Made by a program: the position numbers and the translations under genes
Notes under the pieces: model-generated
Told to the model about the DNA's origin: nothing
The model's database searches: none
Seen by the model: only the letters and a program-made list of their open reading frames with translations
Source: a virus
Length of the DNA stretch: 30,723 nt
Virus record (IMG/VR): IMGVR_UViG_3300050821_002403
Coordinates: 1 to 30,723 of that record
Reading direction: 5' to 3' (one strand)
Shown here: positions 1-30,723 of the stretch, in pieces
Layout of the letters: every line of letters begins with the position of its first letter
Position numbering within the stretch: position 1 is the first letter of the stretch

Positions 1-464
1 TGCCGTGCTGGTTTTTATTCGATGCCGATTGGAGCTACACGCGGCAGAGCGAATCGCTGATCTGGCGGTGCTCGCGGATCGTGCCAGTGGGGCGAATCAA
101 GTGGATTCCGGATAGCGATCACGTCGGGTTCGACAATTGCGCGTGGTATGAATTTCTCCCGGGGCACACAGCCGGACCGCTGTTCGTCCCGCGGGGCGCG
201 GCGTCGGCTGCGCTGATGGGACCGGACGAGCGCCGCCGGGCGGAAATCAAGGCGCGCGGGATCGTCGCCGAGCCCGGGCCGCTGTTCCAGTGCGGTCAGG
301 AGGCCCATGGGGAGGCCGCCGCGTCGACCTCACCTGCACAAGGGGAGGTGGCAGACGCCGCACCACCGCCGGCCGCTGCGCCCGCAGGGCCATCCTCGCG
401 CGAACTGCTGGCGAGGCTGCGAGGCAACATGCGAAAGCTACCGGTGCCGAGGATCACGGGATGA
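1..464 (+). CDS. C-terminal part of a phage protein, possibly a DNA methyltransferase (5' truncated)
   Basis: The frame is open from the window edge (first full codon at position 3), so the true start lies upstream. The visible part begins CWFLFDADWSYTRQ and continues through VPVGRIKWIPDS, DNCAWYEF and LFVPRG. Aromatic blocks of this kind resemble the last third of phage-encoded adenine methyltransferases, but the catalytic motif would be outside the window, so this is only a suggestion. The tail after about residue 95 is Ala/Pro-rich and low in complexity, and ends in a basic peptide. The stop overlaps the ATG of the next gene (ATGA), suggesting translational coupling. Confidence 0.55.
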   Translation, partial: PCWFLFDADWSYTRQSESLIWRCSRIVPVGRIKWIPDSDHVGFDNCAWYEFLPGHTAGPLFVPRGAASAALMGPDERRRAEIKARGIVAEPGPLFQCGQEAHGEAAASTSPAQGEVADAAPPPAAAPAGPSSRELLARLRGNMRKLPVPRITG

Positions 465-811
465 AACCGATTGACGCGCTTTTTGCTCAAGTCAAATGGA
501 CGTGCACGAACTGCGGCAAGCCCGCCGACCCGAATGTGACGTGCTCGTGCTCGGAAAAATGCGAGTGCGGCCACACAAAAGTCCGCGGCACTGAGTGCAC
601 GAACGGGGTTTGGCACGCCACGCAAGCCATTGCAGAGGAAATGGCCGAACTGATCGTGGAGGACATGGCGCAGAGCTATCGCCTGTTTCAAAAGGGCTAC
701 ATGGTCGACCGACTCAAGCGCGCGGTGATCCGGCAGGCTCACGAGGTGATGCCGGACGTTTTCGACGGCGTGGAGGCCGCCCGGCGCACCAAACACAAGC
801 GGTCGCGGTGA
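461..811 (+). CDS. Cys-rich small protein, probable zinc-binding
   Basis: 116 residues, starting at the ATG that overlaps the upstream stop by 4 nt. The N-terminal half carries cysteines at 15, 18, 28, 30, 34, 36 and 46 (CTNC, CSCSEKCEC), an arrangement typical of small metal-binding ribbons. The C-terminal half is charged and helical and ends in a Lys/Arg cluster (RRTKHKRSR) that could touch nucleic acid. No family is recognised. An in-frame extension upstream is possible on paper but would overlap the preceding gene heavily, so the coupled start is preferred. Confidence 0.7.
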   Translation: MKPIDALFAQVKWTCTNCGKPADPNVTCSCSEKCECGHTKVRGTECTNGVWHATQAIAEEMAELIVEDMAQSYRLFQKGYMVDRLKRAVIRQAHEVMPDVFDGVEAARRTKHKRSR

Positions 812-864
812 GTCGGGTTATCCACCGCAATAGGTACGGCTTGCCGACTCACCGGGAGGCTGCC

Positions 865-905
865 AAAAAAGAGAGGCCCCGCGGCGCTGCGAGACGCCCG
901 GGGCC
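865..905 (-). terminator. Intrinsic terminator reading leftward
   Basis: GGCCCCG-c-GGCG pairs with CGCC-CGGGGCC around an 8-nt loop (875-905). The flank at 865-870 is six A, which becomes a U-run only when read on the minus strand. No comparable T-run follows on the plus strand. No minus-strand gene lies to its right until about 9.6 kb, so its client is unknown. It might still weaken rightward transcription out of the first two genes. Confidence 0.65.
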
Positions 906-928
906 GTGACCGATGAATGTTTTGGTGG

Positions 929-958
929 CTGACATCGGATTTGCCCGCAGAATACGAT
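929..958 (+). promoter_or_regulatory. Predicted sigma70-type promoter for the replication gene
   Basis: CTGACA (929-934) is one mismatch from TTGACA. It is followed after 18 nt by TACGAT (953-958), two mismatches from TATAAT. A GC dyad (CCCGC at 944-948, GCGGG at 961-965) brackets the -10 box and could be an operator. The site lies just after the hairpin at 875-905 and 60 nt before the GTG at 1019, so it would open the replication operon. This is prediction from sequence only. Confidence 0.45.
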
Positions 959-1018
959 TCGCGGGTTATGGCGTCAAGCCGCACGGAATCCAGCCGCCAG
1001 TTTTAACGGGGGACAGCC

Positions 1019-1774
1019 GTGACCATCATCCGACGCGAGCACACCAAAAATTACACCACAATTGGCAACGACTGCTTTTTGGACGAAACTCTGTCCGCCG
1101 AATCTCTTGGCGTGCTGTGCTTCCTGATTAGTAAGCCGAACGATTGGCGCGTGATGCCGGCGGCGCTGGCCAATCGGTTCAAGTGCGGCCGTGACCGGAT
1201 TTACCGAATCCTCAACGAATTGTCGGATGCCGGTTATGTGATCCGCACGCGGGTGCGAGACGAGGACACCAAGGCATGGAAGGCCACAGAGTACGTCATT
1301 CGGGATGAAAGGGGGCCACGTACTGAAAACCCGGACGTGGCTGACCTGCCCCCAGAAAAGCCACATCTGGAAAAGCCGGACGTGGAAAATCAGACGCTAC
1401 TAAATACTGATTCAACCAAAGACAGATTAGAACCAAATACGGAATCACAAACGGACGCGCGCGAAACGCGCTTGCTGTCCGACTGGCCAGCCGACTATCG
1501 CGATATATTTTGGTCAAAATATCCGAATAAGAAAGAGAAGGCGCGGGCGATGAACGCGCTGGACCGGGTGCGCAAAGCAGGAAAAACCCGCTGGGCCGAT
1601 TTGCTCGCCGGACTGGAACGATATATAATTTCGGAAACGGTCCAACGGGGATTTGTGAAGTACCCCGAGCGGTGGATCAAATACGAGTGCTGGAAAGACG
1701 AGGAACAAACGACGCCTCACGCTGTTGAGCGGCCGGCGTCATTTTTCGATGTAGCGGCAGGGAAAGCATGGTGA
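1019..1774 (+). CDS. Helix-turn-helix replication protein (phage replisome organiser / DnaT-like)
   Basis: 251 residues. The GTG start is chosen because ACGGGGGACA supplies a Shine-Dalgarno just upstream and the next in-frame starts cut into the conserved N-terminus. Residues 1-95 form a winged-helix domain: ETLSAESLGVLCFLISKPNDW, then a recognition segment with CGRDRIYRILNELSDAGYV. A polar linker (about 100-155) leads to a C-terminal domain starting FWSKYPNKKEKARA and ending FVKYPERWIKYECW. That layout is found in phage replication-initiation and helicase-loader proteins that bind the origin and recruit the host helicase. Its stop overlaps the next gene by 7 nt, and the pair probably acts together. 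No separate origin could be identified. Confidence 0.75.
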   Translation: MTIIRREHTKNYTTIGNDCFLDETLSAESLGVLCFLISKPNDWRVMPAALANRFKCGRDRIYRILNELSDAGYVIRTRVRDEDTKAWKATEYVIRDERGPRTENPDVADLPPEKPHLEKPDVENQTLLNTDSTKDRLEPNTESQTDARETRLLSDWPADYRDIFWSKYPNKKEKARAMNALDRVRKAGKTRWADLLAGLERYIISETVQRGFVKYPERWIKYECWKDEEQTTPHAVERPASFFDVAAGKAW

Positions 1775-2508
1775 ACGAGGTTACCAAGGTCAGCGGGTCA
1801 GTTCCGGCAGTTCGCCCGGAGGTCGCTGCTATGGCCGATCACTGGAACGACCTTGTGGAGGTCGTGCGCGGCGTTGAGACGCTGCCGAGGCTGCCGGGCC
1901 ACGAGGCGCGGTCGGCGCTGCAGGCGCGCGCGGTGGACCTGCACGCGGCGCTGCGGCCCATTTCGCTGGCCAGCGAGGAAATGAAGCGGGCCGCGGAGGC
2001 GTGCGCGCACCTGCTCGGGGCCTACGCGAACAACCGCGTGGCCGACCCGCTCGGGCAGGCCAAGCTTTACGCGACGCATTTACAGGATCAGCCGCTTTTC
2101 GCAATCCGGCAGGCGTGCGACGATTTCCGCAACCGGCGGGTGTTCGACGTGAACAGCGACGGCGACCGGGTTTATTTCACGCTTGACCATGCGCCGAGCG
2201 CGTTCCGGCTGTTGGATCAGGTGAAAAAGATTGCGGACGCCTATCGCGCCGAGCACTGGAAAATCAGCCGCGTGCTGAAAATTACGCACATCAAACCGGA
2301 GAATCGGCACATTTCCACAGAGGAAGCGGAAAGCGTCGCGCGGCAGATTCGCGAACTGGCGGCGCGGCTTGGCTCTGGGCTGGACGTTGAGCGTGCACAG
2401 GAGCGGGAGCGGATCAGGCGGGAGGCGCAGGAGGCGCGCGACAGGGCAAAGCGAATCATCGAAAATGCAGCCCGAGCCAGAGCGGACGAAACCGCGGCGC
2501 ATCCATGA
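1768..2508 (+). CDS. Helical protein downstream of the replication initiator, unknown function
   Basis: 246 residues, start inside the 3' end of the replication gene (overlap 7 nt). The sequence is mostly helical. The central part contains LYATHLQDQPLFAIRQACDD followed by short segments including FDVNSDGDRVYFTLDHAPS. The last 50 residues are a charged coiled coil (ERAQERERIRREAQEARD) with a basic end. The position, just behind an initiator, suggests a helicase loader or replication accessory protein, but there is no Walker A motif and I do not recognise the family. Confidence 0.7.
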   Translation: MVNEVTKVSGSVPAVRPEVAAMADHWNDLVEVVRGVETLPRLPGHEARSALQARAVDLHAALRPISLASEEMKRAAEACAHLLGAYANNRVADPLGQAKLYATHLQDQPLFAIRQACDDFRNRRVFDVNSDGDRVYFTLDHAPSAFRLLDQVKKIADAYRAEHWKISRVLKITHIKPENRHISTEEAESVARQIRELAARLGSGLDVERAQERERIRREAQEARDRAKRIIENAARARADETAAHP

Positions 2509-2520
2509 CCGGACCCGACT

Positions 2521-2730
2521 ATGTGCGATTGCCTCAATGTGCGCGCCCGCGTGACGGGCGAGCTATACGCCGACGACGAACGGGTAATGGCCGCGCGATT
2601 TTTCTGCGAGGATTGCCGCGCGGAATTTCGCACGCTCGTTTGCACGACTGACGACGGCGGCGTGACCACCCACCTGCGGATCGTCCGCACCGGCAAGACG
2701 GCAACGCAAACCTACAGGCTGGCATCATGA
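2521..2730 (+). CDS. Small zinc-ribbon-like protein
   Basis: 69 residues. The protein carries MCDC at its start and FFCEDCRAEF in the middle, giving two CxC/CxxC knuckles suited to one zinc ion, followed by a beta-rich half (VTTHLRIVRTGKTATQTYRL). The Shine-Dalgarno is weak (GGA 10 nt upstream). A different frame starts with an ATGA overlap at 2505 but encodes an unconvincing Arg-rich peptide, so this frame is preferred. The stop overlaps the next ATG by 4 nt. No family assigned. Confidence 0.6.
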   Translation: MCDCLNVRARVTGELYADDERVMAARFFCEDCRAEFRTLVCTTDDGGVTTHLRIVRTGKTATQTYRLAS

Positions 2731-2963
2731 GTGTTATTCCATCACGAGGCCGTTTCTCTATGCCACGCCCTTTGTCTTACACGGTCTATCCGAAATGGTT
2801 TGGCGGCTTTGAGAATGCCCGTGCCGCGATGGCGGAGCTAGGGCGTTCCACGGCCGATTACCGCGGATGGACCTTCGGCGGCCTGACCATGACGCCGGAC
2901 GGGTTTGATGATCGTGGGGAACGCTACATCGCGACCGTGGATTATCGGAATCGATTGTGCTAG
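2727..2963 (+). CDS. Hypothetical protein, 78 aa
   Basis: The ATG overlaps the upstream stop (ATGA). An internal ATG at 2760 (MPRPLSYTVYPKWFGG) is an alternative start. The product is aromatic-rich (YPKWFGGFENARA, YRGWTFGG) and ends in RYIATVDYRNRLC. No domain is recognised. It is the last gene before a non-coding gap of about 220 nt and so closes the replication operon. Confidence 0.55.
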   Translation: MSVIPSRGRFSMPRPLSYTVYPKWFGGFENARAAMAELGRSTADYRGWTFGGLTMTPDGFDDRGERYIATVDYRNRLC

Positions 2964-3002
2964 AGGATTTCCGTTCCTGCGCCCTGCCGGTGACAGGACC
3001 AC

Positions 3003-3087
3003 GGGGCGGCCCGTGTCCATGGCGTTACGCATAGACACTCCTGTTGCAAGCTGTGTTGAGCATTGCTCCACTGTTCCGGGCCGCCCC
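3003..3087. repeat. 11-bp perfect inverted repeat in a non-coding gap
   Basis: GGGGCGGCCCG at 3003-3013 is matched exactly by CGGGCCGCCCC at 3077-3087, enclosing 63 nt. The gap 2964-3180 has no convincing gene on the plus strand. The structure could cap the transcript of the preceding genes, form a structured small RNA, or be a protein-binding dyad. No T-run follows on either side, so it is not a standard terminator. Confidence 0.5.
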
Positions 3088-3128
3088 AACCTCTCCTAAT
3101 TTATTTCGCCTATCCGCTAATTTAGCTA

Positions 3129-3156
3129 TTGACGTAGCCTCCGAACCTGCTAGGTT
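3129..3156 (+). promoter_or_regulatory. Predicted promoter for the small-gene cluster
   Basis: TTGACG (3129-3134), then a 16-nt spacer and TAGGTT (3151-3156). The surrounding DNA is locally AT-rich (CTAATTTATTTCGCC and CTAATTTAGCTA upstream), as expected for a promoter in this GC-rich genome. A good ribosome-binding site (CAGGAG) follows at 3167-3172, 8 nt before the ATG at 3181. It would drive the run of tiny genes from 3181 onward. Confidence 0.5.
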
Positions 3157-3180
3157 AATCAGGCAGCAGGAGATTCCGCC

Positions 3181-3384
3181 ATGATTATCGAAACCTCAGA
3201 CAACCGATTTTATACCGTTTGGCCGACGATGGTTCCTAGCATGGATCATGTCTGGAACGGCTATCCGGTAAAGCCAGATCGTAAACAAGGGAAGTGGGTT
3301 TTAACCGCAGCCGGTCGGCGCGCTCATGACGCCAATCGCCCCCAACTGATCCGCAAGGCCGCAACCCGAATTGTGGAGGCCTGA
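3181..3384 (+). CDS. Hypothetical protein, 67 aa
   Basis: Starts at an ATG with CAGGAG 8 nt upstream, directly behind the predicted promoter. The product begins MIIETSDNRFYTVWPT, carries HVWNGYPVKPDRKQGKWVL, and ends in a basic helix (RPQLIRKAATRIVEA). It is predicted soluble with no recognised domain. It is the first gene of the cluster and so probably the most strongly expressed. Confidence 0.65.
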   Translation: MIIETSDNRFYTVWPTMVPSMDHVWNGYPVKPDRKQGKWVLTAAGRRAHDANRPQLIRKAATRIVEA

Positions 3385-3387
3385 GCC

Positions 3388-3585
3388 ATGGGCTACATCA
3401 TCACATCCGACGACCCGCACGCCATCATCGCGCTATTCATTGCGCCTCGCTTCGACCAGCATGTGAGGGCGTACCGCCGGCACCGATTCGCTGCGCAGAT
3501 CGCGGCCGACGCGGCCCGCCCGCTGGACGATGTGGCGGCTGGCCTGCGGGCGCTGCGCTCGCGCAAGCTGTTCGAGGAGGGGTGA
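3388..3585 (+). CDS. Hypothetical protein, 65 aa
   Basis: Separated by 3 nt from the previous stop, so translationally coupled. The sequence is helical and Ala/Arg-rich (VRAYRRHRFAAQIAADAARP, LRALRSRKLF) with no cysteines or membrane segment. No domain recognised. Confidence 0.6.
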   Translation: MGYIITSDDPHAIIALFIAPRFDQHVRAYRRHRFAAQIAADAARPLDDVAAGLRALRSRKLFEEG

Positions 3586-3588
3586 GCG

Positions 3589-3795
3589 ATGGGCAAACCG
3601 GAAAAGTGGAAAATGCCAGCGTGGATGGAACCCTACCGCGAATCGATCATCAACACGGGCGGCAATGCCGTCGAGGATATGATGAACGGCGACGCCGATC
3701 CGCGCATCAACCTTCCGCTCTCGACGCTGCAGGCTTGCGTGAAATCGCAAGTCGGGCTGCTCGGCATCTTGCGAAAGCGAGATTTGCTCAAATGA
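3589..3795 (+). CDS. Hypothetical protein, 68 aa
   Basis: ATG 3 nt after the previous stop, with GAGGAGGGG upstream as a strong ribosome-binding site. The N-terminus is Lys/Trp-rich (MGKPEKWKMPAWMEPYRESI) and the middle contains GGNAVEDMMNGDADPRINLP. I recognise no domain. Confidence 0.65.
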   Translation: MGKPEKWKMPAWMEPYRESIINTGGNAVEDMMNGDADPRINLPLSTLQACVKSQVGLLGILRKRDLLK

Positions 3796-4046
3796 CCGCA
3801 GCCCTATCCGAGCACATGACGCGCGCGCTAGCGGCGATCAAGGCCAGCGGTGGCCTCGCGATCCCCGAGGGCGGCGGGTGGTGGAAAGGTGGCAACGGTG
3901 AGCGGCTGACTTTCGTGCATCCAGAATATCAATATCCGCTTTCTGTGCAAACAGCCACAATTTACGCGCTCGTCACTCGGAATCTGCTCGCACGTAAGAA
4001 TTTCGACCGCGCGGCGTGGCGCGACACTTACGAGGTGGTGCCGTGA
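3792..4046 (+). CDS. Hypothetical protein, 84 aa
   Basis: The start at 3792 overlaps the preceding stop (ATGA). The frame is open further upstream, but that part is antisense-like Arg-rich sequence inside the previous gene. The product has EHMTRALAAIKASGGLAIPE, a WWKGG turn, and YALVTRNLLA followed by a helical tail. This resembles the small winged-helix-like phage peptides that read 'overall helix, GG turn, beta, helix', but the match is too weak to name. Confidence 0.6.
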   Translation: MTAALSEHMTRALAAIKASGGLAIPEGGGWWKGGNGERLTFVHPEYQYPLSVQTATIYALVTRNLLARKNFDRAAWRDTYEVVP

Positions 4047-4252
4047 AGCGCATCTACTCTGAGGACGGAACAAAGTCAGCGCCGGCATGGATTGTGTTGA
4101 GCGCATGGATCATCGCTGCGCCATTCCTGCTTTCGTTCGCCTTTTTCTGGACCTTAATCAAGGAAATCCGTCGCGCTTTTTGGTATGCTTGGTTGGAAGT
4201 GAGAATCGAAGTCGAATCGGCGCAGACCTATTGGCGGGAGCGTCGGCGATGA
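4043..4252 (+). CDS. Small single-pass membrane protein
   Basis: 69 residues from a GTG that overlaps the previous stop (GTGA). One clear transmembrane segment, WIVLSAWIIAAPFLLSFAFF, follows a short basic N-terminus (MKRIYSEDGTKS), so the N-terminus is probably inside or only weakly oriented. A charged amphipathic C-terminus with many Trp, Glu and Arg follows (WYAWLEVRIEVE). The stop overlaps the next ATG. Its role is unknown; it could be a superinfection or lysis accessory. Confidence 0.6.
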   Translation: MKRIYSEDGTKSAPAWIVLSAWIIAAPFLLSFAFFWTLIKEIRRAFWYAWLEVRIEVESAQTYWRERRR

Positions 4253-4431
4253 TCGATAGGCAACACGGGAAAATCGTAATCGAATGCGACTCGTGCGACG
4301 AGGTTTTCGAGGGCGAGCCGCGCGAGGAATTTGCCGATACGTGGGCCAGCGCCAAGCGCGACGGGTGGAGCACGCGACAGATTGCCGGCGAGTGGCTGCA
4401 CGGTTGCCCGCGCTGCGGAGCGCCAACGTAA
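4249..4431 (+). CDS. Small zinc-ribbon protein, 60 aa
   Basis: ATG overlaps the upstream stop by 4 nt. Two CxxC knuckles, CDSC at 13-16 and CPRC at 53-56, enclose a helical insert (EEFADTWASAKRDGWSTRQI), the classic pattern of a treble-clef or ribbon zinc site. Phage proteins of this shape are usually annotated as hypothetical, and transcription or DNA-binding adaptor roles are possible. Its stop TAA shares its last base with the next ATG. Confidence 0.65.
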   Translation: MIDRQHGKIVIECDSCDEVFEGEPREEFADTWASAKRDGWSTRQIAGEWLHGCPRCGAPT

Positions 4432-4583
4432 TGGCCGAACTGCTGTTGCCGTTCTTGGTGCTGATTGAGTTTTTGCGGCTCGGCGGCAATTTCCTACGGT
4501 GGCTGGATTCGATTTATCTGCTGTGGCCAGTCGCCGCGGTTGCTGTAGTTTTCGAAGTGAGACGACGCCGAAGGAGTCCATGA
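4431..4583 (+). CDS. Small membrane protein, 50 aa
   Basis: Starts on the last base of the preceding TAA. Two hydrophobic stretches, LLLPFLVLIEFL near the N-terminus and IYLLWPVAAVAVVF near the C-terminus, are followed by a strongly basic tail (EVRRRRRSP), giving a predicted inside C-terminus. The size and tail are holin-like, but no endolysin lies nearby, so a lysis role is speculation. Overlaps the next gene by 4 nt. Confidence 0.5.
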   Translation: MAELLLPFLVLIEFLRLGGNFLRWLDSIYLLWPVAAVAVVFEVRRRRRSP

Positions 4584-4705
4584 TGGCACGCAAGGCAAAG
4601 AAACTGATCAAAAAGCCGAAACGGCGATACGGCCGCGGCAAGCCGAAGGGCAGGCCACCGAAGGCTCTCCAAAAGCGCAGCCCGCGCTTTATCGGAGCAA
4701 TGTGA
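4580..4705 (+). CDS. 41-aa AT-hook-like basic peptide
   Basis: The start pair ATGATG overlaps the previous stop and is preceded by GAAGGAG. Of 41 residues, about half are Lys or Arg. The stretch RGKPKGRPPK contains the GRP core of an AT-hook flanked by basic residues, as in minor-groove binding peptides, and is followed by ALQKRSPRFIGAM. The peptide could bind AT-rich phage or host DNA. It lies between two membrane or secreted-type genes and is probably expressed only through coupling. Confidence 0.6.
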   Translation: MMARKAKKLIKKPKRRYGRGKPKGRPPKALQKRSPRFIGAM

Positions 4706-5158
4706 ATGAAATTGCTTGCCGCCGCGCTCCTGCTGGCTCATCTGAGTTATCCGCCTGACTGCTGCGGCGGGGACGACAAGCACGGGGATTGCCGGCCCGT
4801 GCCGTGTGCGGAGATCAGCGCGTTGAACGACGGGCTGGTGTGGCACCGCCTGTATTTCGATGCGGAGCGTCGCCGCGTGTCGCCCGATACGCAATGCCAC
4901 GTCTGCGCCCGGAATGACGCCTACCCGTTTTGCATTTTCACGCCGGAGGCCACATCGTTGGATGGGACAGTTGGATATCTTCAGCCTCTCGCCGATCTGA
5001 AGCCAGCAATGCGCGCCCTCGCAAAGCGCATGGTCGCCAAGGGACTGCTCAGCAAGCGCGGATTCCGTAAGGGCAAGGTTTACGTCACGCAACGCGGCAA
5101 TCGAGCATGGGAAGCGCGAACCATCTGCGAACGCGGAGGAGACCCGCGCGATGACTGA
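4706..5158 (+). CDS. Secreted Cys-rich protein with an unusual winged-helix-like C-terminus
   Basis: 150 residues. Residues 1-17 form a short signal-peptide-like segment (MKLLAAALLLAHLS). A Cys-rich part follows, with DCCGG, GDCRPVPC, CHVC and FCIF, a pattern I associate with small periplasmic proteins of Rhizobiales and their phages. From about residue 90 the sequence changes to KPAMRALAKRMVAKGLL and KGKVYVTQRGNRAWEA, which reads like the wing of a transcription-factor domain and does not fit an exported protein. An alternative frame opens at the junction (see findings), so this may be two fused genes. Stop overlaps the next gene by 8 nt. Confidence 0.6.
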   Translation: MKLLAAALLLAHLSYPPDCCGGDDKHGDCRPVPCAEISALNDGLVWHRLYFDAERRRVSPDTQCHVCARNDAYPFCIFTPEATSLDGTVGYLQPLADLKPAMRALAKRMVAKGLLSKRGFRKGKVYVTQRGNRAWEARTICERGGDPRDD

Positions 5159-5711
5159 AGGACCCCCGCCCATGACCTCGCTGGAGCTTCTGCCGCCGAC
5201 CGAAGTGATCGAACGATTGCGTAAGGGCGCGAGCGATCTTTGTTGCCCCGAATGTTGCTACGCAAACACCATGATCGCCGCTGCCGATCTTATCGAAGCC
5301 CTCACCCGCGCACCCTCCACGGTGGGAGTGGAGGCGGACGAAACTGGCTGGCTGATCGAACGCGGCGACGTTAAGCCGGAAATGATCCTCTACTTTCGGT
5401 TCGAGATCGTGGTCGATAAGGGCATCACGATCAAGCACTGGTCTTGGACTTCTGACAATTTGACCGCAACGAGATTTGCTCGAAAGGTTGATGCCGAACT
5501 CGCTTGGCAATGCGCAACGCAGCGCGATATCAGCGATGTCGATATTGTCAAGCATATGTGGTGCGGTCCCACCCTCGCGAGTGAGAAAGAGGGCGGGAAG
5601 AACGTCACCGACGAAATGATTCGGGCTGGTCGAGCCGCCCACCACAAGCACGGCTGCGGTGCAGTGCGAGAGATTTTCACCGCAATGCTCATGGCGCGGG
5701 ATCAACATTGA
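5151..5711 (+). CDS. Hypothetical phage protein, 186 aa, modular
   Basis: Starts within the 3' end of the previous gene; an ATG at 5172 (MTSLELLPP) is an alternative. Three blocks are visible. An N-terminal helix pair with CCPECCYAN ends at ADLIEALTRA. A middle block, TGWLIERGDVKPEMILYF to ATRFARKVDAELAW, is of the type that occurs in many phage hypotheticals and appears to be a small beta-hairpin/helix domain. The C-terminal block is EMIRAGRAAHHKHG to FTAMLMARDQ. The DNA between blocks two and three is a GC-rich palindrome (5567-5598), suggesting module joining. Function unknown. Confidence 0.65.
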   Translation: MTEGPPPMTSLELLPPTEVIERLRKGASDLCCPECCYANTMIAAADLIEALTRAPSTVGVEADETGWLIERGDVKPEMILYFRFEIVVDKGITIKHWSWTSDNLTATRFARKVDAELAWQCATQRDISDVDIVKHMWCGPTLASEKEGGKNVTDEMIRAGRAAHHKHGCGAVREIFTAMLMARDQH

Positions 5712-5851
5712 TGAAGATGTTGGCTCTAGGTATCACCCTGCTTGCCTTCGCCTTTGTTTTTGGCGGGTATCATATCGTGCACAAGCCGACGCCGGAACAA
5801 TTGTTCGGTTGCAAGTTTAGCGAAGTCACACCCAGCGGAGAATGTCCGTGA
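5711..5851 (+). CDS. Short signal-anchored peptide, 46 aa
   Basis: ATG shares one base with the preceding stop. The product MKMLALGITLLAFAFVFGGY is a single hydrophobic segment, followed by about 26 polar residues with two cysteines (EQLFGCKF, SGECP). It is probably anchored in the inner membrane with its tail outside. Below 60 residues it is easily missed, but the coupling on both sides supports it. Confidence 0.55.
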   Translation: MKMLALGITLLAFAFVFGGYHIVHKPTPEQLFGCKFSEVTPSGECP

Positions 5852-6129
5852 GCGATGCCCACGAAAATCCACGGCAGGAGCGTCCCCAAATCGTCAGCGT
5901 GCGCATGGAATATGCCGCACTCAAGGTTCGCTTTGGCAACACCACGCATCTGCGTATCGCATCGAACAAATTGATCGGTCATCAGTCGTGGCGCGAGGGC
6001 TATGGCACTCGTAAATTCGTTATCGAATACATGACGACGGCTGGAACGATCCGCTCCGAGTACGACACGGAAGAAAAATGGAAAGCAATTTTGGCGGGAC
6101 TGGATGCTGCGCTGGATGAGCCAATCTAA
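5842..6129 (+). CDS. Hypothetical protein, 95 aa
   Basis: ATG at 5842 with GGAGA just upstream; a GTG two codons later is an alternative start that fits the end of the previous gene better. The product is beta-rich (VSVRMEYAALKVRFGNTTHL, TTAGTIRSEYDTEEKW) and ends in AILAGLDAALDEPI. No domain recognised. A 23-nt spacer separates it from the next gene. Confidence 0.6.
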   Translation: MSVSDAHENPRQERPQIVSVRMEYAALKVRFGNTTHLRIASNKLIGHQSWREGYGTRKFVIEYMTTAGTIRSEYDTEEKWKAILAGLDAALDEPI

Positions 6130-6152
6130 GAAGGATAATCTAGCGGAGTACG

Positions 6153-6332
6153 ATGATGTCGAATGAGCAACCATTTGATATTTGCGAGTGTGGCGACTAT
6201 CGCCACCAACATGTTGACGGCATTGGTCGCTGTCGGCTCGGCAGCCTATGCGCGCCGTCCCAATGTCAAAAGTTTCGCCTTTTTCGGTGCGAATCCCCCA
6301 CATCGTTGATCGCAAAGGGAGAGGGGAAATGA
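6153..6332 (+). CDS. Small Cys/His-rich protein, 59 aa
   Basis: GCGGAG lies 6 nt before the ATGATG start. The product contains FDICECGDYRHQHVDGIGRC, then CRLGSLCAPSQCQKF. The spacing CxCGxxxxxH...C...C...C is a recurrent small zinc-knuckle design in Alphaproteobacteria phages. The C-terminal 18 residues after QKFRLFRC look less constrained. Its stop overlaps the next ATG by 4 nt, and the preceding spacing is normal. I consider it a genuine gene despite its size. Confidence 0.65.
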   Translation: MMSNEQPFDICECGDYRHQHVDGIGRCRLGSLCAPSQCQKFRLFRCESPTSLIAKGEGK

Positions 6333-6817
6333 GTTATACGATGCAATCTTATTCGGATTTGCCCGAAAGCGTTCGCGACCATCTTCTCGACATCGAGGTT
6401 TTTATCAACGATGTCGATACTGAGGAAATTGACACAGAGAACGCCGTGAATGCGTTCAACCGTCTCGTCGATGGCATTCGCGCGCTAAAATCCCCTCTCC
6501 CTGATGGGGAGGCGGTCGCTTGGCGGGAGTTGCGCGAAGCAGCGAAGGCGTTAGATTATGATGTTGAGCGAACGGCCGATCATACGGAATGGTTTGTCTC
6601 AATCTCGCGCCTGCATAAAGCTATCAAAGCAGTTGACGCCTCCCCTCCCCCTGTGAGCGGGGACGTGAGGGCGGCGACAATCGAGGAATGCTTGAAGCTT
6701 GTCGTTTCGGCAAAATATGCTGTCGAAGATGAGCCTGAAATTTCGTCGTGGAATGCAGCTTGCGAACACATCGAAGAAGGCATCCGCGCCCTCTCACCTT
6801 CCGGGGAGAAGCAATGA
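6329..6817 (+). CDS. Hypothetical protein, 162 aa, with repeat-derived linkers
   Basis: The start at 6329 has GGGAGAGGGG upstream and overlaps the previous stop. The upstream in-frame extension (27 residues) overlaps the Cys-rich gene and lacks a ribosome site, so it is rejected. The protein alternates acidic helical blocks (YSDLPESVRDHLLDIEVF, AWRELREAAKALDYDVER) with Pro/Ser-rich joints SPLPDGEA, SPPPVSGD and SPSGEKQ. Each joint is encoded by a CT-rich/GGGGA palindrome, so the blocks may have been assembled by repeat insertion. No enzymatic motif is visible. Confidence 0.6.
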   Translation: MSYTMQSYSDLPESVRDHLLDIEVFINDVDTEEIDTENAVNAFNRLVDGIRALKSPLPDGEAVAWRELREAAKALDYDVERTADHTEWFVSISRLHKAIKAVDASPPPVSGDVRAATIEECLKLVVSAKYAVEDEPEISSWNAACEHIEEGIRALSPSGEKQ

Positions 6818-7134
6818 GGCGGGCGACGCGCAAAAGAAAAAGGTCAAGGTACGGCGGGTTAAAGCGCGGCCAAAAGCGGCTATCTGCCGCGGAACATTTT
6901 CGAGAGACATTTTTGCGGGTGGGTCTAATCGCCCCGGATACCGAGTTTAACCGGCGTGCGGCTGCCTATGCGCAAGAGTCGGCCCGTATGGCCCAGCGGA
7001 GACCGCCTAGCGAGGCTTTCGACGGGGTGGGTCTCTGCCCTCGGCCGGCTGCGGACGTGCTACGGGCGACGCCAGCCCAGCCGCGGCCCGCTCTGCGGTC
7101 GACCGCACCAGCCGGTCCACATCCGACGCGCTGA
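6814..7134 (+). CDS. Basic hypothetical protein, 106 aa
   Basis: ATG overlaps the previous stop. The N-terminus is very basic (MRRATRKRKRSRYGGLKRGQ), then a helix (AAEHFRETFLRVGLIAPD) and an Ala/Arg/Pro-rich tail of low complexity. A nucleic-acid-binding role is plausible from composition alone. Another frame over the last part is equally long but has no start signal. Confidence 0.5.
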   Translation: MRRATRKRKRSRYGGLKRGQKRLSAAEHFRETFLRVGLIAPDTEFNRRAAAYAQESARMAQRRPPSEAFDGVGLCPRPAADVLRATPAQPRPALRSTAPAGPHPTR

Positions 7135-7142
7135 CTGGCGAT

Positions 7143-7232
7143 ATGATCGAAACAGATGGCAGCCTGCGCGCGCGGCTCGTTAAGCAGATCATGCGCGGTT
7201 GCGGCGAAGATACAGAGGTCGAAATCACATGA
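7143..7232 (+). CDS. Possible 29-aa leader peptide
   Basis: A short frame beginning MIETDGSLRARLVKQIMRGC and ending EVEIT, with its stop overlapping the ATG of the next gene (ATGA). There is no good Shine-Dalgarno. Support comes only from the coupling and sensible amino-acid use. It may be a translated leader or a fragment of a longer gene. Confidence 0.35.
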   Translation: MIETDGSLRARLVKQIMRGCGEDTEVEIT

Positions 7233-7441
7233 GCAGCCGCACCCCGACGCTCGGCTTTGCGATTTACCGCGCGCTTGACGGCGTGAGCGATCTGGCGTGC
7301 ATCATCACACAGGTGGAGGGCTGGGAGGTCACAATCACGGTTTTCCCGCCGATGAAACCGCCGATGTATTACAACCGGATCAAATTCGATCCGCAAGCTG
7401 GGCCTGATACGGCCGCGCCCGGAACATGTTATAGGTGGTAG
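7229..7441 (+). CDS. Hypothetical protein, 70 aa
   Basis: Starts at the ATGA overlap. The product is beta-rich: TLGFAIYRALDGVSDLACII, GWEVTITVFPPMKPP, ending GPDTAAPGTCYRW. It is followed after 3 nt by the next gene. No domain is recognised. Confidence 0.6.
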   Translation: MSSRTPTLGFAIYRALDGVSDLACIITQVEGWEVTITVFPPMKPPMYYNRIKFDPQAGPDTAAPGTCYRW

Positions 7442-7444
7442 GTC

Positions 7445-7693
7445 ATGGCAATTGAAATCCCCGCAGGCGATCTGGCGAATGCAACGACTCATGAGCCGGA
7501 TTTATCCTTCCCAGCCGAAGTGCAGTTGCGCCTGATTTGGAAGGTCAACGGCCGCGCGCTCGTTCGCACAATGCGAATCACCGCAGACGAGTTTTTCGGG
7601 CGAGGCTCGGTCGGCGCTCCGATTTCTGGCGAGGCCATCGTGCAACATATTGAGAGAATGAGAAAAAAGGGGCCGCCGAGTGGCAAACGCTAA
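7445..7693 (+). CDS. Hypothetical protein, 82 aa
   Basis: ATG 3 nt after the previous stop, with GGTGGTAGGTC upstream. Residues LQLRLIWKV-type strands (EVQLRLIWKVNGRALVRTMR) lead to a helical end, IVQHIERMRKKGPPSGKR. The stop lies inside the ParB-like gene (overlap 14 nt), so the two are coupled. Function unknown. Confidence 0.6.
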   Translation: MAIEIPAGDLANATTHEPDLSFPAEVQLRLIWKVNGRALVRTMRITADEFFGRGSVGAPISGEAIVQHIERMRKKGPPSGKR

Positions 7694-8222
7694 GCTAAAA
7701 ATCGAATATTGGCCGCTGGCGAAACTAGCGCCCTACCCAAATAATCCGCGGGATAACGACGAAGCGATTGATAAAATGGTCGCGTCCCTTGGCGAGTTCG
7801 GCTTTCGCATTCCAATAATCGCGAAATCGGACGGTGAAATTGTGGACGGCCATTTACGCTACAAGGCGGCCGTCAAAATGGGAATGAAAGCGGTTCCTGT
7901 AACCCGCGCAGATGAGCTAAGTGATGCACAAATCAAGGCTTTTCGTCTTACGGCCAATCACAGCGGAACTTGGGCTCATTGGAATGCAGAAATGTTAGAG
8001 CACGAATTGCAGGACTTGGAGCAGCTAGGCTTTGATGTATCTCCGTTCGGCCTAGACGACATCTTGCCAGAATTGCAAGAGATTGAAGAATTAGAGCCCG
8101 CGTCGCGCTCACCACGGAAAAAGACGACGATATTCGTTTCCGTGGCCAATGCAGATGCCGAAAAAGCACGCAAAATTATCGCGTCAGCGCTTACGAAGGC
8201 AAAAATCGAGCACAACCAATGA
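7680..8222 (+). CDS. ParB-like N-terminal domain protein
   Basis: 180 residues from a GTG within the preceding gene. Residues 8-95 match the ParB/Srx fold: LAKLAPYPNNPRDNDEAI, then GEIVDGHLR (52-60), the phosphate or nucleotide-binding signature, and KAVPVTRADELSDAQIKAFR. In phages, this domain occurs next to terminase genes or fused to DNA methyltransferases and is thought to bind or nick DNA, or bind CTP. The C-terminal 60 residues (EIEELEPASRSPRKKTTIFV and a helical tail) are not part of ParB. No methyltransferase motifs are present here, and no partition site was found. Confidence 0.8.
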   Translation: MANAKLKIEYWPLAKLAPYPNNPRDNDEAIDKMVASLGEFGFRIPIIAKSDGEIVDGHLRYKAAVKMGMKAVPVTRADELSDAQIKAFRLTANHSGTWAHWNAEMLEHELQDLEQLGFDVSPFGLDDILPELQEIEELEPASRSPRKKTTIFVSVANADAEKARKIIASALTKAKIEHNQ

Positions 8223-8434
8223 GCCTGCCCCCGCTCCCATGGAGCTACCAAACCAACTCGCCCGCGGGCAAACACGAGGGCTCAGGTTTCGTCTATCTCA
8301 TTGACGCAAATGGGAGAAAGATCGCGGCACTCTGGGGCAATCCAGAGGAGAAGATCGCGAGTGCCCAATTCATCATCGAAGCGTCGGACCAAGCGCACGT
8401 AACCCGTGCTAGGCGGGCATTCACGGACCACTAG
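8219..8434 (+). CDS. Hypothetical protein, 71 aa
   Basis: ATGA overlap with the ParB-like gene. The product reads LPPLPWSYQTNSPAGKHEGS, then FVYLIDANGRKIAALWGNPE and AQFIIEASDQAHVTRARRAF. Short proteins of this type (Pro-Pro-Trp start, 'DANGRKIA' strand, helical end) recur in phages of this group but have no known role. It is followed by a 70-nt non-coding spacer. Confidence 0.65.
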   Translation: MSLPPLPWSYQTNSPAGKHEGSGFVYLIDANGRKIAALWGNPEEKIASAQFIIEASDQAHVTRARRAFTDH

Positions 8435-8504
8435 CGATTTCTCAAGCCTTGCACTAGAAAGCCGCTAGGAGCCGCGCAAAGGCTCGCAGGAGCGATTGAG
8501 CGCC

Positions 8505-9092
8505 ATGCCGGTGCTACCGAAGGCCAAGGATGAAAAGCTCGCCCAGCTCATTGCTAGGGGCAACCACACGCTAGTGGCGGCCTGTCGTGAGGCGGGTTAC
8601 TCGCAGGACTCGGCGCAAGTTACTAAGAAAACGGGCCAATCTCACATTCAAGAGCGCATTGCGGAACTGCGATTGATGCGGGATCGCGTGGTCCAGCGTG
8701 TGATGGATCAAGAGGTCGAAAGCTCGGCGGCGGTAGCGAAGAAGCTTGGAATCACACGGGAAAAGATCATTCAGGCTCTGTGGTTTAACGGTCAACGATG
8801 CCTTCGCGGGACGCCTGTTCTGGACGAAAACGGCGTTCAAACTGGCCAGTACAAGGGCAGGCCGGACGCGAGCGGGGCCAATCAAGCATTCAGGCTATTG
8901 GGCCAGGAATGCTTCAATATGTTCGTTGAGAAGCTCGAAATCGGCTCACCAGGCGACTTCTCGCGACTGAGCGACGATGAATTTAACGAGAAGTTCAAGG
9001 AGGAGGCGCTTGCGGCAGGGCTTCCGGAGGACGCCGTGGTTGGGTTGCTGGAGTTCAAGCCACCTGATGATGGCACAGAAAATAAGGATTGA
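8505..9092 (+). CDS. Terminase small subunit
   Basis: 195 residues from the ATG; a TTG at 8496 sits closer to the AGGAG (8488-8492) and could be the true start, adding three residues. The N-terminal domain (KLAQLIARGNHTLVAACREA, GYSQDSAQVTKKTGQSHIQE) has the helix-turn-helix spacing of phage small terminases that bind the packaging site. A coiled middle (RVVQRVMDQEVESSAAVAKK) would form the oligomeric ring. The C-terminus (DFSRLSDDEFNEKFKEEALA) is acidic and probably contacts TerL. The large subunit lies 1.8 kb downstream, separated by an accessory island. The call rests on motif style and position. Confidence 0.7.
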   Translation: MPVLPKAKDEKLAQLIARGNHTLVAACREAGYSQDSAQVTKKTGQSHIQERIAELRLMRDRVVQRVMDQEVESSAAVAKKLGITREKIIQALWFNGQRCLRGTPVLDENGVQTGQYKGRPDASGANQAFRLLGQECFNMFVEKLEIGSPGDFSRLSDDEFNEKFKEEALAAGLPEDAVVGLLEFKPPDDGTENKD

Positions 9093-9123
9093 TATTCTGC
9101 CAGAAGTCTGCCAATAATCTGCC

Positions 9124-9606
9124 ATGGCATTGAATTGTCCCGACTGCGGCGAACGCGTTATGAATTTGCGGACGCATGTGTGCAAGGGGACCAAGAGTTC
9201 TCGCGGCGGCATGGAAAGCAGACATGCTGACAACCTCAAGGCCGATACAGGTGGAGCAAGGATCGTACGCCAATCTCCCGTGGAGCGAAATGCGGCCACA
9301 GCCGGAGTAGCGCCCGGCCCGCGAGAAACTAATTCCCGTGCTGCGAGCAGAGCCGTTGAGCGCAAGTCGCCGCTAACTAGCCAACAATCCGATCCGGAGC
9401 GGGTGGCTATAGGCCGAACAGGGAGTTCAAGTCTCCCGACGGGAGCCAATTCAAAGCGTGGGCGACCACGAATTGGCGAGCAACGCGACAAGCCATGGCT
9501 GAAAGCAAAGCCACCGATGAGCGAGCGGACATGGTATCGCCGACGGAAGGAACAAGAAAAATGCGGTATTATGGCGCAAACGCCACCGCGTTTGCAGCTC
9601 TACTGA
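9124..9606 (+). CDS. DNA-binding-like protein with zinc knuckle, 3' end extended by an insertion
   Basis: 160 residues. The N-terminus holds CPDCGERVMNLRTHVC, a compact zinc knuckle. The middle (about 25-110) is Ser/Arg/Ala-rich and unstructured, and includes the stretch encoded by a tRNA-like 3' end. The C-terminus KRGRPRIGEQRDKPWLKAKP followed by SERTWYRRRKEQEK has the form of small phage/integrase-adjacent DNA-binding tails. The last 14 residues (CGIMAQTPPRLQLY) come from the mobile element. Without it the gene would end at the TGA formed across the target site, right after EQEK. Confidence 0.6.
   Translation: MALNCPDCGERVMNLRTHVCKGTKSSRGGMESRHADNLKADTGGARIVRQSPVERNAATAGVAPGPRETNSRAASRAVERKSPLTSQQSDPERVAIGRTGSSSLPTGANSKRGRPRIGEQRDKPWLKAKPPMSERTWYRRRKEQEKCGIMAQTPPRLQLY
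9421..9448 (+). other. tRNA 3'-end-like sequence (T-arm plus acceptor and CCA)
   Basis: GGGAG (9421-9425), loop TTCAAGT (consensus TTCRANY, 9426-9432) and CTCCC (9433-9437) form a perfect 5-bp T-arm. Then come exactly seven bases (GACGGGA), a discriminator G and an encoded CCA (9446-9448). A possible 5' acceptor strand TCCCGTG lies at 9334-9340 (six of seven pairs), but the intervening 115-nt span lacks proper D and anticodon arms, so this is not an intact tRNA. It lies within the coding sequence of the gene at 9124. Confidence 0.45.
9556..9563. repeat. Left copy of 8-bp target-site duplication
   Basis: GAAAAATG immediately left of the element, repeated exactly at 9966-9973 immediately right of it. 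The two copies lie directly against the inverted ends with no extra base, as expected after transposition. Confidence 0.85.
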
Positions 9607-9965
9607 GCAGCGCGTCGGTCATCTCCCGCGCCGTCATTGGCACCTGCGACCGCCGCAGCACGTCCACCGCACTACGGTACAGCGTGCCGCGTTTGAACCA
9701 TGGGTTACCCGTGTTGCGCCGCTTGGGCGCGATGATCCGGACGTTGAAGTCCGGCTTCAACATCTTGATAACGGCCTCCACCTGAATCATCTGGGCGCGC
9801 AGCTTCTCGCCCATGGTGGCGTTGGCCTTGATCCTTCCGGCCAGCTCGGCATGAAGCTGCATTAGCGTGTGGAGGGCTTGCTTGGTCTGGATCGTTGCTG
9901 TCGGCATGGCCCGAAAATAGGCGGGGACGGCTCAAAATTCTTGTGGCGTTTGCGCCATAATACCG
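9564..9965. mobile_element. 402-bp transposon-like element with perfect terminal inverted repeats
   Basis: The first 23 bp (9564-9586, starting CGGTATTATGGCGCAAACGC) are the exact reverse complement of the last 23 bp (9943-9965), and both sides carry an 8-bp direct repeat. Each end itself contains a small dyad, TGGCG-CAAA-CGCCA. The element has no transposase. It carries a single minus-strand gene (9569-9907) whose stop lies in the left end. An 8-bp duplication is compatible with several insertion-sequence families (for example IS6, IS66, ISL3 and IS1595); I cannot assign it. It is best described as a non-autonomous, gene-carrying element moved by a transposase elsewhere. Confidence 0.85.
9569..9907 (-). 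CDS. Passenger gene of the mobile element, 112 aa
   Basis: The product starts MPTATIQTKQALHTLMQLHA. It has a charged helical half, KANATMGEKLRAQMIQVEAV, then IKMLKPDFNVRIIAPKRR, NPWFKRGTLYRSAVDVLRR and PMTAREMTDALLS. From memory, the same order of motifs (helical N-terminus, 'NPWFKRG', then a 'TREI' winged-helix start) occurs in longer hypothetical proteins of Bradyrhizobium-like genomes, so this copy seems cut short. The final residues AVAFAP and the stop are encoded by the inverted end. The ribosome-binding site is weak. It could be a regulator acting on the terminal dyads, but that is inference. Confidence 0.65.
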   Translation of the reverse strand: MPTATIQTKQALHTLMQLHAELAGRIKANATMGEKLRAQMIQVEAVIKMLKPDFNVRIIAPKRRNTGNPWFKRGTLYRSAVDVLRRSQVPMTAREMTDALLSRAANAVAFAP

Positions 9966-10176
9966 GAAAAATGAACGTCAAATACCTCGCGGACGACATT
10001 CTTGAGCGAAACATGTCGGTAAAGATTGGCGGTTGCCCCATCACCGACACGGCAGCGAAACTGATCGGCAACCGGGATTTTTCTTGCAGCATCGGAAGGG
10101 AAAGCGCCTTCTGCGACCCCAGCAACCCCCATATAATGGTAAAGCCGAGCACGAAGGCGATGACGAGTCTGAGCAT
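9862..10176 (-). CDS. Signal-anchored protein, 3' part altered by the insertion
   Basis: Begins MLRLVIAFVLGFTIIWGLLG, a clear membrane anchor or signal sequence, one base after the stop of the membrane peptide gene at 10178. The frame then runs through LPMLQEKSRLPISFAAVSV and crosses into the mobile element near 9965, so the last 35 or so residues (from LWRKRHKNFEPS on) are element-derived. None of the three frames gives a tidy natural end on the pre-insertion sequence, so a frameshift is possible. A plus-strand frame over the same DNA is also open. The N-terminal half is the only confident part. Confidence 0.4.
   Translation of the reverse strand: MLRLVIAFVLGFTIIWGLLGSQKALSLPMLQEKSRLPISFAAVSVMGQPPIFTDMFRSRMSSARYLTFIFPVLWRKRHKNFEPSPPIFGPCRQQRSRPSKPSTR
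9966..9973. repeat. Right copy of 8-bp target-site duplication
   Basis: GAAAAATG, identical to 9556-9563 and adjacent to the right inverted end. In the uninterrupted sequence its ATG would be followed by A, giving the TGA stop of the gene at 9124. Confidence 0.85.
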
Positions 10177-10177
10177 G

Positions 10178-10294
10178 TCAGCCAGCGAGGAAGTTAATCA
10201 GGGATACGATGACGACCACACCGAGGACCACCATGGCCATAATCAGGTACTCGCGCGCCGTCGGGATACGGGTGGGATTGGTTCGCTTTGGCAT
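10178..10294 (-). CDS. Single-pass membrane peptide, 38 aa
   Basis: Minus-strand gene with GAGGT 8 nt before its ATG. The product has a basic N-terminus (MPKRTNPTRIPTAREY) and one transmembrane helix (LIMAMVVLGVVVIVSLINFL), ending in AG, so the N-terminus stays inside. It is followed by the signal-anchored gene and preceded by another membrane gene, forming a three-gene minus-strand operon between the terminase genes. Function unknown. Confidence 0.6.
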   Translation of the reverse strand: MPKRTNPTRIPTAREYLIMAMVVLGVVVIVSLINFLAG

Positions 10295-10364
10295 TCAGCA
10301 ACCTCGGCAGATGCTAGGAGGCGGCGGCTCAGCGGGCGGCAACGGATCGAACCGAGATTGATGG

Positions 10365-10589
10365 CTATCGCCCGAAGTGAAATCCGGAGCTGATCGACCC
10401 GCCCGCGATCATGGAGAGAATGGCGATGATGACGAGTATCAGGACAATCAGCCAGACCATTTGTTGCAGGCGGGCTGGGATCGCGATACCCATGACTTGT
10501 CCGAGAACCCAGAAAACAAAGTAGATGACGGCACAAATGACAATAACGCCTATAAGCAATTGGAGCAGCGCGATGGCAATTCCGATCAT
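10365..10589 (-). CDS. Two-pass membrane protein, 74 aa
   Basis: A perfect AGGAGG lies 7 nt upstream of the ATG on the minus strand, the best ribosome site in the island. Two hydrophobic blocks (IALLQLLIGVIVICAVIYFV and MVWLIVLILVIIAILSMI) are joined by a short loop with IPARLQQ. The tail GGSISSGFHFGR is polar. Small two-helix proteins of this kind are common in phages of Rhizobiales; holin, antiholin or superinfection-exclusion roles are possible. It is divergent to the gene at 10641 with about 50 nt between start codons, so a shared regulatory region is likely. Confidence 0.7.
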   Translation of the reverse strand: MIGIAIALLQLLIGVIVICAVIYFVFWVLGQVMGIAIPARLQQMVWLIVLILVIIAILSMIAGGSISSGFHFGR

Positions 10590-10640
10590 TTCCGCCTCCT
10601 GTGATATCGGGGTGGAACGCAGCGGGGGGAACTAAGTTCC

Positions 10641-10883
10641 ATGAGCGAAAGATTTGGCGAGACGATTCGGATCACCGGCGACCGTCCTCCGGATTGGGAT
10701 TTGATCCAGCGTCGGATGCAGGAAACAAAAACAGCAATGGACGATGCCCTTTATGGGCGCATGTTTTCTGATGTTCCTATCGCTCCCCGACGGATTACAT
10801 GGCGCGAGCACGTCTGCCGCAAATGGGAGCGTGTCCACGATGCATGGCTAGTGCTCACGGGCCGCGCTGACATCGGTTACTGA
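10641..10883 (+). CDS. Hypothetical protein before the terminase, 80 aa
   Basis: GGGGGGA lies 10 nt upstream of the ATG. Product: MSERFGETIRITGDRPPDWD, then LIQRRMQETKTAMDDALYGR, then WREHVCRKWERVHDAWLVLT. It is mostly helical with a Trp-rich C-terminus. Its TGA shares its last base with the ATG of the terminase gene, so it is probably translated with it. It may be a packaging accessory or may simply set terminase translation. Confidence 0.65.
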   Translation: MSERFGETIRITGDRPPDWDLIQRRMQETKTAMDDALYGRMFSDVPIAPRRITWREHVCRKWERVHDAWLVLTGRADIGY

Positions 10884-12601
10884 TGAACGGCCCACTAGAC
10901 CAAGCCCTGCGCCGGCAGCAATTGGAGCGCTTCGCCCGCATGCTGCAGGAGAAGCGGCGGCGGGAGGAGAAGAAACTCCACAAGACGCGCGGACATCGTG
11001 ACGCCGACGGCAATTGGGTTGGCGGCTTGCTTTCGTTCATGCGGTATTTCTGGCACATCCTAGAGCCCGGCAAGAAGATGACCGAGGGCTGGGTGCTAGA
11101 GGCTATCGCGGCGCACCTTGAGGCTGTCGCCTATGGCGAGATCAAACGGCTTTTAATTACGGTCCCGCCGGGCTGCTCAAAAAGTTTAATGACCGACGTT
11201 TATCTTCCCGCGTGGCTGTGGGCTACGGGCAAGCCTGAACTGCGTTTTCTCGCGTTCTCATATTCGTCGGACCTCACTGAGCGCGATAATGGCCGATTCC
11301 GCGATCTGATGCAGAGCCAAGAATATCAGGCGATGTATCGCGACGTGTTCACGCTTCGCAAGACGGGCGAAGTCCAGATCAGCAACAACAAGCACGGCTG
11401 GAAACGAGCATCCTCGGTCGGCGGGTTGGGCACTGGCGCTCGCGCAGACGGAATCATTATCGACGACGCGCACTCAATTAAAACGGTCGAATCGGACGAT
11501 GTACGACATGAAACCGGAAGATGGTTCCGGGAGGTGCTGCAGGATCGTCTTAACGACATGACGAAGGGCTGGATTATCGCGATCATGCAGCGATCCCATG
11601 AGGAGGATATTGCTGGGATCATCTTGGCCGACGAAGAACAGATGGGATATTCCCACCTCAATATTCCGATGGAATTCGTTTGGGACGCGGACGAGGAAGG
11701 CCAGCCCTATCCGACGGAAATAGGATGGGTTGATCCGCGCTGGACCGAGGATGCGAATGAGTGCGAGGGCGCGCTGATGTGGCCCGAGCGTTTCCCGTTG
11801 GAAGTTGTGGAAAACCTCAAACGGGACAAGCAAGAATACGCTTTTGCAGCGCAATACCAACAAATGCCAGCCCCGCGCGGCGGCGGAATCATCAAAAAGG
11901 AATATTGGGAAAACTGGGCCGGGAAATTCCCCTCTTTCAGCTATATCTTTGGGTCGGTGGACGGTGCCTTTACGGAGGACGATCGCAACGATCCGAGCGC
12001 CATGACGATCTGGGGTGTGTTCGAAAACGAACACGGTCGAAATCGACTTATGATGATGTTTTCATGGCAAAAATGGTTGGCGTTCGAGGGCCAGAAGCTC
12101 AAACCGGAGCCCGATGAAAACCAAAAGGAGTTCATGGACCGCCAGATGAGGGAATGGGGGCTCGTGGAGTGGTGCGAACATACGGCTCGGTATTGGAAAT
12201 GCGACGATCTATTAATTGAGGCCAAGGCCAACGGCATCGCGGTCGCTCAGAGCCTCGAAAAGCGCTACCGGAACCGACGCTGGGGCATTCGGCTAATCGA
12301 TCCGAAGGGCGATAAAACCGCTCGGACGTGGGCTGTTCAATCGATCTTTGCACAGCACATGATTTACGCCCCGCTAGATCGGCAGTGGTGCCAAGATACG
12401 ATCGCAGAGTGCGGCGTCTTTCCGTTCGGGAAGCACGACGACCGCCACGACACGGTTACACAAGCGGTAAAGCATGCTAGAGACATCGGTCTGCTGGAAT
12501 TTGACGACGACGTTAGGGTTCGCGAGATAGACGAAGCGCGGCTTGAGACACTGAAGGCGAAGGATGCGGGCAGGTTGCGCAACTACATGCCGGGGACGTG
12601 A
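10883..12601 (+). CDS. terL: Terminase large subunit (packaging ATPase/nuclease)
   Basis: 572 residues. The motor cuts concatemeric DNA and pumps it through the portal using ATP. The ATPase has a Walker A-like PPGCSKS (95-101), a Walker B IIIDD (191-195) followed by AH, and the conserved arginine-rich SVGGLGTGARADG between them. The segment QYQQMPAPRGGGIIKKEYW marks the linker, and the nuclease domain follows with SVDGAF and NDPSAMTIWG; a late acidic/His motif, KHDDRHDTVTQA, is typical of RNase H-like terminase nucleases. A coiled N-terminus (LERFARMLQEKRRREEKK) may contact TerS. The length is normal for the family and no disruption is seen. Confidence 0.95.
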   Translation: MNGPLDQALRRQQLERFARMLQEKRRREEKKLHKTRGHRDADGNWVGGLLSFMRYFWHILEPGKKMTEGWVLEAIAAHLEAVAYGEIKRLLITVPPGCSKSLMTDVYLPAWLWATGKPELRFLAFSYSSDLTERDNGRFRDLMQSQEYQAMYRDVFTLRKTGEVQISNNKHGWKRASSVGGLGTGARADGIIIDDAHSIKTVESDDVRHETGRWFREVLQDRLNDMTKGWIIAIMQRSHEEDIAGIILADEEQMGYSHLNIPMEFVWDADEEGQPYPTEIGWVDPRWTEDANECEGALMWPERFPLEVVENLKRDKQEYAFAAQYQQMPAPRGGGIIKKEYWENWAGKFPSFSYIFGSVDGAFTEDDRNDPSAMTIWGVFENEHGRNRLMMMFSWQKWLAFEGQKLKPEPDENQKEFMDRQMREWGLVEWCEHTARYWKCDDLLIEAKANGIAVAQSLEKRYRNRRWGIRLIDPKGDKTARTWAVQSIFAQHMIYAPLDRQWCQDTIAECGVFPFGKHDDRHDTVTQAVKHARDIGLLEFDDDVRVREIDEARLETLKAKDAGRLRNYMPGT

Positions 12602-12604
12602 GTT

Positions 12605-12844
12605 ATGAACCGACGTGGCTTTTTAACGGGATTGATAGCGACTTTGGCCGCGCCAGCAATTGTGCGTTCTGGCCTAATCATGCCGATCAAGCCGTCTTTG
12701 ATCGTTCCTGAGACCATCGGTCCGATTAATCAGATTACGATAGGTATGATTCGCGACCATCTGCTGCCCGGCTTATTCGACGTGTCGGGGTCGTATGAAA
12801 TGTTGCCCCGCCAATGGGCACGTCTTTTCGCACAGGAGACATAA
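12605..12844 (+). CDS. TAT-signal peptide protein carrying a capsid N-terminus-like segment
   Basis: 79 residues, 3 nt after terL. Residues 1-22 are a twin-arginine-type signal: MNRRGFLTG with RR at 3-4, hydrophobic LIATLAAPAIV, then RSGLIMPIKP. Similar small TAT-motif genes sit near portal genes in related phages. The C-terminal part (49-75, IRDHLLPGLFDVSGSYEMLP and on) matches residues 8-34 of the major capsid protein at 24477 in 20 of 27 positions. Whether the protein is exported or binds capsid or scaffold is unknown. Confidence 0.7.
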   Translation: MNRRGFLTGLIATLAAPAIVRSGLIMPIKPSLIVPETIGPINQITIGMIRDHLLPGLFDVSGSYEMLPRQWARLFAQET

Positions 12845-13144
12845 ATGCCACACGAGATTAACGGCGGCGGCGCCGCGCTGAACCCCGCGACGCTCGCGTG
12901 CATCGAACTTCTTGAGCATGTGCTGAAGGACGCCAAGGCGGGGAACGTCACGACGGTTGGGATCGTAGCATGCGGGCCATCGGACTTCGGGGCAAATATC
13001 GCGGGTCCGAACGCGCAGGCGGTTTACATGGGCTGCGGGGTGTTGCAGGCGAAGATTGTTTCGGCTGTGACCCAGCCCGCGCCTGACATGCGGCCGACGA
13101 TTCTGAGGCCTGCTCCGTTAGGGCCGAGGCCAGTGAGGCGGTGA
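12845..13144 (+). CDS. Hypothetical protein, 99 aa
   Basis: An uncommonly simple start: ATG 4 nt after the previous ochre-type stop, with GGAGA upstream. The core CIELLEHVLKDAKAGNVTTV followed by GIVACGPSDFGANIAGPNAQ and CGVLQAKIVSAVT is a pattern of helix, strand and turn seen in small phage proteins of this group. The tail is Pro/Arg-rich (RPTILRPAPLGPRPVRR). Role unknown. Confidence 0.65.
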   Translation: MPHEINGGGAALNPATLACIELLEHVLKDAKAGNVTTVGIVACGPSDFGANIAGPNAQAVYMGCGVLQAKIVSAVTQPAPDMRPTILRPAPLGPRPVRR

Positions 13145-13145
13145 A

Positions 13146-13334
13146 ATGATTGAGCCGCAATGCGTTTTGTACATCAATCAATTTGGCAAGAATTACGACG
13201 ACTTGCCTTACATGGAAGATGCCAAGGAAATTGTTGACGGCACGATTTACCGATCAAAGCAAAACGAGCGTAACGTCTACATCTACCATAGCTCCAACAA
13301 GCAATGGGATGCGTTTGTTTGGAGCTACGCCTAG
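13146..13334 (+). CDS. Hypothetical protein, 62 aa
   Basis: One base after the previous stop. The product is Tyr/Asn/Asp-rich and beta-like: VLYINQFGKNYDDLPYMEDA, IVDGTIYRSKQNERNVYIYH, KQWDAFVWSYA. Codon use is less GC-biased than its neighbours (for example AAA, AAT, GTT), which could mean recent acquisition. No domain recognised. Confidence 0.6.
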   Translation: MIEPQCVLYINQFGKNYDDLPYMEDAKEIVDGTIYRSKQNERNVYIYHSSNKQWDAFVWSYA

Positions 13335-13520
13335 TTTCCCCCTCCCCCGCATTGTGCTAAGGCTGCTTGCGTAGAACCTCTCGGGGAAACTCCCCGTGCG
13401 TCGGCGCGGCGATGCTCGGCTAGAATGAAACCTGATCCTCCGTTCCCTGAGAGGCGGTCGCAAGGCCGGAGTCCATTGTACGGTCAAGGATTGGGACCCG
13501 CGCGCTATCAGGGGGAATGA
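13335..13520 (+). promoter_or_regulatory. Structured leader upstream of the portal gene
   Basis: This 186-nt gap holds no gene. It contains GTGCTA at about 13356, a strong hairpin CGGGG-AAACT-CCCCG (13382-13396) and the motif GGCTAGAATGAAACCTG near 13420-13435. The same order of elements (GTGCTA, GC hairpin, CTAGACTGAGAACCTG) occurs at 29395-29475. It may be a phage promoter or processing signal; GGGGGA at the end serves as ribosome site for the portal GTG. Confidence 0.4.
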
Positions 13521-15737
13521 GTGGCCGAGCCATTACTCGCAACCGACGACATCACGGTAACCATTGAAGGCGACACCGACAATTCGGTGCGCGTTGACCC
13601 CGTAACGGGGACAATCGAGACGGACACCGAAGACGGCGGCATGGTCGTCCACTTCAACGCGAATCAGCAAGCCGGAACGCAAGCAACCGATGACCCCAAA
13701 GAGTTCTACAAAAACCTATGCGAGACGGTCGGCGATGATCGGCTGGGCACGATCTGCGAGGAGTTAATCGAGCAAATTCAGACCGACGATAACTCACGCA
13801 AGGAAATGCTGGACATCCGCGCCCGGGGCCTTGGGTTGATGGGGTTCAAGCTGGAACAGCCGAAATCCGGCGTGGGTGATTCGGCCTCGTCACAGGATGG
13901 TATGTCGGTGGTGACGAACCCGCTGTTGGCGGATGGCTGCCTGAGAGCATGGGCGAACGCGCAAGCCGAGCTGTTGCCGGCGGACGGTCCCTGCAAGGTA
14001 GAGGATTGGGACACCAACGAAACGCAGGCCAACGAGCAATTGGCCGAAGATTTCGAACGAGACATGAATTTTTGGCTGGTCGAGATCGCGACCGAGTATG
14101 TGCCGGACACCCAACACATGCTTTTGTGGGGGACGATATTCGGCGGTTCGGGGATCAAAAAGGTTTACCAGAATCCGAGGCTTAACCGACCATGCTCCGA
14201 GAGCGTGGACGTAAAGGACTTCATCGTTTCGGACACGACGAAGGACCTCAAGACGTGCGAGCGGGTCACGCACCAGATCACGATCCGGCCTTCGGAAATG
14301 AAGCGCCTGCAGATGAAGAAATACTATCGGGATATCCCGTTGCAGCCAGCGACCGCACAAGCCCCCGACGCTGTTTCACAACGCATCGCGGACCAACAGG
14401 GGACCTTGGCGACGCCTTCCGCGCGCCCCGAAGATATGCCCTACACGTTGTGGGAAACGCAGTGCGAATTGAACCTGCCCGATTTTGCGCCGAAGGAATT
14501 TGGGGAACGTGGAATTGCGCTGCCGTATCTGGTCACCATTGAGAAGGATTCGCGCACGATCCTGTCGATTCGGCGGGATTGGAAGCCGGAGGACGAGGAC
14601 TGCCGGCGCAAGCAGATGTACGTCAAATATCCGTACATTCCGGGACCCGGCTTCTACGGCACTGGATTACTGAATGTGCTGGGCAATTCGTCGGCCGCGA
14701 TGACGGCGGCGTGGCGGTTGGCTCTTGATGCCGCGATGTACGGGATTTTCCCCGCCGGTCTGATTTCGGACGAATGCAACCGGCAGAAATCGAGCGTGAT
14801 TCGCCCCGCACCGGGGGAATTGTCGCCAATTCAGACGAACGGCAAGCCGATTGGCGACATGGTTGGTCCCCTTCCATGGGCGGCCGGCAAGGGTCAGGCC
14901 GACATGATGGCTCTGCTGGACAAAATCACGCAGCAGACCAAATCGCTTGGCGGGGCGATTGAGATTCCGGTCAAGGAGGGTGTCAAAGACATCCCGGTCG
15001 GGACGATGCTGGCTTATATCGAACAAGCCGCGCAGATCATGCTCGCGGCCCACAAGGGGATGCACACCGCGCAGAGCGAGGAACTGACGCTGATCGCTGA
15101 TTTATTCCGCGAGAACCCGGAGTCGTTCTGGAAGGGCAACAAGAAGTGGAAAAATTCATGGAATGAGCAGCGGCTGTTTCTGGCGCTGAACGTCTGCACG
15201 TTGAAGCCGCGTTCCGACCCGAACGTGCCGAGCCACGTGCACCGGCTGATGAAGGCGGTAGGCTTAATCCAATTGCTGGAAATTCCTGCCTTTGCGTCGC
15301 TGCTGTCACCCGCAGGAATCTTGGACCGCGTATTGCGGGCGATGAAAGAGGACCCGACGGGCATTCGGGTTTCGCCGCCGCCCCCGAGCGGTCAGCCATC
15401 GCCTGACGAATTGACGGCTGCGGCGAAACTCAAGGAGGCCGACAACAAAGGCCAAAAAGTTCAGGTTGACGCCGCAAAAATCGCGGTCGACGCCAAGAAC
15501 CGCGAAAGGGAATTGGCGGGGGAGGAGACGATTGAGCGCGAACGCCTTGCCCAAACGGCGATTACTCATGCCAGCGACAACAAGAAAGCTGCGGTCGATT
15601 CCGTGCATAAAGCTTCCACACACGGCCTCGCCGTTGCCCAAGCCGCGCATGACGCCGTGATCGACCATGGGGAGTTGGCGATTAAAGCTCACGAAGCGAC
15701 GAAGCCAGAGCCGCCGCCGACGGATGGGGGCACCTAA
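13521..15737 (+). CDS. Portal protein (P22-type)
   Basis: 738 residues, GTG start with GGGGGAATGA upstream. The dodecameric portal forms the DNA gate at the capsid vertex and the docking site for terminase and adaptor. Recognisable parts include the acidic extended N-terminus (TDDITVTIEGD), the wing and stem region with LLADGCLRAWANAQAELLPA, a long alpha/beta body (YPYIPGPGFYGTGLLNVLGN, then AMTAAWRLALDAAMYGIFPA), and the crown with DIPVGTMLAYIEQAAQIMLA. The last 130 residues form an Ala/Lys/Glu coiled barrel. Size fits P22-like portals, which carry a long C-terminal barrel. The first 15 residues share VTIEGD with the scaffold protein at 18252. Confidence 0.88.
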   Translation: MAEPLLATDDITVTIEGDTDNSVRVDPVTGTIETDTEDGGMVVHFNANQQAGTQATDDPKEFYKNLCETVGDDRLGTICEELIEQIQTDDNSRKEMLDIRARGLGLMGFKLEQPKSGVGDSASSQDGMSVVTNPLLADGCLRAWANAQAELLPADGPCKVEDWDTNETQANEQLAEDFERDMNFWLVEIATEYVPDTQHMLLWGTIFGGSGIKKVYQNPRLNRPCSESVDVKDFIVSDTTKDLKTCERVTHQITIRPSEMKRLQMKKYYRDIPLQPATAQAPDAVSQRIADQQGTLATPSARPEDMPYTLWETQCELNLPDFAPKEFGERGIALPYLVTIEKDSRTILSIRRDWKPEDEDCRRKQMYVKYPYIPGPGFYGTGLLNVLGNSSAAMTAAWRLALDAAMYGIFPAGLISDECNRQKSSVIRPAPGELSPIQTNGKPIGDMVGPLPWAAGKGQADMMALLDKITQQTKSLGGAIEIPVKEGVKDIPVGTMLAYIEQAAQIMLAAHKGMHTAQSEELTLIADLFRENPESFWKGNKKWKNSWNEQRLFLALNVCTLKPRSDPNVPSHVHRLMKAVGLIQLLEIPAFASLLSPAGILDRVLRAMKEDPTGIRVSPPPPSGQPSPDELTAAAKLKEADNKGQKVQVDAAKIAVDAKNRERELAGEETIERERLAQTAITHASDNKKAAVDSVHKASTHGLAVAQAAHDAVIDHGELAIKAHEATKPEPPPTDGGT

Positions 15738-15925
15738 TGAAACGGGGACTAAGCTGGAGTTCATGGGGATGGCGAATCTGGCGCATTGATTTCGATTGGG
15801 GGTCGCGCACGCATTGCGGAATCTCTCAATGCAACGATAATTTTGATATTGGGGCGCAAATCTGCGGACGACTCTTGTTTTTCAAGCATTGGAATTGCGA
15901 GAAGAAATCGCCAACTTGCGGCTAA
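15737..15925 (+). CDS. Trp/Cys-rich small protein, 62 aa
   Basis: The ATG shares one base with the portal stop. The sequence begins MKRGLSWSSWGWRIWRIDFD and then carries CGISQCNDNFDIGAQICGRL and two more cysteines near the end (CEKKSPTCG). Short proteins starting with a Trp-rich basic segment behind the portal occur in related phages. Function unknown. Confidence 0.55.
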   Translation: MKRGLSWSSWGWRIWRIDFDWGSRTHCGISQCNDNFDIGAQICGRLLFFKHWNCEKKSPTCG

Positions 15926-15942
15926 GTCGCAAACGGTATAAA
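15916..15942 (+). promoter_or_regulatory. Weak candidate promoter
   Basis: TTGCGG (15916-15921) and TATAAA (15937-15942) are separated by only 15 nt, and a small dyad TTGCG...CGCAA lies between them. The placement, 34 nt before the next ATG, is right but the spacing is short, so the call is tentative. Confidence 0.25.
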
Positions 15943-15975
15943 GAATCTATGCCATGCTTCTGAGCTAGAGGTGAG

Positions 15976-16200
15976 ATGTCAATCGTAAAATCCAAGTCCG
16001 AAGCCGGCTACACAAGCGCAAACTACAGCCAGACTGAATTTTGCCGAGTGTGCAGGTTTATCGCTATTGAAACATCTTCATGCTCAATGGTGAGCGGGCG
16101 AATAAAATACGGCGGGGTTTGTGATTTATTCCAGCGAGATCACGCCAAGAGATCGCTTCCACCGCGCAACTCAACCGCCCGTGCTGGGCAATCGTCTTAG
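15976..16200 (+). CDS. Small protein with a high-potential-iron-sulfur-like Cys pattern
   Basis: 74 residues, with GAGGTGAG immediately before the ATG. The four cysteines at 23, 26, 36 and 49 sit in CRVC, SSCSMVSG and GGVCDLF. This CxxC-C-C spacing with a following 'V.G.I..GG.C..F' run recalls the iron-sulfur-binding core of HiPIP proteins, but the chain lacks the usual length and it may instead bind zinc. The C-terminal 20 residues are basic. It lies between the portal and a basic virion-type protein. Confidence 0.5.
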   Translation: MSIVKSKSEAGYTSANYSQTEFCRVCRFIAIETSSCSMVSGRIKYGGVCDLFQRDHAKRSLPPRNSTARAGQSS

Positions 16201-16214
16201 AGAGGATTGATCCC

Positions 16215-17108
16215 ATGCATCCCTTCGGCAAGCACCGCGATCACATTATTCAACGCGAGCGAGTTTCGCACATCGCGGGCCACAAGCACCGCGCCTCGGG
16301 GGGCAAGGTCCGCCATGCCGACGAAAAGCAGGACCGCGCCCTGATCAAAGAAATGATCCACGACGAAGCTGAGGGCAAGCGCGCCAAGCACCGCCGCGAC
16401 CGACCAATGAGGGCAAAGGGCGGGAAGGTTGGCCACAAGAAGCACAGCAACGTCACGGTCAATGTCCTTTCTGGGCACGGTGGTCCGCAGCCGGTTCCCG
16501 TGCCGCTGCCGCCCCCTCCGGGCGCTGGCGGTCCCCCTCCGATGCCGCCTCCTGGCTTGGGCGCACCAGCTCCGGGCGGTCCGCCTCCGATGGCGGGTGC
16601 TGGTTTGCCGCCGATGCCTCCCCGCAAACATGGCGGACGCATCAAGCGAGCTGAGGGCGGCGGCGCGAACGAGTATGCCGCACCGCAAGGTTCGGCGGCA
16701 CGACGCGCGCAGGATGGCAAGGACGGCCAACCCCGCGCTCGCGGCGGAAAGCTGTTTTCGGACGGCCACACGGCCAAGCCGATGCGTGCGAAGGGCGGCA
16801 GCGTAAAGTCCGGCCCCGCATGGGAGGAAGGCAAGCGGCTGGGGACGCACGTGCAGCACACGCCTGCCAAGGAAGTCGACATCAAGAACATGAATCGCCC
16901 GCGCCCAATAACGTATGCGAAGGGTGGCGCGGTCGAACACCGAGAGGTCAAGTTCAAGGCGGCAGGCGGCATGGTCAGTTTTCGCGCTCGCGGAGGTAAG
17001 CTTGAGGCTCCGCAGGGCATCGCCAAGGCCACGAAGCTTTCGGGCGGTGCGGGCGGTGGCATCGGCCGGCGCGAGAAGGCGAAAGAGTATGGCCACAAGG
17101 GACTGTAG
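16215..17108 (+). CDS. Basic Gly/Pro-rich virion-type protein, 297 aa
   Basis: GAGAGGATTGATCCC precedes the ATG. The protein is rich in Lys, Arg, His, Gly and Pro with a recurring [R/A]xGGK motif (ASGGKVRH, RAKGGKVGHK, RARGGKLFSD, RAKGGSVKSG, YAKGGAVEHR). A Pro-rich central stretch (PLPPPPGAGGPPPMPP and on) separates halves, and the C-terminus ends GGAGGGIGRREKAKEYG. Phages of several families carry basic proteins with this ending near the head genes; they are probably DNA-associated or internal virion components. Residues GKRAKHRRDRPMRAKGGKVG recur in the protein at 26505. Confidence 0.65.
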   Translation: MHPFGKHRDHIIQRERVSHIAGHKHRASGGKVRHADEKQDRALIKEMIHDEAEGKRAKHRRDRPMRAKGGKVGHKKHSNVTVNVLSGHGGPQPVPVPLPPPPGAGGPPPMPPPGLGAPAPGGPPPMAGAGLPPMPPRKHGGRIKRAEGGGANEYAAPQGSAARRAQDGKDGQPRARGGKLFSDGHTAKPMRAKGGSVKSGPAWEEGKRLGTHVQHTPAKEVDIKNMNRPRPITYAKGGAVEHREVKFKAAGGMVSFRARGGKLEAPQGIAKATKLSGGAGGGIGRREKAKEYGHKGL

Positions 17109-17115
17109 GAAGTCG

Positions 17116-17373
17116 ATGGCGCTCGCTAACATGGGACCGCCAGTGCCACGGGCACCTGAGCGGCCTCCCGAGCCTGTGAGAATCTATGCCGACGATGACG
17201 TGCGCTTGCCCCGCCGTCTCTCGAAATTCCTGCAGGAGCGGATCGACAGTTATTCGAAAACCGTCCTACAGGGTGGCTGCACGCTGGAGCTTTACAAAGA
17301 ACTCACAGGCAAGATCGCGGGGCTGAGCGAGGCCTTGCGGGAATGCGAGTCTATCAGTAAAGAGATTGAATAG
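17116..17373 (+). CDS. Hypothetical helical protein, 85 aa
   Basis: AGGAAG precedes the ATG at 17116; an ATG five codons later is an alternative. The frame is open upstream but only as a shadow of the basic gene. A Pro-rich N-terminus (MGPPVPRAPERPPEPVRI) precedes an alpha-helical half with LSKFLQERIDSYSKTVLQGG and KIAGLSEALRECESISKEIE, likely coiled. Function unknown. Confidence 0.6.
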   Translation: MALANMGPPVPRAPERPPEPVRIYADDDVRLPRRLSKFLQERIDSYSKTVLQGGCTLELYKELTGKIAGLSEALRECESISKEIE

Positions 17374-17450
17374 CTGGCCACGCGGCGCAGCGTTCGGGGC
17401 GACCCCATGCCGATCACAACGGCCACGCGGCCACAAGGTTAGACACAGCG

Positions 17451-17486
17451 AGCGCCAGCCCAAACGGGCGAGGCGCTTTTATTTTT
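17451..17486 (+). terminator. Intrinsic terminator before the co-chaperonin gene
   Basis: AGCGCC and GGCGCT form the outer stem and GCCC/GGGC the inner stem around AAAC, followed by TTTTATTTTT. A textbook structure. It closes the portal-to-17373 transcription segment, so the following genes need read-through or their own promoter. Confidence 0.85.
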
Positions 17487-17495
17487 GAGGGATTA

Positions 17496-17909
17496 ATGGC
17501 CAAGTCTAATGCAATGCAGAAGGCAGTCGAGATTTCTGAATCGCGACTTGGGGACAAAGAGCGGCATCTGAATGCGCTGGGGACTTTCGATGCCGAAGTT
17601 CTCCACAGCCAAGTAGTCTGCATGACCTACATCCAGCCTTCGGTTACCGAGGGCGGAGTACACCTTCCCGATGTGACTTTGCAGGAAGACCGGTTTCAAG
17701 GGAAAATCGCGTTCGTGGTTGCGATGGGACCGGGTGCATTCAAGGACGATAAGGTGGCACAGTTTCATGGGACGCAATTGAGGGTGGGGGATTGGGTTTT
17801 CGTGCGCCCATCCGATGGAATGGAATTTTTCTACAACGGCAATACGCTCCGGATTTTCGAGGATGTGGATATCCGCATGCGCATCGAAAATCCGCGGAAT
17901 TGGTGGTGA
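17496..17909 (+). CDS. GroES-like co-chaperonin (Cpn10 fold)
   Basis: 137 residues with GAGGGATTA before the ATG. The segment from 43 on, MTYIQPSVTEGGVHLPDVT, has the mobile-loop and roof pattern of Cpn10 proteins ('T.GG..LPD'); QGKIAFVVAMGPGAF and LRVGDWVFVRPSDGMEFFYN match the beta-barrel core, and FEDVDIRMRI the last strand. The N-terminal 40 residues are helical and not part of GroES. Phage co-chaperonins such as T4 gp31 replace host GroES to let GroEL fold the capsid protein; the location between head genes fits. No GroEL is encoded. Confidence 0.82.
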   Translation: MAKSNAMQKAVEISESRLGDKERHLNALGTFDAEVLHSQVVCMTYIQPSVTEGGVHLPDVTLQEDRFQGKIAFVVAMGPGAFKDDKVAQFHGTQLRVGDWVFVRPSDGMEFFYNGNTLRIFEDVDIRMRIENPRNWW

Positions 17910-17912
17910 GTT

Positions 17913-18248
17913 ATGTTTACCCGAGAAGAATCGTGGAAGATGTCGGAACCTGAAAAGGTTCTTGCGCTCATAAAGGAAATCGGAATTTGGCGGCTGGGAA
18001 ACTTCGATGGGTGTATCTGTTCCAGTTTCAAATTGCGTGACGTTAATGTGGACATATCCTGCGGCAAGGGCATGGACCGCGCTGCACGCGTCTACAGTAA
18101 CTCAATGGACTTCATGGAAGATCACGACGAGCAAATGAAGGACATAGCTGAGGAAATAAAGCGGCAAGCGGAACAATCCGATGAGCGTGGACCAATCCCG
18201 GTATTTTTCGAGGAATGGAAAAACCCCAATAAATCGGCGAGGGCATAA
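17913..18248 (+). CDS. Hypothetical protein, 111 aa
   Basis: 3 nt after the previous stop. The product starts MFTREESWKMSEPEKVLALI, has a short beta part with CICSSFKLRDVNVDISCGKG, and a helical charged end (DHDEQMKDIAEEIKRQAEQS). Codon use is somewhat less GC-rich than in the neighbours. No known domain. Confidence 0.6.
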   Translation: MFTREESWKMSEPEKVLALIKEIGIWRLGNFDGCICSSFKLRDVNVDISCGKGMDRAARVYSNSMDFMEDHDEQMKDIAEEIKRQAEQSDERGPIPVFFEEWKNPNKSARA

Positions 18249-18251
18249 CCA

Positions 18252-19268
18252 ATGGCAGGGGATGACGATATCGTTGTGACGATTGAGGGCGACGATCCGC
18301 CGGTGGGCGATCAGGTCGTGGTGGTTGACGCGACCGATGGCAAGACGCGCGCGCAACCCGACGATCCAGTGGAGGCACTCAAGGCGCAGTTGGCCGAAAA
18401 GACGGCCGAGGCCGAGAAGGCGACACAGCGCGCCACGACCGCTGAATCGGTGGCGGGCCAGAGCACGCAACGCGCAGCGGCTTTGGAGCGCGAAGTCACG
18501 TCGGCCCGCACCGAGGTCGCGCAGAGCACCAAGGCGACAATTGAGAGCGGGATAGCGGCGGCTAAAGCTGAGGCCGATGCGGCGCAGGAGGCTTTCGAGA
18601 CGGCATTTGAGGCGGGCGACAAGAAGGCATTGAGCGCGGCGCAGCGCCGTCTTGCAGAGGCCGCCGCCGACATGCGGATGCTGGAGCAAGCCAAGGCCGA
18701 ACTGCCGACGGAGCCGGTGAAGCGCGCGGAACCTGCGCAGCCCGCACCACAGCCGATGAATCAGGCCGAGGCGTGGGTTTCCGGTCTGTCCGGACCATCG
18801 CAAACGTGGGTGCGTGCCCATATGGACTACGCGACAGACCCGCGCAAAAATGCCAAGGTGGTTTCCGCACACCATGACGCCGTGGCTGAGGGTATCACTC
18901 CTGACACCAAGGAATATTTTGACCACTTGGAAACATTTCTCGGCATGAAACAGAAAACGCAGACAGAACAGCGCGATCTCAAGCCGAACGGCGGCACGCA
19001 ACCATCGCAGCGGCGACCGAGCGCGCCAGTTGCGCCAGTGACGCCAACGGCGGGCGGCGTGCAAGGCGGTGGGGCCACCGAGGTCAAGCTGACGAAGGGC
19101 GAGGCTGAACGTGCCACCGACGGGAGTTTGGTCTGGAACTATCCGGACCCGACTGGCAAAAACCGCTGGCAGAAGGGCGATCCCATCGGCATTCAAGAGA
19201 TGGCTCGGCGCAAGATGGCGCTGACGAAAGAGGGCCGCTACCACAACGCAAACGTGGACGGGACTTGA
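18252..19268 (+). CDS. Capsid scaffolding protein
   Basis: 338 residues, high Ala/Glu/Lys. N-terminal acidic beta stretch (DDDIVVTIEGDDPP), then a long coiled coil from about 40 to 160 (AQLAEKTAEAEKATQRATTA, AAAKAEADAAQEAFETAFEA). A globular part follows with WVSGLSGPSQTWVRAHMDYA. After a Pro/Thr linker, the C-terminus carries a basic, Trp-containing tail (ERATDGSLVWNYPDPTGKNR) of the sort that binds capsid subunits. Scaffolds of this layout direct procapsid assembly and exit before packaging. Position between portal and capsid genes supports the role. Confidence 0.75.
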   Translation: MAGDDDIVVTIEGDDPPVGDQVVVVDATDGKTRAQPDDPVEALKAQLAEKTAEAEKATQRATTAESVAGQSTQRAAALEREVTSARTEVAQSTKATIESGIAAAKAEADAAQEAFETAFEAGDKKALSAAQRRLAEAAADMRMLEQAKAELPTEPVKRAEPAQPAPQPMNQAEAWVSGLSGPSQTWVRAHMDYATDPRKNAKVVSAHHDAVAEGITPDTKEYFDHLETFLGMKQKTQTEQRDLKPNGGTQPSQRRPSAPVAPVTPTAGGVQGGGATEVKLTKGEAERATDGSLVWNYPDPTGKNRWQKGDPIGIQEMARRKMALTKEGRYHNANVDGT

Positions 19269-19915
19269 TGCGGACAGACCCGAAATCTTTCCCCAATTCG
19301 GTGCGCGATGCTGTGCAGGAATTGTGGGGCATGGGATACGCGGTTGTCCCGCTTCTCTCTCTTACCGAATTGTTGGACCTCCCCAAGCCGCGAACTGGCA
19401 TGTCGTATCAATGGCACGACAAACCGACGCTTGATGGCTGGAAGGCCGTTCCGTGCTCGCGGCATCCCGGCTTATTCGCGCCGCTCGGCTCGTCAGACGA
19501 TATTTGTGTACACCACCTCTATCTGCTGGAGCGGCCAAAAGCCGAAACCGATGCTGCGTTGCAGGCCGCGCGCGACAAGGCGAAAAAGAACGTCGATGAC
19601 TGGTTTGGGCGGCAAGCTGACCATGGCTTGAGCGGCACGGTGACGGTGCTTGGTGAAAGCGGTTCGCACCGCACCGCTGAGGTCACGGAAATCGGCGAAC
19701 GGCAGTCGCTCCGCACGAAGGTTCCTCCTGAGATGTTCGAACACTTGGCAGAATTGCTGCGTGAACGCGACCGATTGTTGGTAGCGATGCAGGAGGAAAG
19801 CGTTATCTCGATTGAGCAACTTCCGAGCGCCCGCGAAACCTGCCTCAGGGTTGCGATTGAAAACATCAGGACGAAATACGCCGCGCCTGCGGCTACGGAG
19901 GCCACCAATGGGTAA
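19268..19915 (+). CDS. Hypothetical phage protein, 215 aa
   Basis: The ATG overlaps the scaffold stop by 1 nt (an upstream in-frame TTG is not needed). Sequence features are GMGYAVVPLLSLTELLDLPK, HPGLFAPLGSSDDICVHHLY, and a helical middle with AETDAALQAARDKAKKNVDD. The C-terminal helical block is EMFEHLAELLRERDRLLVAM. Proteins of this length lie between scaffold and capsid in related phages; they may be virion components. Function unknown. Confidence 0.65.
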   Translation: MRTDPKSFPNSVRDAVQELWGMGYAVVPLLSLTELLDLPKPRTGMSYQWHDKPTLDGWKAVPCSRHPGLFAPLGSSDDICVHHLYLLERPKAETDAALQAARDKAKKNVDDWFGRQADHGLSGTVTVLGESGSHRTAEVTEIGERQSLRTKVPPEMFEHLAELLRERDRLLVAMQEESVISIEQLPSARETCLRVAIENIRTKYAAPAATEATNG

Positions 19916-20630
19916 GCCAGCAGTACCGACGGCAAGTGAGCGGCTTCAGCGGCTACAAGCGCATACGGCTGCCCCGAAGCGCCGTGGACGCCCTCCTACC
20001 CCTCGTCCTGAGGCGGCAGTTGATGACTTGCCGGAAGCCGGGTTTGAGCCCGCGCCCGCACGTAGAGCCGCACGCCAGCCAGCAAGAGCGGCGAATCGGG
20101 ACACTATCGAGAACACGCGTCGTGGCGCTGTAGTGGTGACGGGCCGTGACGGCGAGCAATTGACGCGCCGCCGCACTCAGGTCGGCGACAAGTTCCACGT
20201 CCCGAGCAACGAAATTCCGGACGGCTGGGATTATCAGTGGAATCCGGTCACGATCCTCAATCAGGAACAGGTCGCGCAGCAAAACCAGCATTACGAAAAC
20301 GGCTGGCGTCCTGTGCCGGCGGATCGCCATGCAGGGCGCTGGACGCGTCCCGGACATACGGGCGATATCGTCGTGGAGGGCCTGCGGCTGGAGGAACGGC
20401 CCGAGGCGCTGTCTGAGGAAGCGCGGGTGGAAGGCAAGATGAAAGCCCGCCGGCAGGTGCGCGATCAGGCGGACATTTTGAAGCTTTCGAAGCAAATGCC
20501 GGATGGGTTTTCGATGAAGAAGAACCAGCGAGCGGGGCGTCTGTCGGCAGGCGGAAATATCTCGATTACTGTGGACAAGTCCATGGAGCTTCCGCCCGGC
20601 GAATACGAGTATGGCGACGACAACGAATAG
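19908..20630 (+). CDS. DNA-binding-like structural protein, 240 aa
   Basis: Start MGKPAVPTASERLQRLQAHT inside the 3' end of the previous gene (8-nt overlap). Residues 29-41 (KRRGRPPTPRPEA) form an AT-hook-like basic/Pro motif. The middle is rich in Arg and short beta strands (GAVVVTGRDGEQLTRRRTQV, WDYQWNPVTILNQEQVAQQN), followed by ENGWRPVPADRHAGRWTRPG and a charged helical region. The tail ends GGNISITVDKSMELPPGEYE. This may be a minor virion protein that organises packaged DNA, but no family name can be given. Confidence 0.6.
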   Translation: MGKPAVPTASERLQRLQAHTAAPKRRGRPPTPRPEAAVDDLPEAGFEPAPARRAARQPARAANRDTIENTRRGAVVVTGRDGEQLTRRRTQVGDKFHVPSNEIPDGWDYQWNPVTILNQEQVAQQNQHYENGWRPVPADRHAGRWTRPGHTGDIVVEGLRLEERPEALSEEARVEGKMKARRQVRDQADILKLSKQMPDGFSMKKNQRAGRLSAGGNISITVDKSMELPPGEYEYGDDNE

Positions 20631-20727
20631 AGCGCTGGTCGTCCGACACAGCTTCGCAAATCCATATTGGTGGGGATGGCACCGCTATCTCTGGGCCATG
20701 GGAACAGCCAAGGGAATTTACCATTGA
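20611..20727 (+). CDS. Small Trp/Tyr-rich protein, 38 aa
   Basis: Begins inside the 3' end of the previous gene in another frame; product MATTTNRALVVRHSFANPYW continuing with WGWHRYLWAMGTAKGIYH. The amino-acid composition is clearly protein-like, and its TGA overlaps the TTG start of the next gene (TTGA), a coupling pattern used throughout this genome. This supports it and also fixes the start of the downstream fusion gene. Function unknown. Confidence 0.5.
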   Translation: MATTTNRALVVRHSFANPYWWGWHRYLWAMGTAKGIYH

Positions 20728-22376
20728 CCGCCGTCCTAATGTTCTGCCCGACGTACAAAAACCAACTCACGGGCACCACGTTGCTTGCCACCCATGCGCA
20801 AGCGCAGCACTTCCACAACAAGGGTATTCAATACGGCATCACCGCGATCTCGAATCCAGATGTCGAGTGGGTACGCAATTGGGGGCTGACGCTATTTTAC
20901 GACAAGCTGAAGCAATACTCGCATTTACTGATGATAGATGATGACATGGGTTGGCTACCCGATCTTGTGACCGACATGCTCGCGTTCGGCGAGCCCATCG
21001 TCGGTGCGCTATATCCGAAGAAAACAGCAGAGCGCGAATGGGCGGTTTCTGGCCTGCCGAACCCGCAATTCCGGGGGCCATTTATCGAGGTGGAGGGGTT
21101 AGGTTGCGGTTGCTTTCTGATTCGCCGCGACGCGATCAAGACCATGCTGGAAAAGATGCCGGAACTGAGCGACACACGCCCGCACACCACGGACAGCGCG
21201 CTATTTCGTGAAACCGGCATCACGCGGCTGATTCGCGCGTTCGACAAAATCAACGATCCCAAGCGCGGGACAGTTTCGGAGGATATTTCGTTCGGACGGC
21301 GTTGGCGGGAATGTGGGGGACAGGTGTGGGCGGCGACGCATCACCAGATGGTGCACGTTGGACCGCACGAATACACCGATACCTACATCAAGTGGCAGGC
21401 AGAGGAGCAGGTTCGCCGCACCGCGAAGATTGCGGAGAAGATCAGCGAAGCGCCGATCCTGAAGGAAAACCCGGTTCTGCGCGGCAAAGGCTGCAAGCAC
21501 GGGCTGTTCGTCTACAACCCGAACGACACATTCATCGGGCGCTCGCTGGAAGCCTACGGGGAGTGGTCCGAATTCGAAATCGACATGCTCAAGAACTTCA
21601 TCAAGGACGGGGACACCGTGATTGATGTTGGGGCCAATATCGGAACCCACACGGTGGCGTTTTCGCGGTTGGTCGGGAAGCACGGCAAGGTATTTTCGTT
21701 CGAAGCGCAGCCGCGCCTTGAGGCGATTTTGGCGGCGAACATCAAACTGAACGAGCTGGGGAATGTGTTTTGGGACAACAAGGCGGTGAGTTTTCACGTC
21801 CCCGGTGTGCCGCTACATATTGAGGAACTTCCCAGCGACGATACCGAATGCAATTTCGGTAATTTCAAGGTTTTCACCGATCCCGAGAAAATGAACGGCC
21901 CGAAAATCGAAATCACCACCATCGACTCGTTCGCGGATGACGGCGACGCATTCGGTATTTCGCCGACCGTCATCAAGATTGACGTTGAGGGCATGGAAGC
22001 GGACGTGATTCGCGGTGCGGTCGGGACAATCGAGCGCTGTAAGCCGGTGATATATCTGGACCACGGCGAGGACGCGCGGCCTGAGATCGCAGCGGCGTTG
22101 GAGGAAATCGGATATGTCGCCTATTGGCACATGGGGCCGTTTTTCAACCCGATGAATGCCTTCAAGAACCAGACGAACATTTGGCCAGCGCAGCACATGC
22201 TTGCCGCGAACCTGATCGCCATCCCGCAACGCAAGGTAAGCGTGGGCATGATCGGGGAAGAACTCGATCCGTATCGCCCCATCCTTGGCCTGCAACTTTA
22301 CACTGGGCCGTCCGACACATGGCGCGCTGCGATGGAGCGCATGGCGGCGGCTCACCAGCGGCAGGCTGCGGAATAA
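20724..22376 (+). CDS. Glycosyltransferase / FkbM-type methyltransferase fusion
   Basis: 550 residues from the TTG at 20724 (AAGGGA 8 nt upstream). Domain 1 (1-225) is a glycosyltransferase with MFCPTYKNQLTGTTL and the metal-binding IDDD (71-74), then EVEGLGCGCFLIRR and SEDISFGRRWRECGG. Domain 2 (285-500) is an FkbM-family methyltransferase with DVGANIGTHT (301-310), FSFEAQP (324-330), DNKAVSF (351-357) and KIDVEGMEADVIRG (418-431). The two activities suggest making and O-methylating a sugar, either on the virion or on a host surface molecule, in the cytoplasm. It sits inside the head operon, an unusual place for a sugar-modifying gene. Confidence 0.85.
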   Translation: MTAVLMFCPTYKNQLTGTTLLATHAQAQHFHNKGIQYGITAISNPDVEWVRNWGLTLFYDKLKQYSHLLMIDDDMGWLPDLVTDMLAFGEPIVGALYPKKTAEREWAVSGLPNPQFRGPFIEVEGLGCGCFLIRRDAIKTMLEKMPELSDTRPHTTDSALFRETGITRLIRAFDKINDPKRGTVSEDISFGRRWRECGGQVWAATHHQMVHVGPHEYTDTYIKWQAEEQVRRTAKIAEKISEAPILKENPVLRGKGCKHGLFVYNPNDTFIGRSLEAYGEWSEFEIDMLKNFIKDGDTVIDVGANIGTHTVAFSRLVGKHGKVFSFEAQPRLEAILAANIKLNELGNVFWDNKAVSFHVPGVPLHIEELPSDDTECNFGNFKVFTDPEKMNGPKIEITTIDSFADDGDAFGISPTVIKIDVEGMEADVIRGAVGTIERCKPVIYLDHGEDARPEIAAALEEIGYVAYWHMGPFFNPMNAFKNQTNIWPAQHMLAANLIAIPQRKVSVGMIGEELDPYRPILGLQLYTGPSDTWRAAMERMAAAHQRQAAE

Positions 22377-22381
22377 TTGCC

Positions 22382-22486
22382 ATGTTGCCATTTTGGTTAG
22401 GTTTCTTGGCGGCTGGAATTGTGTTTGGAAGCGGCTGTTTCTTAATCAACCGTCGACTCAATAAAATTGTGAGAGAAGGAAAATAA
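22382..22486 (+). CDS. Single-pass membrane peptide, 34 aa
   Basis: Product MLPFWLGFLAAGIVFGSGCF followed by LINRRLNKIVREGK: one transmembrane helix with a basic inside tail. It is 5 nt after the fusion gene and 1 nt before the next gene. The size suits a small lysis or envelope-interacting peptide, but no endolysin or Rz gene is in the window. Confidence 0.5.
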   Translation: MLPFWLGFLAAGIVFGSGCFLINRRLNKIVREGK

Positions 22487-22487
22487 G

Positions 22488-22991
22488 ATGAAAAAGTTGT
22501 TGATAATCTGCGCTGCCACACTCGCTTCAACCTCGGTCGTGACCGCCGCCGAACCAAAGGAAGCTCAGCCGAGTCCACCTCCGCTCACCATCAACAATTG
22601 TCTGACCATCCTGAACGGCCTTGCGGCGCTGGACGGCGCGACCGTGGTGCTCAACGAAGGCAAGCCGAATGCTGAGGCCAAAACGGTTGCGTACAAATTC
22701 GGCAACGCGACGCTGCGGATGGACATTCAAAAGAACATCGCCGCGCTTCAAGCCGTCGCACAGCAAACCGAGAAAACGCGCCAGCAGACTTTTTCCGAGG
22801 TCGCCGACGGGGCGGTCGAATTGATGCCGAATACGCCGGCTCGGGCAAAGTACGACAAGGAGGTGGCAAAGCTTGGCGAGTCCGCATGCAGCGTTGTGCT
22901 GACGCACATCCGGGCGTCCGACCTCAAATTGGACGTGAACGAAATTCCCGGCACGGTGCTGGCGAATATTGATCGGATTCTCGACAAGTAA
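22488..22991 (+). CDS. Secreted protein, 167 aa
   Basis: AGAAGGAAAATAAG precedes the ATG. A good Sec signal peptide (MKKLLIICAATLASTSVVTA) with a probable cleavage at TAA-EPK is followed by a helical mature part: INNCLTILNGLAALDGATVV, RMDIQKNIAALQAVAQQTEK, and CSVVLTHIRASDLKLDVNEI, with two cysteines that could form a disulfide. Similar exported helical proteins (signal, then 'LTIL.GL.AL') are frequent near the capsid gene in Rhizobiales phages. It may act in the periplasm or be part of the particle; undecided. Confidence 0.65.
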   Translation: MKKLLIICAATLASTSVVTAAEPKEAQPSPPPLTINNCLTILNGLAALDGATVVLNEGKPNAEAKTVAYKFGNATLRMDIQKNIAALQAVAQQTEKTRQQTFSEVADGAVELMPNTPARAKYDKEVAKLGESACSVVLTHIRASDLKLDVNEIPGTVLANIDRILDK

Positions 22992-23001
22992 GCCGGGGCG
23001 G

Positions 23002-23066
23002 TTAGTGTGGCTTACGCTTGACGCCCCACAACATCTGGGATATTGGCGTAATCCACACTAATTTTT
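23002..23066 (+). terminator. Long-stem intrinsic terminator
   Basis: Sixteen bases (23002-23017, TTAGTGTGGCTTACGC) pair with 23046-23061 with one mismatch, closing a 28-nt loop, and TTTTT follows at once (23062-23066). It separates the fusion/secreted gene group from the decoration and capsid genes and would require a new promoter or read-through for the capsid segment. Confidence 0.75.
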
Positions 23067-23208
23067 CCCGCCCGCCGCGCAAGGCCTGCGGATGAAATAG
23101 CCGGACGCACCGGACCGACCCGCCCCACGCGAGCGCGGATTTAACCCGGCCCACCCTCAAGACAGTGCCTGTCAGGAGAAGCCCCCTCAACCGGAGCGGC
23201 CTGACGCC

Positions 23209-23811
23209 ATGTCCAACACCGCTGTCTCGTTCGGATTCAAGCATATTGGCTACCTTCCGGGGTACGTCGCCGACTACCAGCTTTCGACGCGGCTGGTTTC
23301 CTCGGCCAACACCACGTCCATTTATTTCGGCGATCCGGTCACCAAGATCGGCTCCAGCCAGTACATCGGCGCGCAGACCAGCACCACGGGTAACGTGGAC
23401 GGCATCTTTATGGGGTGCATGCTGATCCCGTCGACTGGCGGCGCACCAACGTGGTCGCCGTACTACCCCGGCGCTGCTGGCGCGGACGTGACCGCCTACG
23501 TGCAGGAATCGCCCGGCGCGCTTTTTGTCGCTGCGGCCTTCTCGACCAACATCAGTTCCACCGCGATCGGCAACAACATCTCGTTCCACACCGGGACGGG
23601 ATCGACCGTTGGCGGCGGCTTCTCGGGCTACACGCTGGATCAGGCGACGATCACGAACCTCACCACGAACCAATTCCAAGTGGTGGGACTCGTTGGGCTC
23701 GGGGGCAACTACGGCGCGGTCGGAAATGGCAGCGATTTTACGAGCGCCAACAACTGGTGCGTTGTCTCGTTCAACTCCCAACGCTTCAGAACTCTTCTAG
23801 GCGTCCAATAG
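23209..23811 (+). CDS. Capsid decoration/head-stabilising-type protein
   Basis: 200 residues. The upstream leader has a small dyad GACAG-TGC-CTGTC and AGGAG about 30 nt before the ATG; a nearer CGGAG at about 23189 may be the ribosome site. The protein is almost all beta-strand and Gly/Ser/Thr-rich: YFGDPVTKIGSSQYIGAQTS, VDGIFMGCMLIPSTGG, YYPGAAGADVTAYVQESPGA, ending NNWCVVSFNSQRFRTLLGVQ. The layout (GDPV, then a 'GVF.GC' strand, then 'DV.AYV..P') matches proteins encoded next to capsid genes in many phages and thought to decorate the shell. The upstream gap 22992-23208 holds the terminator and leader only. Confidence 0.65.
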   Translation: MSNTAVSFGFKHIGYLPGYVADYQLSTRLVSSANTTSIYFGDPVTKIGSSQYIGAQTSTTGNVDGIFMGCMLIPSTGGAPTWSPYYPGAAGADVTAYVQESPGALFVAAAFSTNISSTAIGNNISFHTGTGSTVGGGFSGYTLDQATITNLTTNQFQVVGLVGLGGNYGAVGNGSDFTSANNWCVVSFNSQRFRTLLGVQ

Positions 23812-23819
23812 TCGGCGGA

Positions 23820-24356
23820 TCAGGGGAAAAGTTTACGACGATGTGTTCGGCCACAGAAAATCGCGGAGATGTTAGTTTGGGTTACGCCGAAAAGCTTGGC
23901 GATCTCGACTTGCGTCATCTTGTTTCGCAGCTTTCTGATTTCGGCCACTTCATCTGCGCTCAAGAGTTTCTGGAACAGCGTAATACGGCCAATGTCGATA
24001 GCGTGCTGCCTATTACCCTGATCGGTTGTCCATTCCAGATTGATGGCTATGCTGTTTCCTTTGTTGCCATCGATGTGGTTGACGACCGGAAGGTTAAGTG
24101 GATTGGGGACGAACGCCAATGCCACGAGTCGATGGACGTGGATCGACTTGCACCGTCCATCTCTAAAGAGATTGACGTTGGCATATCCAAATTTATTCGT
24201 GGCGGGGCGGATAATCTTGCCGTCTACTCTTCGGGCCTTAAGTCCGTAGCAGATGCGATCGAGACTTCTGACGCGGCCGAGATTGCTCACCTCGTAGAAA
24301 TCCCCGAGGTTCGCGACCGTGACAGGTCGCCATTCTTCAATTTGCATGATATCCAT
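23820..24356 (-). CDS. HNH homing endonuclease with NUMOD4-type domain
   Basis: 178 residues on the minus strand, between the decoration and capsid genes. The N-terminus (EEWRPVTVANLGDFYEVSNL, residues 7-26, then GRVRSL) is a NUMOD4 DNA-binding segment. The HNH core has HVHRLV (73-78), VNHIDGNK (92-99) and INLEW (105-109). The C-terminus (133-170, ADEVAEIRKLRN with TQVEIAKLFGVTQTNISAI) is a helix-turn-helix. This is the usual order in free-standing homing endonucleases, which cut intron- or gene-free alleles so that their gene is copied by repair. An upstream in-frame extension is possible but lacks a ribosome site. Confidence 0.85.
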   Translation of the reverse strand: MDIMQIEEWRPVTVANLGDFYEVSNLGRVRSLDRICYGLKARRVDGKIIRPATNKFGYANVNLFRDGRCKSIHVHRLVALAFVPNPLNLPVVNHIDGNKGNSIAINLEWTTDQGNRQHAIDIGRITLFQKLLSADEVAEIRKLRNKMTQVEIAKLFGVTQTNISAIFCGRTHRRKLFP

Positions 24357-24397
24357 GTGGCGGGTGGTCCTTCCGGTCTGATCGGATCGACTATCAA

Positions 24398-24431
24398 GAA
24401 CCCGCCGCACGCTACCAACGTGGGCGGGTTC
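24398..24431. terminator. Perfect hairpin between endonuclease and capsid gene
   Basis: GAACCCGCC-g-CACG pairs with CGTG-GGCGGGTTC around CTACCAA, one of the strongest stems in the window. The plus strand has no T-run after it, and the minus strand has only TTGATAGT. It may stop leftward transcription entering the capsid region or be an RNA stability element; directional termination is not shown. Confidence 0.45.
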
Positions 24432-24466
24432 GGCCATTATGGCAGTGCCTTCCAATACTTACAATA

Positions 24467-24479
24467 GGAGGCGGCCATC
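24467..24479 (+). promoter_or_regulatory. Ribosome-binding site with an ATC in the start position
   Basis: AGGAGG-type purine run directly after the TAG at 24465-24467 (AGGAGGCGGCC, best complement at 24466-24471), with the codon ATC (24477-24479) at the ideal distance. No ATG or GTG exists in this frame between the upstream stop and the conserved capsid sequence; the first TTG at 24510 would remove the first 11 residues. Confidence 0.65.
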
Positions 24480-25391
24480 CCCATCGCACTCGCACAAATT
24501 CGTTCGGAATTGTTGCCGGGGCTCTTTGATGTGCGGGGCTCCTATGAGCAAATTCCGCGTCAATGGGACCGCGTATTCAAAACCCACAAGTCCAACATGG
24601 CCGTCGAGCGCTCGACTCAGATGGCGTTCGTGGGTCTGCCGTACCTCAAGGACGAGGGCGCGGCGACGCAGTTCGACAATCAGGCCGGCGAGCGTTTTAC
24701 GTGGGCGTTCGTGCATATCGAGGTGGCGCTGGGCTACGCGATCACCCGCAAGGCCATCGACGACAATCTGTACAAGGCACAGTTCAACCCGACCAACCTG
24801 AAGCTCCAAGAGGCTTTCGCGCAGTTCAAGGAAATTCAGGGCGCAAACGTGCTGAACTTGGGCAACGTCTACAACTCCGCGCAGATCGGTGACGGCGTTG
24901 CGCTGTTCTCGACCGCGCATCCGTATGACGGCGGCACATGGGCCAACACCTCATCCACCCCGAAGTCACTCAACGAGTCGTCGCTCCTCGCCGACATGAC
25001 GAACGTGCGAACGAATTTCGTGAACGAGCGCGGTCTGCGCATCCTGTCCCGCGCGCGCAGGCTCGTCGTCCCGCCGAACCTCGAACAGGTCGCAATCCGC
25101 CTGTGCAAGACGGAACTGCGCCCTGGCACCGCCGACAACGACGTGAACGCGATCCTCACGCTGTCCGGCGGACTGCCCGAAGGCTTCATCGTGATGGACT
25201 TCCTCACGTCCTCGTTCGCGTGGTTCCTCACGACGAATATCGAGGGGCTGATCCACATGCTCCGTATTCCGTATGAGAGCGATATGTGGGTGGACAACAT
25301 CACCGACAACCTGCTGGTGAAAGCTTACGAGCGCTATTCCTTCGGACTTAACGATCCGAGGGCGGCCTGGGGGGAATTTCCGACAAGTTAG
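24477..25391 (+). CDS. Major capsid protein (HK97 fold, Mu gpT-like)
   Basis: About 304 residues if ATC is the start; the first TTG (24510) gives 293. N-terminus PIALAQIRSELLPGLFDVRG, then GSYEQIPRQWDRVFKTHKSN. The core LGYAITRKAIDDNLYKAQFN corresponds to the 'GF.ITR..I.DDLY' strand-helix of gpT-type capsids; the region with LFSTAHPYDGGTWANTSSTP and RLVVPPNLEQVAIRLCKTEL, then LRPGTADNDVNAI, matches the P-domain and A-domain end of that family. It forms the procapsid shell with the scaffold. Two HNH genes flank it. The near-copy of its N-terminus occurs in the gene at 12605. Confidence 0.88.
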   Translation: MPIALAQIRSELLPGLFDVRGSYEQIPRQWDRVFKTHKSNMAVERSTQMAFVGLPYLKDEGAATQFDNQAGERFTWAFVHIEVALGYAITRKAIDDNLYKAQFNPTNLKLQEAFAQFKEIQGANVLNLGNVYNSAQIGDGVALFSTAHPYDGGTWANTSSTPKSLNESSLLADMTNVRTNFVNERGLRILSRARRLVVPPNLEQVAIRLCKTELRPGTADNDVNAILTLSGGLPEGFIVMDFLTSSFAWFLTTNIEGLIHMLRIPYESDMWVDNITDNLLVKAYERYSFGLNDPRAAWGEFPTS

Positions 25392-25429
25392 TTGGTGTGC
25401 TATGCTTGGCTCTAAATAGGAGCCAGCAA

Positions 25430-25981
25430 GTGACGCGCATCAATTCAGACGACGTACGTGAGCATGTAGGTTACGACCCTGCCACTGGGAAGTTTTGGTG
25501 GAGGGATGAACCGGGGACCATCTCTACAAATGGTTATCGGTACATCCGAATAAATGGGAAGATGATGCTAGCGCATCGGCTAGCGTGGCTTCTCTACTAC
25601 GGTCAAACGCCTCCTAAGTTGGTGGATCATATCAACGGAGACAGGCAGGACAACCGGATCGCGAATTTGAGGGCAGCCACGTATTCGCAGAACAGCGCGA
25701 ACGCCAAACTGCACACGAGGAACACCAGCGGCTTCAAGGGAGCTGCGAAGGTGGTAAGGAAAGGGAAGTGGACAGATAGGTGGCAAGCGACCATCACGGT
25801 GCAGAATAAGCAGCTTAATTTAGGCTCGCATTTCCGCACCGCCGAGGCAGCGCACGCAGCCTACCTGAAAGCAGCCCGGGAGCATCAAGGCGAGTTCGCC
25901 AACGGCGGTCTTGCTGGTCATGTTCCTGCAAGAGGAATCGAAAGGGACTGGCTGTTTGTAGCTAGTCCGAGGTTTGGATAG
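25430..25981 (+). CDS. HNH endonuclease with AP2-like domain
   Basis: 183 residues from the GTG at 25430, chosen because AGGAGCC sits 8 nt upstream; an earlier in-frame GTG at 25397 lacks one. HNH part: HRLAW (49-53), VDHINGD (65-71) and ANLRAAT (78-84). An AP2-type DNA-binding part follows (about 98-150: NTSGFKGAAKVVRKGKWTDR, LNLGSHFRTAEAAHAAYLKA). This differs from the minus-strand HNH upstream of the capsid gene, so there are two unrelated endonuclease insertions. The genome's codon use is not obviously different here. Confidence 0.85.
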   Translation: MTRINSDDVREHVGYDPATGKFWWRDEPGTISTNGYRYIRINGKMMLAHRLAWLLYYGQTPPKLVDHINGDRQDNRIANLRAATYSQNSANAKLHTRNTSGFKGAAKVVRKGKWTDRWQATITVQNKQLNLGSHFRTAEAAHAAYLKAAREHQGEFANGGLAGHVPARGIERDWLFVASPRFG

Positions 25982-25992
25982 AGGAAGCCGGC

Positions 25993-26490
25993 ATGGCCGT
26001 ACAGACCACGATCAACCCGCAGGGGCCCGGCACGTCGCATTCGGGGCCGATCATGTCGGGTCCGCGTGCGGCGGCGAGCGACAACAATGCTTTCGGCAAT
26101 CAGGGTATGGCGTTGCTGGCGCAGGTGGTTTTGCTGGCGCAAAACGGGACGGCTGCGGTATCGCGGACGTGTCAGATTCCGAGGCATACACAGATTGTGG
26201 ACTTCTACGTGGACACCACGACCATTTGGGACAGCGCCACGTCGGCGACGCTCTCGATTGGCACGGCTGCGGCTGACACGACTTATGTGAATGGGCTCGC
26301 GTTGGCATCTGTCACGGCTGCGAACGGTAGGCTGAAGCCGACATTTAACACGACGCAAATTGCGGCGATTGGCGATACGGGAACCGTAGAGACCGTGGTT
26401 TTCACCGTGACGCCGGTGGGAGCCACGACTGTGGGGTCCACGTTCGTGACGATGCTGTATCGTCAGACGCAGAACTACATCAACAATTGA
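25993..26490 (+). CDS. Structural protein downstream of the capsid gene, 165 aa
   Basis: GAGGAAGCCGGC precedes the ATG. The product is beta-rich, Thr/Ala/Val-heavy and resembles small jelly-roll or collar proteins: GMALLAQVVLLAQNGTAAVS, IPRHTQIVDFYVDTTTIWDS, SATLSIGTAAADTTYVNGLA. The second half has GRLKPTFNTTQIAAIGDTGT and TVGSTFVTMLYRQTQNYINN. Genes of this layout often follow the capsid gene in podoviruses of this host group, and it may be a minor head or collar protein. No precise name. Confidence 0.6.
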   Translation: MAVQTTINPQGPGTSHSGPIMSGPRAAASDNNAFGNQGMALLAQVVLLAQNGTAAVSRTCQIPRHTQIVDFYVDTTTIWDSATSATLSIGTAAADTTYVNGLALASVTAANGRLKPTFNTTQIAAIGDTGTVETVVFTVTPVGATTVGSTFVTMLYRQTQNYINN

Positions 26491-26504
26491 GAGGGATTGA
26501 TCCG

Positions 26505-26804
26505 ATGAAAGGCAGAGGCCATAAGAAGCGCGAAGGCGGCGGCCGGCTTGACATGAAGGTTTCGGGCAATCCCGACGTGTTCAAGGAAGCCGAGGGGAAA
26601 GAGCCCTACGACAAGGGCGACGAACGCAAACGCGGCGGCAAAGTGAAAAAGCACGACATGCATCCGGAAGGAAAGATGGCGCGTCACCGCCATGATCGGC
26701 CCGCGCGCAGGTCAGGGGGCCGCGTTGGAGCCGACAAGAATCCTTTGAGTTCAGCGCACCACAGCGGCAAGACTGGCGAGCGGGCTGCGGGCCAGCCGGA
26801 CTGA
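26505..26804 (+). CDS. Small basic virion-type protein, 99 aa (paralogue of the protein at 16215)
   Basis: The start at 26505 has the leader GAGAGGGATTGATCC, almost the same as the leader at 16200. The protein is basic and Gly-rich: MKGRGHKKREGGGRLDMKVS, KGDERKRGGKVKKHDMHPEG. GKMARHRHDRPARRSGGRVG aligns with GKRAKHRRDRPMRAKGGKVG of the protein at 16215 at 13 of 20 positions. The tail is SAHHSGKTGERAAGQPD. Probably a DNA-associated or capsid-interior protein. Confidence 0.65.
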   Translation: MKGRGHKKREGGGRLDMKVSGNPDVFKEAEGKEPYDKGDERKRGGKVKKHDMHPEGKMARHRHDRPARRSGGRVGADKNPLSSAHHSGKTGERAAGQPD

Positions 26805-26830
26805 CTTGTTTCACGAGGGAAGTGGGCTAG

Positions 26831-26871
26831 GCCCGATCCGCGCCCGAGGTGCGGGTTGGGCTTTAGTTTTT
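26831..26871 (+). terminator. Intrinsic terminator after the basic protein gene
   Basis: GCCCGATCCGC (26831-26841) pairs with GCGGGTTGGGC (26851-26861) including two G-U pairs, closing a 9-nt loop, and TTTAGTTTTT follows. The end of the capsid transcription segment. The remaining gap before 26883 is only the ribosome-binding region. Confidence 0.8.
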
Positions 26872-26882
26872 GGAGAGGGTGA

Positions 26883-27086
26883 ATGTCCAAGCTAACTTCG
26901 AAGGCTAGAAACGCTCTGCCGACCTCGGATTTTGCGCTGCCCGGTTCGAGGGGATTCCCAGTTAATGATCGGAATCACGCTGTCAACGCGCTTGCTCGCG
27001 CCTCAAACAAGCCGGAGTACATCAAAGCCAAAGTGAAGGCTAAGGTGTACTCAAAATTTCCAGACCTCAAGAAACATGCGGATTGA
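26883..27086 (+). CDS. DUF6582-like small protein, 67 aa
   Basis: GAGAGGGTGA before the ATG. The sequence MSKLTSKARNALPTSDFALP, then GFPVNDRNHAVNALARASNK and KAKVKAKVYSKFPDL, follows the compact 'KARNALP.SDFA.P....P.ND..HA..AL' pattern that I know as DUF6582 in phages and bacteria. Helical and basic. Function unproven; commonly found in virion operons. Confidence 0.7.
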   Translation: MSKLTSKARNALPTSDFALPGSRGFPVNDRNHAVNALARASNKPEYIKAKVKAKVYSKFPDLKKHAD

Positions 27087-27089
27087 GCG

Positions 27090-27431
27090 ATGCCCTACAG
27101 CAAAACGATCACCTACCTTGCTGGCGCGAGCGGCGCGCAGGCATCGTTTGATTTTGATCCTTCGATTGCGCCGTTTAACGCGGCGATCACTTGCACGCTG
27201 CTGAGCGGCGCGACGGCGAACTACAAGCTGCAGTACACGACGACCACTTACGGCGTGACGACCACCGATTCGCAGGCCAACTGGTTCGATAGCCCCGACA
27301 TTCCGGCCGGCACAACGGCGAGCACCTATGCGGCATTTCTGACGCCGATCACGCGGGCTAGGATCAACTTAAGTTCCCTCTCGGGTGGGAACATGCAGGT
27401 GGATGTAATTCAGGGCATGTCCACCAACTGA
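27090..27431 (+). CDS. Beta-rich structural protein, 113 aa
   Basis: ATG 3 nt after the previous stop. Thr/Ser/Ala/Gly-rich with beta strands: ITYLAGASGAQASFDFDPSI, ITCTLLSGATANYKLQYTTT, TPITRARINLSSLSGGNMQV. This resembles a small tail or collar subunit of phages, but no family is recognised. The next gene begins 11 nt downstream. Confidence 0.6.
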   Translation: MPYSKTITYLAGASGAQASFDFDPSIAPFNAAITCTLLSGATANYKLQYTTTTYGVTTTDSQANWFDSPDIPAGTTASTYAAFLTPITRARINLSSLSGGNMQVDVIQGMSTN

Positions 27432-27442
27432 GGGGCGCACAA

Positions 27443-27943
27443 ATGCTTCGGTATATCTTCGGATTGGCGCTTCTCGGGCTTCTGGCGGCCACCGATGCGT
27501 CTGCGCAGGCTCCTCCCACCGTGAAGATGTGCGTGCAGAATGGCACCACATGCACTCCCGTCACGGCGACTGCGCCGTTGCCCGTTACGCCGGACGCCAG
27601 CACCGCCCTCACGCCGGTAGTCGGAGGTTCGGCCGTCTCAAGTCAAGTCCTGAAGGGATCGCCGGGCAGTCTCTATTCGGTATATGCCGTGTGCACGTCG
27701 GCCTGCTGGTTGATGGTGTTCAATGCAGTCTCGGCTCCGTCCAATGGAGCGACGACGGCGGGCAGCGCTGCCTCCAACATGGTTGAATGCGTTCCGATTG
27801 GTGCGGGGTCCATCGGTGGCATCAATTATGGGCCGGGGCCTCCAGCGACCTATTCGACCGGCATCACTGCCGCTATCAGTTCCACGTCATGCTCGACGCT
27901 CACGCTCTCCACGGTCGGTTTCATCCATGGGATGGTGAAATAA
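27443..27943 (+). CDS. Signal-peptide-bearing structural-type protein, 166 aa
   Basis: GAGGGGCGCACAA before the ATG. A clear signal peptide, MLRYIFGLALLGLLAATDAS, with likely cleavage after AQA. The mature part is Ser/Thr/Gly/Ala-rich with five cysteines (KMCVQNGTTCTPV, AVCTSACWLMVF, ECVPIGAGSI). Its neighbours look like tail or surface proteins, and it may be a host-exported or periplasm-directed component rather than a packaged one. Function unknown. Confidence 0.6.
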   Translation: MLRYIFGLALLGLLAATDASAQAPPTVKMCVQNGTTCTPVTATAPLPVTPDASTALTPVVGGSAVSSQVLKGSPGSLYSVYAVCTSACWLMVFNAVSAPSNGATTAGSAASNMVECVPIGAGSIGGINYGPGPPATYSTGITAAISSTSCSTLTLSTVGFIHGMVK

Positions 27944-27944
27944 C

Positions 27945-28691
27945 ATGAAGAAACTATTTGGCATTTTTGCAACGTGGCTGCTGCTTGGCAGCGCCGCCCT
28001 TGCGCAGGGCGTTTATGGTGGCGCAGCGACCATCTTTGGCAGCGTCACCTATCAGCAATTTGTAACCTCAGCTAACGGCACCTATACGCCCAACGCCAAC
28101 CTGCTGTTTGCCATCGTCGAATGTGTGGGCCAGGGCGGCGGAGGTGGAGGGGCAGCGGCGTCAGCTACGGGCGTATCTAGCGGGGGTGGTGGGGGTGCAG
28201 GTTCGTATTCGAGGGTTGTTGTAACTGCTGCGCAGATTGGCGCTTCGCAAGCTGTCACCAACACCGCTGCCGCCAATGGCGCTGCTACCGGCAACAACCC
28301 CGGGACTGCTGGCAACGATACCTCGCTGGGCTCGCTTTGCGTGGGTAAAGGCGGCTCACCGGGCGGTGGCGCGGCGACCACTGTATCCGGCACCGCAGGT
28401 GCGGGTGGTGTTACGGGTACGGGCACTTTAACCATTGTAGGCAACCCCGGCTCACGTGGAGGTTCCGGCACTATCACAACCGCTGTTTCTCCTGCTGGTG
28501 CGGGAGGGGATGGGCCATGGGGCGGCGGGGCTGCACCAGTACTTGGCTCTGCTTCTGCCGTTAATGGCAACCCGGGCACAGCTTGCGGTTCGGGTGGTGG
28601 AGGCGGATCAGTGATTGGATCGGCCTCGACTGCTGCTGGAGGGCAGGGCGGTAATGGCTGCGTGCTAATCACGGAATTCAACAGCCGCTAA
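27945..28691 (+). CDS. Glycine-rich tail/adhesin-like protein with signal peptide, 248 aa
   Basis: One base after the previous stop. Signal peptide MKKLFGIFATWLLLGSAALA, cleavage likely after AQG. The rest is dominated by Gly runs typical of polyglycine tail-tip or adhesin domains: ECVGQGGGGGGAAASATGVS, SSGGGGGAGSYSRVVVTAAQ, GKGGSPGGGAATTVSGTAGA, CGSGGGGGSVIGSAST. The segment YTPNANLLFAIVECVGQGGG is the usual start of such a domain. Related domains form receptor-binding tips of phage tails. A signal peptide on such a protein is unusual. Confidence 0.7.
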   Translation: MKKLFGIFATWLLLGSAALAQGVYGGAATIFGSVTYQQFVTSANGTYTPNANLLFAIVECVGQGGGGGGAAASATGVSSGGGGGAGSYSRVVVTAAQIGASQAVTNTAAANGAATGNNPGTAGNDTSLGSLCVGKGGSPGGGAATTVSGTAGAGGVTGTGTLTIVGNPGSRGGSGTITTAVSPAGAGGDGPWGGGAAPVLGSASAVNGNPGTACGSGGGGGSVIGSASTAAGGQGGNGCVLITEFNSR

Positions 28692-28695
28692 GAAA

Positions 28696-29394
28696 ATGAC
28701 CTCATCCGGCACTTATCTTTTCGCACCATCGACCGGACAATGCGCCATCACTGCATTCGGCCGCGTCGGGGTTCGGATGCCATCATTACGGCAGGAACAT
28801 TTCAACACAGCGTTCATGGAGCAGAACCTGTGCATGGTGAAATTCTCAAATTTGCAGCCCAACTTGTGGACTGTGGATTTGCAGACGGTGACGCTTACGC
28901 CCGGCGTCGCGACCATCACGATCCCCGGAAATACGGTGCTGGTGCTGGACGCCTACATCACGACAAATCCCGGCTCTCAGTTCGGACAAAATAACCGCTA
29001 CATCACGCAATTGTCGCGAACGCAATATGCATCCCTATCGAATCCGAATACTCCGGGTGCGCCCACTCAAATTTGGTTCGACAAGGTACTGCCGCCAACG
29101 ATTACGTTTTGGCCTGTGCCGGACAACAATGGCCCCTACACGTTCAGCTACTACCGCGCGGTCCAGTTGCAGGACGCAAAACTTCCGAACGGCGAGACGC
29201 CGAACCTGCCGTACCTCTGGTATGACGCCTATGTGGCCGAACTCGCCTATCGTTTCGCGATGCACTACAACACTGCGTTGGAAGCGCAAAGGGCGGCGCA
29301 AGCCAAGACGGCATGGGATGAAGCTGCGGCGCAGAATACAGAGGCGTCGAATTTGAGCATCGCGCCGGGGCTCGGTCGCTATTTTCCGCGCTGA
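28696..29394 (+). CDS. Head-tail adaptor, P22 gp4-like
   Basis: 232 residues, 4 nt after the previous stop. Layout: N-terminal QEHFNTAFMEQNLCMVKFSN, LQPNLWTVDLQTVTLTPGVA; a central TIPGNTVLVLDAYI, QNNRYITQLSRTQYASLSNP; then PTITFWPVPDNNGPYTFSYY and a C-terminal helical part, YVAELAYRFAMHYNTALEAQ. The order 'L..V....Y..L..P....P', FWPVPD and a final helical arm is what I know from packaged-DNA stabilisation proteins of short-tailed phages, which close the portal. Size fits. Name given with moderate confidence. Confidence 0.6.
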   Translation: MTSSGTYLFAPSTGQCAITAFGRVGVRMPSLRQEHFNTAFMEQNLCMVKFSNLQPNLWTVDLQTVTLTPGVATITIPGNTVLVLDAYITTNPGSQFGQNNRYITQLSRTQYASLSNPNTPGAPTQIWFDKVLPPTITFWPVPDNNGPYTFSYYRAVQLQDAKLPNGETPNLPYLWYDAYVAELAYRFAMHYNTALEAQRAAQAKTAWDEAAAQNTEASNLSIAPGLGRYFPR

Positions 29395-29475
29395 TCGCGT
29401 GCTATAGATGAAGCGCCCCGCGCGCGGGCGTCCCTCATGAGGCCACGCAGGCTTCGCTAGACTGAGAACCTGCGC
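29395..29475 (+). promoter_or_regulatory. Structured leader with a motif shared with 13335-13520
   Basis: Contains GTGCTATAG (29399-29407), a GC hairpin CGCCCCGCG-CGCGGGCG, and GCTAGACTGAGAACCTG directly before the ATG. The portal leader at 13335 has GTGCTA, a hairpin and GCTAGAATGAAACCTG in the same order. The repeated arrangement suggests a late promoter or RNA-processing site. Confidence 0.4.
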
Positions 29476-29853
29476 ATGAGCTGGCGTCCGCATCCAAAAC
29501 GAGCGCGCACAAATCCTTCGTGGCCGGAAGGATGGGCAACTTGCCAGCGTTGCGGCATGATTTCGAACCTCGTGGACCTGCAGTGGCAGTACCAATTTAG
29601 GGGATTGGGCCTATACAACACCCAAATTCTCGTTTGCGTCCCGACGTGTCTCGACGAACCGCAACGCCAACTTGGCTCGGTGATCCTGCCGCCTGACCCG
29701 CCGGGGCTGCTCAATGCGCGGCCGGAAGCCTACCCAGCCGACGAGTATTGGCCGCGGCTGTTGCAGAACGGAGCGCCGCGCTACCTGCAGACCAAGAACG
29801 GCACACTGCAATCGAGCGCGCGGCAACTCCAGTTCAGCAAGTATTTCACATGA
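29476..29853 (+). CDS. Conserved podovirus-type structural protein, 125 aa
   Basis: Starts MSWRPHPKRARTNPSWPEGW. A zinc-ribbon-like ATCQRCGMI followed by LQWQYQFRGLGLYNTQILVC and PTCLDEPQRQ, then Pro-rich VILPPDPPGLLNARPEAYPA. This 'CxxCG, W.Y.W.G, L..RILVC..CLD..Q, PPDPP' arrangement is shared among small proteins encoded beside adaptor and tail genes in short-tailed phages. Function unknown; perhaps a virion assembly factor. Confidence 0.7.
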   Translation: MSWRPHPKRARTNPSWPEGWATCQRCGMISNLVDLQWQYQFRGLGLYNTQILVCVPTCLDEPQRQLGSVILPPDPPGLLNARPEAYPADEYWPRLLQNGAPRYLQTKNGTLQSSARQLQFSKYFT

Positions 29854-30365
29854 GCGCGCCGTTCGTCCCAGCACTCGACACGTTTGCTGGCGGTCAGATG
29901 ACCGACCTGCCGGCGTTCACGTCGCCGACGCTGGACGGGACGGAATTGTTTGAGATCGTGTCGGGGTTTCCGTCGCCGACCACGGCAGCGAACGCGGTCA
30001 ACTATTCGGTCACAAGCCTTCAGTTGGCGATTGCCATTGCGACTCTTTCAGAGGCTCAAGTCGTCATTGCGCAAGGGCAAAATACCACGGCTCTGACGGC
30101 CTATCCCGTGCCAGTGAACGTCACGCGGGTTTACGTCAACAAAGCAACGCCAGAGCCCACCTACGTCAAGTTCGGGAATGCGAACGCGCAGTTGGCGGAC
30201 GTGCTCGTTAAGGACATAGCGGGCACGTCGGACGGAGCAGGCAACGGCATTTTCACGACGGTGACGGCGGACACAATCGTTAACCCGACAATCACGGTTC
30301 CATACGGAGGGTTTTTCTTCCGCCCCGTCAAGTCGCTCAACATCTGGACCTTGGGAATATCATGA
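29850..30365 (+). CDS. Structural/tail protein, 171 aa
   Basis: ATG overlaps the previous stop by 4 nt; the longer in-frame upstream part is a shadow of the previous gene. N-terminus MSAPFVPALDTFAGGQMTDL with PTLDGTELFEIVSGFPSPTT, then SVTSLQLAIAIATLSEAQVV, then beta strands (NVTRVYVNKATPEPTYVKFG, GGFFFRPVKSLNIWTLGIS). This fits a fibre-base or collar protein. Unknown family. Confidence 0.6.
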   Translation: MSAPFVPALDTFAGGQMTDLPAFTSPTLDGTELFEIVSGFPSPTTAANAVNYSVTSLQLAIAIATLSEAQVVIAQGQNTTALTAYPVPVNVTRVYVNKATPEPTYVKFGNANAQLADVLVKDIAGTSDGAGNGIFTTVTADTIVNPTITVPYGGFFFRPVKSLNIWTLGIS

Positions 30366-30723
30366 GGCTGTTTCTAATCAGGGCCGTGGCGGGGCTGGCG
30401 GGGCTGCTGAGCGCGTCGGCGGCGTGGGCGCAGTGTGGAACGTCCCTCCCGGGCGGCACGCTGTGCGGCAATCCTACGGCCGCTCAGGGGCTAAACCAGC
30501 CGATCAACAATCCAGTATTGGGCATCCCCGGTTCCAAAGTGGGCTCCATCGGGTTTGCGAACCTAACGTCGGGAACCGTGACGCTGCAACCCGTGACGGG
30601 TGCGCTCGGCACTCGAACCATCCTGATTCCTGCCGCATCCGGCACGATGGCGGTCAACGCCACGGGTCCGATCACCCTCAGCGCGGCGGGCACGATTGCG
30701 TGTCCTACGTGCACAACGGGCGG
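30362..30723 (+). CDS. Fibre-like protein with signal peptide, 3' truncated by the window
   Basis: ATG overlaps the previous stop (ATGA). A Sec signal-like start (MRLFLIRAVAGLAGLLSASA, then AWAQ) precedes CGTSLPGGTLCGNPTAAQGL and a beta-rich, Gly/Thr-rich stretch (VTLQPVTGALGTRTILIPAA, SGTMAVNATGPITLSAAGTI). The 'LQP.TGALGT....LPA' pattern is frequent at the start of phage tail-fibre or surface proteins of Rhizobiales. The end is outside the window. Confidence 0.65.
   Translation, partial: MRLFLIRAVAGLAGLLSASAAWAQCGTSLPGGTLCGNPTAAQGLNQPINNPVLGIPGSKVGSIGFANLTSGTVTLQPVTGALGTRTILIPAASGTMAVNATGPITLSAAGTIACPTCTTG

Follow-up and report, generated by a model that had tools for sequence, protein, structure and literature searches.

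Insertion sequences of the IS1595 family are characterised by an 8-bp target duplication and by the two domains of their transposase (PMC8101967). One of the subgroups named in this family, according to the passages of PMC11891212 and PMC8101967 that refer to Siguier et al. (2009), is ISNha5, an insertion sequence with a transcription regulator as passenger (PMC11891212), and non-autonomous derivatives carrying passenger genes are likewise a described class (PMC3129680, PMC3913671).

The DNA analysed here, called the window in the following, comes from a virus record, is 30,723 bases long and gives matches to terminase, portal and major-head genes; it contains a 402-bp element whose two 23-nt arms are 100% complementary and which is bracketed by a perfect 8-bp duplication, GAAAAATG (Table 1). 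Even with up to three mismatches allowed, the 23-bp end occurs at these two sites only in the whole window, and it was matched in none of 100 dinucleotide shuffles of the window; the G+C content of the element (0.607) is similar to that of the window (0.585). Both arms contain the dyad TGGCG-CAAA-CGCCA. Neither the 402 bp nor the remainder of the 30.7-kb window encodes a transposase (tblastn, best E 0.35), and the element is therefore a derivative of the IS1595 family rather than an autonomous member of it. In all these points (exact inverted ends, duplication, a dyad in each end, absence of a transposase) an earlier sequence-only reading of this DNA was confirmed.

Table 1. Features of the 402-bp element and of the adjoining phage reading frames (positions in the window)
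Feature	Positions	Strand	Basis or remark
Phage ORF interrupted by the insertion	9124..9606	+	joined flanks: ..RRKEQEK-TGA
Left GAAAAATG target duplication	9556..9563	.	sequence; fits family target consensus SRNNNNYS
Left 23-bp TIR	9564..9586	+	putative far end of the parent, apparently joined to the passenger gene by deletion
Deletion junction zone	9587..9628	.	blastn: homology to full-size elements, followed from the right end, stops here
Truncated passenger gene, 112 aa	9569..9907	-	N-terminal long helix and half winged-helix domain (predicted)
Subterminal leader, right TIR to passenger start (CAAGAATTTTGA..)	9908..9942	-	alignment: common to full-size elements
Right 23-bp TIR	9943..9965	-	sequence, perfect complement of left arm
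Right GAAAAATG target duplication	9966..9973	.	contains ATG of next reading frame
Downstream putative phage reading frame	9971..10393	+	ATG overlaps upstream stop in joined flanks (ATGA)

The exact 23-mer end was found in 105 stretches of genome contigs, nearly all from Alphaproteobacteria (Bradyrhizobium, Methylocystis, Mesorhizobium, Caulobacter, Azospirillum and others), and in 16 stretches of viral contigs. Pairing of the ends, with neighbouring chunks of one contig joined, resulted in 45 elements of 46 bp to 6.3 kb, of which 44 have an exact 8-bp target duplication. A transposase of about 327 aa is present in 35 of them, in a few cases as fragments only, and the remaining ten (46 bp to 3.7 kb) are transposase-less derivatives. 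The transposase of the L028 element matches PF12762 (DDE_Tnp_IS1595, 8.8e-37), the zinc ribbon PF12760 (2.5e-9) and NF033547, 'IS1595 family transposase' (9.2e-40); full-size relatives hence combine a DDE transposase carrying an N-terminal zinc ribbon with 8-bp duplications, as known for IS1595. The group probably is ISNha5-like, that is, part of the ISNha5 subgroup, judging from its passenger; no ISNha5 match was obtained on three Nitrobacter hamburgensis plasmids. The sequence-only reading had seen no described family for the element, which does not hold in view of this assignment, while the full-size elements with identical ends and a transposase, which it had named as support for mobility, turned up many times.

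The range of forms within this set is wide. At L046:7782-7827, two ends stand back to back as a 46-bp element with an exact 8-bp duplication (CAAAGTTC); a transposon of this kind could hardly be any smaller. A 3.7-kb transposase-less element at L104:2818-6480 has the same ends around a single gene of 1107 aa, and its duplication contains one mismatch. In the element end at L072:5245-5274, two terminal repeats overlap to give a palindrome over the full 30 bp (CGGTATTATGGCGCAAACGCCATAATACCG). Viral contigs, too, contain relatives that are complete, with transposase and exact duplication (L012:1998-5633 and L008+L011), so that this transposon group enters phages or prophage regions repeatedly.

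A homolog of the small minus-strand ORF of the window element is encoded in 34 of the 35 transposase-bearing elements, and 31 of these 35 also carry a DUF6471 gene (PF20075) of ~79 aa (for example, L028:3877-4116 and L055:4594-4833), so that the two look like a conserved accessory set. The passenger gene still adjoins the transposase in distant elements from Rhodovastum and Microvirga, with 58% and 41% transposase identity, respectively. Its full-length homologs are about 140-155 aa long and share a conserved C-terminal helix and W-x-L strand; in the predicted structure (mean pLDDT 86.6), a long helix (8-50) is followed by a winged helix consisting of helices 76-86, 93-101 and 110-126 and a hairpin at 132-143. 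A fold search against PDB returned general winged-helix matches only (Fur, PerR, Rok, linker histone; best E 0.0096), and family scans gave only weak matches to HARE-HTH and HTH_12.

In gene orientation, the window element can be aligned by blastn, beginning with its first base, to that end of full-size elements which bears the gene (L036 72% over 347 bp, L077 71%, L018 71%, L067 69%, L057 68%); for full-size Bradyrhizobium elements the DNA identity is 67-72% over about 350 bp. This homology stops at element positions 337 to 354, and the stretch from there to the left TIR at position 380, which has no counterpart in full-size elements, forms a short junction directly followed by the opposite 23-bp end; at about 70% identity the exact joint cannot be placed within the junction zone. 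Since homology ends in the middle of the winged-helix domain and the opposite end comes directly next, everything that lies between them in full-size elements is absent, which characterises the 402-bp element as an apparent internal-deletion derivative. Even the closest parent reaches no more than about 72% identity, the direct parent being unsampled.

The last ~5 codons and the stop of the 112-aa ORF are supplied by the left TIR, and its product, which shares 62-66% identity with relatives over about 104 codons, is without the third helix (110-126), the wing and the W-x-L strand; the predicted model of the 112-aa protein becomes disordered after two helices of the winged-helix domain. With third helix and wing lost, a working regulator is unlikely. 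The minus-strand gene of the sequence-only reading is thus an ORF with its stop in the left arm, as proposed, but a C-terminally truncated one rather than a complete gene, and 'regulator-like' befits its winged-helix, DNA-binding-like family but not this copy. A dN/dS of about 0.2-0.3 against relatives mostly records the history of the parent gene before truncation. No homolog of the 112-aa ORF was found in a protein search of viral contigs.

As to the insertion site, the element only replaces the stop of the upstream ORF (9124) and adds 14 codons (CGIMAQTPPRLQLY). In the joined flanks (..GAA AAA TGA ACG..) the upstream TGA overlaps the ATG at 9971, which is retained by the second GAAAAATG copy, and landing on this ATGA stop/start overlap would have limited the damage to the phage; the 9971..10393 frame has no PHROG match. 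The GAAAAATG target fits the consensus SRNNNNYS, found at 33 of the 45 elements versus 1 in 16 by chance, bearing in mind that the consensus was derived from the same 45 elements and that recurrent sites were counted several times. An uninterrupted site in a sister phage would read a single GAAAAATGAACGTC. A search with the large terminase gave one sole relative (L125, 77% identity), which has an unrelated stretch between its two terminase genes and no precise empty site; the joined left flank, searched for exactly, and the interrupted ORF, used as a query for empty-site relatives, gave no match either. No closely related phage with a precise empty site was thus obtained, a point against the explanation preferred below. 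Its view of a transposed, transposase-less element caught in a phage is supported by the target duplication, the relatives and the phage genes in the window.

Taken together, the 402-bp element very probably arose by internal deletion from a passenger-carrying ('transporter') IS1595-family element of Alphaproteobacteria and is non-autonomous, having presumably been mobilised in trans into the phage. The parent would have been about 3-5 kb long, with an end-proximal passenger gene, and would have lost all from inside this gene to the opposite terminal repeat, transposase included, with both 23-bp ends staying intact. As both ends are intact, a transposase acting in trans could move the short form; most likely, one provided by a full-size relative in the host genome would have bound both ends, and the short form would have moved into the phage during infection or lysogeny, generating the 8-bp duplication at the ATGA overlap. 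The deletion could also have come after insertion rather than before: a full-size IS1595-type element would have entered the phage and shrunk in place, the 402-bp form never having moved alone. This scenario, the same account with only insertion and deletion in reverse order, we regard as somewhat unlikely. It agrees with the complete full-size elements and their exact duplications in viral contigs, and with the lack of a second copy of the 402-bp form in 272 genomes of the genus Bradyrhizobium, 399 genomes of the family, plasmids and phages; that the short form has moved more than once would thus be conjecture. However, short forms with fresh target duplications (46, 684, 811, 1050 bp etc.) are common among the relatives, and an addition of 3-4 kb would strain the phage genome, so that the element could at least as easily have arrived in its short form.

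A different role was envisaged by the sequence-only reading, in which the element is a self-sufficient regulator cassette whose protein binds its own dyads and controls its own mobility or phage genes. In favour of this are a perfect dyad near the gene, the predicted winged-helix fold of the full-length family with its weak HARE-HTH matches, and a reading frame that has been constrained, even if mostly before truncation; however, besides the missing third helix and wing of the window copy, the distribution of the dyad argues against its being a binding site of the encoded protein. TGGCG-CAAA-CGCCA is nearly invariant in 159 ends, which is partly so by construction, at least one exact end per locus having been the search key. 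Seven of the ten transposase-less elements are also devoid of the passenger gene, yet keep the dyad ends, while three distant elements, each bounded by an end pair of its own, keep the gene with the TGGCG/CGCCA symmetry broken (Rhodovastum CGGTATCATGTAGCAAGCGCCAC; Methylobacterium CGGCCTTATGGAGCAGATGCACC; Microvirga CGGCATTCGGTAGCAAAAGCCAC); their duplications are exact over 8 bp in two cases and contain a single mismatch in the third. As the dyad occurs without the gene in some elements and the gene without the dyad in distant ones, the simplest reading is that the 23-bp end serves the transposase as its site and that the encoded protein does not need the dyad for binding, which leaves the cassette very unlikely. 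Only slightly less improbable is that the truncated protein is still active, for instance as a dominant-negative partner of the full-length passenger via the intact coiled coil. Its N-terminal helical region is indeed intact and open, with no internal stop accumulated, but there is no evidence of selection after truncation, and one copy only is known. The preferred reading, an internal-deletion derivative moved in trans, would leave the truncated protein without function.

The gene dprA is needed for natural transformation, and 12 of the 45 relatives are inserted at one and the same base of it (..IRSDNVGP^RTF..) in different genera (L028:2934-6587, L077:3631-6833, L044, L060, L063+L095, L067+L026, L027+L105, L074+L041, L076+L084, L108+L081, L111+L065 and L119+L031). 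The interrupted gene was identified by PF02481 and PF21102 in the joined frame, and its hosts are Bradyrhizobium, Methylocystis, Pseudolabrys and other Xanthobacteraceae/Hyphomicrobiales. These insertions occur in both orientations, their exact 8-bp duplications follow the local codons and most of the joined frames are open. Ten further elements are located at two sites of GT2 glycosyltransferase genes, ..LDYP.. (L025, L040, L101, L100+L107, L115+L116, L032+L120) and ..NWLTR.. (L054, L059, L062, L043). Given their exact duplications and open frames, the insertions in both genes seem to be recent and independent; in the transposase tree, dprA insertions do not form one clade, and dprA and GT2 insertions are mixed within the Methylocystis clade. 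Altogether, 22 of the 35 transposase-bearing elements lie in dprA or GT2 genes versus one of the ten transposase-less ones (L092 being assigned to GT2 by eye). A search of 398 genomes of the order for the dprA junction pattern gave one match, already known, so that such insertions are rare per genome.

In the literature, no paper linking dprA with IS1595 elements in this sense was found, the three papers that mention both being, to judge from their titles, about other matters. Mobile elements are known to disable another competence gene, comM (PMC11472951), and the dprA insertions would place a simple DDE transposon among the elements with such an effect. Although the recurrence of insertions at the same base is plain, the part of the passenger in it is conjecture: that this passenger-carrying IS1595-type group homes on single bases of conserved genes (dprA, GT2), with the winged-helix protein helping in target choice or regulating transposition, we consider rather doubtful. 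Taken alone, the window element is an ordinary if neat transposase-less remnant, and it shows that short forms of this kind do get into phages of Alphaproteobacteria. More interesting than the element itself is its family, which is widespread, carries a near-constant, uncharacterised winged-helix passenger and has repeatedly interrupted dprA at the same base across genera.

Compared with known systems, the window element is a real insertion that belongs to a known transposon family and whose passenger gene is broken. With the passenger-carrying members of IS1595 it shares relatives that have identical ends and encode the family's zinc ribbon-DDE transposase, as well as 8-bp target duplications and a regulator-like passenger gene, but in contrast to them it has no transposase. 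Mobile insertion cassettes (MICs) of the MIC231 type (PMC3913671, PMC3129680) resemble it in combining inverted repeats of a known IS, a target duplication and a passenger ORF with the absence of a transposase gene inside; however, MICs hold an intact passenger in place of the transposase, whereas the window ORF is truncated and probably non-functional, and movement in trans is here only inferred. Unlike bacterial MITEs (for example, MITEAba12, PMC6382973), the 402 bp contain a recognisable piece of a gene instead of non-coding filler and are present as a single copy, not in multiple copies, in the genomes, plasmids and phages searched. In length and structure the element nevertheless corresponds to a MITE, being a short form (<~600 bp) derived by internal deletion of an IS, with intact TIRs and a target duplication, and MITEs depend for their movement on a related IS and its transposase. 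On the basis of its alignment with full-size elements, it would therefore stand between a MIC and a MITE.
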